This document shows, one piece after another, positions 1 through 64,000 of a stretch of DNA of 64,000 nucleotides. Position 1 is the stretch's first letter. Every line of letters starts with the position of its first letter. The notes under the pieces were generated by a model. That model saw nothing but the letters and a program-made list of their open reading frames with translations. It had not been told where the DNA came from and did not search any database. Position numbers and translations under genes: made by a program. This DNA comes from Bacteroidetes bacterium GWE2_42_24. Its GTDB lineage: Bacteria; Bacteroidota; Bacteroidia; Bacteroidales; TTA-H9. The stretch lies in the NCBI GenBank assembly GCA_001768515.1, contig MEOA01000007.1, positions 1-64,000 of the forward strand, in the 5' to 3' direction.

Positions 1-323
1 ACAACATGGAAACCATAAAAATGTACCGAACTCAGGACCCGATAGTCCAAGAAATTAGATTACTACAATATTCTAAAACATAACCATAAATAACAAAACA
101 GAATAAAAAATGATCAATCGAATACATAACCAATTTTAACCATAATGAAGTTCAGTTATGGTGATATATCAATTATGTGGCCATCTTTCTTTGGAGCATA
201 GCACAGGAAATTAGTATGTACACATCATTCCCGAAACCGGTAAAGAGCAAACAACAAAGATAGCAGGACGCCAGGTTTTCATGGGCATACGGCATATCAA
301 ACCCGATTTAAATTCGCGCCGGA
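1..323. other. Intergenic left edge, no supported gene
   Basis: AT-rich sequence downstream of the minus-strand M23 peptidase gene. An imperfect hairpin (arms 139-149 and 151-162, one bulged base) could end that transcript, but no T-tract follows it, so this is weak. A plus-strand frame is open from the window edge to a TAA at 81-83. It is too short to judge and could be the tail of a gene outside the window. Confidence 0.4.
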
Positions 324-1433
324 TTAATCAAATGATATAATTGTTAACTCTTCCATCATACAGTTATAATACCTGACGGGAGGATCCACTCTTCCCGTTG
401 CTATTTCGCCAATCTTAGTCCACTCTTTCAGGACGAAAGGCAGCCCCCTGCTAAAAAACAAATTTGGCGAATCGGTGATCTGAAAATGTACATGTGGACA
501 ATCAGAGTTACCTGAATTTCCGAGCAAAGCAATTGGATCTCCTTCATGAACCGTCTGCCCCTCAGAAACAAGAAACGAACCCGGCACACAGTGGGCATAA
601 AGGGCGTAATGATTATTATCAATTTTCAACACCAGATAATTTCCACCCATCTCATCTATCGAATTCATCACAACATCATGCTGATTTCCTGAGTTTTCAG
701 GTCTTCCATCCCGAAGAGCTTCAATTGAGCCATCAGCTACGGCAAAGAGGGTATCTTTATAATTGTAGTACGACTCATTAACAGCAGGATCTCCATTACG
801 TATTTCTCCGGTACTATCTATTCTGACGTTATCAAAAGCAAAACGCTCCCCAGTGTAAATTGATCCATCGACAAAAAACATCGTATTAAAATGGTATTGC
901 ATGGTTGACTGATTAATAAACAGCCAGTCATATCCTTTTACTGGTGAAAGAATTGAGATTGGAGTCTCAGTTGATCGCGGAGAGAAGATAGCCCCATCTA
1001 CGATGACCTCGGTGTCATGAACGGTGTCTTTTAAAACCAGTTGGTGAGCGATGGAGGAAGGAATTGACTGCGTAACCGGAATTGGCAACTGAACCGACAT
1101 GTAATAGTGATCAATCTGATCAGACACAAAATAACCATTTGGTTTAATAGGGCTACTATGAATCACAACACTATCTGTTTTGTCGATTACCATCAGTACA
1201 TCTTTTGTATGGTTATCAAGAATCCGGAGCTTTTCAAAAAGGAGGCCATCCTTCTTGAACTCCCACATCTTCAAGACATAACCTATTCTGGAAAATTTTT
1301 CAGTTTTAAATGGAATATCACTGAAAATGACCGAAAGTTTTGGCGATTGGATTACTTCTTCATTATCTTTACTACAGGCCACTATTAAAATAATCGTCGT
1401 CAAAAACAACAATGACAAGTTTTTATACTTCAT
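324..1433 (-). CDS. M23 family metallopeptidase lipoprotein
   Basis: Predicted secreted, lipid-anchored zinc endopeptidase of the LytM/M23 type, a family that usually cuts peptidoglycan cross-bridges. The N-terminus is a lipoprotein signal peptide with cysteine at residue 20 (LIVACSKD). The peptidase domain lies in about residues 175-345. It shows the divergent M23 layout YHFN...RFAFDN, whose His and Asp are likely metal ligands, then YALYAH, LLGNSGNS and the HVHFQ motif. The first 170 residues are an unassigned, probably beta-rich region. The gene sits 19 bp downstream of another lipoprotein gene on the same strand, so the two are probably co-transcribed. The family is clear; the substrate is not, and some relatives of this subgroup may not be cell-wall enzymes. 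Confidence 0.85.
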   Translation of the reverse strand: MKYKNLSLLFLTTIILIVACSKDNEEVIQSPKLSVIFSDIPFKTEKFSRIGYVLKMWEFKKDGLLFEKLRILDNHTKDVLMVIDKTDSVVIHSSPIKPNGYFVSDQIDHYYMSVQLPIPVTQSIPSSIAHQLVLKDTVHDTEVIVDGAIFSPRSTETPISILSPVKGYDWLFINQSTMQYHFNTMFFVDGSIYTGERFAFDNVRIDSTGEIRNGDPAVNESYYNYKDTLFAVADGSIEALRDGRPENSGNQHDVVMNSIDEMGGNYLVLKIDNNHYALYAHCVPGSFLVSEGQTVHEGDPIALLGNSGNSDCPHVHFQITDSPNLFFSRGLPFVLKEWTKIGEIATGRVDPPVRYYNCMMEELTIISFD

Positions 1434-1452
1434 AATGAATAAATTTGGGTTG

Positions 1453-2700
1453 TTAAAAACTGGAATATTCCGAAATGATTGCTTTTGCGCTATAAGCGGT
1501 ATTCTCTATTAAATCATATTCCTGATCTATAAGGCTCGACATTTCCCCGCGTATATTCCACGCGTTGGTATAGATAATAATGGTGACATCACTGGCAGGG
1601 TCAGAAACCATCAAAGAAAGGTAACCTTCCACGGCACCAGTATGTCCGTATCCAAGATTATTAATCTCCATCAAGCCACATCCATATCTTCCGGCGGTCA
1701 AAGAACTGGATGAAAGACAATTCATCATGACTGAATTCACAATGAAAGTTGAAAGCGGGCCTTTTCCTTTCAGAAGATTTTGAATAAAAATGGCAAGATC
1801 ATCGGGTGTTGTGATCAGGTTTCCTTCAGCTATGTTAGCTGAAACGTTTAGAGATGTTATGTCTTTGACGCCTTGATTATCCAAAATAAAACCCTGAACA
1901 CAAGGTATAGGCAGATAGGTGTCATTCCCTTCGAAAGGAAAAGAGGTGTGATGCAATCCCATGGGAAGGATAATCTGCTCGGTAAGGTATTGCTGGTAGG
2001 TCATATTTGAGACCCGCTCAATAATCTTCCCCAAAAGGGAATAGCCGGTATTTGAATAATGATACCCTGTTCCCGGCATAAAGTACGACATTCCGGTCTC
2101 CGCCACCACATTGATTAATTCATTAAAAGTAAAGGAGTGTAAGGAGTCCTGATTTAAAACATATTCAATGTAATTACGGCCTTTATAAGGAAGTGGTTTG
2201 CTTATCGTGTCAGGGATTGTTTCGTTTGCCAAATCATAAACACCCGCCCGATGGCGAAGCAGATCCAGAATTGTAATTGAACTCTTATAAGGAATATCAT
2301 ATCCGGCACCATCAGGGACATAGGTCTTATTAGTCCCCGGAATCGTATCAGTAATCCTATGATTAAGATTAAGCCTCCCTTGCTGATAAAGCAACAAAAT
2401 GGCCGTAGCGGTAAATGTCTTTGTATTACTGGCAGCCCTGAAATAATTAGCACCAGACACATTACCAACCATCCCGGATGCTGCAAAACAGGATCTTCTA
2501 CCTTTCAGCACCTTTAGTACAAGCCCACCCGGATATTCGGGTACCTGTAACTTGTAAGCAGCAACCTTTGAATCAACTAACCGCTGAAGCCTTTGCTGCA
2601 ACTCATCATCCGGCCGATAGGGATCATTACTCTCTTTATCACAACCAGCAATTATCAGAATAATCATTAGCAGAAGGCTGCAAATCTTTTTATTGCTCAT
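1453..2700 (-). CDS. Serine hydrolase, class C beta-lactamase/DD-peptidase family lipoprotein
   Basis: Lipoprotein of the beta-lactamase/transpeptidase-like superfamily (class C beta-lactamase, esterase and D-alanyl-D-alanine carboxypeptidase relatives). The signal peptide ends at an IAGC lipobox near residue 20. The three active-site motifs are present: SxxK in AASNTKTF (about residue 92), YxN in HYSNTGYS (about residue 220), and HTG in GYGHTGAVEG (about residue 355). Length (415 residues) is normal for the family. It is the upstream member of a likely two-gene operon with the M23 peptidase, which suggests a shared envelope role. This fold covers many activities, so peptidase, esterase or amidase are all possible. 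Confidence 0.88.
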   Translation of the reverse strand: MSNKKICSLLLMIILIIAGCDKESNDPYRPDDELQQRLQRLVDSKVAAYKLQVPEYPGGLVLKVLKGRRSCFAASGMVGNVSGANYFRAASNTKTFTATAILLLYQQGRLNLNHRITDTIPGTNKTYVPDGAGYDIPYKSSITILDLLRHRAGVYDLANETIPDTISKPLPYKGRNYIEYVLNQDSLHSFTFNELINVVAETGMSYFMPGTGYHYSNTGYSLLGKIIERVSNMTYQQYLTEQIILPMGLHHTSFPFEGNDTYLPIPCVQGFILDNQGVKDITSLNVSANIAEGNLITTPDDLAIFIQNLLKGKGPLSTFIVNSVMMNCLSSSSLTAGRYGCGLMEINNLGYGHTGAVEGYLSLMVSDPASDVTIIIYTNAWNIRGEMSSLIDQEYDLIENTAYSAKAIISEYSSF

Positions 2701-3154
2701 TGGTATAATAATTTAACAAGACTAATAAACTGAATTTCTCATATTTGGCGAATTTATCAAAATTATACTTTTTTCACAAGGAAATAACATGATCATGGCA
2801 CAAAATTGCCACTATTGCTTTTAATTCTAACTGAAGCGGGTAACAGTAATTAAAAACCGCTCTGCCCGAGGGAATTGTATAGCTATTAACTAATAGCACA
2901 ACCAAAGTTAACTACAGAAGAATCTAACTACATAAACCCGGAGTTTTCCCCTGGTTATATGATTCTCTTCTGACCAACCCAGATAAGAATACAATTGATG
3001 GTAATTATGAAGAAACGAATTATAAGTCAGCTTCAGATGAACGACAGGACAACTCAATCCAATAATTCGATTGTTGCATAGAATTTAGCCGGCATATAAA
3101 CAAACATGGCCGGAAAATCCGGCCATGTTGAAAAATTGTTCTCCAGTAACTATA
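2701..3154. other. Intergenic, AT-rich; lepB terminator hairpin at its right end
   Basis: No convincing reading frame. A minus-strand match to the Bacteroidetes -7 box (TAATTTTG) lies at 2758-2765, 58 bp upstream of the serine hydrolase start, without a well-placed -33 element. The hairpin at 3103-3129 is listed separately. Nothing else was recognised. Confidence 0.5.
3103..3129 (-). terminator. Hairpin downstream of lepB
   Basis: A perfect 12-bp inverted repeat (arms 3103-3114 and 3118-3129, 3-base loop) lies 26 bp beyond the lepB stop. On the minus strand it is followed by a broken T-rich stretch (TTTGTTTATAT). It fits an intrinsic terminator with a weak T-tract. Confidence 0.6.
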
Positions 3155-4705
3155 TTACTTAACAAAACGGAACATCTTGTTCCATCTGATCTTACCCTCT
3201 GTAAGCGTACGGTCCTTATCCAGCGACAACCATACAAATACTGCCTTGCCTACAATATGGTCTTCGGGAACGAATCCCCAATACCTTGAATCGGCAGAGT
3301 TGTGACGGTTATCTCCCATCATCCAGTAGTAGTTTTGCTGAAAGGTATACTTATTGGCTGGTTTTCCGTTGACAAGAATTACAGAATCTTTTACCTCCAG
3401 CGTATTACCTTCATAAATTTCAATAATTCGACTGTACAGAGGCAACGTAACCATATTAAGTTTAACGGTGGCACCTGCTTTGGGGATATAGAGCGGCCCA
3501 AACTGGTCAACGTTCCATGGGTAATGGCGATGATCAAAGGGAAAGATATTGGGCTCCCACTCGCCCGATTGATAAAGCGTCTTTCGGACTTCCTTTACAT
3601 TAGGGAACTTGCCGATAGCAGCAGCTGTCTCTTCTGTTAAAGGTAGAATTCCCTGGTTACGATAGAAGATTTGAATATCCTCGTCTGAAATACGAAGCTC
3701 ATGCAATTTTCGTTCTGCGATAGGGACACCATTGGTGGTGATGCTATAATTATACTGCATCCCCTTAGGATTCTTACCTTTCACACCATTAATATAAACC
3801 TGCTGATCAACAATTGAAAGCGTATCGCCAGGTAACGCAATACACCGTTTGATATAATTCTCACGTTTATCAACCGGTCTGGCGGTTACCGTGAAAGTGC
3901 GCCAGACAGCATCCCTTCCAATTCCGGGTTTGTATTGGGCTCCCATTCTGTTGGCATACTCCCGCTCAGCGTCACGCACAATCCTATAATAATCTTCATT
4001 TTGACGCTCTAGTACTACTGTATCACCACTGGGATAATTAAAAACCACCGCATCATTGCGCTCAACCTTTCCAAATCCCGGAAAACGGTAATAGGGCAAC
4101 GATAACCACTCAACATAAGATTTAGTAAAAGTTGAAAATGGCATGGTATGATGTACAAACGGAAAAGCAATGGGTGTATTGGGTATCTTTGGACCGTAAC
4201 TAACCTTGCTCACAAACAGATAGTCGCCCACTAAAAGTGATTTCTCCATTGAACTCGTAGGAATAGTATAGGCTTCAAAAAGGAATATGCGAATAATGCT
4301 TGCAGCCACGACAGCAAAAATGATTGCATCAACCCATTCCCTGACCGGACCCTTCTTGATTTTAGGTCGTTTCGAAGGATGGAGATACTTCTCCTTGACG
4401 GAAATGCCCAGATAAGGCAGGTATATCCATGGCAGGATAACTGCGATGGCCTGACTTCCCAGATCGTATTTCTGATAACATTTGGCTGTTTCAACGATCA
4501 TTAAAAAGACCATGAATACATTCAGGAAAGGGAAAAAAAGCAGCATGTACCACCAAAATGGTTTCTCGATTACCTTATTCCAGACAAAATAATTGTAGAA
4601 CGGAATGAGAGTTTGCAACGGATTTATATTGTTTTCCTTGAAGACAGGCCACAATACCACCGGGAAAAAGGTGAACACCAGTAAAATCAGTATCAATGGA
4701 TCCAT
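3155..4705 (-). CDS. lepB: Signal peptidase I
   Basis: Type I signal peptidase, the membrane serine protease that removes signal peptides from exported proteins. Residues 1-100 hold an extra hydrophobic module seen in Bacteroidetes LepB (segments near 3-20, 50-72 and 84-100). A further membrane segment follows at about 123-143. The catalytic motifs are all there: box B TIPTSSMEKS with Ser152, box D IKRCIALPGD with Lys286, and box E GDNRHNSADSR near residue 475. At 516 residues it is longer than the enterobacterial enzyme because of the N-terminal module and insertions between boxes B and D. It is transcribed divergently from recQ, and a hairpin lies just downstream. Confidence 0.97.
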   Translation of the reverse strand: MDPLILILLVFTFFPVVLWPVFKENNINPLQTLIPFYNYFVWNKVIEKPFWWYMLLFFPFLNVFMVFLMIVETAKCYQKYDLGSQAIAVILPWIYLPYLGISVKEKYLHPSKRPKIKKGPVREWVDAIIFAVVAASIIRIFLFEAYTIPTSSMEKSLLVGDYLFVSKVSYGPKIPNTPIAFPFVHHTMPFSTFTKSYVEWLSLPYYRFPGFGKVERNDAVVFNYPSGDTVVLERQNEDYYRIVRDAEREYANRMGAQYKPGIGRDAVWRTFTVTARPVDKRENYIKRCIALPGDTLSIVDQQVYINGVKGKNPKGMQYNYSITTNGVPIAERKLHELRISDEDIQIFYRNQGILPLTEETAAAIGKFPNVKEVRKTLYQSGEWEPNIFPFDHRHYPWNVDQFGPLYIPKAGATVKLNMVTLPLYSRIIEIYEGNTLEVKDSVILVNGKPANKYTFQQNYYWMMGDNRHNSADSRYWGFVPEDHIVGKAVFVWLSLDKDRTLTEGKIRWNKMFRFVK

Positions 4706-4770
4706 TATAATGTTATTGAGCGTTATTTAGTAACGCAAAAATCCGATTTAAGTACGACAATTGAAAGGGA

Positions 4771-4801
4771 TTGGCTAAAAAAAAGGATAATTTTACATTT
4801 T
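4771..4801 (+). promoter_or_regulatory. Candidate recQ promoter
   Basis: TTG at 4771-4773 and TACATTTT at 4794-4801, spaced by 20 bases. This is a near match to the Bacteroidetes pattern TTG-N19-TAnnTTTG with the last base off. It ends about 30 bp before the proposed TTG start codon. Confidence 0.4.
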
Positions 4802-4832
4802 TTAACCTTAATCCCATAAAAGAACAAACACT

Positions 4833-6743
4833 TTGCCTATCAGGAATATTTTGATAAGGTATTGGGGATATAGTTCCTTCAGGCCATTACAGGAAGAGAT
4901 TATTCAATCGGTGATGGCTGGAAACGATACCCTTGCCCTGCTTCCTACCGGAGGTGGCAAATCGATTTGTTATCAGGTACCTGCCATGGCTCTGGAAGGG
5001 ATTTGTCTGGTAATCTCGCCCCTGATAGCTCTCATGAAAGATCAGGTACAGGGATTACAAAGGAAAGGAATCTCCGCCAACGCAGTGTATAGTGGCATGA
5101 ACCGTTTTGAAATTGAAAGGGTACTCGACAATGCGGTTCATGGTTCATTGAAATTCCTTTATGTTTCGCCCGAACGACTGAAAAGTGAGTTATTGCTGGC
5201 CCGCTTTCCTCTGATGAAGGTTAACCTCATTGCCGTCGACGAGGCGCACTGCATCTCTCAATGGGGCTATGATTTTCGCCCCCCTTACCTCGAAATTGCA
5301 GAAATCAGACAGTATTTCCCAAAAGTACCACTGCTTGCACTGACGGCAACAGCGACAACCGATGTGATCGGAGACATTCAGGAAAGACTCCTTTTTAGAA
5401 AAAAAAATCTCTTCAGACAAAGCTTTGCTAGGGAAAACCTAACCTACGTCGTTCAATATGAGGAGGACAAGATGGGTCGATTGGAAAAAATATTTCAAAA
5501 ACTACAAGGTCCATCAATCGTCTATGTTCGTAGTCGCAGAAAGACGCGTGAAGTGGCCGGTCAATTACAGGCCAGAGGCATCCCGGCTGGTTTCTACCAT
5601 GGAGGATTGACGCCCGAAGAACGTGACAAGGCTCAATTGCTCTGGATGAATGAAACCACACGTGTCATTGTCTCAACCAATGCCTTTGGTATGGGCATTG
5701 ATAAATCCAACGTCAAAACTGTTATCCATCTTGACATTCCCGACAGTCCTGAGGCCTATTTCCAGGAGGCAGGCCGTGCCGGCCGTGATGGAAAGAGCAG
5801 TTGGGCGATCCTGCTTTATGACCATACCGATCTGGACGAGTTACAGGAGCAGTTTAACTCCAGTTTTCCACCAATCAGCACCATCAGATCCATTTACCGG
5901 GCAGTGTGCAACCATCTGCAACTTGCAGTAGGAACAGGTATTGACGAAAGTTTCGATTTTGATCTTCCACTCTTTTGCGATCGTTTTAATCAAAAAACGG
6001 CGGAAGTCTTCAGTTCTCTCCGCTTCCTCGAAAAAGAAGGAATCATCAGCATGACAGAGGCTCTTCGTCTACCTTCAAGGGTCATGGTGAAGGCAACCAG
6101 GAACGATTTATACAAGTTTCAGGTCGAAAATCCCACCCTCGATAAACTGTTAAAGATGATGCTCAGAAGCTATTCCGGCCTGTTTAACGATCTGATAAAC
6201 ATCCGCGAGGATGAACTGGCCCGGCGCCTGAATGCACAGACTGATCAAATAGTCAAGGCATTAAACTATCTCAACCAACTGGGGATCATCGTTTATGTCG
6301 CCCGTAAAGACAAACCTCAAATTGTATTTACGATGCCCCGCCTCGATGATCGGGACGTTGTCATCTCGACAGGCAATTATGAGACCCGAAAGGAAGAAGC
6401 ACGCAAACGCGTAGAATCCATGACAAACTATATTATCACCGGAAATCGTTGTAGATCACAACTGCTTTTAACCTATTTTAATGAGGATGACACCCGCCGC
6501 TGCGGCAAATGTGATTATTGCGTTAAGCGAAACAAGGCTGATCTGAGTGAACTGGAGTTTAACAAAATGATGGAAATTATTAAACCGGTATTGCTAATGA
6601 GTAATTGCACACTAGAGACGATTCTGGAGAAATTTCCATTACTGACTGAGGAAAAACTGACCAATGCAATCCGCTACCTCATAGATTCAGGAAAAGTAAA
6701 GATTAACGACGACAACAGTCTCAGCTGGAATACAAAAAAATAG
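4833..6743 (+). CDS. recQ: ATP-dependent DNA helicase RecQ
   Basis: Superfamily 2 DNA helicase (3'-5') acting in recombination and fork repair. Motif I LLPTGGGKS (about 37-45), DEAHC (about 136) and AGRAGRDG (about 315) define the helicase core. The cysteine cluster (NRCRS...RRCGKCDYC, about 541-566) comes unusually late, after a roughly 190-residue winged-helix-like region. In Escherichia coli RecQ it directly follows the core. No HRDC domain is evident. The start is a TTG: a TAA stop lies in frame at 4809-4811 and no ATG occurs before residue 28, well inside the conserved Q-motif region. It converges on the HU gene, with a shared terminator between them. Confidence 0.95.
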   Translation: MPIRNILIRYWGYSSFRPLQEEIIQSVMAGNDTLALLPTGGGKSICYQVPAMALEGICLVISPLIALMKDQVQGLQRKGISANAVYSGMNRFEIERVLDNAVHGSLKFLYVSPERLKSELLLARFPLMKVNLIAVDEAHCISQWGYDFRPPYLEIAEIRQYFPKVPLLALTATATTDVIGDIQERLLFRKKNLFRQSFARENLTYVVQYEEDKMGRLEKIFQKLQGPSIVYVRSRRKTREVAGQLQARGIPAGFYHGGLTPEERDKAQLLWMNETTRVIVSTNAFGMGIDKSNVKTVIHLDIPDSPEAYFQEAGRAGRDGKSSWAILLYDHTDLDELQEQFNSSFPPISTIRSIYRAVCNHLQLAVGTGIDESFDFDLPLFCDRFNQKTAEVFSSLRFLEKEGIISMTEALRLPSRVMVKATRNDLYKFQVENPTLDKLLKMMLRSYSGLFNDLINIREDELARRLNAQTDQIVKALNYLNQLGIIVYVARKDKPQIVFTMPRLDDRDVVISTGNYETRKEEARKRVESMTNYIITGNRCRSQLLLTYFNEDDTRRCGKCDYCVKRNKADLSELEFNKMMEIIKPVLLMSNCTLETILEKFPLLTEEKLTNAIRYLIDSGKVKINDDNSLSWNTKK

Positions 6744-6744
6744 C

Positions 6745-6777
6745 AAAAAAAAAGGCCCCAAAGCAAGGAGCCTTTTT
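6745..6777. terminator. Bidirectional terminator between recQ and the HU gene
   Basis: Arms 6749-6759 and 6767-6777 pair over 11 bp with one C/A mismatch around a 7-base loop. The right arm ends in five T on the plus strand. The left flank is an A-run that becomes a T-tract on the minus strand. It is placed to stop both converging transcripts. Confidence 0.85.
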
Positions 6778-6798
6778 CAACATCCAATCTGTTGAAAT

Positions 6799-7071
6799 TT
6801 ACTTAACCAGATCAGTGAGTCCGCTTCCTGGTTTAAATTTCACGACATTCTTGGCAGCAATCTGCATGGTTTTCTGGGTTTTCGGATTACGGCCTGTACG
6901 GGCAGCGCGTTTGGAAATGGAGAAGGATCCAAAACCAATTAATGATACACGACCACCGTCTTTCAACGATTTAGAGGTCGAATCCACAAAAGCGTCAATA
7001 GCTTTTTTTGCAGCAACCTTGGTGATTCCTGCCCCATCAGCGATGGCATTGATAAGATCAGCTTTGTTCAT
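6799..7071 (-). CDS. HU family DNA-binding protein
   Basis: Small histone-like nucleoid protein that binds and bends DNA as a dimer. The 90-residue length is exact for HU. It shows the helical N-terminus MNKADLINAIAD, the GFGSF turn near residue 47, the arm motif RTGRNPKT near 60-67, and the terminal segment with FKPG. The HU and IHF branches cannot be separated firmly by eye, though the sequence is closest to the short single-gene HU type. A full-consensus promoter lies 38 bp upstream of the ATG, in keeping with high expression. Confidence 0.97.
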   Translation of the reverse strand: MNKADLINAIADGAGITKVAAKKAIDAFVDSTSKSLKDGGRVSLIGFGSFSISKRAARTGRNPKTQKTMQIAAKNVVKFKPGSGLTDLVK

Positions 7072-7108
7072 TTTCTTGCTAAATTTTAGTTTACATCCAG
7101 AACTCTTG

Positions 7109-7138
7109 CAAAAATAATCCTAATTCAAGAAAAAGCAA
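7109..7138 (-). promoter_or_regulatory. Promoter of the HU gene
   Basis: On the minus strand TTG (7138-7136), a 19-base spacer, and TATTTTTG (7116-7109). This is a full match to the Bacteroidetes primary sigma consensus TTG-N19-TAnnTTTG. Confidence 0.75.
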
Positions 7139-7221
7139 GTGTTTGCCACTATTTTCATCAAAATAGTTAATAAATCCCCCTTTTTGTTAAAAACTTATCC
7201 CCAACACACTAAAAAAAAGGC

Positions 7222-8199
7222 TCAAATAGACGAAAAACCATCCACTTTGACAGTGCTGTCAATTAAAAAACCTCTTAAAAAATCAGCAATCTTCATTCGC
7301 TTTCTTCCACTCAATTGAACTTCATCGGCGAAAATCCAGCCATCTGCACATGAAAAGGCCAAACAGGTCTTTCCGTCAGTATGAATATCGCCCGTTTTAT
7401 CAATTTTACCAGACTCAAAATGAGCCATAAATATCTTTAAAGAGGCCTGTTGTTCGCCCGGGAGCAGGAGATCGGTAAATGCTGCCGGATATGGCGATAA
7501 CCCCCTAATTTGGTTTCTGATCAGTTCACCCTTGCGATTCCAGTCAATACGGCAATCCTCTTTGAATATCTTGGGCGCCTCTTTCAGGTCGGATCCAGGC
7601 AAATATTTTTGAGCAAAGGGTGTTATGTTTCCGGAAGCCAGCGCATCACATGTTTTTATCACCATCTCTGCACCTGCAATCATCATCCGGTCGTGCAAGT
7701 CTCCTGCTGTTTCATTCTGTCCAACAGGCATTGATTCCTGAAACAGTATACGACCTGTATCAAGTTGTTCATCAAGTAGAAATGTCGTAATCCCCGAAAA
7801 CTTCTCCCCATTCATCACGGCATGATTAATCGGGGCTGCACCCCTGTACATAGGCAACAAAGACGCGTGCAGATTAAATGTTCCTAATCGTGGCATCTTC
7901 CAAACCACGGCAGGAAGCATCCGAAAGGCTACTACAACAAACAGATCGGCATCTATAGCAGCCAAATCCTTTAAGAAGACCTCGTTCTTCAGGCTTACTG
8001 GCTGAAGGAATGGCACATTCTTAGAAATTGCCCATTCCTTTACAGGGCTATATTGTAACTGCCTTCCCCTTCCGGCTGGTTTGTCAGCTACAGTGACTAC
8101 TGCACTTATCACAAAACCTGCCTTACTTAAGGCATCCAGAGGTGCCACGGCAAACTCGGGAGTGCCCATGTAAACGATCCTTAAATCACTGCGTTTCAT
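7222..8199 (-). CDS. fmt: Methionyl-tRNA formyltransferase
   Basis: Transfers a formyl group from 10-formyl-tetrahydrofolate to initiator Met-tRNA. The N-terminal Rossmann domain begins RIVYMGTPEFAVAPL. The catalytic triad is visible as Asn109 and His111 in GTFNLHASLLPMYRG and Asp147 in LDTGRILF. The C-terminal OB-fold-like domain includes GLSPYPAA. The length of 325 is near typical. The gene follows the TPR gene with an intrinsic terminator between them. No promoter was recognised immediately upstream, so it may depend on read-through or on a non-consensus promoter overlapping the hairpin. Confidence 0.97.
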   Translation of the reverse strand: MKRSDLRIVYMGTPEFAVAPLDALSKAGFVISAVVTVADKPAGRGRQLQYSPVKEWAISKNVPFLQPVSLKNEVFLKDLAAIDADLFVVVAFRMLPAVVWKMPRLGTFNLHASLLPMYRGAAPINHAVMNGEKFSGITTFLLDEQLDTGRILFQESMPVGQNETAGDLHDRMMIAGAEMVIKTCDALASGNITPFAQKYLPGSDLKEAPKIFKEDCRIDWNRKGELIRNQIRGLSPYPAAFTDLLLPGEQQASLKIFMAHFESGKIDKTGDIHTDGKTCLAFSCADGWIFADEVQLSGRKRMKIADFLRGFLIDSTVKVDGFSSI

Positions 8200-8211
8200 A
8201 GCTTTGGTCTT

Positions 8212-8243
8212 AAAAAAAAGACCTGACCATTTAAGGTCAGGTC
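8212..8243 (-). terminator. Intrinsic terminator after the TPR gene
   Basis: A perfect 9-bp stem (8220-8228 with 8235-8243), a 6-base loop, and eight consecutive T on the minus strand (8219-8212). It lies 22 bp past the stop of the membrane TPR gene. Confidence 0.92.
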
Positions 8244-8265
8244 CTGTGTTTATTCACACTTAATA

Positions 8266-8958
8266 CTAATTCTTAGAAGTTGAAAGCTCAGTAGCCTTCA
8301 CAATATATTTTTCGATGTCACGACCTTCCAAACTGCGGGGGTACTTGGTTTTGATAGTTTCATACATTTTTAGTGCGTTATCAAAATCACCCTTAAGTTC
8401 ATAAGTTAAGCCGGCTTTCATATAAAATACCGGGCTTGTGAATTCGTTGGGCTTATTTTCGGCAGCTTTAGTGTAACAGCTAATGGCTTTCTCGTTGTTT
8501 CCCAGTTCAAGATATGCGTCGCCCATTGCACCGGTGGCCATCGATGATACCATCAGCTCATCAGAACTAAAATCTTCAAGATACTTGATCGCCTGTTGGA
8601 ACTCACCTTTCTTCAGATAACACATACCGGCATAGTAATTGGCCAGATTACCTGTCTTTGTAGACCCATAATTATCAATGATTTCGAGAAAACCCATATA
8701 ATTACCGTCACCATTGAGTGCCAGATCCAGTGAATCGCTTTCAAAATATTTCTCAGCCATGAAAACCTCTGATTGTGCTTTTGCTTCACGGGGAGCTATA
8801 TACAGTTTAGTATACCCTAAATATCCAAGAACCACCAAAATAATGGCAGCCAATACAATCATGATATACTTTTGGTTTGTTTCAATAAACTGTTCGGTTC
8901 TGCCGAGAGCTTCCTCAACAGCAACGATTTTGTCTTCGGTATTATCTTTTTTAGCCAT
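8266..8958 (-). CDS. Membrane-anchored tetratricopeptide repeat protein (YfgM-like)
   Basis: One transmembrane helix (about residues 31-50, YIMIVLAAIILVVLGYLGY) with a short charged cytoplasmic tail, then a periplasmic domain of about 170 residues built of TPR helices. Repeats are visible at NLANYYAGMCYLKKGEFQQA, the GDAYLELGNNEKAISCYTKA segment, and AGLTYELKGDFDNALKMYE. This architecture resembles the Gram-negative YfgM family, which interacts with translocon-associated chaperones. That function is inferred from layout only. A consensus promoter is just upstream and a strong terminator just downstream, so it is probably monocistronic. Confidence 0.82.
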   Translation of the reverse strand: MAKKDNTEDKIVAVEEALGRTEQFIETNQKYIMIVLAAIILVVLGYLGYTKLYIAPREAKAQSEVFMAEKYFESDSLDLALNGDGNYMGFLEIIDNYGSTKTGNLANYYAGMCYLKKGEFQQAIKYLEDFSSDELMVSSMATGAMGDAYLELGNNEKAISCYTKAAENKPNEFTSPVFYMKAGLTYELKGDFDNALKMYETIKTKYPRSLEGRDIEKYIVKATELSTSKN

Positions 8959-8981
8959 GATAATTAAGGTTTTTAAGGGTG

Positions 8982-9011
8982 CAAAAGTAACGATTTTTAC
9001 TTTCTTAACAA
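8982..9011 (-). promoter_or_regulatory. Promoter of the TPR membrane protein gene
   Basis: Minus-strand TTG (9011-9009), a 19-base spacer and TACTTTTG (8989-8982). Full match to the Bacteroidetes consensus, 24 bp before the ATG. Confidence 0.75.
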
Positions 9012-9053
9012 CCTTGTGTTGAAAAAATATGGATAACTCTTCACAAAACGATC

Positions 9054-10286
9054 TCAGCCAAAGAAAATGTAAGCTACAGCAATGGCAGCAATCACTCCTG
9101 CGAGGTCAGCAATAAGCCCTCCTGCCAATGCATGGCGGGTTTTACGAACACCAACGGAGCCAAAATATAGCGCTATTATATAGAAAGTGGTATCGGAAGC
9201 CCCTTGTAAAGAACAAGCCAACCTGCCTGCAAAAGAATCAACGCCATATTGGGTCATGGTTTCTATCATCAGCCCCCGCGCACCACTTCCGCTCAGTGGT
9301 TTCATAAATGCTACCGGCAGAGACGGAACAAACTGTGCATCGAAACCCATTCCTGCAACCAGATAACCAATCCCGTCAACAATAAAGTTTAGGGCTCCGC
9401 TTGCCCGAAAAACTCCAACACCAACAAGTATAGCAACCAAGTATGGTATTATTCTGACAGCTATCTGAAAACCCTCCTTTGCCCCTTCGATAAAAGTATC
9501 GTACACTACAACCTTCTTCCGTAATGCCATCACAATAAATCCAACAATAATGGTCATAAGAATTACATTGGCAGCAGTGGAGCTGACAATACTTACTCTA
9601 TCCTGCGGCAGGTGCACGAAATACCAGATTATGAGCGATACAGCCAAAGTTAGCCCACCGGCATAAGCCAATATTACCGGTTGCCAGAGTTTGATACGCT
9701 GAAACAGGCTTACGGTCAACACACCGACAAAAGTTGAGAAAAAAGTAGAGATCAGAATAGGGATAAAAACATCAGAAGGATCAGCAGCACCAAGCTGAGA
9801 TCTATACACCATAATGCTTACAGGAATAATGGTTAACCCGGAAGCATTCAGCACCAGAAACATGATCATGGGATTGGTGGCTGTGTCCTTTTTGGGATTT
9901 AACTCCTGTAATTGGGTCATGGCCTTCAACCCAAGGGGGGTAGCCGCATTGTCCAATCCCAGCATATTTGCCGCAAGGTTCATCACCATCGAACCAAACA
10001 CGGGATGATTGGGTGGAACTTCAGGCATCAGCTTTCGAAAGAAAGGACCTATTAACCGGGCAAGCAAGTTCACAACACCACCGGCTTCAGCTACCTTCAT
10101 GAGTCCCATCCAGAGTGTCATCACGCCTGTGAGTCCGAGTGATAATTCAAATCCTGTTTTGGCCATGTCAAAGGTGCTGCCTACCATATCCTGGAATACA
10201 GTAGTGTCGCCAAAAAAAATCAGCCTGCCCAACGCCACCACAAAGGCGATGACGAAAAAGGCAATCCAGATGTAATTTAGTACCAT
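9054..10286 (-). CDS. Nucleoside recognition domain protein (fused SpmA/SpmB-like)
   Basis: Polytopic inner-membrane protein of 410 residues with two related halves, each carrying a nucleoside-recognition (Gate) domain. The N-terminal half resembles spore maturation protein SpmA (GLTGVMTLWMGLMKVAEAGG, LGLDNAATPLGLKAM). The C-terminal half resembles SpmB (GAKEGFQIAVRIIPYLVAIL, PLSGSGARGLM, GASDTTFYI). In spore formers these are separate genes. The fused form occurs in non-sporulating Bacteroidetes and its role there is not known. Transport of a small solute is plausible from the fold only. The next gene upstream on the strand is 364 bp away. Confidence 0.88.
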   Translation of the reverse strand: MVLNYIWIAFFVIAFVVALGRLIFFGDTTVFQDMVGSTFDMAKTGFELSLGLTGVMTLWMGLMKVAEAGGVVNLLARLIGPFFRKLMPEVPPNHPVFGSMVMNLAANMLGLDNAATPLGLKAMTQLQELNPKKDTATNPMIMFLVLNASGLTIIPVSIMVYRSQLGAADPSDVFIPILISTFFSTFVGVLTVSLFQRIKLWQPVILAYAGGLTLAVSLIIWYFVHLPQDRVSIVSSTAANVILMTIIVGFIVMALRKKVVVYDTFIEGAKEGFQIAVRIIPYLVAILVGVGVFRASGALNFIVDGIGYLVAGMGFDAQFVPSLPVAFMKPLSGSGARGLMIETMTQYGVDSFAGRLACSLQGASDTTFYIIALYFGSVGVRKTRHALAGGLIADLAGVIAAIAVAYIFFG

Positions 10287-10650
10287 GAAAAATTGGTTTC
10301 TTGTATATGGCTTGACTTAGTTTCCCATAAATTGCCTGTTTCGAAGGAGTTTGCAAAATCGCCTCGCTGAGTTCACCAGACTCCCTGTAGTCGACACGAA
10401 TTACTGGCATAAGCAATCAGCATTGTGCCAAAAAATCTGAGCTTTGATTACTATATCAAAATTCAGGTAATGCCCATCACCAATGTTAAGAGTAAATGTC
10501 AATCATGTATTGGATGGCTTGGTAAGTTTATGTCCTTTACCAGAATCTAATAAATGAACAATTGAATGGTAACACAAATTAACAAAAAAACCTCCAAACT
10601 ATGATGGCTTCAAAGCCATTAATCCACATACCTTTTCCCCCAGAGAATTT
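10287..10650. other. Intergenic between the SpmA/B fusion and a TPR gene
   Basis: No supported gene. A small inverted repeat (10604-10610 with 10613-10619) lies 32 bp past the TPR stop, with seven T 13-20 bases further on the minus strand. Its two-base loop makes it a poor terminator as drawn. No consensus promoter was found for the SpmA/B fusion gene. Confidence 0.4.
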
Positions 10651-11082
10651 TCAGGGAAGAATAGAACTGAAGAATTTCCTGGCCAGATATACTGTAGTAC
10701 CCACGGGATCCAGGTTCTTGGCTTTGTTTAAGTCAGATACAGAAAGCTTAAGATTACCAAGGCTTTGATGAACTTTACTACGTAACAAAAAGGCCTCACT
10801 AATCTTTGGATTCAACCTTATTGCATAATCAAGATCACGCAAGGCAGCAGACTGGTTCCCAATTTTATTAAAACAAAGCCCCCGTAGGTAAAAAGAGTCG
10901 CTGAAAGAGCTATCCGACTTAATGGCATAAGTACACATCACAGCAGCGGTCTCATAATCAAGCTGATCGATGAGTTCAACTGCTTTGTTTAAATACCTGA
11001 CCGTTTGATCCTGTTGAGCCTTAAGGCTAACCGAACCAAGCATCACAAGCAGAAAAGAAAGAAGAAGTACTTTTAATTTCAT
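10651..11082 (-). CDS. Secreted tetratricopeptide repeat protein
   Basis: A 143-residue exported TPR protein. I place the start at the internal ATG (11082), where the protein begins with a clean signal peptide (MKLKVLLLSFLLVMLGS, ending SLKAQQ). The longer frame from 11103 adds seven residues ahead of it. About three TPR units follow: AVELIDQLDYETAAVMCTYA, FYLRGLCFNKIGNQSAALRD, and LLRSKVHQSLGNLKLSVSDL. No catalytic domain is visible, so it is probably a periplasmic scaffold or adaptor. It begins 60 bp after the folC stop on the same strand and may share that transcript. Confidence 0.75.
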   Translation of the reverse strand: MKLKVLLLSFLLVMLGSVSLKAQQDQTVRYLNKAVELIDQLDYETAAVMCTYAIKSDSSFSDSFYLRGLCFNKIGNQSAALRDLDYAIRLNPKISEAFLLRSKVHQSLGNLKLSVSDLNKAKNLDPVGTTVYLARKFFSSILP

Positions 11083-11142
11083 GACCACATGACGAAAAAA
11101 CAAATGTAGATGTTACAATTCAATAAATCAACCCGGATCCAA

Positions 11143-12435
11143 TCAAACAACTTCGGCTACCACAAAAGTACTCCCGCCGACAAGAACAATGTCATTAGTC
11201 CCGGCATTCTCTCGTGCCATACGATAGGCGTCATCAACTGAGCCGCATATGGTTCCCTTAAGCCCGTAAGTCAGTGCAATAGCTGCCAGAGCATCAGCAG
11301 CCAGCGCCCGGGGAATGCCGGCGCGGCAGAAATAATACACGGCATCCTCCGGCAAAAGAGAAAGCACATGGTTAATATCTTTATCGGCCACCATTCCAAT
11401 CACAAAATGAAGCTTTCTATAATGCATTAGCGAAAGTTGATGGAGAACTTGCCTGATACCGTCTTCGTTGTGCCCTGTATCACAAAATGAAGAAGGATTA
11501 TCCCCCAATTTCTGCCACCGTCCGGTTATCCCTGTGTCGATTATTACCCGCTCAAGTCCTTTTCTGAAATTCTCAATTGTTGTCAGAAACCCTGCATCAG
11601 GAAGCATTTCATTTACCTTCACCGCTGTGATGATATTCTTTATCTGATAACTCCCCGGTAAGGGTGAAAATAGATCTGGCAAATAGGGAAAACCATTCTT
11701 TAGAACATCCATTTGCAACACATTCCGATCCTGCAGGTAACTGACACTATTAACTTCAAATTCCTGATCAGCATGTAAACACCTGCTATTGAGCTCTCTG
11801 CACCTATCAGTAAACACATAATCGGTTTCTTTCTGAGTTTGCCCTATAATGACCGGTATCCCGCTTCTGATAATCCCGGCCTTTTCAGCCGCAATCTTTG
11901 GAAGGGTATCTCCCAGAAACTGCATATGGTCAGGGCTAATATTGGTGATGACCGATAAAACTGTCCGGCAGGTATTGGTTGAATCTAGCCTCCCTCCCAT
12001 ACCTGTCTCCATAACCGCGACTTCTATCTTCTCTGAAGCAAACCATTCACATGCCATAGCAAATGTCATCTCAAAGAAAGAAGGTTTCACCTTTTCAAAG
12101 AGGGGTATGTTCTGTTCAACAAATCTGGTCACAAATTGCTCAGGAATCATGACTCCGTTAATTCTCATCCTTTCCCGATAGTCTCTCAAATGAGGCGATG
12201 TAAACAAGCCAGTGCGATATCCTGCTTGCCGCAGCACCGATGCAGTAATGTGAGAAACCGAACCTTTCCCGTTGGTCCCAGCAATGTGTACTGAAGGAAA
12301 TTTAACCTGAGGATTTCCTAATGCGCGACACAGGGCTACTGTCACCGACAGGTCGGCTTTATAGGCGGCTGCCCCAATGCGCTGAAACATCGGCAGCCTG
12401 TTATACATATATTCGAGAGCTTCTGAATATGTCAT
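11143..12435 (-). CDS. folC: Bifunctional folylpolyglutamate synthase / dihydrofolate synthase
   Basis: Mur-ligase-family enzyme that joins glutamate to dihydropteroate and extends the polyglutamate tail of folates. The start is placed at the ATG opening MTYSEALEYMYNRLPMFQ, the family's standard N-terminus. An upstream in-frame ATG at 12480 would add 15 unconserved residues. The P-loop IAGTNGKGSV is at about 51-60, followed by LFTSPHL and the conserved MGGRLDSTN and ITNISPDHM segments. The C-terminal ligase domain includes TGITGRWQ and DTGHNEDGIRQ. Length (430) is normal. It lies 125 bp downstream of the RecD-like helicase gene. Confidence 0.96.
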   Translation of the reverse strand: MTYSEALEYMYNRLPMFQRIGAAAYKADLSVTVALCRALGNPQVKFPSVHIAGTNGKGSVSHITASVLRQAGYRTGLFTSPHLRDYRERMRINGVMIPEQFVTRFVEQNIPLFEKVKPSFFEMTFAMACEWFASEKIEVAVMETGMGGRLDSTNTCRTVLSVITNISPDHMQFLGDTLPKIAAEKAGIIRSGIPVIIGQTQKETDYVFTDRCRELNSRCLHADQEFEVNSVSYLQDRNVLQMDVLKNGFPYLPDLFSPLPGSYQIKNIITAVKVNEMLPDAGFLTTIENFRKGLERVIIDTGITGRWQKLGDNPSSFCDTGHNEDGIRQVLHQLSLMHYRKLHFVIGMVADKDINHVLSLLPEDAVYYFCRAGIPRALAADALAAIALTYGLKGTICGSVDDAYRMARENAGTNDIVLVGGSTFVVAEVV

Positions 12436-12560
12436 GGGTTCTGATTCAAAATTCAATATTAAAAATCCAGAAACAGCCAACGTTAAAGCCGATTGCCATA
12501 GTATCCAATGGCCAGAGTTTTCATATTTTCATCAAAGCAATTACGCACAAGGCAACTTAA

Positions 12561-13988
12561 TTAATTAAAATAAGACAGATCAAATCCGGCAAGATAAACC
12601 GTCTCTGAGGCACGTGTGATGGCTGTATAAAACCAACGTATATCATTAGTGGTAAATACATTATCGGGATTATAAGGGGCATCGATGAATACACGCTTCC
12701 ACTGACCTCCTTGTGTTTTATGACAGGTGAGAGCATAGGCGTACTTCACCTGGAGTGCATTAAACCATTCATTGCGGCGTACTTCATCAATCTGTTTCTG
12801 TCTTCCTTTTATATCGGTATAATCGAGCAGAATGGTATCGAACAATCGTTTCTGGTCGGGCTGACTTAATGCAGGGCTCTCTGAATTTAACGTATCGAGC
12901 ATCAAATTGACCTGTATCGGAGGCATCTCGTAATCAATAAACGATACTTCTGCCCGGGCAAACCTGAATCCATATAGTTCTGTAATCCGCAGAATCCGCT
13001 TTACCTCCACAATATCGCCATTGGCGATAAACCCGTATGGTTGATCTTCCGGCATCCAAAAATAATTGTTCTTCACCACCATCAGGAGATCGCCTGCATT
13101 CAGTTCATCATCCCTGAACAGGATTCGCCCCCTGATTTCACGGTTATACATGTTTGCTCTTTTATTGGACCTGCAAATCACAACCGACTCATGGAGATTA
13201 CTGCCAGTGAATGCATCGGCAAATATATCGCTGAATGTTGAAGGATCAGGCTGTCTCACATCTTTATACCCTTCGGTAGTAAAAAAGGGCTTACTCACCT
13301 GCTCCTCACCTACTCTGTTTCTTAATTGTGTTGCATTATAAAGGATTCCGCTATCGAGTTCCTGCCGAACCACATCGGTCAGTTCCATCTCTGCCATACG
13401 CCAATTAAGATGTTGCTCAATCACACTTTTGTCGAGGGCAGGACTCTGCTCGGCATGAACCGGGGGCAACTGCGCAGTATCACCACTGATTATCAGACGA
13501 CAATGCTTACCATAGGAAACATAGTTAAGCAAATCGGCCAGTAGATTTCGTGATTCGACCCCGGAACCTGGTTGGTATAAATCATCAGCCTGAATCATTG
13601 AAGCTTCATCTACAATAAAGATAGTCTTTTGATGCAGGTTGGGTTGCATTGCAAATCCCACGCCACCCGCTACATTGGTATACGAACGATAAATCTTTTT
13701 ATGGATGGTGAAAGCTGCCTGTCCGGTATAGGCACTTAATACTTTGGCTGCCCTGCCTGTTGGTGCCATCAGCACTGTCTGGTAACCAAGCAATGCTGAT
13801 GATTTTACAATGGCTGCCAGTAAAGTAGTTTTTCCTGTACCGGCATACCCTTTCAATAACATTGCCTTCAAACGACCGTCATCGTGCAGCAAATAACCCA
13901 GCATCAACAAGGCTTTCTGTTGTCCGGCAGTTGGTTCATGCCCCAATGCCAGCGCTATGCCGGCCATAATATCGTCGCGCGAAATCAT
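12561..13988 (-). CDS. RecD-like superfamily 1 DNA helicase
   Basis: AAA/UvrD-type helicase of about 475 residues resembling the motor of RecD and other 5'-3' SF1B enzymes. From the start chosen here, the Walker A is LLKGYAGTGKTT (about 45-55), the Walker B is VDEASMIQ (about 122), motif III is SGDTAQLPP (about 170), and the UvrD_C_2 end contains YALTCHKTQGGQWKRV. I use the ATG at 13988 because it overlaps the stop of the upstream gene as TAATG, indicating translational coupling. An upstream in-frame ATG exists at 14018. No RecB or RecC partner is nearby, so it acts alone or with distant partners. Stand-alone enzymes of this size are common in Bacteroidetes. Confidence 0.9.
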   Translation of the reverse strand: MISRDDIMAGIALALGHEPTAGQQKALLMLGYLLHDDGRLKAMLLKGYAGTGKTTLLAAIVKSSALLGYQTVLMAPTGRAAKVLSAYTGQAAFTIHKKIYRSYTNVAGGVGFAMQPNLHQKTIFIVDEASMIQADDLYQPGSGVESRNLLADLLNYVSYGKHCRLIISGDTAQLPPVHAEQSPALDKSVIEQHLNWRMAEMELTDVVRQELDSGILYNATQLRNRVGEEQVSKPFFTTEGYKDVRQPDPSTFSDIFADAFTGSNLHESVVICRSNKRANMYNREIRGRILFRDDELNAGDLLMVVKNNYFWMPEDQPYGFIANGDIVEVKRILRITELYGFRFARAEVSFIDYEMPPIQVNLMLDTLNSESPALSQPDQKRLFDTILLDYTDIKGRQKQIDEVRRNEWFNALQVKYAYALTCHKTQGGQWKRVFIDAPYNPDNVFTTNDIRWFYTAITRASETVYLAGFDLSYFN

Positions 13989-16363
13989 TAGAAGGGGTAT
14001 CCTATTCCAAAGTTCCAAAGTATATCACCGATTCGGCTTTTGGAAACTACCCAACGATCGCCTTCAGGTTTTGCGGGATTACGGACAGGCAGGGCTGCAT
14101 CGATTCGAAACACGAAGAAGGTAAAATCGAGCCTGAATCCCAATCCGGCATCCATTGCCAGTTCTGAGACGAAGGTTGATGTATTGAACTTCCCTCCGCT
14201 ATAGGTCGGGATATCACTTAGAAGCCAGATATTTCCAACATCAACAAACAGGGCACCCTTTATAAAAGCATACATCGGGAACCTGAATTCAATGTTGCTT
14301 TCCAACTGCAGGTCGCCCATCCTTTCGCTGAATTCACCATTCGGATCGGAAAATGAACCCGGTCCGAGATTCTTCAGATTCCAGCCGCGCATCCCATTGG
14401 CACCTCCTGCATAGAACCCTTTCTCAAATGGAAGAACTGCTGCGTTACCATACGGTTTACCAATACCTATAAGCCCCCTGACTGCCAGCATGTTGTTCTG
14501 GTCGAACATTTTAAAATACCTGAAATCGAGATTTGCCCTGAGGTATTGGGCATAACGAATATTAAACAATGTAAAGTTACCATCAGCATCACGGGGTGCC
14601 CCCACGATGTTATCGATCAGATAAAGTGCATTACCGGCACTTTCGAGGTCGACCCTGAAAAAATAATAATCGTGTACCTTTTCATATTGTTGATTGTTAT
14701 ACACGATTGAGTATTTCATGGAGGTAATGAAGTGGTTGGTATACTGATTTTTAAGACGCTCATTGTATTTCTCCAGTTTTGCTTCGAATTCGGCGGTTGG
14801 AAAAATGCGGACAGAATTAACTTCGAGTGGGGTAAAGTAATGTGAAATTCGCGAATTAGTTTTCCATCGGTAGCCGAATCCCGCGTTGGTAATATACCGA
14901 CGGTAATCGGGCCTGAACTGAAGATTAAACCCCGATGTAAGGGTCGTCTGTGGTCTGAGATAGCGCGGCAGACTATTACTTTTGAAAGGAGCCAAAAAGC
15001 GCGGAAAGATTACGCTAACATCGGCGCCCACCTCAACAGTATTAAACAACAAAACCTTATTTTGTTCGGGATCACCTAAGGTTTGCTGCATTTCAAGGGC
15101 TCCCCTCAATTTAACATTCAACAGTTCACCTCCCCTGAAGATATTCCGGTTCAGAAAGCTAAAGTTTCCGGAAATACCCAGATCCCCGCCTGAGTTGGTT
15201 CCATCTGCCTCGACCGAAAACGCCATCACGTTATTCTTTGACATCTGAATGGCACAATCAAGAAGACCTATGGTTGCCGTGTCTTGCCCCACCATTTTGC
15301 TGTCCGAGGGAGTATAGTTAATGTTGATCGACCGGTAGATTGGCAAAGCTGATAATGACTGATAGGTGTTCTCGGCATGCCGCAGGTTATAGCGGTCTCC
15401 CTGTCTGATTGAGATTGACTCGATAAGCGTGGAAGTCCTGATATGTGACTTCTCGTTGTAAATAAACGAAAGTCTGTTTCCTGCTGATGTATCACCCGCA
15501 ACAGGGAGATACCAATGGACTGTATCGGGTTTTGACTCACCGGAAGCCTGAATTGAACGAAGCGTACTATATTGGGGATATACCCAAACCTTATCAATGT
15601 AATATTTCTTATGACGGTCTATACCATACAGTTCGCGATTGTCACTAAAGCCAATGAGGCGTCTTGGATTTCTAACATTCATGTAAACATCCATCTGACG
15701 GCTTCGCAAAGAACTGTCTATTTCGAAAACAACATAGTCGTTCGAAAAAGTAAAATATCCTTCGTTGCGAAGGTAGGTTGTCACACGATCGCGCTCAAGT
15801 TGTAATGAAGTCACATCATAGGGCTCTCCGGTCTTGATCAGGGTTGCATTCAACGATTGCTTTACAAGAGCCCCAACGATGGAATCTTCCGCCATTATAC
15901 GGTAATTACGGATTAACCAGGGGGTATCTGTAGTAATTTTCCAATTAACCGAAACGGTGTTGTCCTCTGTAATAACAGAAGATTCAACATGGGCTTTAAA
16001 ATACCCCTTCCCCGACATATAGGATTGAATGTAGGCCTCACTCTGCATCAGATCAGATGCGTTGAATATGGCAGGTGGCCTGCCTGCTGACCGGCGAAGC
16101 CATTTCTTAAACCGGGTTTGCTCACCCTGACTTGTATGTTGCTGAACCCAAAGATTCAGGTGCCAAATACCTAAAAACCGCTGGTTAGGCTTCTGGATGA
16201 TAAGGCTCTCAACTTCATCCTTATTGATACTTTTGTTGTCGATAACGATCTCCTGCCGAACCAAAAGTTTCTGATTCGAAGGCAATTTTCTCGTCGGACT
16301 GCATGAAATGGCAGTAATACCAATGATAAATACAACCAGATATAGTCGCGTGCGGTGTATCAA
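13988..16363 (-). CDS. tamL: TamL-like outer-membrane assembly lipoprotein (Omp85 superfamily)
   Basis: Omp85-family protein: lipoprotein signal, POTRA-like periplasmic domains, then a C-terminal 16-strand beta-barrel ending in phenylalanine. It matches the Bacteroidetes TamL type, a lipid-anchored TamA relative thought to help insert outer-membrane proteins. The barrel shows the family motif region GGANGMRGWNLKNLGPG and ends with FGIGYPF. The longest frame starts at an ATG at 16411. I prefer the TTG at 16363, because a -7 promoter box lies at 16389-16382 inside that longer frame, and because the TTG gives a compact lipoprotein signal (MIHRTRLYLVVFIIGITAIS, then Cys21). No TamB gene is present in the window. 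Confidence 0.9.
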   Translation of the reverse strand: MIHRTRLYLVVFIIGITAISCSPTRKLPSNQKLLVRQEIVIDNKSINKDEVESLIIQKPNQRFLGIWHLNLWVQQHTSQGEQTRFKKWLRRSAGRPPAIFNASDLMQSEAYIQSYMSGKGYFKAHVESSVITEDNTVSVNWKITTDTPWLIRNYRIMAEDSIVGALVKQSLNATLIKTGEPYDVTSLQLERDRVTTYLRNEGYFTFSNDYVVFEIDSSLRSRQMDVYMNVRNPRRLIGFSDNRELYGIDRHKKYYIDKVWVYPQYSTLRSIQASGESKPDTVHWYLPVAGDTSAGNRLSFIYNEKSHIRTSTLIESISIRQGDRYNLRHAENTYQSLSALPIYRSININYTPSDSKMVGQDTATIGLLDCAIQMSKNNVMAFSVEADGTNSGGDLGISGNFSFLNRNIFRGGELLNVKLRGALEMQQTLGDPEQNKVLLFNTVEVGADVSVIFPRFLAPFKSNSLPRYLRPQTTLTSGFNLQFRPDYRRYITNAGFGYRWKTNSRISHYFTPLEVNSVRIFPTAEFEAKLEKYNERLKNQYTNHFITSMKYSIVYNNQQYEKVHDYYFFRVDLESAGNALYLIDNIVGAPRDADGNFTLFNIRYAQYLRANLDFRYFKMFDQNNMLAVRGLIGIGKPYGNAAVLPFEKGFYAGGANGMRGWNLKNLGPGSFSDPNGEFSERMGDLQLESNIEFRFPMYAFIKGALFVDVGNIWLLSDIPTYSGGKFNTSTFVSELAMDAGLGFRLDFTFFVFRIDAALPVRNPAKPEGDRWVVSKSRIGDILWNFGIGYPF

Positions 16364-16381
16364 GAATTCTACTGTTTTGGG

Positions 16382-16389
16382 CAAAGGTA
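16382..16389 (-). promoter_or_regulatory. Candidate -7 box for tamL
   Basis: TACCTTTG on the minus strand fits TAnnTTTG and lies 18 bp before the TTG proposed as the tamL start. No good -33 TTG was found at the expected distance. Confidence 0.4.
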
Positions 16390-16411
16390 AGGAGAAAGAT
16401 GAATCATCCAT

Positions 16412-17040
16412 CGCGAAAGAATATAGATAATAATCATTTCCTTCGTACTCGTGTATAGACTTTTTATTTCATAGCCCAAACAGGTTCCCTGTTCCAACCA
16501 ATCTCAACGTTTCTGTTTCATTCAGTCATGCAGATTAGTTTTCCAAGTTTTTATCCCCTATTGTTCCAGACATGACTCTATCATCTTCTCGTAAAAACCC
16601 GCTAGTCTGCTTTTGCCTCGCCAGCCACATTTTCTGGCAGACTTAACAATATGTTCGTGTGTTTTTCCTGATTCAATATTTTGATTATAATTTCACTTAA
16701 AAACTTAATTAAATGATAGTTAATCACACTTATTTAAAGTTATGATTAAATATTTTGTACTGATGTTTTCTTCCTCATTTTTTCTGCGCATGCCTGCCAG
16801 TTTGTTTCATATTCCGACTGTCAGAATTCCTCATTAAACACCAGACAAAGATTTCGGAATTATAAAATCATTACAGACGATAATACCCCGGCTTCATAAA
16901 TCAAGGTTGGCTATGGCATCCCGTGGTCAACGTAAATAGTGCTATGTCGCTTGAATTGTGCCGACGAACTGATTTTAGGCTCGTAGAATTCGCAACCCTA
17001 TCGCCAGATAAACATAGTCATTTTTAATCTGGCGTCTGAT
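16412..17040. other. Intergenic, no gene seen
   Basis: AT-rich spacer between two minus-strand genes. It has no reading frame of note. An inverted repeat at its right end (17002-17034) is listed separately. No other structure was recognised. Confidence 0.5.
17002..17034 (-). terminator. Inverted repeat just after the first histidine kinase gene
   Basis: A perfect 8-bp pairing (17002-17009 with 17027-17034) begins 7 bp past the stop codon. No T-tract follows on the minus strand, so termination is uncertain. Confidence 0.35.
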
Positions 17041-19836
17041 CTATTGCCGGGGAAGACAGAAACTAAAGCGGGAACCTCTTCCGCTGGTACTTTCAACCCA
17101 TATCATACCCCCGTTTCGCAGAATGAATTCACGGCATAGAATTAAACCCAGACCACTACCAGGTTCATTATAAGTGCCGCTGGTTTTTATCTTCTCATCT
17201 ATTCTGAAGAGTTTGGAAATGTTATGAGCGGGGATGCCAATTCCCTTGTCAGTTACAAGGATAGTAACCAATTCTTCTGTGGTTTCGTGCGACACCACAA
17301 CTGTTCCCCTTTCGAGCGAGAATTTGATAGCATTTGAGATCAGGTTTCTTAAGACTGTACCAATCATGTTACGGTCAGCGTACACATGAAATTTAACAGG
17401 GAGATTGTTAATCAGCTCAATTTTCTTTCGTCCTGCCTGAATTGAATGAAGGCGCAAAGTCTCGTTAACAAGTAACGAGATATCGAAAAGTGTAGGAGAA
17501 ACCTCTATAGCATTGGTCTGCGTGCGACTCCACTCCAGCAGATTCTCGATCAAACGGTATGCGCTTTCAGATGAAAACCGGAGTTGGTTGATGATTGTAA
17601 GTTTTTCGCTATCAGAAAAATCGTCGAAACGATCTGATAAGGCTGTTGAGAAGCCCAGCAGTGCGCCGAAAGGATTACGCAGGTCGTGGGCGATGATAGA
17701 GAAGAACTTATCCTTCGAGGCATTGATTTCACGCAGTTTACTTTCCGATTGCAACAATTCATCATTGGCTTTGCGACGTTCCGTTATATCACGGGTAATG
17801 CCATTGTAGCCGATCACACGGCCATTATCATCAAACACCACCGAGGCATTGATTTCTGCATAGAACTTACTCCCATCGCGTCGCAGGTGCTCCAATTCAA
17901 CAACCAGGCTTCCAACAAGATTCTTTTTCCCCTGTGAAGCCTTGCGTACTGTATCCTGCATTCTGTTCATCAGTGTCAGAAAAGATTCAGGGGTCATCAC
18001 CGCTTGCAGTGATGCGCCGGCAAGTTCCTTCGCCGAGAATCCGGTGAGATGGAACACAGCCGGGCTGACATATGAAATTTCGTAGTATTTGTTGCAACCC
18101 CAGATTACATCACGCACATTACTACTTATCAGCCTGTAACGTTCCTCACTTTCGAGCAAATCGCGCTGTGCCTTCAAACGTTCACCGATGTTCCGGGCCA
18201 CTCCTAACAGATAAAGAAATCTACCTTCAGAATCGGTAACAGGATTTACAAAAATTTCAACGGATACCCGGTGGCCTTTAATGTGACGTAATTCCATTTC
18301 GATGGTTCCGCCTCTTTCACCTTCGCTATTTCTGACTCTTCTGTTGATCATATTGATAATCAATATTCTCACTCTGCGATGATCCTGAACGAAAAGGAAA
18401 GATTCAGGCATCATCGACTCGGCCTCCTTTGGCGCATAGCCTAAGAGCAAGGCCACAGACGGACTGACATACGAGAGATGAAATCCACGGGTTAGCGTAA
18501 AAATAACGTCAGATACATTAGAAGCCATCATGCGGTAACGCTGCTCGCTTTCCGCTAGTTCTGCCATCACCCGTTCGCGTTGTCTAAGGATTGAATTAAA
18601 CGAATTTGCCAGTTGCTGCAATTCGGTAAAAGAGAATTCACCTGCATTGACTGCCCCTTTTTGCCTGAGGGCAGTCGTCATCCGCTCTGAAAAGAGGTTA
18701 AGACCTCTTTGTATGCGTAGCGAGAACCATCGGCTCACTAACAAAATCAGAGTAATAATGATTGAAATAAACAGGATGAGTTGAAGCATCTGCCTACTCA
18801 TCCGATCATTTGAATTCTGAACAACGCTGCTAATTTCGTCGGCCATAGAATCCGAATCAATGGCCAGTGTTATCACCTGATTCCATTCTTTTACACGTCG
18901 TGCATGCAGGCGCATCCGATGTGCCTTGTGATTGATGGCATCGGTAAAATGAAAATTCAAAAAGCCACCTTCCTCAGCCAGACTTGAATCACGCAGCATA
19001 TTAAAGATTGGTAACCCATGTCCATCGGCAAAATTCCATATTCTTCCGGGAACATCCATCGAAGGGATGGTATTAAGAATCATACGCCCCTTGAGATCAA
19101 ATACAAGACCATACCTGTTTTCGGTTTTGAAGATATTACGCAGACTGATCATTAACTCTCTGGAGATGTCGAGTTCAATATTATCGAGGTATTCGCCACA
19201 CCCTATCAACCAGTTAAACCTCTGATACCGCTTAACAAAGGTGGTCTTTGGAAAAGCAGCAGTGTCATTAACCCCGGGTTTTGGCCACCACCCTACCACA
19301 AATCCCTCGCCCAGCTTTCTGGCTGTTTCAATTTCCTCCTTTACCACCTTCACGCCATTCCGGTCGGTAAGATTCATCAGATTTTGACCTTCATATTGGG
19401 ATTCGGGTGGATAAAGCACCTCGGTCCCATCGAGACAAACGATAAAATAATACCCCCTGCCATTAAAAAACCTGATGGGCCTTAAAGTTTGAGTAACTAA
19501 GATTTTAATCGCCTCATCCGATAGCCTGCCTTTTGATGATTCTGCAATGGCATCGGCAATAGCGATGGCCTCATTGACCCGAGTTGACAACTCCTGTTTC
19601 AATGCTAGTGTTCTCGTTAAGCGATTTAATGTGATAAAATCAAAAATCTTATCCATCTCTCCCTTCAAATAGTTGTCCTGCTGAATAGTGTATTGGCGAT
19701 AGGCTTCCATTCTGTCTGCCCGATGCCGTCTTACTTCAAGCCAAATCCATGCTGCTGAAAAGCCAACCAATGTAACAGCAACTACACCTATGATATAGCC
19801 AATTAAAACCCTATGGATTGACTGTGATTTCGACAT
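17041..19836 (-). CDS. Membrane sensor histidine kinase with cache and PAS domains
   Basis: Two-component sensor of 931 residues. A first membrane helix (about 11-32) is followed by a periplasmic cache-type sensing region (GRGYYFIVCLDGTEV, RFNWLIGCGEYLDNIE), a second helix near 349-368, and a HAMP-like linker. Two PAS domains follow (about 433-555 and 565-690, each opening ESEERYR or a close variant). The kinase core has phospho-acceptor His717 in IIAHDLRNPF, N-box SNAIKF (Asn835), DKGIGIP and GSGLGL. There is no receiver domain and no response regulator gene beside it, so its partner must be encoded elsewhere. The cache ligand cannot be told from sequence. A second PAS kinase lies immediately upstream. 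Confidence 0.94.
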   Translation of the reverse strand: MSKSQSIHRVLIGYIIGVVAVTLVGFSAAWIWLEVRRHRADRMEAYRQYTIQQDNYLKGEMDKIFDFITLNRLTRTLALKQELSTRVNEAIAIADAIAESSKGRLSDEAIKILVTQTLRPIRFFNGRGYYFIVCLDGTEVLYPPESQYEGQNLMNLTDRNGVKVVKEEIETARKLGEGFVVGWWPKPGVNDTAAFPKTTFVKRYQRFNWLIGCGEYLDNIELDISRELMISLRNIFKTENRYGLVFDLKGRMILNTIPSMDVPGRIWNFADGHGLPIFNMLRDSSLAEEGGFLNFHFTDAINHKAHRMRLHARRVKEWNQVITLAIDSDSMADEISSVVQNSNDRMSRQMLQLILFISIIITLILLVSRWFSLRIQRGLNLFSERMTTALRQKGAVNAGEFSFTELQQLANSFNSILRQRERVMAELAESEQRYRMMASNVSDVIFTLTRGFHLSYVSPSVALLLGYAPKEAESMMPESFLFVQDHRRVRILIINMINRRVRNSEGERGGTIEMELRHIKGHRVSVEIFVNPVTDSEGRFLYLLGVARNIGERLKAQRDLLESEERYRLISSNVRDVIWGCNKYYEISYVSPAVFHLTGFSAKELAGASLQAVMTPESFLTLMNRMQDTVRKASQGKKNLVGSLVVELEHLRRDGSKFYAEINASVVFDDNGRVIGYNGITRDITERRKANDELLQSESKLREINASKDKFFSIIAHDLRNPFGALLGFSTALSDRFDDFSDSEKLTIINQLRFSSESAYRLIENLLEWSRTQTNAIEVSPTLFDISLLVNETLRLHSIQAGRKKIELINNLPVKFHVYADRNMIGTVLRNLISNAIKFSLERGTVVVSHETTEELVTILVTDKGIGIPAHNISKLFRIDEKIKTSGTYNEPGSGLGLILCREFILRNGGMIWVESTSGRGSRFSFCLPRQ

Positions 19837-19865
19837 TAAATTGATTAAACATTCTGCTTTAGATG

Positions 19866-19873
19866 CAAATATA
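19866..19873 (-). promoter_or_regulatory. Candidate -7 box of the cache/PAS kinase gene
   Basis: TATATTTG on the minus strand, 29 bp before the ATG, matches TAnnTTTG. No -33 TTG was found at the usual spacing, so support is partial. Confidence 0.35.
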
Positions 19874-19952
19874 GGTGTTAAACATCAATAGTCCGCCACA
19901 GTATAATTCGGGTCAGGATGGAAGTCACAATGCCTTGACAGATTTAATATGA

Positions 19953-21839
19953 CTACCTGGGGACAAAAGCCGACTTAAACGCCTCAAGATTCAATGGAAG
20001 CGTAAATGAAATAGCCGTTCCGTACCCCTGTCTGGAATTTATAACTAAACGCCCTTTGTGATGCCCGATAAATTCCTTCGAAATTAACAACCCAAAACCC
20101 GTACCCTTCTCTCCTTCTGTACCGACTGTATTCTTTGAGTTTTCTGAATTCAGCAGTTCAGATACCATTTGATCCGACATACCTACCCCATTATCAGAAA
20201 TGGTTGTGCATACGGATTGGTCGGTTTGAGTGGCTGTTATGATAATACGTCCACCCCTGTAGGAGAACTTTATCGCGTTGCTGATGATATTCCGGAGTAT
20301 CGTCCTGATCATGTTCACATCACCAAAAACTGTCTGCTCAAACAAAACCTCATTAATTACTAAACAGGCTTTCTTTTCAGCATTTAATCCAGTGAAGATG
20401 ATCGCCTCATTAATTAACAGGCTGAGATTAACGCTTTCTGGTCTAAAGCTGAAACTGCCAGTTTGGGTACGTGACCAGACCAGTAAATCGTCAAGCAATC
20501 GATTAATATCTGAGGCAGAATTAAGAACATTTTTAACATAATGCCTTTTTTCCTCATCGGTCAGATCGTTGAATTCATCATTCAGCAACTCTGCAAATCC
20601 ACAAATTGCATTCATCGGATTTTTGAGGTCATGGGCAATTAAAGAAAAGAATTTATCTTTAGTTCTGTTAAGTTCAAGAAGGCGCGCAGAAGTCTCCTTT
20701 AGTTTTATTTCTGTTTCATGCCGTAGTGTAATGTCACGAATCACCCCCATTATATCGGTCAACCGGTTCCTGTTATCAAACACGGCATTAAACCTGACTT
20801 CTCCCCATACCAGATGACCTGATTTGCTAAGAAATTGCAGGTCAAGACTCTCGACAGCGTTGCTTTTTGTCTGGTTCAGCCGATAAAGAACAGAGTGGAA
20901 TTCACTCACCGAGTCGGGTGCCAAAATTGAATTGAATTGTTGCCCGATAACACCTGCAGGATTAAGTCCCAGGAAGAGATCGATGCCGGGACTAACATAC
21001 ATCAGATCACCCGCGGCATTCATCTGCAAGATGACATCGGCCACATTATCGGCCAGAAAACGATACCGTTGTTCGCTTTCCCGCAACTTCCTTTCTGCAT
21101 TCCATTGATTTGTTGTTTCATTCACCCCGACCGCGATAATGTTGGTCTCGTGGTCAGGCCCATAGATGGGTGCCACTTCAAAATCAAACCTGCACTCTTC
21201 GCCATTAAAAACAAACTCCTTCGAAAAAAAGGAGTTTGCTCCCCTGATGGCACTCCGGGAAGCGATAGCAATCTCGTAGGCCAGACCACGCGGTAGTATT
21301 TCAAACATCCGGTCTCCCTGTTTTCGCGTTTGGAGTTTAAACCTTTCGAGTAAAAGCCCTGCTGAGCGATTCATCAGAATCAGCCTCGTGTCTTTACGGA
21401 TGAGAAAAAATGATTGTTCAGTATTATCGAGGATAAAGCTGAGATTCGCCTGCGAATTCTGTAATCGCTTCTCTGCATCCCTCCTGGCTGTATAATTAAA
21501 GGCTATGGCGAATACTTCGTCGGCAGTATAAGGGGTTAACCGGGCTTCAAACCAATTTTCACCCTCTGGCAAGGGTAAGCTAAATTCCATTCTGGCTGAT
21601 TTCCCACTTGTTAAAACATATTCGGTAGTCCCTATGATCTGCTCGGCTGTATTTGCAGGAAACAGGTTTCTAATGTTATTTCCGATAAGTTTCTCTGACA
21701 ACCTCGTCAAAAGTTTTAAATCAGGGGCATAAATTTGCCTAAAGTTACCTTTGCGGTCAATAACAAAGGCCAACTCGCCAATAGCATTCACAATATGTGC
21801 GCTGCTAATTGGATCAGGCAAATTATTTAATTGTTTCAT
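19953..21839 (-). CDS. Soluble PAS sensor histidine kinase
   Basis: Cytoplasmic kinase of 628 residues with no predicted membrane helix. It has PAS-like domains at about 15-125 (VIDRKGNFRQIYAPD), 130-245 (LDNTEQSFFLIRKD) and 255-375 (YRFLADNVADVILQMN), then a HisKA domain with His403 in LIAHDLKNPM. The HATPase lobe carries SNAIKF, SDNGVGM and GTGFGLLIS. The last region is closely similar in pattern to the kinase encoded 116 bp downstream, so the two may be paralogues. No receiver domain or adjacent regulator was seen. Signals for such PAS-only kinases are typically intracellular (redox, small molecules), but nothing here identifies one. Confidence 0.93.
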   Translation of the reverse strand: MKQLNNLPDPISSAHIVNAIGELAFVIDRKGNFRQIYAPDLKLLTRLSEKLIGNNIRNLFPANTAEQIIGTTEYVLTSGKSARMEFSLPLPEGENWFEARLTPYTADEVFAIAFNYTARRDAEKRLQNSQANLSFILDNTEQSFFLIRKDTRLILMNRSAGLLLERFKLQTRKQGDRMFEILPRGLAYEIAIASRSAIRGANSFFSKEFVFNGEECRFDFEVAPIYGPDHETNIIAVGVNETTNQWNAERKLRESEQRYRFLADNVADVILQMNAAGDLMYVSPGIDLFLGLNPAGVIGQQFNSILAPDSVSEFHSVLYRLNQTKSNAVESLDLQFLSKSGHLVWGEVRFNAVFDNRNRLTDIMGVIRDITLRHETEIKLKETSARLLELNRTKDKFFSLIAHDLKNPMNAICGFAELLNDEFNDLTDEEKRHYVKNVLNSASDINRLLDDLLVWSRTQTGSFSFRPESVNLSLLINEAIIFTGLNAEKKACLVINEVLFEQTVFGDVNMIRTILRNIISNAIKFSYRGGRIIITATQTDQSVCTTISDNGVGMSDQMVSELLNSENSKNTVGTEGEKGTGFGLLISKEFIGHHKGRLVINSRQGYGTAISFTLPLNLEAFKSAFVPR

Positions 21840-21898
21840 TTGACAATGATAGACTGACTGAAGGTTACAAACTCACTATGAATTGATCATACCTTGAA

Positions 21899-21906
21899 CA
21901 AAGGTA
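21899..21906 (-). promoter_or_regulatory. Candidate -7 box of the soluble PAS kinase gene
   Basis: TACCTTTG on the minus strand, 60 bp before the ATG, matches TAnnTTTG. The -33 region lacks a clear TTG. Confidence 0.35.
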
Positions 21907-22102
21907 AAATTTTTAATTATCTTACATCTGAGAATTTCTGATTACACAAAAGAACAAAAAAAAAATCCAAAAAAAACTGATTCCAATCTGAATGTAAAAT
22001 GAGAGAACGTGCGATAGTTAATGGAATTATTATCTTAGCAGGCGAAAACTACCGATTGAGGTAGTCAAAATTGTCAAAATACACTAACTGTAGAAATGTT
22101 TT

Positions 22103-23803
22103 ATGAATGCTGTATTTAACTACTGGGATTATGTAGTACTTGCCGTGTACTGCTTGTCGATTATTGCATTGGGATTATGGGTTTCCCGCAGTAAAAAAGG
22201 GGTCGAGAAGACTACAAGTGACTATTTTCTGGCAGGAAAAACATTACCATGGTGGGCCATTGGGTCATCACTGATCGCTGCAAACATTTCGGCTGAGCAA
22301 TTCATCGGGATGTCAGGATCTGGATTCGCGATCGGGCTGGCCATCGCCTCCTATGAATGGATGGCAGCCATAACACTGGTCATCGTAGCAAAGTATTTTC
22401 TGCCGGTGTTTATCGAGAAGAAACTTTTCACAATTCCTGAATTTATTGAACAACGGTATTCTACAACCCTCAAAAGCATTCTGGCTGTATTCTGGATTGC
22501 GCTGTTCGTGCTTGTAAACCTCACTACGGTGCTTTTTCTGGGTGCTAAAACCCTCGATACCATCGCAGGCGATGGCAGTGGTTCGCTCATCATGATTGGC
22601 ATCTTCGGGTTAGCCTTATTCGCCGCAACCTATTCTTTATGGGGAGGATTATCGGCTGTAGCCTGGACCGATGTACTCCAGGTGGTACTACTCATTGGCG
22701 GTGGTTTGGCTACGACCTTCATTGCCCTTGACCACCTGACCCCCGATGGGGGCATCATCGCAGGGATTAAGCATCTCTATGCAGCAGTACCCGAAAAATT
22801 CTCAATGATCCTTAGCAAGGGTGAGATGATAACACCCAACGGCAATGACGCATACAATGATCTGCCTGGTCTTGCTGTTCTTCTGGGTGGTCTGTGGGTA
22901 GCAAATCTCTATTACTGGGGTTTCAACCAATACATCATTCAGCGTACGCTGGCAGCCAAAACACTCAGGGAAGCACAAAAAGGGATGGTATTTGCCGGGT
23001 TTTTAAAACTTCTCATTCCACTCATCGTCGTAATTCCCGGAATTATCGCCTTTATGATGAACTCCTCTCCTGATCATCAGGTGGTGGCTCCCTATGCAAA
23101 TGATGCCTTCCTTTCTGCAACAGGTGTTGATAATGACCGCGCTTTCCCTTGGTTGATCGCTACCTTCATCCCCACAGGCGTTAAAGGACTAATTCTGGCT
23201 GCACTTGTAGCGGCCATCGTATCATCGCTGGCATCGATGCTCAACAGCACAGCAACCATCTTCACGATGGATCTCTACAAACCATATCTCCGTCCGCAGG
23301 CCTCCGAAAAACAGATGGTCCGTACTGGCAGAATTTCTGCATCCGTTGCGCTGGTTATTGCGGTGATGATTGCCCCGATGCTTGGAAACCTCAAGCAGGC
23401 GTTTCAATACATTCAGGAATATACAGGAGTAGTAAGTCCGGGAATTCTGGCCATATTCCTGATGGGACTGTTTACAAAGAAAGCCACCAACCGGGCGGCA
23501 ATCACCGGTGCCCTGTTCAGCATCCTTTTGGCGATGTTCCTGAAAGCAGGCCCCAAAGGATGGGGTGAAGGGACGGCTTTTGAAGCCCTCTTACCTGTAT
23601 TGCCATGGATGCATCAAATGATGATTACCTGCCTGGCAACAATGGCCTTCATATACATTTTCAGTCTCATTGAATTAAAAGGGCGCAACGATGCGAAAGC
23701 CATGCCGATCGCTAAGGGATTATTCAAAACAGACCCTTCTTTTAATATCGCAGCGACAGCCATTATATTGATCCTGATTGCCCTCTATGCCTTATTCTGG
23801 TAA
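22103..23803 (+). CDS. Sodium/solute symporter (SSS family, SGLT-like)
   Basis: Polytopic transporter of 566 residues in the sodium:solute symporter family, importing a solute with sodium. About 14 membrane helices are expected. The N-terminal signature is clear (DYFLAGKTLPWWAIGSSLI, then NISAEQFIGMSGSGF), followed by YSLWGGLSAVAWTDVLQ and the LAALVAAIVSSLASMLNSTA region that carries the sodium-site serines. The pattern is closest to the sugar-transporting SGLT subgroup (SAEQFIGMSG, WGFNQYIIQRTL). The exact sugar is not determinable, and no sugar-catabolic genes adjoin it. A strong terminator follows, so it is probably a single-gene transcript. Confidence 0.93.
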   Translation: MNAVFNYWDYVVLAVYCLSIIALGLWVSRSKKGVEKTTSDYFLAGKTLPWWAIGSSLIAANISAEQFIGMSGSGFAIGLAIASYEWMAAITLVIVAKYFLPVFIEKKLFTIPEFIEQRYSTTLKSILAVFWIALFVLVNLTTVLFLGAKTLDTIAGDGSGSLIMIGIFGLALFAATYSLWGGLSAVAWTDVLQVVLLIGGGLATTFIALDHLTPDGGIIAGIKHLYAAVPEKFSMILSKGEMITPNGNDAYNDLPGLAVLLGGLWVANLYYWGFNQYIIQRTLAAKTLREAQKGMVFAGFLKLLIPLIVVIPGIIAFMMNSSPDHQVVAPYANDAFLSATGVDNDRAFPWLIATFIPTGVKGLILAALVAAIVSSLASMLNSTATIFTMDLYKPYLRPQASEKQMVRTGRISASVALVIAVMIAPMLGNLKQAFQYIQEYTGVVSPGILAIFLMGLFTKKATNRAAITGALFSILLAMFLKAGPKGWGEGTAFEALLPVLPWMHQMMITCLATMAFIYIFSLIELKGRNDAKAMPIAKGLFKTDPSFNIAATAIILILIALYALFW

Positions 23804-23837
23804 AATAGAGGCAAGACATCTGAACTAGCCCCCATAT

Positions 23838-23893
23838 GTGACCTGCACCTCAAACACGGTGTCCTTCTATTTGAGATGCAGGTCACTTTTTTT
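23838..23893 (+). terminator. Intrinsic terminator after the symporter gene
   Basis: A 17-base arm at 23838-23854 pairs with 23870-23886 with a single C/A mismatch. The loop is 15 bases, and seven T follow (23887-23893). Confidence 0.92.
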
Positions 23894-24541
23894 GTCTGTT
23901 TCCTTTGGCTGACAGGTACATGACGGCAACTTCCCCGAACAAACAGGCAAATCTGTCAAAACCAGTTGCCCTCCAGGCCAGTAAACACCTTATCACCCCG
24001 TTGGCTGTCCACATGCATTGTACCCTGCAATCGGTATATGCCTGATACTGTTTAGCGCTCAGTTGCAGCCTCCGGAACACTTCCCTTCAATCATATTTTG
24101 GACGCTGCGCCTGACAGTCTCTTCCGCCTCAGGTCGCTGGACCGTATTCTGAAAAAATATCGACCAGATCTCCCTCAACCTCTGTACAAGGCACTGTTAC
24201 CTTGTGCCAGGCACAAAGCCCGACACTACATCAAAGAACTGTTCATATATCATCAATTTGAAATTTTACCAAAGCGCTATTTCCCTCACAAATTCAACTA
24301 TAACCAGCGATACGGATAACCCGTCTTTTCAAAAGCCAGCACTCCCAAACCGCCGGATAAAATATATCAAATTCAACAAGCACTTATTTAGCACATCCTA
24401 TCATTACCTGTACTGAAAATGAGTCAATCCCCGAATTTCTGAAAAGAACCTTTTTGGTGTGAGAGTTATACCCTAGTTATGGTTCATTCGTGACGGCTTT
24501 TTTACTGCTTCGTTGTCGGTTCGTTTCAACACGAAAGCACT

Positions 24542-24585
24542 ACGAAGCCGCTTCGAAGCTACTTCGAAGCTACTTCGAACCGATG
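24542..24585. repeat. 11-bp tandem repeat, four units
   Basis: Two exact and two degenerate copies of CTTCGAAGCTA in a row (units start at 24542, 24553, 24564 and 24575). Each exact unit contains the palindrome TTCGAA. Seven-base inverted arms GCTTCGT and ACGAAGC lie just to the left. Confidence 0.85.
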
Positions 24586-24810
24586 ATATGTTTGGTCATT
24601 GGCAGTCAGCAGTTTGTAAAATTGGAGAATGTTGTAGAATAATGTGGGTTTTTTGGTGTAATCAGGTTCATTATGATGTCTGATTTTGGGCAACAATCCG
24701 CCCGATACCTGCTCTATGCCCTGATTGACATGGCAAGGGTGCTGACACGGTTCGACACATCGGTTATGAAACAGGCTGTTTACCCCGGATCGACAGGTTC
24801 CATTCTCCAC
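24559..24810 (-). pseudogene. Unrecognised reading frame ending in the 11-bp repeat (possible gene remnant)
   Basis: An 83-codon minus-strand frame beginning MENGTCRSGVNSLFHN and ending NDQTYHRFEVASK, where the last codons come from the 11-bp repeat. I recognise no family. The repeat has a non-triplet period, so a frame through it would change reading with copy number, which argues against a conserved C-terminus. It may be a decayed gene tail or simply an open stretch. Confidence 0.2.
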
Positions 24811-25130
24811 GGTCAGGCAGGTTTCCGCGAAAAAAGATGAATTTTATGCTATCCGGTTTGAGCTGTTCATTATACTTATGATCCATCACCCACTATCTGC
24901 CCTAACCCGGCTACTACAATGGTATCGCTGAGAGAGCTCCCTGCAGATGGAAACTGTCTGAGAGATTCCGGACTATTTCTCTTTAATTTACTTAATAGCA
25001 GTCCCACGTGCTAAGGTCACTTCAACGAAGCCTTTTTTTGTCTATCAGGATTTGGAAATATTCTGATGACGGGGTATGCTGTCCTATTCATCAACATCGT
25101 ACCTTTGCCCCTGATTTGAAAAATACTTTT

Positions 25131-27002
25131 ATGATATTCACCTACCGTAATGTTCCAAGTTGGTTGATCATGACGATCGACCTCATGGTAGTGGCCTTTT
25201 CAATTATACTCTCCTATCTGGTTCGGTTCAACTTCATGATACCACAGCAGGAAATTGCCCCCCTGCCTCAGATAGCAGCCTGGATCCTTATAGTGAAATG
25301 GATTTCATTCCGGTTAGCAAGTACACATACCGGGTTACTCCGATATTCCAGTACACATGATTCAGGAATTATTTTCGCTGCTAATCTTGCCGCAGGTGTC
25401 GTCTTTCTGATAACCAATGGGATAAGTTGGTATTTCTTCGATTATTTCTTTATCCCAAGCTCCATCATTGTCATCGAATTTTTCATTACCACTTTGGTCA
25501 TGATCTTATTCCGACTGGTAAGCAAGATGGCCTGGATTCAAATGCAGGGAACAAGCAGGGAGAAGCAGTCGGTGGTAATCTTTGGAGCAGGTGAAGCAGG
25601 TATTCTGGCCAAGAATGCCCTTGAACGTGATACTTCTGCCAAATCAGATATCATCGCCTTTCTGGATGACAATCCGGGAAAAATTGATAAAAAACTTGAA
25701 GGGATAAACATTGTAGGGACAAAAGATCTCGAAGGATTGCTCGCATCCAGATCAGTTGATGTACTGATCATTGCTGTCCAGAATATCAGTGCCACCAGAA
25801 AACAAACAATTATCGACCTGTGTCTCAATTATAACACACGGGTACTTACAGTTCCTCCAGTTATCCAATGGATCAATGGAGAGCTAAGCTTCAGACAAAT
25901 GAAGCAAATCAAAATCGAAGATTTGCTGGAACGTGATGAAATAAGGCTTGACGAAAATCAGGTAAGAAGGGACTTGCTTGATGCAACAGTTTTCATTACC
26001 GGGGCAGCCGGCAGTATAGGCAGTGAGATTGCACGGCAGATACTGCATTATCCGATTGCCAGACTGGTTCTGATTGATAACGCTGAAACTCCGCTGCACC
26101 ATCTTGAACTCGAATGTGATACTTTGAAAGGCGTTCCCGAATTTCATATCGTGCTCGCCGACATTCGCCACGAGGGAAGAATGCGCCGGTTGTTCGAGCA
26201 ATGGCATCCGACGATCATATATCATGCTGCTGCTTACAAACATGTCCCCATGATGGAACATTATCCTGCAGAATCTATTGCCGTGAATGTTGCCGGGACT
26301 AAAATTCTTGCAGATCTGGCCAGTGAATATAAGTGCCGGAAATTTATCATGATTTCATCTGATAAAGCCGTGAATCCGACCAATGTTATGGGAGCCAGCA
26401 AGAGAATTGCCGAGATCTATACCCAGTCGCTCGACGATCCATCAGGTACAAGATTCATCACCACCAGATTCGGCAATGTACTCGGATCTAACGGATCGGT
26501 TATTCCCTTATTTAAAAAACAGATTGAGAAAGGTGGCCCAATAACGGTTACCCACCCCGATATCACCCGTTATTTCATGACCATCCCCGAAGCCTGCCGT
26601 TTGGTTCTTGAAGCAGGCAGCCTGGGCAGCGGGGGAGAGATTTTTGTATTTGACATGGGGAATTCGGTCAAGATTGCCGATCTGGCCCGGAAAATGGCAA
26701 AACTATACGGACTTGAAATGGGCAAGGATATCCAGATGGTATTCACGGGGCTAAGGCCTGGGGAAAAACTTTATGAGGAGCTTCTTAACAACGAAGAAAA
26801 CACCCTTCCGACCCATAATCCAAAAATTCTGATTGGCAAGGTAAGATCATACGATCGCGCACATGTTGCCAAAAGCATCGACGAGCTAATCAGGCTTGGT
26901 ATTTCAGGAGATGAAATGAGGATAGTCAGCGCCATGAAACTAATTGTCCCCGAATTCATCAGCCGTAACTCCCGATTTGAAGCACTTGATGAAGTCGGGT
27001 AA
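25131..27002 (+). CDS. Nucleoside-diphosphate sugar epimerase/dehydratase (CapD/PglF/WbpM family)
   Basis: Membrane-bound 4,6-dehydratase or epimerase for UDP-linked amino sugars, used in capsule, O-antigen or glycan synthesis. The start is placed at the ATG at 25131 (MIFTYRNVPSWLIM), which gives about four N-terminal helices. The frame upstream to 25008 is charged and unlike the family. A first Rossmann-like domain (VVIFGAGEAGILAKNA, about 150) precedes the catalytic SDR domain with FITGAAGSIGSEIARQ (about 290). The catalytic region reads MISSDKAVNPTNVMGASKR, with Met replacing the usual SDR tyrosine as in WbpM/PglF. No glycosyltransferase cluster adjoins it, so its glycan is unknown. Confidence 0.93.
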   Translation: MIFTYRNVPSWLIMTIDLMVVAFSIILSYLVRFNFMIPQQEIAPLPQIAAWILIVKWISFRLASTHTGLLRYSSTHDSGIIFAANLAAGVVFLITNGISWYFFDYFFIPSSIIVIEFFITTLVMILFRLVSKMAWIQMQGTSREKQSVVIFGAGEAGILAKNALERDTSAKSDIIAFLDDNPGKIDKKLEGINIVGTKDLEGLLASRSVDVLIIAVQNISATRKQTIIDLCLNYNTRVLTVPPVIQWINGELSFRQMKQIKIEDLLERDEIRLDENQVRRDLLDATVFITGAAGSIGSEIARQILHYPIARLVLIDNAETPLHHLELECDTLKGVPEFHIVLADIRHEGRMRRLFEQWHPTIIYHAAAYKHVPMMEHYPAESIAVNVAGTKILADLASEYKCRKFIMISSDKAVNPTNVMGASKRIAEIYTQSLDDPSGTRFITTRFGNVLGSNGSVIPLFKKQIEKGGPITVTHPDITRYFMTIPEACRLVLEAGSLGSGGEIFVFDMGNSVKIADLARKMAKLYGLEMGKDIQMVFTGLRPGEKLYEELLNNEENTLPTHNPKILIGKVRSYDRAHVAKSIDELIRLGISGDEMRIVSAMKLIVPEFISRNSRFEALDEVG

Positions 27003-27109
27003 AATAATCGTTTCCCGGGATTTACTTCTAACTATACAGGTGAACCAAAGACTAAGCCCAACACCTGATTCAGCACTACATTCGTAATAACCAATTTGTT
27101 TTCTGATCG

Positions 27110-28240
27110 ATGAAATTTGACTTACTGACTACTGATACCAAATCGGCCGCACGGGCCGGACTAGTTCATACCGACCATGGATTGATCGAGACACCTATCT
27201 TTATGCCTGTCGGAACGGTTGGTTCAGTGAAAGCCATTCATATCCGTGATGTAAAGGAAGACACAAGGGCACAGATCATTTTAGGGAATACCTACCATTT
27301 ATACCTTCGGCCGGGACTTGATGTATTGGCTGCTGCAGGTGGGTTACACCGGTTTAATGGCTGGGACAGACCTATCCTCACCGACAGTGGTGGTTACCAG
27401 GTATTCAGCCTTGCTGCTACCCGAAAGATCACGCCTGACGGGGTTACCTTTCAGTCGCATATCGATGGATCACGCCATCATTTTACCCCGGAGCGGGTAA
27501 TGGACATTCAAAGGATAATCGGAGCCGACATCATGATGGCATTCGATGAATGCACCCCCTATCCGTGCGAGTACAACTACGCGAAGAAGAGCCTCGATCT
27601 CACCCACGCATGGCTGGATAAATGTCTGATGCGTTTCAATGAAACAGAAGGTCATTACGGATACGAACAGGCATTGTTTCCCATTGTTCAGGGAAGTGTT
27701 TACGAGGATCTTAGAGCTCAGTCTGCTGAAAAAATTGCAGCGCTCGATGTATTTGGAAATTCTATAGGCGGATTATCGGTTGGTGAGCCTCATGAGGTGA
27801 TGTACAAGATCACCGATCAGGTTTGCCGGATTTTACCGGTATCGCGTCCCCGCTATCTGATGGGTGTAGGCACTCCTGCCAACATTCTGGAAGGCATTTC
27901 TTTAGGTATCGACATGTTCGATTGCGTGATGCCAACACGTAACGGGCGTAATGGTCAGCTCTTTACATCCGAAGGGATCATCAACATCCGGAACGAGAAA
28001 TGGAAAAATGATTTCAGCCCGCTGGATTCAAATGGCGAATCGTTTGTTGATAGTCAGTATTCCAGAGCATACCTGCGTCATCTGTTCGTTGCCAACGAAT
28101 ACCTCGCCCCTATGATTGCGAGTCTTCATAACATCGGATTCTACCTGTGGCTGGTCCGCGAAGCCCGCAAACACATTCTGTCGGGCGACTTTGCCCTGTG
28201 GAAAACAGTAATGGCCGGAAAAGTAACACAGCGGCTATAA
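27110..28240 (+). CDS. tgt: tRNA-guanine transglycosylase (queuine tRNA-ribosyltransferase)
   Basis: Exchanges guanine-34 for the queuosine precursor in tRNAs with GUN anticodons. It is a TIM barrel of 376 residues. The general acid/base Asp lies in LTDSGGYQVFSL (about 90). The substrate segment is GGLSVGEPHE (about 223). The nucleophile Asp is in GIDMFDCVMPTRNGRNG (about 270). The usual zinc cysteines (CxCxxC) are absent: the equivalent stretch reads NGESFVDSQYSRAY, while the distal His (SLHNIGF) remains. From memory this is seen in other Bacteroidetes Tgt proteins, so I do not regard it as inactivation. The lptG-type gene lies 79 bp downstream, a common arrangement in this phylum. Confidence 0.97.
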   Translation: MKFDLLTTDTKSAARAGLVHTDHGLIETPIFMPVGTVGSVKAIHIRDVKEDTRAQIILGNTYHLYLRPGLDVLAAAGGLHRFNGWDRPILTDSGGYQVFSLAATRKITPDGVTFQSHIDGSRHHFTPERVMDIQRIIGADIMMAFDECTPYPCEYNYAKKSLDLTHAWLDKCLMRFNETEGHYGYEQALFPIVQGSVYEDLRAQSAEKIAALDVFGNSIGGLSVGEPHEVMYKITDQVCRILPVSRPRYLMGVGTPANILEGISLGIDMFDCVMPTRNGRNGQLFTSEGIINIRNEKWKNDFSPLDSNGESFVDSQYSRAYLRHLFVANEYLAPMIASLHNIGFYLWLVREARKHILSGDFALWKTVMAGKVTQRL

Positions 28241-28290
28241 AAGTCGCTGTCCCTGTATAGGGTTCGTGCCGGGAAGACAGATAAAAATCG

Positions 28291-28298
28291 TAAGTTTG
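28291..28298 (+). promoter_or_regulatory. Candidate -7 box ahead of the lptG-type gene
   Basis: TAAGTTTG fits TAnnTTTG. It lies inside the longest possible reading frame (GTG at 28266), which argues for translation starting at the TTG at 28320. No -33 element is evident. Confidence 0.35.
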
Positions 28299-28319
28299 CC
28301 GCTAAATTTATTGTTACAC

Positions 28320-29414
28320 TTGAATTGGTTACGTCCAAGAATACTTGACATTTACATTACCCGGAAATTTCTGGGGACCTTCTTCTATGCCATTTCACTC
28401 CTTATCCTGATCGTGATCGTGTTTGACGTATCTGAGAAGGTGGATGAATTTATTTCCCAAAAAGCCCCTTTACAGGCTATCATCTTCGATTATTATCTCA
28501 ATTTCATCCCATACTTCATCAATCTATTCAGCTCGCTATTCACCTTCATCGCGGTCATTTTCTTTACCTCCAAACTGGCAGCCCGTACTGAAATTGTAGC
28601 CATTCTGAGCAGTGGTATCAGCTTTCAGCGCTTATTGGTACCCTACCTGATGTCAGCCATGTTTCTGGCAGGCCTCTCCATCGTGTTATCGAACTATGTT
28701 ATCCCAATCACCAACAGGGGTTTACGCGATTTCGAAATGCTATATCTGCAAGACAGAAAGCTTAATACCAACCAGAACATCCACATGCAGATTAAGCCGG
28801 GTATATATGCTTACGTTGAGAGTTATGATGCCCGTACAAACAAGGGGAAAAAATTCACACTCGAAACTTACCGTGACTTCCGTCTTGAATCAAAATTGAT
28901 GGCCGATGAGATGGCATGGGATTCCATCGCGCAAAAATGGGAATTAACCAGATATGCCATCAGATCCTATTCCACCGATTCGACCCAATCGCTCATCACG
29001 GGAGCAAAACTTGATACAGCAATCCAGATGGTTCCGGGCGATTATGTTGTTTCAAGGGAAGACATGAAAATAATGACAGCACCACAACTCAACGATTTCA
29101 TTGAGAAGGAAAACCTGAAAGGCTCATCAAACGTATCTGATTTTCTGGTCGAAAAATATGGCCGTGTGGCATTTCCTCTTTCAGCCATTGTGCTTACCGT
29201 CATCGGGGTTGCACTGTCGAGCCGTAAGGTGCGTGGAGGAACAGGAATGCATCTTGGATTGGGTATAACCCTTGCCTTCAGTTACATCCTGCTGATGCAG
29301 GTAACATCTGTATTTTCCCGTTTTGGAAACCTGTCTCCCCTGCTTGCTGTCTGGATTCCCAACATCTTCTTTGGTGTAATGGCCATTTACCTTTTAGCAA
29401 GGGCTCCCAAATAA
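28320..29414 (+). CDS. LptF/LptG family lipopolysaccharide export permease
   Basis: Inner-membrane permease of the YjgP/YjgQ family, which partners the LptB ATPase to extract lipopolysaccharide and drive it across the periplasm. There are three N-terminal helices (FFYAISLLILIVIVF, the LNFIPYFINLFSSLFTFIAV region, LLVPYLMSAMFLAGLSIVLS), a periplasmic beta-jellyroll region (about 130-270), and three C-terminal helices (FPLSAIVLTVIGVALSSRKV onward). I start at TTG 28320 (NWLRPRILDIYITRKFLG), which fits the family's short N-terminus. A GTG at 28266 would add 18 residues. LptF and LptG cannot be told apart here. The tgt gene is directly upstream. Confidence 0.92.
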   Translation: MNWLRPRILDIYITRKFLGTFFYAISLLILIVIVFDVSEKVDEFISQKAPLQAIIFDYYLNFIPYFINLFSSLFTFIAVIFFTSKLAARTEIVAILSSGISFQRLLVPYLMSAMFLAGLSIVLSNYVIPITNRGLRDFEMLYLQDRKLNTNQNIHMQIKPGIYAYVESYDARTNKGKKFTLETYRDFRLESKLMADEMAWDSIAQKWELTRYAIRSYSTDSTQSLITGAKLDTAIQMVPGDYVVSREDMKIMTAPQLNDFIEKENLKGSSNVSDFLVEKYGRVAFPLSAIVLTVIGVALSSRKVRGGTGMHLGLGITLAFSYILLMQVTSVFSRFGNLSPLLAVWIPNIFFGVMAIYLLARAPK

Positions 29415-29429
29415 CTCATTCCCGATTTA

Positions 29430-30359
29430 TCAGAACAGCGACATTTGCTGTTCGTCTGATTTCCCGGTCTTAAACCGTGGAATAGTTCCTATTCCATATT
29501 TCGCGCGCAATTCAGCAACTATCTCCATGACCGATTTCAGGTAAGGCCCAGTAACCTCGCTTCGGTCGTATAAACCGAGGTAAAGCGGAACCAATGCAGG
29601 AAAGTGTTCCCTGAGAAAAGAAATAAAAGCCGGTTTAACCTGCCCCCTCAAATTCAGCGGCCACGCAAGTATTCCATCGACATTTGCCTTTGAAGCTTTT
29701 TGATAGATAGCCTCAAGATGCTCCATTGTATCGGTAAGATATGGCAGAACAGGCATCAACAGGATATATGTTTTAATCCCCTGCTGCTTCATGGCTTTCA
29801 ACATAGCAAAGCGGTGTGATGGCGGAGAGGCCCCAGGTTCAAGCAGTGAAGCCAGATAATCGTTGGAGGTAATGATCGAAGCAGCGACACGGACTTCAGC
29901 TTTTACCGACAATTGGGCAAAGAGCGAGGCATCACGTAAAATAAGATCCGACTTCGTACTAATAAGGACAGGATTGGAATGGTGAATGAATATCTTCAGA
30001 ATTTCGGGCATCAGTTCCATTGATGCCTCTGCTTTCTGGTAACTGTCGCTGACACCTCCCAGGTTAACAGCCTCCTTTTTCCATGATGATCGCGACAATT
30101 CCCGATGAAGCAGGCCGGGAAGATTGGACTTGGCTACAATATGCCCGAAAAAGTCGCCTGAGCCGATGTAATCGTGCGAATAGCGTGCAAAGCAATAACG
30201 ACATCCATGGGTACACCCCCGGTAAACATTCAGATCCCACCGGGTAGGTTGTTCCTTGTCGTGATAATGCAGCGCCGAACGGGCCGCCACGCAAGTGACC
30301 CCGACATTGGAACCACCAGATTCATTAATACCGGGAAGTTGAGTGAATTCGTCAGACAT
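29430..30359 (-). CDS. SPL-like radical SAM protein
   Basis: Radical SAM enzyme of the spore-photoproduct-lyase-like family found widely in non-sporulating bacteria. The iron-sulfur motif is CxxxCxxC in YRGCTHGCRYCFARYSH (about 48-55). Conserved segments follow (LGGVSDSYQKAEA, ILISTKSDLILRD-type ISTKSDLI, and AASIITSNDYLASLLEPGA). No DNA photoproduct repair can be assumed, because most members of this branch are uncharacterised. The gene converges on the lptG-type gene with only 15 bp between stops. A TAATTTTG box at 30371-30364 sits four bases before the ATG, so the transcript may have almost no leader. Confidence 0.88.
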   Translation of the reverse strand: MSDEFTQLPGINESGGSNVGVTCVAARSALHYHDKEQPTRWDLNVYRGCTHGCRYCFARYSHDYIGSGDFFGHIVAKSNLPGLLHRELSRSSWKKEAVNLGGVSDSYQKAEASMELMPEILKIFIHHSNPVLISTKSDLILRDASLFAQLSVKAEVRVAASIITSNDYLASLLEPGASPPSHRFAMLKAMKQQGIKTYILLMPVLPYLTDTMEHLEAIYQKASKANVDGILAWPLNLRGQVKPAFISFLREHFPALVPLYLGLYDRSEVTGPYLKSVMEIVAELRAKYGIGTIPRFKTGKSDEQQMSLF

Positions 30360-30573
30360 CAGGCAAAATTACTCAATTTAGAAATTGGCAGGCGTTGTTT
30401 AGTGAATAGATTCAAGCTGCAACAACAGCGATCCAATATGAAAAACAGGATCCACATCGGCAACTATATCCCCCCGTTAATATGAAACGACTGGTTTAAA
30501 TTACTTAAGCGCCGGAAGAAATTATAAGCAGAAGGCCAGGCTTGTAATCAGAAAAGCAAAATTGGCGATGGAT

Positions 30574-31746
30574 TTATTCAAACATCACATTCCTGATGGC
30601 TCCGGTATGCTCGTTGAATTCTATTCTTGTACGCTGAAGTGGCATGGGAACTACAACACCAAACTGACTGATGGGTATTGAAGTGCTGGCATATGACTGA
30701 TTCTGATATTTGACCATAACCTGAGCCGCCTCCGGTATCCTGTAGTAAAGTACTGCCGATTCACCTGCACCAGTCTTGGGAACATAACCTGCCAGATGAG
30801 TTGTAGAACCATCACGTTTAAAAGTAAGAGTGATATCACGTGCCTTCGCATCTGCTTGTTCGGTTATACCAGATTCCTTGCTGAATTTGCATATCGTGAT
30901 TGCCATCGACGATTTATCATCCTCCGGAACGACAAAGAAGGTATAGGTTTGCACCTTTTCCAGACGAAGTCCTTTGAACATCGACACATACTCTTCGCGC
31001 AAATTCTTCACATTTTCGGTCATATATTTAAGTGTGTTGGGATCATAGCTGATCTCCTGGAAACCGGTCAGTAGGTTTACTAACCCTTCACGCAGACGGG
31101 CCACCATATCGGCAGCCTCACGGGCCTTCTGTTCTGAAGGTTTCTCATCGAAGCTGGTTTTGAAATAGCGTTTCTTCACTGTGGAAGTATCCACTGTAAC
31201 GATACGGATAATTGTATCAGTTTTCTGAAACTGACTGGGTGATGTAACATAAGGAAACATTGAAGGCGTCAGATAAGCTTTCACCTCGGTAGTACGCGTT
31301 GATGGCTCATTTTGAGTTGAAACACCGGCATTCACTGCTTTCAGCACACCATTTTCGGCTAGTGAGAAGATCAGATTACGGTCATCCTTCGATGTCTTTT
31401 CATTCACTTCAACAAAGTAAAACTGTGAAGGATCGGGTTGCGACACACCTTCAACCTGAATGTCAAGCAGGTCATATTCATGACCATTTGCCATAACAGG
31501 GTTCTTCAGACCAAGATATTCATCGGCATATTCGGCATAAGGTCCTTTCACGAGTTCGGTCTCTTTAACAGCGACTGTCACTTTGATGGCTGTCTGGGGA
31601 AGTGCATAGACAAATCCGTCGCGGGCAGGCTTTTTTGCCCCCGGACCGATGCGGATCACATTAACCTGTGCTGTTGCCAGTGTGCCTGCAACAATCAGGG
31701 AAACGATGGCCGTCAGCCTGATTCTGTATGTAGAAAGATGCTTCAT
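30574..31746 (-). CDS. DUF4831 family secreted protein
   Basis: Exported protein of 390 residues. The signal peptide (about 1-26) ends TLATAQV. It matches the Bacteroidetes-specific DUF4831 family in the region GFVYALPQTAIKVTVAVKET and the PYAEYADEYLGL segment typical of that family. The remainder alternates beta-rich stretches (YYRIPEAAQVMVKYQNQ) with a helical segment (EARE-rich, about 205-260). No catalytic motif was seen and the family's function is unknown. It is preceded by a divergent oxidoreductase gene 181 bp away. Confidence 0.85.
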   Translation of the reverse strand: MKHLSTYRIRLTAIVSLIVAGTLATAQVNVIRIGPGAKKPARDGFVYALPQTAIKVTVAVKETELVKGPYAEYADEYLGLKNPVMANGHEYDLLDIQVEGVSQPDPSQFYFVEVNEKTSKDDRNLIFSLAENGVLKAVNAGVSTQNEPSTRTTEVKAYLTPSMFPYVTSPSQFQKTDTIIRIVTVDTSTVKKRYFKTSFDEKPSEQKAREAADMVARLREGLVNLLTGFQEISYDPNTLKYMTENVKNLREEYVSMFKGLRLEKVQTYTFFVVPEDDKSSMAITICKFSKESGITEQADAKARDITLTFKRDGSTTHLAGYVPKTGAGESAVLYYRIPEAAQVMVKYQNQSYASTSIPISQFGVVVPMPLQRTRIEFNEHTGAIRNVMFE

Positions 31747-31927
31747 GGTGGTATCTGTTTTAACTTTTGTGCTACGAAGAAAAACCGGCTAAAGTTACAA
31801 GTATTCCGCAAAACGACGACATTGATGATTATTCCCTGCCCGTTGCCTTAAAAAACTCCGAAGATAACACGGCTGAACATGTTTAAACGGTTTTTGTTCG
31901 TTTGCTACATTTTCTTTATTGTAGTCA

Positions 31928-32518
31928 ATGAACCACCTGATCATATATGCCAATTACAATGATGGCAGTTTCAATCACGCCGTCCGTGATAATCTTGAAT
32001 CAACTTACCGCTCTTTGGGACACAAGGTAACTGTACGCGATCTGTATGCCATGCAATTTAACCCTGTGCTTACCAGCGATGATTTCGAAAAGCTGCGTGC
32101 AGGCCACCTGCCTGATGAGATTATCGAAGAACAACGTTACATTGCCGATGCTGATGTGCTCACTTTTGTCTATCCGGTATGGTGGACAGGCATGCCAGCC
32201 ATCCTGAAAGGCTACATCGACCGTGTTTTTCTCTATGGGTTTGCTTACAAGAGAGGCCCCAATGGTGTCGAAGGGATGTTACAGGGAAAAAAGGTACTGC
32301 TGTTCAGTTCAACCGGCAATCCTAAAAAAGATTACGAAGGTGGTATGTATGACGCCATAAACCTCACCTCAAACACTGGCATCTTCGAATACTGTGGCAT
32401 TACTGTACTCGATCATGTCTATTTTCCTTCAGTCCTTTCAGTACCTGAAGAGGTGAGGACTCAATATATCACTGATTCCATTGTTCTGGTAAAACGGTTA
32501 TTTGGAGGTACACATTGA
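31928..32518 (+). CDS. NAD(P)H-dependent oxidoreductase, flavodoxin-like fold
   Basis: Quinone reductase/NAD(P)H dehydrogenase-type flavoprotein of 196 residues. The FMN/FAD-binding start is LIIYANYNDGSFNHAV. The family hallmark FVYPVWWTGMPAILKGYIDR is at about 80-99, followed by VFLYGFAYK. The phosphate-ring segment LLFSSTGNPKKDYEGG is at about 127. Proteins of this group move two electrons from NAD(P)H to quinones or other acceptors. The substrate is not predictable. It is monocistronic, converging on the glycosyltransferase gene, with a small 8-bp inverted repeat between them. Confidence 0.92.
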   Translation: MNHLIIYANYNDGSFNHAVRDNLESTYRSLGHKVTVRDLYAMQFNPVLTSDDFEKLRAGHLPDEIIEEQRYIADADVLTFVYPVWWTGMPAILKGYIDRVFLYGFAYKRGPNGVEGMLQGKKVLLFSSTGNPKKDYEGGMYDAINLTSNTGIFEYCGITVLDHVYFPSVLSVPEEVRTQYITDSIVLVKRLFGGTH

Positions 32519-32564
32519 CGAAAAAGGAAATCTTTCAGACAGAATGATCTGAAGGCAGATATGC

Positions 32565-34058
32565 CTATTCGCTCAATCTGATCAGGCCAATTTCAGGGAT
32601 ATTTTTTATCGTTTTCGTAACTTTTTCATTATCAACAACTAAAACCGAATATCCTTTTCTTTGAAGATCAATAATCTTATCAGCATCAGGTGTGTTCTCA
32701 TAAACAATGGCATCTGTATAAAACATTGCCTCAATGGGTCTGCTATAATTAAAAATAACGGTTTGTTTATTGTGAATCATTTTACTCAGCGTCTTCAAAT
32801 CCACAACCCAGGAAGGTTCTCTTTCAACCGGTTGGAACAGCTTACATCTTTCAATCGAATACCTGAAAGGCAACGCGATCAATAGAATCAAAATCAGAAA
32901 ACTGATCCATCGGTAATAAAAGAAACTGGGGTTCCGATGAAGGTAAACGAAAAATTGAGCTGTAACAATAAAGAAAGCCGGGGCAACAAAAAGGGTGTAG
33001 GCCTGCATCTTGGTTTTAGCCAGCGTGAAGAAAAGGAGCGGAACAAAAATCCAGATAACGAGCGCGAGTCTTTTGGGATTTATCCTCTTGCGTATAGTAT
33101 TCCACAAAATCCAAACAAGTGGCAAATAGATTAGCTCGCCATACACAATCCTGATTTTATCGAAATGATAGAGCAATGGCTTACCATGCCCTTCAATTTC
33201 AGAAAAAAAGTGACTGGTATTGAAAGTACTCTCCCACAGCGCTTCATTTGGGAAAACCAGATGAATATATACCTGCCAGGGCAAAGCTACCATGACTGTT
33301 ACCAACACCAATACCAGAAATTCTTTGACTATTCGCTTCAACGGAATTTCTTTTGAGCCATATACCAATACCAGCCAAACAGGAAGCACAATCAATGCGG
33401 GAAGCCACTTCGAAAGGATGGCACAGCCAGTTGCAAGTCCGCACAACAGATTGAATGAACTCCTTTTTGTTTCGATAAAACGGATGGTCAGATATACTGC
33501 CAACTGAATAAAAAACAAAAAGAAGATGTCAATGTGGTCAGTAGCAATCCTTCCACCAGTCAGCTCAATGATGAGTCCATGAATTGAGTATAGAAAGGCT
33601 GCAAGAAAACCGGTCAGCCTGTTACCAAAGAAACGCCCGATTGAGAACATGAGTCCAATACCAATTAGTGACAGAATAAGTGAAGGGATGCGAACCGCAA
33701 TCTCATTCACACCAAATACCGACATACTCGCGGCAATTGCCCATAGTGGCAGGGGTTGTTTATGCAGCCATATATGATTGGATGTCCAGTTTGTATAATC
33801 ATATTCTAACAACGGTTGATCGTAAAGGGTGGGCTTAAGCGGATGTTGCATCAGATTTTTTGCCACCAGGGCATGGTAACGCTCATCCCATGTATGGACA
33901 TATAAATCGGTTGAAACAAACACCCTTAAAGCAAGTCCTGCTGTAACCAGCAATATGAGAGCAACCCTGTATTGGTTGCGTAAAACAAGTCTGAATGAAA
34001 AAAAAAGCAAGACCAGCGTAATCAGTGTGACTATTAAACCCAGGACAATTTCTTTCAT
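32565..34058 (-). CDS. ArnT-like glycosyltransferase family 39 protein
   Basis: Polytopic membrane glycosyltransferase (497 residues, about 11-12 helices) of the PMT/ArnT superfamily, which moves sugars from a polyprenyl-phosphate donor to lipid A, proteins or other acceptors at the outer face of the inner membrane. The first periplasmic loop holds the acidic signature [14 protein letters not shown] (about 58). It is followed by [16 protein letters not shown], and by the loop [15 protein letters not shown] with the later [21 protein letters not shown] soluble C-terminal domain starts near residue 410. The acceptor is unknown. The gene is divergent from valS with a shared 141-bp spacer carrying promoters for both. 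Confidence 0.88.
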
Positions 34059-34081
34059 AGATTACAAAGAATTACTGCCGG

Positions 34082-34110
34082 CAAATATAAAACATTGTGT
34101 GCATACCAAA
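34082..34110 (-). promoter_or_regulatory. Candidate promoter of the glycosyltransferase gene
   Basis: Minus-strand TTTG (34110-34107), a 17-base spacer and TATATTTG (34089-34082). The -7 box matches the consensus; the spacer is two bases short. Confidence 0.5.
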
Positions 34111-34152
34111 ATTCCTTAGGAAGCCGACACCGGGCTGCTATCAGATTTTCCG

Positions 34153-34160
34153 TACTTTTG
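34153..34160 (+). promoter_or_regulatory. Candidate -7 box of valS
   Basis: TACTTTTG, 39 bp before the proposed valS ATG at 34200, matches TAnnTTTG. The -33 region has no clear TTG. Its position inside the longest valS frame supports the shorter start. Confidence 0.45.
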
Positions 34161-34199
34161 CTCCTTTATTTTGAAAACCAATCAATATTTTTCCCGATA

Positions 34200-36836
34200 A
34201 TGAAAGAGATTGCCCCGAAATTTGAGGCCACTGTTGCCGAAGATCGCTGGTACAGCCATTGGATGCAAAAAGGTTATTTCCGCTCTGTTCCCGATGAACG
34301 TGAGCCCTATACCATTGTTATACCACCACCTAACGTTACCGGCGTCCTGCACATGGGGCACATGCTCAACAATACCATTCAGGATATTCTCATCCGGCGT
34401 GCCCGTATGATGGGCAAGAATGCCCTCTGGGTTCCCGGTACCGATCATGCTTCCATTGCTACTGAGGCTAAAGTGGTAAATAAATTGAAGCAGGATGGCA
34501 TCGAAAAATCCCAGCTTACCCGTGAAGAGTTCATGGCGCATGCGTGGGAATGGAAAGAAAAACACGGCGGCATTATCCTGGAACAATTAAAAAAACTTGG
34601 AGCCTCCTGTGATTGGGATCGTACAGTATTTACCATGGATGAAGCACGGTATGAATCTGTCATCCGTGTGTTTGTAGACCTCTACCAGAAGGGACTCATT
34701 TACCGGGGTGTACGGATGGTGAACTGGGACCCTAAAGCCCTTACCGCTCTCAGCGATGAGGAGGTTATCTTCAAGGAAGTTAACTCGAAGCTCTATTATC
34801 TGCGTTATAAAGTAGTAGGCAGCGATGATGAATGGCTCACGATTGCCACAACACGACCCGAGACCATTCTGGGCGATACTGCCGTGTGTGTACACCCGGA
34901 GGATGAACGCTATAAAAAATATCATGGCCGTCAGGTAATTGTTCCCCTCGTGAACAGACCAGTTCCTGTGATCGTGGATGAATACGTCGACCGGGAATTT
35001 GGCACCGGGTGCCTGAAGATTACCCCTGCCCACGACATCAACGACTACAATCTGGGCTTAAAATACAAGCTCGACACCATCGATATCTTCAACGACAACG
35101 GCACATTGAGTCAGGCGGCCCAACTCTTTATCGGCAAAGACCGCTTCGAGGTGCGCGATCTCATCGTCCCCGAACTTCAGGCTTCGGGCAACCTCGTGAA
35201 AATTGAGCCATACCTTAACAAGGTTGGGTTCTCGGAGCGCACCGATGTAGTAATTGAACCCAAACTCTCACTGCAATGGTTCCTCAATATGAAACAGATG
35301 GCAGCACCTGCGCTGGAGGTTGTTATGAACGACACCATTGCCTTCCATCCGCCAAAGTTTAAAAACACTTACCGTCACTGGATGGAAAATGTACGCGACT
35401 GGTGCATATCACGCCAACTGTGGTGGGGGCAACGAATTCCGGCTTATTATCTTCCAAACAGGGAGGTGATAGTTGCCAATTCTGCTGAAGAAGCGCTCGC
35501 AGATGCACGTCAGCAGTTCCCCGAACTCAACCTTAAGGCAACCGACCTTAAACAGGACGAAGATGTGCTTGATACCTGGTTCTCTTCATGGCTTTGGCCT
35601 ATCTCGGTATTCGATGGAATAAGGAATCCCGGTAATGAAGACATTAAGTACTACTATCCTACCAACGACCTCATTACCGCCCCGGAGATACTCTTCTTCT
35701 GGGTTGCCCGCATGATCATGGCAGGGCAAGAGTACCGCAACGACATTCCATTTCTTAATGTTTACCTCACAGGTATCGTACGTGATAAACTTGGCCGCAA
35801 GATGTCGAAGTCATTGGGCAATTCGCCTGATCCCATCGAACTGATGAAGAAATTCGGTGCTGATGGTGTTCGTGTCGGGATGCTCCTCACCTCCCCTGCC
35901 GGTAACGATTTGCCATTTGACGAATCACTCTGTGAACAGGGACGCAATTTCAGCAACAAGATATGGAATGCCTTAAGGTTAGTCACTGGTTGGAATGTTG
36001 ATACAACCCTTCCTCAGCCCGAATATGCAAGCCTTTCAACTGCATGGTTCGAAGCCCGCTTCAATGAAGCCCTCCTTCAGATCAATGAACACTTCGACCG
36101 CTACCGCCTATCCGATGCCCTGATGACCGCTTATAAGCTCGTATGGGATGATTTCTGCTCATGGTACCTTGAGATGGTGAAGCCCGCCTATCAGCAACCT
36201 ATCGACGGAAAAACCTTCAACGCTACGGCCGGCTTCTTCAACAGGCTACTCAAAGTTCTTCACCCTTTCATGCCATTTATCACCGAAGAAATGTACCACC
36301 TGCTGAACGAAGAGGTACCTGCCGACCTGATCGTTACCGAATGGCCCAAAGTACAGTCCTCTGATACTTCTTTGCTTACCCGCTTCGACTATGCTGCAGA
36401 GGTGATTAATGCCCTGAGGGCTTTGCGCCAGGAAAAGAACATTCCCAACCGTGAGCCTATCAAACTCCTGGTGAAGAAAAACGATACCGTCGCCGATTAC
36501 ACCTTCGATCCTTTGGTCGCCAAACTGTGTAACCTCGACTCCATCGATTATGTTGATGAGAAACCACAGGGCGCCTTCTCATTCCTGGTGAAATCAACCG
36601 AGTTCTACGTACCTGCTGGAGAAACCGTGGACGTTGCAGCCGAACTTGCACGACTTGAAGCCGACCTCAAATATGCACAAGGGTTTCTGCGTTCGGTGAT
36701 GGGCAAACTCAGTAATGAGAAGTTCATGGCCGGTGCTCCGCAAAATGTTATCGACAATGAACTGAAGAAGAAAACCGATACCGAAACACGTATACGCGTT
36801 ATCGGGGAACAGATGGCAGGACTCAAAGGGGTTTAA
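34200..36836 (+). CDS. valS: Valyl-tRNA synthetase
   Basis: Class I aminoacyl-tRNA synthetase that charges tRNA-Val, with a CP1 editing domain against threonine. I start at ATG 34200 ([20 protein letters not shown]), the conserved N-terminus. The frame open to 34095 adds 35 residues that include the promoter. The HIGH motif is in [17 protein letters not shown] (about 45). The editing domain spans about 190-335. KMSKS appears as [14 protein letters not shown] (about 535). The C-terminal coiled coil that contacts tRNA is visible in [17 protein letters not shown]. Length (878) is standard. It is single-gene, ended by a strong hairpin terminator. Confidence 0.98.
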
Positions 36837-36885
36837 AGCAAATATCTTCCTCTTGTCCACTTAAAGCCAGGAATGCCTGGATGAA

Positions 36886-36921
36886 CAGGGATCAGGTGAT
36901 CAGTCATCTGATTCCTGTTGC
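36886..36921 (+). terminator. Intrinsic terminator of valS
   Basis: Arms 36886-36899 and 36904-36917 pair over 14 bp with two G-T wobbles and a four-base loop. TTGCTTTT follows. It lies 50 bp past the stop. Confidence 0.8.
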
Positions 36922-37209
36922 TTTTATAAAAAGACCCAACATAACCTTCCACTCTAACAAAGAATCAGAGATGTTCAGGAGCGACATCTTTTCATTTGCT
37001 TATAAATTAGCAAACAGGTAACTTCCGTTTCTATATCTGTCAATCGGCCAAACCATTGGTAAGGCTTCTGATATCTGATCGCTGAATCCGGACAACAAGG
37101 GCAGGGCATATTACAGCTACTGTCAACAGTATTTAAAAATCTATTTTCTCAGAAGCCCGGTATTTCTCAACTGTCAACATATCTTTACCTAAACAGGTTA
37201 TCCGGTATA
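36922..37209. other. Intergenic between valS and the T9SS-exported protein gene
   Basis: With the 85 bp before it, this forms a 373-bp gap between convergent genes. Beyond the valS terminator I see no gene, promoter or repeat. Confidence 0.5.
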
Positions 37210-38494
37210 TCAGTGTTTAATAACTTTGGCTGTATAAATACAATCATCATATTGAACATAAAGCATATAATACCCTGCCGAAAGCAGCGACACATCAATT
37301 GAAAATCTTTTCTGCGACAGCACCAGCCGGTTGCTTGCCACCTTTCTGCCGGTGACATCTGTAATAGTGTAACTGTAGGTGCCATCAGGGACATCATCAT
37401 TGACTCTTCCCCACAGTGTACCAGATACTGGATTGGGGGAAACCTGAAGCTGATGCCTTGTACCCACCGGTTGAAGAAGAATCTCTTTCTCGCCTACAGT
37501 TGGATCGGTGGTGCGATAAATACAATGAGGTGGGGCATCGATGAACGCGTAAATATATTCTTCGCTGTCCTTTTCAAGATGTCCCATTGGAAATGCAGGT
37601 AATCCACTGTTTTGGTAACTAAAGCTGAGTCCATTATCTTTAGAAACAGTAATGCCATCAGGAAAGCCTGTACTGGCATAAATATGCCCCGCTGAATTAA
37701 TTATCAGCCCATTTACCATAGGTCCCCAGATGCATTCTGTTATTTCGGTACTGTCGTGGTACAATGCAAAAACGCCCCCCCCCGCCTTCCAGAAAATCAT
37801 AATACACCCCTGCAAACAAATCGCCCTGTTCATTCACTTCAACATCCTTTACCTGATGGTTCTCCAAACCCAGGAATTCCCAGGTTATCCCGCCATCGGT
37901 TGATTTGTACACGCCCCCCATATCCGGGGAAAAACAGCTCAGGCTTATATAAATATCACCATTGGGGCCAATGGCAATGTCGGAGATATACTCGCTTACA
38001 TGAAGCTCTGTCGCGAATACCAATGACCAGTCAACGCCTCCGTTTTCTGATTTGAGCAACCGTCCGCCATCCGATGCCCACTGACTGACAAACAACGTGT
38101 CATCGCCCTGGGTTACTATCTTTACTTTTGAACCATAATCGGGTATGGAAAGAGATTCCCAGGTCACTCCGTTATCTGTTGATTTAGTTAAATGCCATCC
38201 AACCCCGCTTCCCAATACAAAAATTGCCCCACTTTTATTTATTGCTATTGATATTGGTCCATTTTCACCCATATCAAGAGCCAACTCCCATGTCTGCCCT
38301 TCGTCATGCGAACAGAATACACCATCGTAAGCGGTAGTTGTATTCGTTCCTACAAAGATGTCTCCCTGCCCGGTAACAGCAAGACAAGTGATATTCACGC
38401 TGTCGGGAAATGGCAATAACTTCCAGTAATCCTGGGCTGAGATGCGGGTGAACAGAAAAAAGAACAACAAAATTGAATAACAGAGTTTTTTCAT
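37210..38494 (-). pseudogene. BNR/exo-alpha-sialidase-type repeat protein with T9SS sorting domain, split by a frameshift in a 9-G tract
   Basis: One gene seen as two overlapping frames: 37697-38494 (signal peptide ending RISAQ, then repeats) and 37210-37833 (last repeats plus C-terminus). The protein is a beta-propeller of photosystem-stability/BNR-like repeats with Asp-box-type units (SHDEGQTWELAL, STDNGVTWESL, SENGGVDWSLV, STDGGITWEFLGL). It ends in a type IX secretion sorting domain (VSPNPVSGTLWGRV to AKVIKH), so it should be exported and attached or released at the surface. The break lies in nine G (plus-strand C at 37775-37783). Eight G would join YDFLEGGG to GVFALYHDSTE without other change. 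This may be phase variation, recent decay or a sequencing error. Confidence 0.85.
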
Positions 38495-38650
38495 GACTTT
38501 TAATTGTTTTGTATCGTGGCTGAGCTAATCAGGCATTCAAAACAGCATCAGTGTAAGCGGATATATCTATTACTTTTTCAGGTATCTCCTGCATAAATGT
38601 TTGGTTGTGATACAATGCAAATATAATGCATCTAAACATATAAAATACAA

Positions 38651-39064
38651 TCATTTCATAGCTAAAAACCATTCAAAATCGGCTTGCATCACATTATTTC
38701 CTCCCGAATCATATAACAAAACCCGAACAGAAATCAATACCCTCTTTCTTTCATTTAATTCCTTAATTATTCTCTCTCTTTCAGTACCTATAAATCCAGC
38801 CTTTGAGTATAAACATCCCTGAGCCGGCTTCTTGTATTTTATCTCAACTTTACGTACCACAGGAAATATATTGGTCAGTTCCCGAAACTGACTGATCAGA
38901 AAGAAACCACTGGTGGCCTCAGCTAATGCAAATTGAGCACTTGCGTGGACTGTCTTAAGATGATTGTGATATATATCTTTTTCATTTAAAAACAATAAGT
39001 ACTCATTATCTGGTGAAGGTTCTATCCCTACAAACTGATTGAAAGGTAATTCAAAAACATCCAT
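38651..39064 (-). CDS. Hot-dog-fold protein (DUF4442/PaaI thioesterase-like)
   Basis: A 137-residue protein with the pattern of hot-dog-fold acyl-CoA thioesterase relatives, close to DUF4442. It has an N-terminal strand and loop (NQFVGIEPSPDNEYLLFL), then the central helix with HLKTVHASAQFALAEATSGF (about 35-54), followed by long beta-strands (RKVEIKYKKPAQG, RVLISVRVLLYDSGG, ADFEWFLAM). The Glu in ALAEATSG sits where the family often has its catalytic or structural acid. Substrate unknown. It may equally be a non-enzymatic member. It stands alone, 149 bp from the DUF169 gene. Confidence 0.65.
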   Translation of the reverse strand: MDVFELPFNQFVGIEPSPDNEYLLFLNEKDIYHNHLKTVHASAQFALAEATSGFFLISQFRELTNIFPVVRKVEIKYKKPAQGCLYSKAGFIGTERERIIKELNERKRVLISVRVLLYDSGGNNVMQADFEWFLAMK

Positions 39065-39213
39065 AAATGCACTATAAATTTAATTAATCAGAAAAGGCTA
39101 TTTTTTTAACGAAGGCTATCAACATCTCGTTTCACATCAATTGAATTATTAACAAACAAAGACTGTCCGACAATAATTCTCTTTCCAAAATGATTGATAA
39201 AAATTCACGACTA

Positions 39214-39999
39214 TTACTGATCATCTGAAATATTCACAACATCCCTATTCCTTTTTTTAATTTTACCCCAACATTCGGTTATCATGAAACTTGTATCAAG
39301 ATTAGCTGCCATTTCAGCTACCATGCTATATGGCATTGCAAGTGTCATCACATCAGCGGGCAATCGCAATCTGGCAGCAATATCATGCATACCCCAGACT
39401 GCCTTTCGATGACCCTCGCGTATCAATTTCATTGGTTTGGTGAATATGGAACCACAACCAGAATTGAACCCGGTGACAACAAGATTATCAGATTCTGGTA
39501 CATTGTAATGCATCAGAAAGATGAGTCCGCTCATTTCATCCGGATTAGCAAAGAAAACAACAAGCTCCGGGACTTCACTATCCAGAAATTCCTCAAGAGG
39601 TTTAAATACAGTCACCTTTTGATTGATTTTCTCCGGAACAAAAGAGTTGACAAATTCTTTAGCCTGACCGGGTGTCTTTACAAAACGCTCTGCCGTTCTG
39701 CCACGAACATTTCCATCGGATAAGAAATTTTCAATGCCTTCAAAAATCCAATCCTGATAACCCAGGTAAAATGCAGAACAATTCCATCCTGTTGAGTCTT
39801 TATCTATGGCAACCACTTTTCCTTTCGCACTGGAAAAAATAAGTGGAACTATACATCCATTTCCCTTACCGGTAAATCTTTTTGCGCCTTCAGGCACATT
39901 ATCAGCAAAATATACGCCTATCGGGTAATAGTTCAATCCGAATTCATTTTTCAGCCTGAAGCCAATCTCTTTGGTGTTCATTGATAATTTAGTTTTCAT
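39214..39999 (-). CDS. DUF169 family protein
   Basis: A 261-residue soluble protein of the DUF169 family, whose function is not established. Recognisable segments are PIGVYFADNVPEGAKRF, the cysteine positions in GNGCIVPLI and GWNCSAFYLG, VVFFANPDEMSGLIFL, and FNSGCGSIFTKPM. The spaced cysteines could bind metal, but this is inference. The first ATG overlaps the stop of the upstream membrane protein by 11 bp. A second ATG six codons in would avoid this. The overlap points to a two-gene operon. Confidence 0.75.
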   Translation of the reverse strand: MKTKLSMNTKEIGFRLKNEFGLNYYPIGVYFADNVPEGAKRFTGKGNGCIVPLIFSSAKGKVVAIDKDSTGWNCSAFYLGYQDWIFEGIENFLSDGNVRGRTAERFVKTPGQAKEFVNSFVPEKINQKVTVFKPLEEFLDSEVPELVVFFANPDEMSGLIFLMHYNVPESDNLVVTGFNSGCGSIFTKPMKLIREGHRKAVWGMHDIAARLRLPADVMTLAMPYSMVAEMAANLDTSFMITECWGKIKKRNRDVVNISDDQ

Positions 40000-40483
40000 T
40001 CTTATAAAATGGAACGATCAGACATATAATCATCATAACTACATTCACAGCACCAAAAATATCCTCAGCACTTTTAAGATTCATATATTCAGGGATAAAA
40101 ACTGAGGTTTGCCATTGTCTGACAGCTATTTCGGTGACTCTACCAGCTAATAATGTAATATTAACAGAGTTAATTACAATCAGGACAACCAGTATCTGAA
40201 GTACCGAAATCCAGGTATTCCTGAAAAAACCATATTGCTTCAGACTCAGAATTATGGCACCGACAACCAAGAGTCCCACGCCCGGCAATATCAATACTTC
40301 CGTAATTCGTGAAACAAAAAGGCGTTGCCAATAAACAGATTCAATGGATGGAACCTCTCCCATGACAGCATTCATTACAATGAATGTGAAAATACTCCCC
40401 AGGCTCAATATTAATCCGGTAATTGAAATTAGCCTGGCAATCCGGAGCCAGGGAGATTGTACTTTTAACGATCTGGTTTGCAT
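39989..40483 (-). CDS. Four-helix membrane protein of unknown function
   Basis: A 164-residue hydrophobic protein with four predicted membrane helices, at about 14-36 (IARLISITGLILSLGSIFTF), 58-77, 85-110 (ISVLQILVVLIVINSVNITL) and 143-160 (VNVVMMIICLIVPFY). No conserved motif was recognised. It overlaps the DUF169 gene and is thus probably co-transcribed with it. The frameshifted Crp/Fnr-type regulator lies just upstream and may have controlled the pair. Confidence 0.6.
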   Translation of the reverse strand: MQTRSLKVQSPWLRIARLISITGLILSLGSIFTFIVMNAVMGEVPSIESVYWQRLFVSRITEVLILPGVGLLVVGAIILSLKQYGFFRNTWISVLQILVVLIVINSVNITLLAGRVTEIAVRQWQTSVFIPEYMNLKSAEDIFGAVNVVMMIICLIVPFYKNEN

Positions 40484-40552
40484 TACTTCTCAAATTTAAT
40501 CCCGCAAAGGTAAAGATGACTCAACTTAAATTCGTTAACATAGGATAATTAA

Positions 40553-41124
40553 TCACTGCTCTGCTAATTGTCGCCTGATGCGGCTTAATGACTGAGGAGT
40601 AACACCGATAAAAAATGCAATATAAATTGAGGAATCCTTTGCTGGATGTGTCTGTACCGGGTTGAAAAATCGAGGTAATGCTGTTCAGCATAATTTGTAT
40701 GGATTGACAGAATATGTTTGACTACATTTGTAAATACCTCTTCAGTAAGTAACCTACCAAAACGCTCACCTGTCGATACTTTACTGTAAAATCGCTGCAT
40801 TTGATCAGATGATACGGAATAGACCACTGACTCTTCAATGGCAACAATTGTCTTGTTTGAAATTGTCCGGTTCACAAAACTTTCGTAGTCGCAAATAAAA
40901 TCGTTTTCAGAGCTAAAGTAATAGGTCTCCTCTTTGCCATCATTGTTAATATAATGCATGAACAGACCCCTTTCTATAAATACAAACTCACTACATATAT
41001 CTCCGGCCTTTAAAAGAGTTCCGGTTATCTTAATTTCCTTTTTATTGAACAATTGACCTATAACAGAAACATCGGTCTCAGATAATGTTACATATCGTTG
41101 AATGGCTTTGAGCAGATTTTGCAT
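40553..41124 (-). pseudogene. Crp/Fnr family transcriptional regulator, frameshifted in the helix-turn-helix
   Basis: The first 160 residues are a cyclic-nucleotide-binding-type beta-roll and dimer helix (LLKAGDICSEFVFIERG, MHYINNDGKEETYYFSSEND, then YLDFSTRYRHIQQRIPQF). The frame then leaves the family and stops at 40585 with LHFLSVLLLSH. In the next frame the missing DNA-binding end is intact: IAFFIGVTPQSLSRIRRQL, ending at a TGA at 40553-40555. One base is lacking, most simply an A in the AAA at 40624-40626 (T on the coding strand), which would restore QFYIAFF. As read, the product has no recognition helix. It could be a real loss, an early pseudogene or a sequencing error. Confidence 0.85.
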
Positions 41125-41323
41125 ATACTTTCAGTTTCCCGGAATTAATAGTATAACGATTCCAAATTTACCAAAGCATTAGAATTATCTTATCCAACAG
41201 GAATTTTGATATTATTATCCAGTCCATGTCTACAACTCTGACCGGTTGGACTCTTATATCAACTGCCGTTGCGCTATTCTGAACTGTTTCGACAGTTAGT
41301 TACTTATTTACTGTTCTAATGCA

Positions 41324-42817
41324 CTAATGGTGATTCATTTCTATGTTAAGAATTCCTTCCCCATTTTTCTTCAGATACTTCACCAAAATATCAGCAAATG
41401 CATCTGTTCCGTTATCACAGTTTGTAAATATTAAAAGTCCTTGTCTGGTTTTTGGAACAATAAAAGCAATGGTTTGAACTCCGATGTCACTTCCCCCGTG
41501 AACAAGTGCAAACTCCTGATTGGTATTTATATTCTCATCGATACACCAACCTAAGCCCCAATGTTTAAAGTCATTGATTCTTACTTGTTCTGCAACCATT
41601 TCTTCATACAACGTCTTTGATATTCCTCCACCATTTATAATATGAACCATAAATTTACAATAATCCTCAACAGTTGTTAATAAGTTGTCAGCTGCATTAA
41701 TAGTTGAATTTTTTTCTGTCTTATAAAGTTCTCCCTTTTCATTGTGCCATTTAGCAAATCTTGTTGAATCCATTGTCTCATCCCATGCAAATCGGGTATC
41801 AATCATTTTCAATGGATTAAAAATGAATTCTTTTGCCAATTCATCAAGACTTTTATGGAATTTCTTTTCCAATGCTTTTCGCAGATACTCAAATCCTTCC
41901 CCCGAATATTGATAATTGGTTCCTGGTTCAAACTCAAATGCCAGTTTACCGTCAGCATTGTTACCACGCCAATTCGTGAAACCTGATTGGTGACTCAAAA
42001 TGAATCTTGTAGTCAACTTTTTAACTCTTGGGTCATCAACAACATCAGGGTCGATATAGTACCTGTATATAGGTTCGTCTAAACTCCATTTTCCTGCATC
42101 TGCAAGTTTTAAAGTAACCATTGCTGTAATGGGCTTCGTCATTGAAGCTACATTCCAAATCGTATTTAATGGTGCGGACCTGTCTTTTTCCAATTCACCA
42201 AACACACTAACCTGAACAATCTTACCATCTTCAATATATCCTATACCTATTGCAGGAATATGTCTCAACTTTAGCCATCTTTCCGTTTCAGTTTTGTCAG
42301 TAAACAAAAGGTTTTCATCAATTGGTTTATCAAAGTCTTTATGGTCATAACTCAACCCTTTACTTAATTTCCAATTTCCACTTTCTAAAATCCAAACGTG
42401 AGTAAATTTTGCAACACTGGTTAAATACTCCTTTTTGCCGTTCTCAATAGCGTAAAAGCTATGGTTTCCGGTTTGAATTGCTCCATACAAGACACCATTT
42501 TTCTCTAATGGGAATACCTCCATCGTCTTTGCGTCCAATTCCCTTCTTGGCTTATATGATAATTTGCAAAGCCCGTTCCGAATACTCTCGATAAATGCAG
42601 ATTTGGAACTTGTTATTCCGGTCTTGTCATGATAAAACTCAAAATTTTCACTTACCAGATTCTCAAACTGAGTGATATCACAAGTATTGAATCCAATATT
42701 AAACAGAAGGCTATCATTCCCCTTAATGGTCTTATATAGAGCTGAATGTTTCTCAACTTGCCCTATTGTTGAAGTGCTTAAAAGTAAAAGCCAAAGTAAG
42801 ATACTCAGTTTACTCAT
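41324..42817 (-). CDS. Secreted NTF2-like/beta-lactamase-family fusion protein
   Basis: Exported protein of 497 residues. A signal peptide (about 1-19, ending TIGQV) is followed by an NTF2-like/DUF4440-type domain (about 25-150; VSENFEFYHDKTG, FTHVWILESGNWKLSKGLSYD), then a serine beta-lactamase/DD-peptidase-like domain (about 175-485). Its motifs are SxxK in ASMTKPITA (about 228), YSG in YQYSGEGFEYL (about 302), and HGG in LVHGGSDIG (about 450). The sequence is more AT-rich in appearance than the housekeeping genes, which hints at a different origin. Substrate unknown. It is unlinked to the similar lipoprotein at 1453-2700. Confidence 0.88.
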   Translation of the reverse strand: MSKLSILLWLLLLSTSTIGQVEKHSALYKTIKGNDSLLFNIGFNTCDITQFENLVSENFEFYHDKTGITSSKSAFIESIRNGLCKLSYKPRRELDAKTMEVFPLEKNGVLYGAIQTGNHSFYAIENGKKEYLTSVAKFTHVWILESGNWKLSKGLSYDHKDFDKPIDENLLFTDKTETERWLKLRHIPAIGIGYIEDGKIVQVSVFGELEKDRSAPLNTIWNVASMTKPITAMVTLKLADAGKWSLDEPIYRYYIDPDVVDDPRVKKLTTRFILSHQSGFTNWRGNNADGKLAFEFEPGTNYQYSGEGFEYLRKALEKKFHKSLDELAKEFIFNPLKMIDTRFAWDETMDSTRFAKWHNEKGELYKTEKNSTINAADNLLTTVEDYCKFMVHIINGGGISKTLYEEMVAEQVRINDFKHWGLGWCIDENINTNQEFALVHGGSDIGVQTIAFIVPKTRQGLLIFTNCDNGTDAFADILVKYLKKNGEGILNIEMNHH

Positions 42818-43236
42818 TTATTTGGTTTAATTTACGTTAGTTGATTTATTACAATTAGTGCTTGTTCATATCCGACCCTATTCACAATGTATTGTAGCCG
42901 GGGTCAATGCTTCCAGAACCTTTTCAACATCCATAAACAGAAAACAGCCAACAGCGAAGCTACAGCGTATGGTTTACCATAATACACTGTCATCTGAAGA
43001 TTTATTGTCGGCAGCCGGTTGGAAATCGTCGATAGTCTGTTTAACAACTGTTTTATCACAATTGTTCATGCAAAAGTAAGCAAAAACATAAAGATCTAAA
43101 CAGGCTTAACCCCAAGGACTAAAACACCATTATTGCCTTCCCCTGGGGTTCCGTTACACACCAACATTAATCGGTACTGCTTCCCGATGACTTAACCACC
43201 CCCGGTGTAGAGTATAATCCTAAGAAGTCGCATGGA

Positions 43237-43403
43237 GCAGCGGACTAAAAGGGCGTTTTCTTTGGTACTTTCTTTTCGCCCGCAGGAAAAAGAAAGTACA
43301 GCGAAATGATTGCCTGCAATAGAATAGAAGCCGGCTACTTCTCACCTTTAGTGCAAAGTACAATCCTTAGAAATCGCATGGAGCATCGGAGATTTTTGCC
43401 TGG
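43237..43403. repeat. 167-bp direct repeat, copy A, with internal inverted repeat
   Basis: Nearly identical to the sequence at 43567-43733, with the same length and a start offset of exactly 330 bp. It carries a perfect 12-bp inverted repeat, GTACTTTCTTTT and AAAAGAAAGTAC, around a loop with CGCCCGCAGG. It resembles a short palindromic dispersed element (REP or MITE type). Whether it occurs elsewhere in the genome cannot be seen from this window. Confidence 0.85.
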
Positions 43404-43566
43404 AATTCAAGAAGTACCATAAGGTATCACCTTTCAGAGTCAGGGGGACGTAAAGCAATCCGCGAATGAGGGAGGACAGCGCCAGATTGGTGTATCTTCT
43501 CAATTCCCCGAATGGCTCGGGTTGCGCTTTAAGTGGTACTTCGTAGCAATTCCGGTAAAAATATCC

Positions 43567-43733
43567 GCAGCGGACTAAAAGGGCGCTTTCTTTGGTACTT
43601 TCTTTTCGCCCGCAGGGAAAAGAAAGTACAACATAATGATTGCCGGCAATAGAATTGAAACAGGCTACTTCTCACCTTTAGTGCAAAGTACAATCCTTAG
43701 AAATCGCATGGAGCATCGGAGATTTTTGCCTGG
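43567..43733. repeat. 167-bp direct repeat, copy B
   Basis: Second copy of the element at 43237-43403, with scattered substitutions only. The inverted repeat is preserved even where the loop changes, and the last 60 bases are almost unchanged. Confidence 0.85.
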
Positions 43734-44023
43734 TTATGACTTGCAGCTATTGAAACCATCAGTTTCTTTCAATTATTGTTTCGGGTATTTGGGTTCTTTT
43801 ATGACTTGCAGTTGTTGAAACCCATACCAATTTGATCTATTATCCTTTTTAATACTATTCCCGGTATAATCTTTAAATCCAACACTAAAACTGAGAAAAT
43901 ATTTCATACACCTCCTGACTGCCAATCCCGATAGCTATTGGGAAAAGCCAACGCTATACCCAACCTCAACATAAAAAATTCAAAAAAGATTTATTTACTA
44001 TTACAACTCTTTGTGTTTATTTC

Positions 44024-44031
44024 TATTTTTG
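44024..44031 (+). promoter_or_regulatory. Candidate -7 box of rsgA
   Basis: TATTTTTG, 48 bp before the rsgA ATG, matches TAnnTTTG. There is no TTG at the ideal spacing. Confidence 0.35.
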
Positions 44032-44079
44032 CTGTGAATAATGTTTGTATGAAACGATTTAGAATTCAAAGCTACAAAA

Positions 44080-45159
44080 ATGACTTTAGATGACATTGGC
44101 TACAACAATCAGTTTGAAGCCTTCAGAATTGAAAATAAACCCGAAGGGTTAGAAACCGGGAGGGTCGTTACAGTACACAAAGATCGATACATTGTCAGAA
44201 CAATTAACGGGGAATATGAAGCCGAAATCACCGGTACGATGCGCTTTACCGCTAAAGACAGGGAGGATTTTCCGGCCGTGGGCGACTGGGTAAGTCTTAC
44301 TACATACGAAGAATCATTCGCCATTATTCACCAGATTTTCCCGCGGTTTTCCATTCTCAGGAGGCAGGCTGTCGATCATACGGGAGATGTACAGATCATC
44401 GCCGCCAACATCGATTATGCCTTTTTGGTACAGGCTGTCGATCGCGATTTTAATGTCAACCGGCTCGAACGCTATCTCACCATCTGCAATTCAGGGAAGG
44501 TCAGCCCCATCATCATACTAACAAAGACAGACCTGGCAGATCAACAACGTATTGATGAACTATGCAGTGCCATCAAGGGAAGAATCAGGGATATTCCGAT
44601 TATTCCAATCAGTAATGCAACGAAAGACGGGTTAGAAGCCATCATGTCCATCATACAAAAGGGAAAGACCTATTGTCTGTTGGGATCATCAGGCGTTGGG
44701 AAATCCTCCCTGCTCAACAACCTGTCGGGCAAAACACTCATGCGTACCGACGCCATCAGCCTGAGCAACAACAAGGGACGGCATGTCACCAGCCACAGGG
44801 AATTGATTGTCCTCGGAAACGGTGGCATACTGATCGACAATCCCGGCATGCGGGAGGTGGGCATCACCGATACTGCCGGCGGACTCGAACTAACCTTTGA
44901 TGCCATTGCCACCCTTGCAAAAGAATGCCGGTTCAAGAATTGCACACACACCACCGAGATTGGTTGTGCTGTACTCGAAGCCGTTGAAAACGGAGAAATA
45001 GATGAAGCCTCTTTCGAAAACTACCAGAAGATGGAAAGGGAAATGGAGCGGTTCGGGGAGAGTGTGGCTGAGCGAAGAAAAAAAGACCGTGATTTCGGGA
45101 AATACATGAAAAACTACAAGAAAGAGATGAAGGGGAAGAACATAAAACCAGATTTCTAA
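44080..45159 (+). CDS. rsgA: Ribosome small subunit-dependent GTPase A
   Basis: Circularly permuted GTPase (YjeQ/EngC) that checks and matures the 30S subunit. Order of domains: OB fold (about 20-90; VTVHKDRYIVRTINGEYEA), then the GTPase with G4 LTKTDLA ahead of G1 LLGSSGVGKSSLLN (about 206) and G3 DNPGMRE. It ends with a zinc finger formed by Cys residues in ECRFKNCTHTTEIGCAV (the spacing matches the CxnCxHxC type). A lysine-rich tail follows. Length (359) is somewhat long because of the N-terminal and C-terminal extensions. It is flanked on both sides by repeat-rich intergenic DNA and looks monocistronic. Confidence 0.96.
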   Translation: MTLDDIGYNNQFEAFRIENKPEGLETGRVVTVHKDRYIVRTINGEYEAEITGTMRFTAKDREDFPAVGDWVSLTTYEESFAIIHQIFPRFSILRRQAVDHTGDVQIIAANIDYAFLVQAVDRDFNVNRLERYLTICNSGKVSPIIILTKTDLADQQRIDELCSAIKGRIRDIPIIPISNATKDGLEAIMSIIQKGKTYCLLGSSGVGKSSLLNNLSGKTLMRTDAISLSNNKGRHVTSHRELIVLGNGGILIDNPGMREVGITDTAGGLELTFDAIATLAKECRFKNCTHTTEIGCAVLEAVENGEIDEASFENYQKMEREMERFGESVAERRKKDRDFGKYMKNYKKEMKGKNIKPDF

Positions 45160-45655
45160 GAAACAAACCAGAACAAGACAGACCATTTGATTACACATAA
45201 TGTCAGGGCGACCATCTGATCAACAAAAACAAATACACCAGGCAGAAGGAATTTTTGTAATCTTTTTCATAACAATAAATGCATTCTGCCCTGCATATTC
45301 AACCTGAATTTCAGGGTAAAAATCAAGGTCGCCGCCATTACAATACCCATGCCAAAGTCGAAATACTGTTCGAACTGTTCAATGAATTCTATAATTTATT
45401 TATGAAACCACTTTTAAAAAAGGCCGTCATCACAATTCTAAATCAACATTCAACAATCATTCAAGACATTACATTCAACATCATCTTTTCTATCATTTTC
45501 CTTCAGTCTCGCCTGTGACACTTTCGTTCGACATTCGTTCGATAAAACCAGACGAATTGCAGAAATGAGAAATAATCGGACGATAGTCGTTCAATAACGA
45601 ATAAGCAACCAAAGGCACATTTAAAACAGGCTGATAATCAACTCACAGAGAGACC

Positions 45656-45688
45656 AAAGTTAGGCCAAAGTTAGGCCAAAGAGGGAAC
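45656..45688. repeat. 11-bp tandem repeat AAAGTTAGGCC
   Basis: Two perfect units (45656-45666 and 45667-45677) and a third, partly matching unit (45678-45688). The period equals that of the arrays at 24.5 and 46.1 kb although the unit sequence differs. Confidence 0.75.
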
Positions 45689-45742
45689 GGAGCCTTTTTG
45701 TACATATCTTTTTAGCGGGTTTACAGTATGTTAGAGAAGACT

Positions 45743-45778
45743 ATGGCATTAGCATTGGCTATGGCATTGGCTTTGGCT
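45743..45778 (+). repeat. Degenerate hexamer array (TTGGCA/TTAGCA type)
   Basis: Six hexamers of the form (A/T)TNGC(A/T): ATGGCA, TTAGCA, TTGGCT, ATGGCA, TTGGCT, TTGGCT. In one frame this reads as an alternating Met/Leu-Ala peptide that continues to a TGA, 26 codons in all. I see no evidence that it is translated. Confidence 0.8.
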
Positions 45779-46071
45779 ATCAGCGATTATTTAGCAGGGA
45801 ATCATTTTTGTAAGTTTACTTGAAACTAAAGTCGGGTCGAAAATCACAGTGCCGGGTATTGGGAGGTTTATGCCTTCTTTGGCCAATATTTGAGGCATAT
45901 TTTGAGGGTCTGTCGAAGATTCAACTCATTTGGGGCGTTATCGCAAATTATCATGGTTGTGCCGCTCCCGAATCTTAAAACCCAATCAACATCAGATAAT
46001 AATGAAACAGCCGGATGCAATGCAATCCGGCTTATGTATGGCTGAGGAAAATCTATCATTTTTTAGGTTTG

Positions 46072-46126
46072 ACCGTAGATCAACCGTAGATCAACCGTAG
46101 ATGAAGCGTAGGTCTGCCGTACGTGC
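46072..46126. repeat. 11-bp tandem repeat ACCGTAGATCA, five units
   Basis: Two exact units (46072 and 46083), a one-base variant (46094), and two increasingly diverged units (46105 and 46116), all in phase with an 11-bp period. Confidence 0.85.
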
Positions 46127-46257
46127 CGGGTCGATTCACGTTTGATTTTCGTCTTATATCCGATTTAAATTCCTTTAATAGCATACTGATATAAAACAAA
46201 AATTGCACCACCGCTGATTACATTTTTTTTGATGTTGAGAAGAGTTTTGTTTTCTAC

Positions 46258-46305
46258 AATGCCAACGCCAACGCCAATGCTAATGCCAATGTTAATGCTA
46301 ATGCC
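46258..46305 (-). repeat. Degenerate hexamer array, inverted relative to the one at 45743
   Basis: Eight hexamers of the form AA(C/T)G(C/T)(C/T). Their reverse complement is the TTGGCA/TTAGCA unit of the array 480 bp to the left. The two arrays therefore face each other like loose terminal inverted repeats. Confidence 0.8.
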
Positions 46306-46346
46306 AAAGAAGATCAATTGACGCGTTAGTCAGTAGAAGGCCTCCC

Positions 46347-46377
46347 TTGTTTACCCCCGGAAGGTGTCGTACCTTTG
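46347..46377 (+). promoter_or_regulatory. Promoter of the pseudouridine synthase gene
   Basis: TTG (46347-46349), a 20-base spacer and TACCTTTG (46370-46377). Good match to the Bacteroidetes consensus, 22 bp before the ATG. Confidence 0.65.
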
Positions 46378-46399
46378 CTGAGATTATAACAAGCTGAAT

Positions 46400-47284
46400 A
46401 TGCCATCATCACATCACGAAAGTTCTGTTACCGTTTCAACACGATTGCTTGACTATCTGTTAACAACCTATGCATCAAAGGGGCGAATACTATTGAAGAA
46501 GGTACTGACTGCCGGTCAGGTGTCGGTAAACGGACGACAGTATACCCGTCACGATGTGCAATTGGTGCCAGGCGATAAGGTATTGGTAAGCTGGATACCC
46601 TTGCCGCCTAAGCCGGTATTCAGTAAACTCAATCTCGAATACCAGGATGATCACATTCTGGTGATCAACAAGATGGCAGGCCTGCTATCTGTTGCCACCG
46701 ACCACGAAAACGAGCTTACCGCCTATCGCCAGCTTCGTGATTATGTAAAGGCCACCCAGCCCGGCAAGGGCTTGTACATCGTGCACAGGCTCGACAGAGA
46801 TACCTCAGGGTTAATGCTTTTTGCCAAGAGTGAAAAAGTTCAGGAATCGCTTCAACGTACATGGGCTGAAACCATCATTTCACGACGATATGTAGCCGTA
46901 GCCGAGGGTGTGGTGCTGGAAGAGAAAGGAACCATTACCAGCTACCTCCGCGAAAGCAAAGCCCTGAAAATGCATTCAAGTCCCCATTCTTCGGATGGCG
47001 ATCTGGCCATTACTCATTACAAACTGCTTAAGAAGGGGGCTCATTACACTTTACTTGAACTGGAACTTGAAACAGGACGAAAGAATCAGATCAGGGTTCA
47101 TCTTTCGGATATGAAACATCCGGTAGCCGGGGATAAGAAGTATGGTGCCAAAACAAATCCTATTGGCCGGTTGGCACTTCATGCCGCAGGACTGGCGTTT
47201 ACACATCCGGTCACCGGAAAGCTTATGGAGTTCAGGCTGCCCGTACCCGGTAAATTTCTTCATCTTGTAGCTGCTGAGTTATAA
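46400..47284 (+). CDS. RluA family pseudouridine synthase
   Basis: Isomerises uridine to pseudouridine in structured RNA, probably rRNA. An N-terminal S4 RNA-binding domain (about 12-65; LLKKVLTAGQVSVNGRQYT, LVPGDKVLVSW) precedes the catalytic domain. The catalytic Asp lies in IVHRLDRDTSGLMLFAKS (about 133). Other conserved parts are ISRRYVAVAEG, LELETGRKNQIRVHLS and LHAAGLAFTHPVTGK. Length (294) is near that of RluC/RluD enzymes. The exact target uridine cannot be assigned from sequence alone. It is preceded by a promoter and followed after 315 bp by smpB. Confidence 0.94.
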   Translation: MPSSHHESSVTVSTRLLDYLLTTYASKGRILLKKVLTAGQVSVNGRQYTRHDVQLVPGDKVLVSWIPLPPKPVFSKLNLEYQDDHILVINKMAGLLSVATDHENELTAYRQLRDYVKATQPGKGLYIVHRLDRDTSGLMLFAKSEKVQESLQRTWAETIISRRYVAVAEGVVLEEKGTITSYLRESKALKMHSSPHSSDGDLAITHYKLLKKGAHYTLLELELETGRKNQIRVHLSDMKHPVAGDKKYGAKTNPIGRLALHAAGLAFTHPVTGKLMEFRLPVPGKFLHLVAAEL

Positions 47285-47599
47285 TAAGAACAGCAAGTTG
47301 TCCGGGGTTTCATAAATCAGGGATTTAAAGAATCAAGCATCGGTGATGGCAGAAAGGATCGTTAATAGCGTAGCGTGCCCCTGTACCGTCACCAAAGCGA
47401 TTTCACAACCTCCGTTAAATGTGAGGTTTCGGAAAAGATACCATGGCTACGCTTCTGAATTCTTCTTTTCTCAAAAAGGGGCTTTAGCTCTGTTTTCTAT
47501 GAAGATACCGGGGTTATGCCCCTGGTTCTTGAATTCTGTAATCAGGCCAGCTTCAAACTATGCTGGTTTATCCGTACTTTTGCAGCCCACTGATTTGTC
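47285..47599. other. Intergenic upstream of smpB
   Basis: No gene supported. The frame at 47343-47603 overlaps the smpB start and lacks family features. A short imperfect GC-rich inverted repeat lies near 47507-47526. The smpB -7 box is at 47575-47582. Confidence 0.45.
47575..47582 (+). promoter_or_regulatory. Candidate -7 box of smpB
   Basis: TACTTTTG, 17 bp before the smpB ATG, matches TAnnTTTG. A weak TTC at 47552-47554 stands at a 20-base spacing in place of TTG. Confidence 0.45.
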
Positions 47600-48055
47600 A
47601 TGAAAGAAAAAGATACGATAACCATCAAGAATAAGAAGGCCTACCACGAATATTTTCTTGTGGAGGAATTTACTGCCGGGATGGTGCTTCAGGGAACTGA
47701 GATCAAGAGCATCAGGGCCGGGAAGGTAAACCTTACCGATGCTTTTTGTGGTTTTACGGGCAATGAGTTATATGTCAGAAACATGCACATCAGTGAGTAT
47801 GAATTCGGAAATATATACAATCATGAACCCAAGCGCGAACGAAAACTCCTGCTCAGTCGGCGAGAGCTGCGAAAGCTACAGAATAAGGTGGCCGAGAAAG
47901 GCTTCACCATCGTTCCGGTAAGACTGTTTGTGGGTGAAAAAGGGTTGGCCAAACTGGTCATTGCCCTTGCCAAAGGCAAACACACCTACGACAAACGCGA
48001 AACGCTCAAAAAGAAAGACTCTGTCCGTGAAATGGAGCGTCGTGGCGACACCTGA
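47600..48055 (+). CDS. smpB: SsrA-binding protein SmpB
   Basis: Partner of tmRNA in trans-translation, which rescues ribosomes stalled on broken messages and tags the nascent chain. The 151-residue OB-fold protein has the standard motifs: [54 protein letters not shown], and the basic tail starting [17 protein letters not shown]. The tmRNA gene itself was not found in the window. The lipA gene starts 34 bp downstream, so the three genes smpB-lipA-lipB may be one transcript. Confidence 0.98.
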
Positions 48056-48089
48056 CCCTTAGCCGCGCTTACCAAACCTACAAAATATT

Positions 48090-48953
48090 TTGATAAACCA
48101 ATCAGAACGAAAACCCGACTGGCTAAGGATTAAAGCCCGTCAATCCGATTATTTTGATGAAACTGCCCGCCGGCTTGCCTGTCGCGGTCTTCATACAATC
48201 TGCACGAGCGGCAAATGTCCCAACCTGAAAGAGTGTTGGTCGGCAGGAACGGCCACCTTTATGATTCTGGGAGAGATATGCACCCGTTCATGCCGTTTTT
48301 GCGCTACCCGCAGCGGAAGACCCCTTCCCCCCGATCCTTATGAGTCAATGAAAGTAGCCGATGCCGTGCGTGAGATGAAACTTCGCCACTGCGTGCTTAC
48401 CAGTGTTGACCGCGATGATCTGCCTGATGGCGGAGCTGCCATCTGGAAGGCAACCATAGAGGCCGTCAGGACGGCTAACCCAATGACTACAATCGAAGTA
48501 CTTATTCCTGACTTTAAAGGAGATCACCCGAGTCTTGAACTTGTAATTTCAGCCAAGCCTGATATTCTGGGACACAATCTTGAAACTGTTCGCAGGCTTA
48601 CCCCCGGTGTTCGCAGTAAGGCAGGCTATGACCGCAGTCTGGAATTACTGAAAAGGGCGTCGGATGCAGGAATGGTGACCAAGTCGGGCATCATGGCAGG
48701 ACTGGGTGAAACAACCGAAGAGATACTTGAAACAATGGATGACCTGCTGGCAGCAGGTTGCCGCATCTTCACCATGGGACAGTATCTGCGTCCCTCTTTC
48801 GATCACCTTCCTGTAAGCGGGTATATGCATCCCGATACTTTCGGGTATTTCAGGAAAGAGGCGTTGGCCAAAGGATTTATGGCAGCAGAATGCGGACCGC
48901 TGGTACGTTCATCGTATCATGCCGGGGAGGTAATGCAGCAACTGAAGAAATGA
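48090..48953 (+). CDS. lipA: Lipoyl synthase
   Basis: Radical SAM enzyme that inserts two sulfurs into the octanoyl group bound to lipoyl domains. The auxiliary cluster cysteines are in ICTSGKCPNLKECW (CX4CX5C, about 36-48). The SAM cluster is CTRSCRFC (about 63-70). The family end contains GPLVRSSYHAGE. The start is a TTG, followed by INQSERKPDWLRIKA; no ATG lies in frame at the conserved N-terminus. Its stop overlaps the lipB start (ATGATGA), so the two lipoate genes are translationally coupled. This pairs octanoyl transfer (LipB) with sulfur insertion (LipA) in one unit. Confidence 0.98.
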   Translation: MINQSERKPDWLRIKARQSDYFDETARRLACRGLHTICTSGKCPNLKECWSAGTATFMILGEICTRSCRFCATRSGRPLPPDPYESMKVADAVREMKLRHCVLTSVDRDDLPDGGAAIWKATIEAVRTANPMTTIEVLIPDFKGDHPSLELVISAKPDILGHNLETVRRLTPGVRSKAGYDRSLELLKRASDAGMVTKSGIMAGLGETTEEILETMDDLLAAGCRIFTMGQYLRPSFDHLPVSGYMHPDTFGYFRKEALAKGFMAAECGPLVRSSYHAGEVMQQLKK

Positions 48954-49651
48954 TGAGCCGTGAAGTGGTGTACAAAGATCTGGGACTGATTGATTATCAG
49001 GAAGCCTGGGCATTACAGGAGGAGTATCATGCCTCACTCTGTTCAAAGGATGATGAAACGCGATTGCCTTCAGGTTACCTGCTCTTTCTGGAGCATCCGC
49101 ACGTGTACACGCTCGGGTTGCATGGAAACCAGAACAATCTGCTGGTCGATCCCGACTTTCTGGCCCGCATCAATGCTACCTATTACAAGGTTAATCGTGG
49201 AGGCGATATCACTTATCATGGTCCCGGACAAATTGTAGGTTACCCGGTTATCGACATCCGGCGGTTTGCTGCAGGAGTAAAGGATTATGTATTCAAGCTG
49301 GAGGAATCGGTTATCAGGACGCTTCGGCACTATGATATAGAAGCCGCCAGACTGGAGAAAGCTACCGGTGTATGGCTCGATGCCGGCAAATCCGGCGCAC
49401 GAAAGATCTGTGCTATCGGAATCAGGGTTTCTCATGGAATTTCCATGCACGGCTTCGCGTTTAACATCAACACCCAACTCGACTACTACCGTTGGATCAA
49501 TCCTTGCGGTTTTCTTGACAAAGGGGTTACCAGTGTTGAAAAAGAATTGGGAAGAGCCGTTGACATTCAGGAAGTCAAAAACATCCTTAAAGAGGAGATC
49601 GCAGATGTTTTGGGGATGAGGATTGGTCAGGATTCAGGCTTTATGCAATAG
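48950..49651 (+). CDS. lipB: Octanoyltransferase LipB
   Basis: Moves the octanoyl group from acyl carrier protein to lipoyl domains of 2-oxoacid dehydrogenases and glycine cleavage H protein. The fold is that of the biotin/lipoate ligase superfamily. Conserved segments are LLFLEHPHVYTLG, RGGDITYHGPGQIVGYPVIDI, the catalytic Lys in ARKICAIGIRVS, HGFAFNINTQL, and the catalytic Cys in INPCGFLDKGVTS. Two overlapping ATGs (48950 and 48953) straddle the lipA stop; either gives about 233 residues. The longer frame from 48758 lies inside lipA and is not credible. Confidence 0.96.
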   Translation: MMSREVVYKDLGLIDYQEAWALQEEYHASLCSKDDETRLPSGYLLFLEHPHVYTLGLHGNQNNLLVDPDFLARINATYYKVNRGGDITYHGPGQIVGYPVIDIRRFAAGVKDYVFKLEESVIRTLRHYDIEAARLEKATGVWLDAGKSGARKICAIGIRVSHGISMHGFAFNINTQLDYYRWINPCGFLDKGVTSVEKELGRAVDIQEVKNILKEEIADVLGMRIGQDSGFMQ

Positions 49652-49722
49652 CCAACCTTCATAGTCCTCTTGATAAGGCTATAAGAGATTCGGATAGTTG
49701 AATCAGAAATATAAAAATTGAG

Positions 49723-49762
49723 AAAAAAAAAGAGGGTCGGAAATCACCAAAAACCGACCCTC
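49723..49762 (-). terminator. Intrinsic terminator of the small minus-strand unit
   Basis: A perfect 9-bp stem (49732-49740 with 49754-49762) and nine T on the minus strand (49731-49723). On the plus strand no T-tract follows, so it is oriented for a leftward transcript, not for lipB. Confidence 0.9.
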
Positions 49763-49786
49763 AAAACCTGAAGCGGCGAACTTCAG

Positions 49787-49885
49787 TTAATCAGCAAAAG
49801 AACAAGATTCCTTCTTCACAATGCGGCCACACCAAATAACCGCTGGTTCAATCTCAGAAATGTGATAATCAGGAAAACTTTGCAT
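49787..49885 (-). CDS. Small open reading frame of 32 codons (leaderless candidate) or small RNA
   Basis: Starting at ATG 49885 and ending at TAA 49787, the frame begins MQSFPDYHISEIEPAVIWCG and ends VKKESCSFAD. It has mixed hydrophobic and charged residues, two cysteines and no low-complexity bias. No family is recognised. The ATG follows the -7 promoter box by only two bases, so the predicted message would have almost no leader. After the stop comes a small hairpin (CTGAAG/CTTCAG) and then an intrinsic terminator, which makes a unit of about 160 nt. Alternatively this is a non-coding RNA whose frame is accidental. It opposes lipB and is divergent from the ACT-like gene. Confidence 0.45.
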   Translation of the reverse strand: MQSFPDYHISEIEPAVIWCGRIVKKESCSFAD

Positions 49886-49887
49886 TA

Positions 49888-49916
49888 CAAATGTACAATA
49901 ACAGCACGCAGATCAA
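49888..49916 (-). promoter_or_regulatory. Promoter of the small minus-strand unit
   Basis: Minus-strand TTG (49916-49914), an 18-base spacer and TACATTTG (49895-49888). The -7 box is a perfect match to TAnnTTTG. No longer minus-strand gene begins downstream before the terminator at 49723-49762. Confidence 0.7.
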
Positions 49917-49968
49917 GAAATTTTTTTGATATTTGCACAAATTTATAACATTCTGTTAAAATTTTAAC

Positions 49969-50631
49969 ATGCAAACCATTGCAAATATTATAGAGAACGT
50001 GCTGATGCAATACCCGTTCTTGTGGGAGAACCTGAGCGACGGGTTGGTAAACACTTCAGCCTTAGCCAGAATGATGATGCCGGCAGTTGAAAGGGAGATG
50101 GGGCGTCCCGTGAAGGAAGCTGCTGTGATGATGGCTATTCGCAGGTTAAGTGTCCAATCGCCCGCGATGATGCAGTCAAGGCTTAATCAGTTTCTCAGGA
50201 GCCTGGGCGACATCACCGTACGATCAAATCTTGACGATTTCACCTTCCGCAATTCGTATACACTCGCGCAGAATCAGGCGAGGTTGCTACAGGAGGTTTC
50301 AGCCCGTCATGATTTGTTTATCACCTTTGCACAGGGGGTCAATGAATCGACAGTGATTGCCTCTACGTCCATCCGTGAGGTAGTAGAGGAAGTGTTTAAT
50401 GGAGAGGAGTTGCTTCATCACGTGAGTCCGTTGTCGTCGCTTACGGTCCGTTTGCCTAGTCAGAACATGGCGGTCATCGGTCTCTATTACCAGATATTCA
50501 GAAGTCTGGCCTGGTATGGAATTAACATCGTGGAGGTTATCAGCACCGCCAATGAGTTTACCTTAATTCTTCTGGAAGATCAGGTAGATAAGGCATTCAG
50601 GGTTATCAAGGATATGAAGAAAGGATCATGA
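49969..50631 (+). CDS. ACT-like regulatory domain protein of unknown function
   Basis: A 220-residue protein. The N-terminal half is helical (NIIENVLMQYPFLWENLSDG, ALARMMMPAVEREMGRPVKE) and may be a winged-helix-like DNA- or protein-binding module. The C-terminal half (about 155-215) has the strand-helix pattern of an ACT or aspartate-kinase-type regulatory domain (LTVRLPSQNMAVIGLYYQIF, GINIVEVISTANEFTLILLED). Such domains usually bind amino acids. Together the two halves suggest an effector-sensing regulator, but this is inference and no specific family name is claimed. It converges on the macroglobulin gene. Confidence 0.6.
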   Translation: MQTIANIIENVLMQYPFLWENLSDGLVNTSALARMMMPAVEREMGRPVKEAAVMMAIRRLSVQSPAMMQSRLNQFLRSLGDITVRSNLDDFTFRNSYTLAQNQARLLQEVSARHDLFITFAQGVNESTVIASTSIREVVEEVFNGEELLHHVSPLSSLTVRLPSQNMAVIGLYYQIFRSLAWYGINIVEVISTANEFTLILLEDQVDKAFRVIKDMKKGS

Positions 50632-50640
50632 AGCTTCTGA

Positions 50641-50695
50641 TTCATGTATCCTGATTCAATGATTTAAAATTAATCATTGAATCAGGATACATGAA
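50641..50695. repeat. Perfect 24-bp inverted repeat between convergent genes
   Basis: Arms 50641-50664 and 50672-50695 are exact reverse complements around a 7-base loop. It begins 9 bp past the ACT-like gene stop and ends 16 bp before the macroglobulin stop. Neither side has the usual T-tract, yet its position suits a bidirectional terminator or an RNA 3'-end stabiliser. Confidence 0.9.
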
Positions 50696-50711
50696 ATCAA
50701 AAAAACATCCT

Positions 50712-53700
50712 TTATTTTACCGCGCTTATAATTCTTTCGCCGGCAGAAATAGAATAATACTGCCCGTTGTACATGGCTTCTGCCGAAGTGGCGCCGCTTG
50801 CAAATTCACCGGCAGCAACAACCCGCGCGAGGTAATAAAAATATCGGGGCATATCGCTGGCAGTGGTGAAAAAGTTGATGCGGTCGTGACGCACATCTAT
50901 GTCATCAGGCTCAGAACGGTCGGTCATCCACTCATAATTACGGCCCGGAGCCAATCGTGGATTTTCAATTTCAAAACAAGCCGGCAACAGATCACTCACC
51001 GCTACATTTTCAATGGAGATTGGGAGTAAGGTCTTTAAGCTGATTTTTACAACGACCAGGTCGCCTGGCTTCACATTTCCGTTGATCTGCCGGCCATTCC
51101 GGTCAAGTAAAGTACGACGTACCATCAATACCTGATCCTTTGGATCAACAGCACCGGCTCCAACACCTTCAGATGTCCATGAATAAAAAAGTTTTCCTTT
51201 CCCCTTTACAGATATAACAGCCGGGAAAAGTTGTGCATGCTTGTTCAGGAGCAGTTCGGTGCCATCAAATTCGAAGCTCTTTCCTTCTGCAGGTTTTACA
51301 ATGGCGGTGGCTGAAGATGCCAGTGCCTGGGTATATACACGTGCAAGGGCACACATAGCCTGCGATTTGTCGAAAGTTGACATCCAGAAATTTGGTCTGA
51401 GCGCGGTAAGAAGTACGTTAAGGTACGACGCCACAGAAGGATCGTTGGGCGAGGCTGTTAACAATGCATTCATGGCCCATCCCACCGAGGAGACATGCGA
51501 ATAAAACGATTCTCCGTCAAGTCTTACAGGGTTTGGCATCTTTACATCGCCGGGCATCAGGGAACCAAATCCCGAATTGTCTCCTGCCAGTTTACACGCA
51601 GCAGCCAGGACAACCCGGCTATCGGTGGTAAGTAGTTCTTTATGTTCCTTGTAGTAGTTCAGGCCAGGCAGATTGGGCCGCCCTGCAAGGGAGAGTACAA
51701 ACAGCGAATAAGCTGTTTCACGTCTGGCTTTTAATTCCCTGAACACGTTGTTGCCGGCATCGAGGTAGCTGTAGCTTACCGTTTCATTGCGGGTGGATTG
51801 CTGATACAGGTATTCAAGTCCTTTTTCAAGAACGGCTGTATTCACATCATATCCTGCCTTTCGTGCTTCAATAAGAAAGTGGAGCGCATAGGCAGAGCCC
51901 CACCAACTCGGATCGGTACCGCCCTGCCAATAGGAGAATGAACCATCCCAACGTAGCATGGCTGTTAACTTCCTGATGGCATCCCTGACATTATAGTCGG
52001 CCTCTGAGCCAACGAATGGTGTTTCATCAGTTCCTTTTGACAGCCATAATTGCGGGAAGGCTGCAGAAGTAGTCTGTTCGAGGCAGCCGTAGGGATACTG
52101 AATCAGATCATTCAACAGTGGGGCAAATTCCCCGATTGGATTACGGGTAATCCAGATTTGTGAGGTTGCCGAACCGGGGAGCATCGTTAGCGAGGTTTCG
52201 ATTGAAACCTTGCTCCCACCTTCGATAACGCCTGATCCTGACTGCCGTACCGGCCCTGCTGCCGGGCGTACAGATAGCGTGAAAGTTTCTATGTATTCTG
52301 TTCCATTCCCAGTTGCCTTCACAACCACAGAAGCATCGCCCATCCCGTTAGCGGCACTCAGCGAAGCCATCACCTGCTGCCTGATGCCAGGTTGCAGGGT
52401 GATGGTATTGCTGGCGCCTGTCAGAAGATTTACCTTGCCATTGGTGGTGATATCCAGTTTTATCTGTAGGGCTTTCGGAGTGGTGTTTGTCAGGTTAACC
52501 GGGAACATGAGCTTATCGCCCGGGCTGAGGAAAGCAGGCACTCCTGCTGTAATGACAACCGGATCAGCAACTACCATGAACTTTTCGGCAGAGGCCATAG
52601 CCGCACCGTTAAAGGCAACAGCCATCAGCCTCACTTTACCTGAGAAGGCAGGCAATGGAACCTTAAATATACATACACCTTCGCTGTTGGCTTTCTGAAG
52701 TCCACTCCACCAGACAGCCGCTTTTGCCGATTTGTTTCCAAAGGGATTTGTTCTGCGTGACATGTTGCCTGAACCATCACCCCCCGAACTTGAGAACCGG
52801 GCTGAGAGCTCTGGAAATAATTTGGCATACAGGTCAAACCATTTCGCCGTAAAGGCTCTGCGTCCGTAAAACCACGTCCACGGATCGGGTGTACTGTAGT
52901 TAGTAAGCTGGAGTATTCCCTCATCAACTGAGGCAAGGGTAACCGATGCTCCTGGTTTGGTCTTTACCACCACTGTCTGTTTAGTACGTGCTTTCGATCT
53001 TTCTACAGCGGTTATGGTGATTGGCAATCGGGTATGGTCGTCTTCAATATTCAGATTTACCATACCGTGAGCTACGGTAAGCGGAAGATCACTGTTATCT
53101 GATTTACGGATGAGGGTAGCGGTAACATAGACATTGGGTTTCATCTCTTCGCCGATAGTCAGGTCGAATGATGCACCCCTCTTTTCGGTGGTAATAAGGT
53201 TATGTTTAAAACTTCCGTTTCCCTGCCCTGTAATGATACTTACCACACCATCAAACGGCGTTTGCACAAGAATTCTTGCTTTTTCACCAGGCTTGTATGA
53301 GGCTTTATCGGCACTAATCCTGATCTCCCCTTCACGGTCTACCTCAAATGAAGAGCTTACAGTTCCCGACTGTCCATAGGCATATAAACGCTCATTAACC
53401 CATTGTTGCGTTCCGGCCACCCGAAACCTTACATTGTATTCGCCTGATGTATTCGGCGTAAATGACCATTGTTCATTTTGCTTTCTGATAACCATCCGGT
53501 CTATCAATACAGGTATCTCGCTTCTTTGGGATCTGTAATACGAACGTCCGTTTTCCTGCTCAATAACAGTTTCCCATCTTACTCTGGTCAATTCAATTTC
53601 TACATTGACATGCGGTTTAAAAACACCTTCAACATCAATGGTAGTAACCCTGATGTTGTGTGGTTGTCTGATTGATATCCAGGCAGAAGAGTTATCAACC

Positions 53701-56081
53701 CCCACAAAGGCATCCTGTGTCGAGACGAGGAATCCTGTTTCTCTGATAACAGGTCTTTCGTTCTCGTCGAAAACAGTCCCGATGACACTTGCACGCCAAA
53801 GTCCCGTACCTTGAATCGAAGGAAAGTCAATTTTCTGAACACCCCTGCCATCGGCACCCGTTTTCCCTTCAATTGTAACGACCTGTAGCGGAGGCAGGTT
53901 CTCTGATGACAGGTTAAAGTTGTAATTTTCAAATTCTTTTGATCGTGGAGTGGTCTGTTGAAGTCTGTACTCCATTTCATAACGGCTGCCGGAAGCAGGA
54001 GGCCCCATCAGACTGGCTGCAGCAACCGTTACTTCAGCCTTTTCGGCAAGTGTATATCTGTTTTTCTTTGAGGTCAGCTGTACCGATAACCTGTCAGGTT
54101 GGAACTCCTCAACTAGGAAGCTTTTCTGATTTATAACATTTCCCTCGGCACCTGATACCTTCAATGCCCATGAGCCTGTCATTGCTGATGCCGGGACTTT
54201 AAATGAAATAGCCAGTTCTCCGTTTTTCCCTGTTTTCTTCTGACGTGAGAAGAATTCACGCCCCGAGGCATCGTTTACTGTCAGAATGACGGGAAGACCA
54301 TCGGGAGCTTTCCATTGAAGATCGCGCACTATCACAACATAATGGATCGAATCGCCCGGTCTGTAGAGATCCCGTTCACCATAAATGTAAGCATCGTAGG
54401 ATCCTTCGGCAAGGTATCGGCCTCCGGCATCGAACCTTGAGGTCTCAACCATATTGTCGGCCAATACCATACAATTGAAATCATTCTCAAAACGGGCGGT
54501 GATCATTGCAGGCTCGAAGTTTCCCTTTTTAGCTGCAAAATCCTGCACAACCCACAATCCTCCGGTTCCTGTACTCCCTTTAATAATCTCCTGATTGTTA
54601 CGACTTATCAAACTCATTGAAACCCCTTCAACAGGCTCGGCTGTCCTGATCGAAAATGCCTGCACCAGCAACTCATCTTTATCCATCATGGCCAACAACC
54701 CGATGTTACTAAAAGAAATCAGCCGGACATCATTTACCCATGGCTTCTTAGCCGACTCAACCCTAATCAGGTAGAGCCCTGATGCCTCTCCTTCTTTGTG
54801 AAACAGCGAAGGATCAAGATTCAATAAGCGCATCTGTCCACTGGCAGCCATGGCATTGACGGGTATTTTTTTATTGAAGATAAGGGCTCCGTAATCCTCA
54901 TTCAGGCTATAGCCATAGTTTTCGTACCATGTGCCGTCTTCCTCACCCCATTCCCATTTCTGACCCTGACGCAGATAGTGAAGAATATTGTTATCAAATA
55001 TGCGGAATATTTTAAGGTTAACCATTTCGGTATTGCGAATGAAAAGTCCCATATTACGGTTCCCTTCACTCCCCACGTAGAAGCCCTTTTTCTCGCTGAA
55101 GGCAATGGTCGGAAGAGGTGACCCGAAATTCGCGGCAGCTTCCAGATCATTGGAGGCATGGTTTCCAAATACACTTCGTACATTGGTTGATACTGTGATC
55201 AGGTAATTGGAGCCTTCTGTGAAATTCCCCCTGAGGGTGAACCCGTTTTCGGTGGCTTCGGCTCTAAACAGCGCGAAAGGTTCTACCTTCACATTACCCG
55301 ACAGTGTAGCCCCGTCGGGTGGTTCTGTGGTAATGACGGTTATCAGTCCTTCTCCTCCCTGAAAAGCGGTGGCGACATCAAGTATATCGAACCTTTCCCT
55401 TGCAGGAAAATCGATATTGATGATTTGCGATGAAGCGAGGGCTGCCCCCCCCAGTGTGCTGGAGGCTCCCATTTTCAATTCACAGACGATGTCATCGGTT
55501 GTTGTCGACGGTTGAAGAATGAGCCTTGCTTTTTTTGTGGTTTCATTACCAGTCAGACTAAAGGGAATACCGATTCCTGATGAGGTCAGTCCGATGAACT
55601 CCCGGATGGTCTGCCGGGAAACGGGATAATTGAACTGAAGTTCAGCTACCGGTTGCCGCCCCACCCCTGAACTACTTGCAATATACCAGGACATGACTCC
55701 TGTTATGGCGAGGTCAGGGGTACTAAAACTAACTGTCCCCGGCCGTTGAACACCAAATCCGGACGATGCGATTGATTTTGAAAATGTGGCTTTAAAAGTG
55801 GTTCCCGGAGGCAGGGGTTCATCGGCATAGAAGGCCAGTGAACGTGTGGTGAGCCATATATACTTTCCTTTGAGTTCAGGCTCAAAGGTGACAAGCTTAT
55901 TGGTATCGACAGTTCCTGTTACACTGTCAATACACATCTCATCGGCAAATCCGAACACGATTATAGGAACAGAAGGATCGATGGCATCGCCGACGGTTAC
56001 AGTAACAGTCGATTCCCCAATTCCAAAACAACCTCCGAGGACGAAGGCTATTGCTATAAGCCAAAAATGAAAACGTTTCAT
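50712..56081 (-). CDS. Alpha-2-macroglobulin family lipoprotein
   Basis: A large (1789-residue) periplasmic lipoprotein of the bacterial alpha-2-macroglobulin family, thought to trap foreign proteases. The lipobox is LGGC (Cys18). Several macroglobulin (MG) beta-sandwich domains fill the first 1100 residues (YIYGERDLYRPGDSIHYVV, YTLAEKAEVTVAAAS). The thioester motif is intact, YGCLEQTTS with Cys1333, and is followed by the alpha-helical complement-like domain (SFSYWQGGTDPSWWGSAYAL). A C-terminal domain covers about 1640-1789. Bacterial homologues are often paired with the penicillin-binding protein gene pbpC, which is absent here. A -7 box lies 18 bp upstream of the start. Confidence 0.93.
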   Translation of the reverse strand: MKRFHFWLIAIAFVLGGCFGIGESTVTVTVGDAIDPSVPIIVFGFADEMCIDSVTGTVDTNKLVTFEPELKGKYIWLTTRSLAFYADEPLPPGTTFKATFSKSIASSGFGVQRPGTVSFSTPDLAITGVMSWYIASSSGVGRQPVAELQFNYPVSRQTIREFIGLTSSGIGIPFSLTGNETTKKARLILQPSTTTDDIVCELKMGASSTLGGAALASSQIINIDFPARERFDILDVATAFQGGEGLITVITTEPPDGATLSGNVKVEPFALFRAEATENGFTLRGNFTEGSNYLITVSTNVRSVFGNHASNDLEAAANFGSPLPTIAFSEKKGFYVGSEGNRNMGLFIRNTEMVNLKIFRIFDNNILHYLRQGQKWEWGEEDGTWYENYGYSLNEDYGALIFNKKIPVNAMAASGQMRLLNLDPSLFHKEGEASGLYLIRVESAKKPWVNDVRLISFSNIGLLAMMDKDELLVQAFSIRTAEPVEGVSMSLISRNNQEIIKGSTGTGGLWVVQDFAAKKGNFEPAMITARFENDFNCMVLADNMVETSRFDAGGRYLAEGSYDAYIYGERDLYRPGDSIHYVVIVRDLQWKAPDGLPVILTVNDASGREFFSRQKKTGKNGELAISFKVPASAMTGSWALKVSGAEGNVINQKSFLVEEFQPDRLSVQLTSKKNRYTLAEKAEVTVAAASLMGPPASGSRYEMEYRLQQTTPRSKEFENYNFNLSSENLPPLQVVTIEGKTGADGRGVQKIDFPSIQGTGLWRASVIGTVFDENERPVIRETGFLVSTQDAFVGVDNSSAWISIRQPHNIRVTTIDVEGVFKPHVNVEIELTRVRWETVIEQENGRSYYRSQRSEIPVLIDRMVIRKQNEQWSFTPNTSGEYNVRFRVAGTQQWVNERLYAYGQSGTVSSSFEVDREGEIRISADKASYKPGEKARILVQTPFDGVVSIITGQGNGSFKHNLITTEKRGASFDLTIGEEMKPNVYVTATLIRKSDNSDLPLTVAHGMVNLNIEDDHTRLPITITAVERSKARTKQTVVVKTKPGASVTLASVDEGILQLTNYSTPDPWTWFYGRRAFTAKWFDLYAKLFPELSARFSSSGGDGSGNMSRRTNPFGNKSAKAAVWWSGLQKANSEGVCIFKVPLPAFSGKVRLMAVAFNGAAMASAEKFMVVADPVVITAGVPAFLSPGDKLMFPVNLTNTTPKALQIKLDITTNGKVNLLTGASNTITLQPGIRQQVMASLSAANGMGDASVVVKATGNGTEYIETFTLSVRPAAGPVRQSGSGVIEGGSKVSIETSLTMLPGSATSQIWITRNPIGEFAPLLNDLIQYPYGCLEQTTSAAFPQLWLSKGTDETPFVGSEADYNVRDAIRKLTAMLRWDGSFSYWQGGTDPSWWGSAYALHFLIEARKAGYDVNTAVLEKGLEYLYQQSTRNETVSYSYLDAGNNVFRELKARRETAYSLFVLSLAGRPNLPGLNYYKEHKELLTTDSRVVLAAACKLAGDNSGFGSLMPGDVKMPNPVRLDGESFYSHVSSVGWAMNALLTASPNDPSVASYLNVLLTALRPNFWMSTFDKSQAMCALARVYTQALASSATAIVKPAEGKSFEFDGTELLLNKHAQLFPAVISVKGKGKLFYSWTSEGVGAGAVDPKDQVLMVRRTLLDRNGRQINGNVKPGDLVVVKISLKTLLPISIENVAVSDLLPACFEIENPRLAPGRNYEWMTDRSEPDDIDVRHDRINFFTTASDMPRYFYYLARVVAAGEFASGATSAEAMYNGQYYSISAGERIISAVK

Positions 56082-56413
56082 ATCAATCGGTATTTAGATC
56101 AAATGTAGGAATTCTGGTTATGCAGGATGTAACGAAGTGTAAGAAATTGTTTGAGTAATTACGGTGCTGCCATCGAAGACCTAATGAAATAGTGCATAAA
56201 ATGATAAAAATCACGCTGTATGGTTGTTTATGGATCACCGCGAAATGCTGATTTTTCATAGTCCGGGTCATCATGTCAGCAAACAATGGCCGAGGGGTGG
56301 GTATACGTAAGGGCTGTATGAATATAATGGAACCAAAGATGAGTAGTAAGGCTCATTAATCAAATTCTGAATATAGCTGTGAGTATCTGTTGACGATTAA
56401 GTCATATTTTTCT
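56082..56413. other. Intergenic upstream of the macroglobulin gene
   Basis: Contains the candidate -7 box at 56100-56107. The minus-strand frame 56083-56286 overlaps this box and has no features of a real gene. Otherwise nothing was recognised. Confidence 0.45.
56100..56107 (-). promoter_or_regulatory. Candidate -7 box of the macroglobulin gene
   Basis: TACATTTG on the minus strand, 18 bp before the ATG, matches TAnnTTTG exactly. No TTG at the ideal -33 position. Confidence 0.45.
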
Positions 56414-58321
56414 TTATTGTTGACGTTTAAGGATGAGTTTTTGTCTTTCGGCTTTGTTTATCGCCAAATTAAACTCCCTGAAGGCATTATAGCTTTCTGC
56501 CGGAAAAAGGCCCTTTTCTTGCTTCAGATAACGAGTTACGGTGATATTGTTGCTTCCGGCTTTAAATTTTAATTCGTAATCGCCAAATCCAGAATGTTTG
56601 CTCATGTTGTCGGGCAATTGTTCGATCAGAAATCCAGATGGATAATTGATCCTTATGGTGTCAAAATCAGTAAAAGCTGCTGTCAGTTGAATCGGGTTGA
56701 TCCGTTTATCGTCGGCATCCGGAATCTTAGGGGTACTCCCGGGAGTGAGAGTCGGAACAAAAAGTCTGTCACCAGCAATGGAAGCAAATCGTTTGCAGGA
56801 TACGACGGCTGTCATCACAACCATTGGCTTTCCCGCGCGCTGATAATCCCATGACAGTTTTTCAATTTCAATACCGTTGTAGTCAAGGTCTTCGTATAGA
56901 TTTTTCATCTGATCATCCGGTTTCTCAATCCACTGATTCAACCCGGTACTAAGTTGACTTCCGGTAAAACGATCACACAGTATCATCTTCGATGATCCAT
57001 CGTCCGAGACATCCACCGTTAGTGTTCTGATTTTATTGCTTTCAGCAGCACTCATTCCGGGTATCCTCACAATTTTTCCTCCTTCAGGTGTAACCACCAG
57101 GGCCGGATTACCGGCAGTTGATGGCCCCATGTATCCAAACGGATAATACCTGTTCGTGCATTCCACCCAAACTGTATCGTTATTTATAAGTGCAGCGGCT
57201 ACTACATGATTGAAGTATATATTGGCCGGGAAATCTTCATAAAACCCCGGGGCGCTTTCATCGCTGACGGTAACGGCATAGAGGCATCTGATTCCGGCTG
57301 CCTTGAGCAGTGCAACATAGTAGTTCGACAAAGCCTTGCAATCACCATAGTTCCACTTATCAACATCCAGTGCAGGAAATGGCTGAAAACCTCCTACGCC
57401 ATACTGAATGCTTACATATCGCATACGATCCTGAAGATAGCCATAGAGGGCGGCTGCCTTTGAACGATCATCAGGTAAACTATTGGTAAGGGCTACAACT
57501 TTTGAAACTGTTGTCTCCGGTAATGCTTGTCTGCCCTCTAGCAGGGAGGCAATCCATCGTCCGTAACTGTTCCAGTCTGAGAAGTCTCCTTTCGAACCGT
57601 CATATTCAAAGTTGGCACATGACAAAAACACCCGGGGAAAAATTTCCGGATATGAAGGAGTGTAATATTCTGGTTCAATGGCCTTCACTGAGTGAAGTTC
57701 CCATGTAAGGCTGTGCTTATTCTTAGATTCCTCTTTATGGGGATTAAACCCCTCAGGCAGTGTTTTATATCTCAGTTTAACAGGATCGCTGTATTTTACC
57801 CTGAAGGTAGCATGTTCGATACTCCGGTTAAAATCAGTCATAGGGGTCCAGCCAGGTATTCCGACATATCCCTTAAAAGCGAGTGCGTAGGAAATTTCTA
57901 CAGTATATGGATAGGTCAGAACTACAGGTTTGTAGAATTTTGCACGGCTATCGGTGTAAAGCGACATCCCGTCATTAACTGAATAGTCGTTGACTTCGTC
58001 TGACTTTACTTTTTTTAACAATTTGCCGTTGGCGTCATAAAGCATGATTACAATTCCGGATGGAACGGAATGGTCGTTATATCCAAGACCGAACAGGCCG
58101 GCATCCTCACCATTTTTGTTTAGAATGGTCACTGCCTGATGCACCTCCATTTTCAAGGAAGACTCTGACCCTGCCACAATTGTTTTATCGGAATACCTTA
58201 TTACTGCATTTGCTTTCAGGGTGAGCGAGTCGGGGATAAGGTCTGCCGCAAGTTCTTGCCCCATCACCGGATTTATTATCAGCAGAAAGAGACAGGAGTA
58301 GAGAAAATGAAAATGCTGCAT
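56414..58321 (-). CDS. DUF3857/transglutaminase-like exported protein with intact cysteine
   Basis: Exported protein of 635 residues. The signal peptide (about 1-21) ends NPVMGQE. A DUF3857 domain (about 60-235; VEISYALAFKGYVG, YKTLPEGFNPHKEE) is followed by a transglutaminase-like domain (about 265-420). The catalytic Cys is in NYGDCKALSNYYVALLKAAG, His in IYFNHVVAAAL and the third residue near VWVECTNRYYP. A beta-rich C-terminal domain follows (DUF3858-like). Enzymes of this fold act as proteases or cross-linking enzymes; the substrate is unknown. It lies 3 bp downstream of its paralogue and is probably co-transcribed. Confidence 0.88.
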   Translation of the reverse strand: MQHFHFLYSCLFLLIINPVMGQELAADLIPDSLTLKANAVIRYSDKTIVAGSESSLKMEVHQAVTILNKNGEDAGLFGLGYNDHSVPSGIVIMLYDANGKLLKKVKSDEVNDYSVNDGMSLYTDSRAKFYKPVVLTYPYTVEISYALAFKGYVGIPGWTPMTDFNRSIEHATFRVKYSDPVKLRYKTLPEGFNPHKEESKNKHSLTWELHSVKAIEPEYYTPSYPEIFPRVFLSCANFEYDGSKGDFSDWNSYGRWIASLLEGRQALPETTVSKVVALTNSLPDDRSKAAALYGYLQDRMRYVSIQYGVGGFQPFPALDVDKWNYGDCKALSNYYVALLKAAGIRCLYAVTVSDESAPGFYEDFPANIYFNHVVAAALINNDTVWVECTNRYYPFGYMGPSTAGNPALVVTPEGGKIVRIPGMSAAESNKIRTLTVDVSDDGSSKMILCDRFTGSQLSTGLNQWIEKPDDQMKNLYEDLDYNGIEIEKLSWDYQRAGKPMVVMTAVVSCKRFASIAGDRLFVPTLTPGSTPKIPDADDKRINPIQLTAAFTDFDTIRINYPSGFLIEQLPDNMSKHSGFGDYELKFKAGSNNITVTRYLKQEKGLFPAESYNAFREFNLAINKAERQKLILKRQQ

Positions 58322-58324
58322 CTG

Positions 58325-60361
58325 CTATATTCTTTTCAGTATGATACTTTCAGCTTGCTTGGTAATGATTTGGTTGAAGAAAGCTTTGATATTATCATAT
58401 TCCTGTGGTAAAAAAACAGTCTGGTTAAGGTTAATAAGGCTGATGACGGTAATGGTATTGCCATTCTGAAGAATATTGTAGGTGAACCTGCCTCCTTTTT
58501 CGGGCAGCACTACTACCGCAGGTTTGGGAAGGTGATCAACAGTAAATCCATTTGGCACAGTCCAGTTAATCATCAAAGTTTCATTAAAAGGATTGGAGAA
58601 TTCGACCGGGTAAACCCGTTCACGGAGCTTAAAAGGATTTGTTGAAGTGGCTTCAAACAAGAACGGGTTGATGATAACCAGCCCACTGTTCAAATCTATG
58701 GCATCGGAGAGTGTAAACACCGACTTGATCTTCAAAGGCAAGGTGAGGGTATCAAATTTTTCAATGGTATGGGAGATGTATTTTAACCCTGCGATATTCT
58801 TTTCCCGCGTTTCGAAATACACGTCGATGTTCCCCAATCCGGTCAACTCTTTTCTGATATCAAGCGCGTTATATCCTTCGAATGTCTGATTGGCAGATCC
58901 TTCGATTGTTCCGTCATCTGCTATTAAAAGTGTATAGCTGGCGGCCTGTTTACTGTTGAGACAAGGTTTCAGGGCAACCCATCCCCCATCTTCATCCAGG
59001 ATAAGCCTTCCTCTGCCATTAATACATCTTACCGGCAGCAATCCGGCAGGTGCTGATAGTTCAGTGGCATCGAGCAGGATAGTATCCGTGTTCGTAACTA
59101 CACAGGCAATTACATAATTAAAGTCACTGATAGTGGGGTGTGCCAGATTCAGGAAGCCATTTGAACGGGTACTCAGTGCAATGGGGTGGGCTTGTAATCC
59201 TGTCATACGTAATACGCTGACCATTGATAAGTTGATATCAGCAGCATTCCCCCTGGATTCATTCCATGCTTTTTTCAGATCGTTCGCAAGCAGGGCATTG
59301 TGGCCATCCCAACGAATCCGCTTTTTGATCAATTCGTACACTGCCTGCACCTTCTCCTGATCGGTTGAAAGACCAGCTATCGCCTCACGAAGGGCTTCTT
59401 TCATGTAGCCATGAGAGGAGATCGCTTTCCCGAAGTCTTCATGACTGAGCAAGATATCGTTAATCTTCTCCCAGGATGTGGTGTAATCTTTATAGATGTT
59501 ATCTTGTGTCTTGGTTGAAGCCAGCTCAAAAGAATAGATGCTGGTATAATTCCGGGCGGTGGTAAGGTAATCTTCCTCCCTGAAGGCCGGCACTTCTTTC
59601 ATCGCCAACCTGAAACGCTTCTCGATGTAGTGAAATGTCTCTCTCTCAAAATTCGTTTGTGTCACCTGCCCAACGCTTCTTATCTTATTGGTGAACACTA
59701 TGCTGTTTCGTCCATCGGTAACCTCATTGACAGCTAATGGATTGTAACCCGAAAGCGTGTGCTTATAGATGAAGTATTCTGGTATTGAAACGTTATACTC
59801 CGACCATTGAACAGGAATCTTATATTGAAAAACCCAGGGTTGAAGGTTTATTAAAAAGTCAGATTTGATGCGATAACTTACATCAATCACTGAACCAGCC
59901 CGCACATTGGGCATGGCAAACGAATAACCCGTATGATACCTGTCTTCTTCTTTTTCCAACAAGTTTTCACGTTCGAAATTCGTCTTTACTATCTTACCAT
60001 TCTCAAGGTTAAAGGTTATCCCCTCAAGGTCTTCCAGCTTTTCCTTTAAGGCTGTACCGTCGTGGTAAAGGGTGAAATGAAAATCACCGGCCGAGGTACC
60101 TTCTTTACTGAATACCTTGATGCGTACTTTGCGGTTGAAAATCAACTGCCATCCATTATCACCATTAACATCATAACGAAATTCCGACGAACCGAAATCA
60201 TAAAGAATTACGGCATTAGCTGAAGAGTCAGCCGTATAGATGGTCATATTCAGCTCTTCTTTGCTTACTTTTCCGAAGTTCATCTCAGGATTCCCGGCTT
60301 CCAGCCCTGAAGATACTATAATGGCAATTAAAAGAGTAAATGGCTTGTACAGGCTTCTCAT
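58325..60361 (-). CDS. DUF3857/transglutaminase-like exported protein lacking the catalytic cysteine
   Basis: Exported protein of 678 residues with the layout of its downstream neighbour: signal peptide (about 1-22, ending GLEAGNP), DUF3857 domain (about 40-260; SYRIKSDFLINLQPWVFQY), and transglutaminase-like core (about 330-450). The motif at the usual nucleophile position reads RGNAADINLSMVSVLRMTG, with Ala where the partner has Cys. His (SDFNYVIA region) and Asp (ILLDATELSAPAG) positions are only partly kept. It is therefore likely non-catalytic. I recall similar GNSAD motifs in other Bacteroidetes members, so the loss may define a subfamily. The pair may work as a complex. Confidence 0.87.
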   Translation of the reverse strand: MRSLYKPFTLLIAIIVSSGLEAGNPEMNFGKVSKEELNMTIYTADSSANAVILYDFGSSEFRYDVNGDNGWQLIFNRKVRIKVFSKEGTSAGDFHFTLYHDGTALKEKLEDLEGITFNLENGKIVKTNFERENLLEKEEDRYHTGYSFAMPNVRAGSVIDVSYRIKSDFLINLQPWVFQYKIPVQWSEYNVSIPEYFIYKHTLSGYNPLAVNEVTDGRNSIVFTNKIRSVGQVTQTNFERETFHYIEKRFRLAMKEVPAFREEDYLTTARNYTSIYSFELASTKTQDNIYKDYTTSWEKINDILLSHEDFGKAISSHGYMKEALREAIAGLSTDQEKVQAVYELIKKRIRWDGHNALLANDLKKAWNESRGNAADINLSMVSVLRMTGLQAHPIALSTRSNGFLNLAHPTISDFNYVIACVVTNTDTILLDATELSAPAGLLPVRCINGRGRLILDEDGGWVALKPCLNSKQAASYTLLIADDGTIEGSANQTFEGYNALDIRKELTGLGNIDVYFETREKNIAGLKYISHTIEKFDTLTLPLKIKSVFTLSDAIDLNSGLVIINPFLFEATSTNPFKLRERVYPVEFSNPFNETLMINWTVPNGFTVDHLPKPAVVVLPEKGGRFTYNILQNGNTITVISLINLNQTVFLPQEYDNIKAFFNQIITKQAESIILKRI

Positions 60362-60938
60362 AGTCGAAGTTTTTATGGTCGTTGTTAAGCAATTCTTGAA
60401 TGCGCCTTAGTCATTGGTAATATCCCGGAATCCATTAATTAAACTCTGGTGACCGGTTTTGTTTCAAATGAGACATGACAGCACAAATATAAAAACAATT
60501 CTTTTAAAACCCTCTGTTTGCAACAGCAATCAAATTTTTATACTGTACCTGTCTGTCATGATCCTGAGTTTTCATCCCATGGCCCGCTATTTCCATTCCG
60601 GAATTTCATAACGATGACTCAATCACCGATAGACAATTCCTCACTATGCCAGTTACTCAAAGCCTGACAAATGCACCTTCTTTTGTAATGACTGTCGACA
60701 AAGCATCATTGAAAATCATTCATGGAATTATGCCTTCAGTTCCCTGTTTGAGAGGAATTTTGATTCCAGGTAAGTCATAAGATTACACTGATTATAAGCT
60801 AAATTAACAACAACAATTAAAGTGAAGGTTTATATCAATATCAATGCCTCCCCGGATAGCTATCAGGAGCCAATGCCATATTTTTTGTTTCCCCCATTAT
60901 ATATCAATCCGTACCTTAGCAGCATCAAGAAAACAATC
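60362..60938. other. Intergenic, divergent between envelope operon and fatty acid transporter
   Basis: A 577-bp spacer. A minus-strand TATATTTG box lies at 60491-60484, 122 bp upstream of the DUF3857 gene, and has no -33 partner. On the plus strand a TACCTTAG near 60913 loosely resembles the -7 box for the transporter. No gene seen. Confidence 0.45.
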
Positions 60939-62249
60939 ATGGGTTTGAAGAAAAACTTTCGTTCTGGTGTGCCGGATCCATTGGTGCTGGCCCTGTTACT
61001 TACCTTTCTCACGATGATACTGGCATTGGCCCTTGGAACAAATCCCGGAGCAGGCATTGCCGGGGTGGCCGATGTGCTTTCATATTGGGTGAAGGGTTTC
61101 TGGGATCTGCTTACTTTTTCGATGCAGATGGTATTGATTCTGTTGCTCGGCTATATGCTGGCCCTGTCGCCTATTTTCGATTCATTATCAACGGCGCTCA
61201 CCCGTTTAAGCCGGAACCCTGTACAGGGCGCAGTTGCCGTTACAATAATAGCCGTTGTGTTCGGATTGATCAACTGGGGGTTGGCGTTGGTATTTGGAGC
61301 AGTTTTCGTTAAAAAAATCGCCATGCAGGCTGAACGATCGGGTCATGCCATCAACTACCCGTTAATGGGCGCCTCGGCCTACATCTGTATGATGATCTGG
61401 CATGGCGGACTTTCGGGTTCTGCCCCGCTCTCGGTAGCCAGCGACGGGCACTTTCTTGTTGCTAAGACAGGCATCATCCCATTAAACCTAACCGTCTTCT
61501 CCCCTCTCAACATCGCAGCCAATGCAGCGTTGCTTGTGCTTCTTCCTTTGGCCACATGGATCATGGCACGTAAAGGAAAACTGGCGATCCCTTCGTTTGA
61601 GACTTTAGCGATCAATCGTACCGAGGATTCCCCATCTGCCAGATGGCGCCCCACCGTCCTTTCGGTTGCCGGATTTTTACTTCTGGCAGGATTCATCATT
61701 TCGACGTTCTTCTCAGCAAAAGGGCATTCCATCGGCCTTAATGAAATCAACCTTATTCTATTCTCGCTGGTACTGATCGCCATGCCAACGGCTGAAAAAA
61801 TCTCGAAGACGGCCGGAGATGCCGTAGGCAGCACCGCCGGGATTATCATTCAGTTTCCACTTTATGCCGGCATCATGGGAATCATGCAGTATTCAGGCTT
61901 GCTTAACGTAATGACTCAATGGTTTGTCAATATCTCGACTCCGGCCACCTTCCCTCTGTATTCCTTCATCAGTGCCGGCATCGTCAACCTGTTTGTACCA
62001 AGCGGCGGAGGACAATGGGCTGTGCAGGGGCCCCTGATAATCGACTCCGCTACAGCGCTGGGATTAAATCACGCAAGATCGGTGATGGCGCTTGCTTATG
62101 GCGACCAGCTTACCAACATGCTTCAGCCATTCTGGGCGTTGCCGCTGTTGGGCATTACCGGATTAAAGGCTGGGGATATCTTCAGATATTCTTATCGGTT
62201 TATGATCATCGGATTTATTGTATTCAGCCTCTTTCTGCTCTTCTTCTGA
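60939..62249 (+). CDS. Short-chain fatty acid transporter (AtoE family)
   Basis: Polytopic membrane protein of 436 residues from the chosen ATG at 60939 (MGLKKNFRSGVPDPLVLALL), which suits the family's short cytoplasmic start. The longer frame from 60822 adds 39 unlikely residues. Roughly 10-12 helices are evident. The family motifs include the GTNPGAGIAGVADVLSYWVK segment and INWGLALVFGAVFVKKIAM, then ICMMIWHGGLSGSAPLSVAS and FVPSGGGQWAVQGPLI, as in AtoE proteins that take up butyrate or acetoacetate. The exact substrate is uncertain. No atoDA-type CoA transferase genes adjoin it. Confidence 0.92.
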   Translation: MGLKKNFRSGVPDPLVLALLLTFLTMILALALGTNPGAGIAGVADVLSYWVKGFWDLLTFSMQMVLILLLGYMLALSPIFDSLSTALTRLSRNPVQGAVAVTIIAVVFGLINWGLALVFGAVFVKKIAMQAERSGHAINYPLMGASAYICMMIWHGGLSGSAPLSVASDGHFLVAKTGIIPLNLTVFSPLNIAANAALLVLLPLATWIMARKGKLAIPSFETLAINRTEDSPSARWRPTVLSVAGFLLLAGFIISTFFSAKGHSIGLNEINLILFSLVLIAMPTAEKISKTAGDAVGSTAGIIIQFPLYAGIMGIMQYSGLLNVMTQWFVNISTPATFPLYSFISAGIVNLFVPSGGGQWAVQGPLIIDSATALGLNHARSVMALAYGDQLTNMLQPFWALPLLGITGLKAGDIFRYSYRFMIIGFIVFSLFLLFF

Positions 62250-62436
62250 GTTTCTGAACCGGTAACTTCAGGACGGGATACTGCCTGTTTATGATAACCA
62301 CAACCATTAACCCGAAACTACGGGTGTGAAAATTTTATACTATTAACAGTTTAAAAAACCTTTTTATCTCCTGTGAGGCTCAACATTCCGGTGCCATGAT
62401 TGTTTATTTGTCCTTTAAAAGTATAAAATAAAAAAC

Positions 62437-63525
62437 ATGGAAAATAGTAAGCTTTTCACACCAGGAAAGATAGGTGAAATGAGCACCGCCAACCGGATGG
62501 TTATGGCTCCCATGACCCGTTGCAGGGCTATCGGAAATATTGCCAATGATTTGATGGCCGTGTATTATCAACAGCGCGCCTCAGCTGGATTTCTTGTGAC
62601 TGAAGGCACCTCCCCTTCGCCCAATGGTCTGGGATATGCCCGGATTCCGGGCATCTACAGCAAAGAACAGGTTGCCGGATGGAAGAAGGTAACCACTGCT
62701 GTTCATACGGCTGGTTCTAAAATTTTTGTGCAGCTAATGCATACAGGGCGAATAAGCCATCCACTGAACATGCCTGAGGGAGCAGTAATATTAGCCCCAT
62801 CGGCTGTTAAGGCAAAGGGACAAATGTGGACTGATGCCCGGATGATGCAGGATTTCACGGTTCCCAAAGCGATGACAACGGAAGAGATTCAACTGACAAA
62901 AGAAGAATACGTAAAGGCTGCACTGAATGCCATTGAGGCAGGTTTCGATGGTGTAGAACTACATAGCGCCAACGGTTACCTGCTCGAGCAGTTCCTCTCA
63001 CCGGTAAGTAACATGCGCGAAGACAACTATGGCGGCAGCATTGAAAACCGCAGCAGGTTTGTGCTTGAAGTTGCTGCCGGGGTGGCTGCTGCCATCGGAA
63101 AAGAACACACCGGAATCAGACTCTCTCCCTATGGTGTGGCCTCCGACATGCCGCATTACCCTGAAATTGATGCAACCTATGATTACCTGTCGGTCGAACT
63201 CAACAAGCTTGACCTTGCCTACATCCACATTGTTGATCACTCGGCCATGGGTGCCCCCGCTGTTCCTGTTGCAATCAAGCAGAAAATTCGTCAGAACTTC
63301 AAAAACACCATCATCCTTGCTGGCGGTTATGATGCAAAGAGCGGGGAAGCTGTTTTGGAAAGCGGACTTGCCGACTATGTTGCCTATGGACGCCCCCTGA
63401 TCAACAATCCAGATCTGGCACTACGCTATAAGAACAATTGGCCAGTTTCACAAGAAATCAATATGGATCTGTTTTACGCGGCCGACGAAAAAGGCTATAC
63501 CGATTATCCGGCATATTCCGGCTAA
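62437..63525 (+). CDS. Old Yellow Enzyme family alkene reductase
   Basis: FMN-dependent NAD(P)H oxidoreductase of 362 residues that reduces activated carbon-carbon double bonds (OYE/NemA family). It is a TIM barrel with MAPMTRCRAIGN (FMN-binding, about 24), QLMHTGRISHP (about 99), and the substrate His/Asn pair in VELHSANGYLLEQFLSP (His177 and Asn180). It then has GIRLSPYG, the AYIHIVDHSAMG segment, and the phosphate-binding IILAGGYDAK and VAYGRPLINNPDL. The physiological substrate is unknown. The enzyme usually serves xenobiotic or oxylipin detoxification. It is followed by a strong terminator. Confidence 0.94.
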   Translation: MENSKLFTPGKIGEMSTANRMVMAPMTRCRAIGNIANDLMAVYYQQRASAGFLVTEGTSPSPNGLGYARIPGIYSKEQVAGWKKVTTAVHTAGSKIFVQLMHTGRISHPLNMPEGAVILAPSAVKAKGQMWTDARMMQDFTVPKAMTTEEIQLTKEEYVKAALNAIEAGFDGVELHSANGYLLEQFLSPVSNMREDNYGGSIENRSRFVLEVAAGVAAAIGKEHTGIRLSPYGVASDMPHYPEIDATYDYLSVELNKLDLAYIHIVDHSAMGAPAVPVAIKQKIRQNFKNTIILAGGYDAKSGEAVLESGLADYVAYGRPLINNPDLALRYKNNWPVSQEINMDLFYAADEKGYTDYPAYSG

Positions 63526-63547
63526 TAACAATCTAACATCGACATTT

Positions 63548-63592
63548 GAATCCCCTGGTTGCGGCAACGAACTGCTATCAGGGGATTCTCTT
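63548..63592 (+). terminator. Intrinsic terminator after the Old Yellow Enzyme gene
   Basis: A perfect 10-bp stem (63548-63557 with 63579-63588), a 21-base loop and a TCTTTT tail. It begins 22 bp past the stop. Confidence 0.82.
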
Positions 63593-63678
63593 TTAATATC
63601 GTTATGTTGTTGCCTAAATGCTTAATTAAGCCGGTAATCTCAAGCTTTCTGTAGTATGTATATAATGGTTAAATATTA

Positions 63679-64000
63679 TCATTTTTTGTTTGTTGTTGAG
63701 TCATCAAGAAGAATCAACATAACTGGTCCATAAGTCTCACAAGAGTCAAGCTCGCCACTTATCGGCCGGGATTGCTGATCTTTCGATTTGACAAATTGTA
63801 AAATAGTATCATTTGGAGCAAAATTGAACTCTGATAATTCCTTTAATTCAAGCGTATCATTATTAAGCTTCAGTATTTTAAACAAAACTATTCCTCCACA
63901 CATCGATAAAAGAAAAGAGTCTCGCCGCACTGAGAACCTGAAAGGATCACAAATCACATCTGAATTTATATCATAAATAATCCTTTTCTTTTTACAATTT
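63679..64000 (-). CDS. Partial unknown protein running off the right edge
   Basis: The minus-strand frame stops at 63679 and stays open to the window edge, so this is the C-terminal part of a longer gene (at least 106 codons here). A GTG at 63957 is an internal codon rather than a sure start. The visible part alternates short hydrophobic strands with charged turns (DPFRFSVRRDSFLLSMCGGI, VLFKILKLNNDTLELKELSE), a beta-sheet-like pattern. The end contains GPVMLILLDDSTTNKK. I recognise no family. Confidence 0.5.
   Translation of the reverse strand, partial: NCKKKRIIYDINSDVICDPFRFSVRRDSFLLSMCGGIVLFKILKLNNDTLELKELSEFNFAPNDTILQFVKSKDQQSRPISGELDSCETYGPVMLILLDDSTTNKK

Follow-up and report, generated by a model that had tools for sequence, protein, structure and literature searches.

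A small transcription unit on the minus strand between lipB and an ‘ACT-like’ gene of Bacteroidetes bacterium GWE2_42_24 is, all RNA readings taken together, very likely an RNA gene. It probably specifies a new, narrowly distributed sRNA of about 160 nt, which would act by base pairing through an invariant box and invariant loops. An RNA is favoured over a protein because the short reading frame within the unit decays among relatives while the RNA elements persist. The case for the unit is made convincing by its persistence among relatives and not by the source sequence alone.

The window, that is, the whole stretch of DNA analysed, comprises positions 1-64,000 of the forward strand of contig MEOA01000007.1 (assembly GCA_001768515.1). 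The unit was compared with its counterparts in two genomes of the same genus (G002 and G001) and one from another genus of the same family (G006), so that three of the four sequences come from one genus. Identity to the source is 92% in G002 and 82% in G001; in G006, blastn matched only the 3' part, at 75% identity (E 3.2e-6).

Architecture of the unit

The elements of the unit are as follows, in the order of transcription.

49914..49916, minus strand: -33-like TTG of the sRNA promoter, by its pattern (TTG-N18-box)
49888..49895, minus strand: -7 box TACATTTG (pattern TANNTTTG), in 4/4 genomes
49787..49885, minus strand: 32-codon frame, judged non-coding on its decay in relatives
49723..49883, minus strand: predicted sRNA transcript, about 155-161 nt, its +1 placed by published spacing and its end by the terminator
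49803..49883, minus strand: variable 5' domain, a predicted rod (MFE fold)
49794..49802, minus strand: invariant box UUCUUUUGC, a candidate seed for pairing or site for a protein, identical in the source, G002, G001 and G006
49768..49786, minus strand: 7-bp hairpin with an invariant 5-nt loop, UCGCC (MFE fold, conservation)
49775..49779, minus strand: the UCGCC loop, possible kissing partner of GGUGA; invariant in 4/4 and so without covariation signal
49732..49762, minus strand: perfect 9-bp stem of the terminator, its loop UUUUGGUGAUUU invariant (fold, conservation, compensatory changes)
49744..49748, minus strand: terminator-loop GGUGA, which may kiss UCGCC (complementarity)
49723..49731, minus strand: nine-T run after the terminator stem

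The TTG (49916-49914), the 18-base spacer and the -7 box TACATTTG (49895-49888) all lie where the initial annotation had placed them, as do the small hairpin (49786-49768), the perfect 9-bp stem (49762-49732) and the nine T (49731-49723). The promoter pattern alone is unremarkable, with two exact matches in the 64-kb window against 1.18 expected, a count reached by 30 of 100 shuffles. Among relatives, the -7 box reads TACATTTG, TATCTTTG and TACTTTTG, and the pattern TANNTTTG is present in all four genomes. The spacer is only 10/18 identical between the source and G002, while the box is kept. The distance from TTG to the box is 18 bases in the source and in G002, 16 or 22 in G001, and 19 in G006.

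The spacing between the -7 element and the transcription start differs from promoter to promoter. In Flavobacterium johnsoniae, the -7 element is reported to end with a G at -5 (PMC6847099), and this published spacing would make 49883, the G of the frame's ATG, position +1. RNA polymerase carrying the Bacteroidota primary sigma factor would thus start near 49883 and stop at the intrinsic terminator. A second -7-like box, TAAATTTG, lies 50 bases upstream on the same strand (49945-49938, minus strand). It is kept in the source, G002 and G001 but absent from G006, and no TTG precedes it at a distance of 12-24 bases; it could give a longer transcript. A scan for sigma-70 promoters and short-loop terminators, which targets another promoter type and terminator loops of 3-8, found neither element on the sRNA strand.

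Three sites in the window have a perfect 9-bp stem followed by a T-run, whereas none of 10 first-order Markov windows has any. Besides that of the unit, the window contains two strong terminators with perfect stems, at 8243-8220 and 3127-3105, both on the minus strand. The fold of the unit including its terminator is better than that of shuffled sequences (z -2.57; 3/200 as good), whereas the fold without it is unremarkable (z -0.42; 72/200 as good). Because the terminator points towards lipB from the 3' side of that gene, the unit is not the leader of a downstream gene. A promoter and a terminator of its own, with no downstream gene served, support at the level of sequence the earlier description of a self-contained transcription unit.

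Decay of the reading frame

The ATG at 49885 and the 32 codons to the TAA ending at 49787 were confirmed, and a frame of this length is in itself unremarkable. It is open in the source and in G002. In G002, however, TTG replaces the ATG, and of the five codons that differ (start included), four alter the residue. In G001, a stop follows 11 codons into the frame, and the beginning of the unit in G006 has no convincing alignment to the source. A leaderless small protein would be expected to show a conserved start and frame and an excess of synonymous changes, none of which was found. The 32-codon peptide has no Pfam match at E 0.001.

The proposal of an undescribed small protein with two cysteines was therefore rejected on the decay of the frame in G002 and G001. 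A leaderless message, also proposed, is unlikely as well, since a +1 at 49883 would fall inside the ATG and leave the start codon only partly transcribed. In Bacteroides thetaiotaomicron, leaders shorter than 10 nt are reported for about 3.7% (PMC7366714). The upstream TAAATTTG box, present in three genomes, would supply a leader to a frame that is open in two of them. Set against the altered start, the mostly non-synonymous changes, the early stop, the lack of a Pfam match and the position of +1 expected from F. johnsoniae (PMC6847099), a small-protein gene, whether leaderless or read from the box at 49945-49938, is very improbable. The small RNA that the initial annotation offered as its alternative gains support, since RNA elements persist while the frame decays.

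Conservation and covariation of the 3' half

Conservation is concentrated in the 3' half, from AAGGAATC to the T-run, which is 88/89 identical to the source in G002 and 82/89 in G001. The corresponding values for the 5' part are 65/70 and 48/72. As a yardstick, just 26 of 70 four-fold sites in lipB are identical between the source and G001. In G006, the box UUCUUUUGC, the UUCGCC loop and the terminator loop UUUUGGUGAUUUCC are all unchanged, and compensatory changes are found in both stems. One pair of the hairpin stem changes from C-G to U-A and another from U-G to U-A, while three pairs of the terminator stem carry compensatory changes.

Over the four-sequence alignment, all 83 of 83 cells are paired (100%) and four pairs are changed on both sides, a count made on 21 pairs, five of which are the never-varying proposed kissing pairs. 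Such pairing together with four double-changed pairs was reached by 3 of 500 shuffles, and the covariation score by 1 of 500; structures with slid partners gave 0-1 double-changed pairs. The three same-genus sequences alone show covariation no better than shuffles (161/500). With four sequences, three of them from one genus, the covariation evidence is good but not strong.

The 5' domain behaves differently. Its predicted rod (MFE) pairs GCAAAG with UUUUGC and UUCCU with AGGAA around an inner GCGG..CCGC hairpin. Helix P3 of this domain is broken in G001 and is 66.7% paired across the three same-genus sequences, and RNAalifold on four sequences recovered the hairpin and the terminator, not the rod. 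The fold of the 5' domain is thus not supported by covariation. Conservation of structure in close relatives, on which the initial annotation had staked the unit, is seen in the 3' half, where stems and loops are kept with compensatory changes alongside an unconserved frame; the same does not hold for the 5' domain.

Distribution and genomic context

A model of the RNA (R1) was searched over 295 genomes of the order, 31 relatives and 395 genomes of the phylum. The source, G001, G002 and G006, four of the nine family genomes examined, have convincing copies, and neither these searches nor a loop-pattern scan of genome contigs yielded another. The unit is single copy in the source genome. Among the 31 relatives, 18 genomes had matches at E 1, with these same four strong. 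In the order and the phylum, where searches of more than 40 genomes used stricter filters, scored 11-15 candidates per genome and may miss weak members, matches were obtained in 17 genomes at E 0.1 (strong only in the source and G006) and in six at E 0.01 (strong only in the source), respectively. Within the family, G004 and G008 gave weak matches (E 0.016 and 0.27), and G003, G005 and G007 none at E 1.

Inspection of 25 weak places, comprising all 16 from the order, four more of the 26 from the relatives and all five from the phylum, found UCGCC in 0/25, UUCUUUUGC in 0/25 and GGUGA in 3/25. The exact loop pattern gave 42 genome stretches, three of which (G006, G002 and G001) have both stems and a T-run when folds are judged by eye, and six viral stretches, none of which does.

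In all four genomes, the RNA and the ACT-like gene are divergently oriented. The other flank of the RNA is lipB in the source, G002 and G001, and smpB in G006. The ACT-like gene is patchily distributed (7/41 relatives), and among the nine family genomes it occurs in the same four that carry the RNA. The gene also occurs in three genomes outside the family (G036, G038 and G039), where the examined stretch gave no match to R1.

The ACT-like gene itself (49969-50631, plus strand) matches nothing in Pfam at E 0.001; in NCBIfam it weakly matches aspartate kinase (E 0.0093), scoring 15 bits where the cut-off is 402. Directly before its ATG (49969) lies a perfect 16-base palindrome, TGTTAAAATTTTAACA (49953-49968, plus strand), a possible operator of the gene. 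Similar palindromes are found upstream of the gene in G001, G002, G006 and G039. In G006, the start of the ACT-like gene is overlapped by an upstream 26-codon frame seen by eye (L006, about 917-994, minus strand).

Relationship to 6S RNA and other known families

Searches with Rfam 15 gave no match in the window at the gathering threshold, nor any at E 0.5. A 401-base stretch returned chance-level rows only (best E 1.2). The known RNAs that most invite comparison are 6S RNAs, including 6S-Flavo (RF01685) and Bacteroidales-1 (RF01693), which, like the unit, are small, independently transcribed and of similar size. A strongly diverged 6S RNA, acting as an RNA polymerase decoy, would fit the independence of the unit and its rod-like predicted 5' domain, and the CUUUUG within the invariant box resembles, in the authors' own reading, a -7 element.

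However, RF00013, RF01685 and RF01693 have no match in the window at E 0.5, and the source genome probably has its own 6S gene elsewhere. Among 60 relatives, RF00013 matched two; RF01693 matched 25 at E 1, nine of them above the cut-off; and RF01685 matched 22 at E 1, none above the cut-off. The source was not among the genomes matched by any of the three, nor were G001 and G002 among those matched by RF01693. The 6S-like RNA of G003 was matched by RF01685 at 34.2 bits, below the cut-off of 85. Two weak collinear matches to it (E 0.038 and 0.071) lie in the source at C67 56457-56655, flanked by genes encoding ZapA and RNase Y domains. This region has no Rfam match at E 0.1; its collinearity and neighbours make it the likely 6S RNA of the source. 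In a three-way alignment judged by eye, the unit had no convincing alignment to either 6S-like sequence. A 6S identity was rejected on the lack of a family match and on this likely 6S gene at the ZapA-RNase Y locus, and is the least probable of the readings considered here. In the same searches, six places matched both RF01685 and RF01693; the results suggest that Bacteroidales-1 is 6S-related.

Proposed function and competing explanations

The predicted RNA would begin with its variable 5' domain, followed by a single-stranded UUCUUUUGC, the UCGCC hairpin and the terminator hairpin with loop UUUUGGUGAUUU. Contact with other molecules is inferred because these unpaired segments are invariant in an otherwise changing RNA. 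Base pairing with mRNA is the commonest use of such invariant unpaired segments. The sRNA would most likely act in trans, by short pairing of the invariant box, the loops or both with one or a few mRNAs. Hfq has no match in the source genome at E 0.01 and the RRM domain has one, so action would be Hfq-free, perhaps with this single RRM-type protein as partner. A crude duplex scan of 47 start regions in the window, run without a control, ranked the ACT-like mRNA 46, 28, 43 and 44 of 47, so that neither this mRNA nor any other is supported as a target.

The base-pairing sRNA draws on several lines of evidence: conservation of the 3' half well beyond that of the lipB four-fold sites, double-changed pairs that shuffles rarely match, a -7 box kept while its spacer changes, a terminator directed at the 3' end of lipB, and an unchanged divergent neighbour in G006 where smpB stands in place of lipB. 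The lack of an Hfq match and the single RRM match also agree with the precedent of FopS and GibS acting with RbpB (PMC11697453). It is weakened by the small and mostly same-genus sample, by the broken 5' helix and by the unremarkable fold without the terminator. Moreover, invariant loops would fit a protein-binding RNA equally well. The main competitor, though an unlikely one, is a noncoding RNA that would bind a protein, as sponge or scaffold, and not mRNAs, its invariant loops forming a kissing-loop or pseudoknotted fold. Both loops are invariant in 4/4, and GGUGA could pair with the hairpin loop over its full 5 nt, an extent of pairing (five pairs) reached by 0.3% of shuffles of these loops but by 6.3% of random loops of these lengths. 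The match was also spotted in hindsight, and loops that never vary can give no covariation signal.

A more elaborate and rather improbable reading is of an RNA family confined to this bacterial family, in which UCGCC and GGUGA would kiss, the terminator hairpin would be a functional module, UUCUUUUGC would be the seed between, and the RNA would switch between kissing and target-bound states. It is also quite improbable that there is no RNA gene at all, only a strong terminator for lipB-convergent or stray transcription in DNA conserved for another reason. The terminator is indeed the strongest part of the unit, and the thermodynamic signal is mostly its own. However, termination does not require the invariant UUCUUUUGC or the two invariant loops, and the relatives retain the -7 box. 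The base-pairing sRNA thus remains the preferred reading.

Comparison with known small RNAs

To our knowledge, few sRNAs of Bacteroidota have been described outside Bacteroides and Flavobacterium, and Hfq-free regulation is poorly understood. A limited literature search for a Bacteroidetes sRNA combining an intrinsic terminator with kissing found no prior description. The unit represents a defined, single-copy sRNA candidate with strictly kept loops that is absent from Rfam, and illustrates that a tidy pattern of promoter, frame and terminator can be an RNA gene and not a leaderless peptide. As a lineage-specific structured sRNA of an ordinary kind, newly found, it is a modest addition, because such RNAs are common.

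Described systems offer partial parallels. The unit differs from the 6S families in lacking a family match and in the likely location of the genome's 6S RNA elsewhere. The Rfp sRNAs of Flavobacterium psychrophilum, Rfp18 among them, are like the unit lineage-restricted and strongly structured, and are proposed to pair by way of a stem-loop (PMC9723704); they belong to another order and another locus. FopS and GibS of B. thetaiotaomicron, which act by base pairing with involvement of the RRM protein RbpB, are, like the unit, independent intergenic Bacteroidota sRNAs with a sigma-ABfr type promoter and an intrinsic terminator (PMC11697453). FopS, described as a multi-copy family, combines an unpaired 5' part with a terminator hairpin (PMC11697453), whereas the unit is single copy, has a 5' domain and one hairpin more, keeps its loops invariant and is without an Rfam match. 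FopS and GibS carry a conserved single-stranded seed (PMC11697453), and the unit has its invariant UUCUUUUGC, predicted to be single-stranded.
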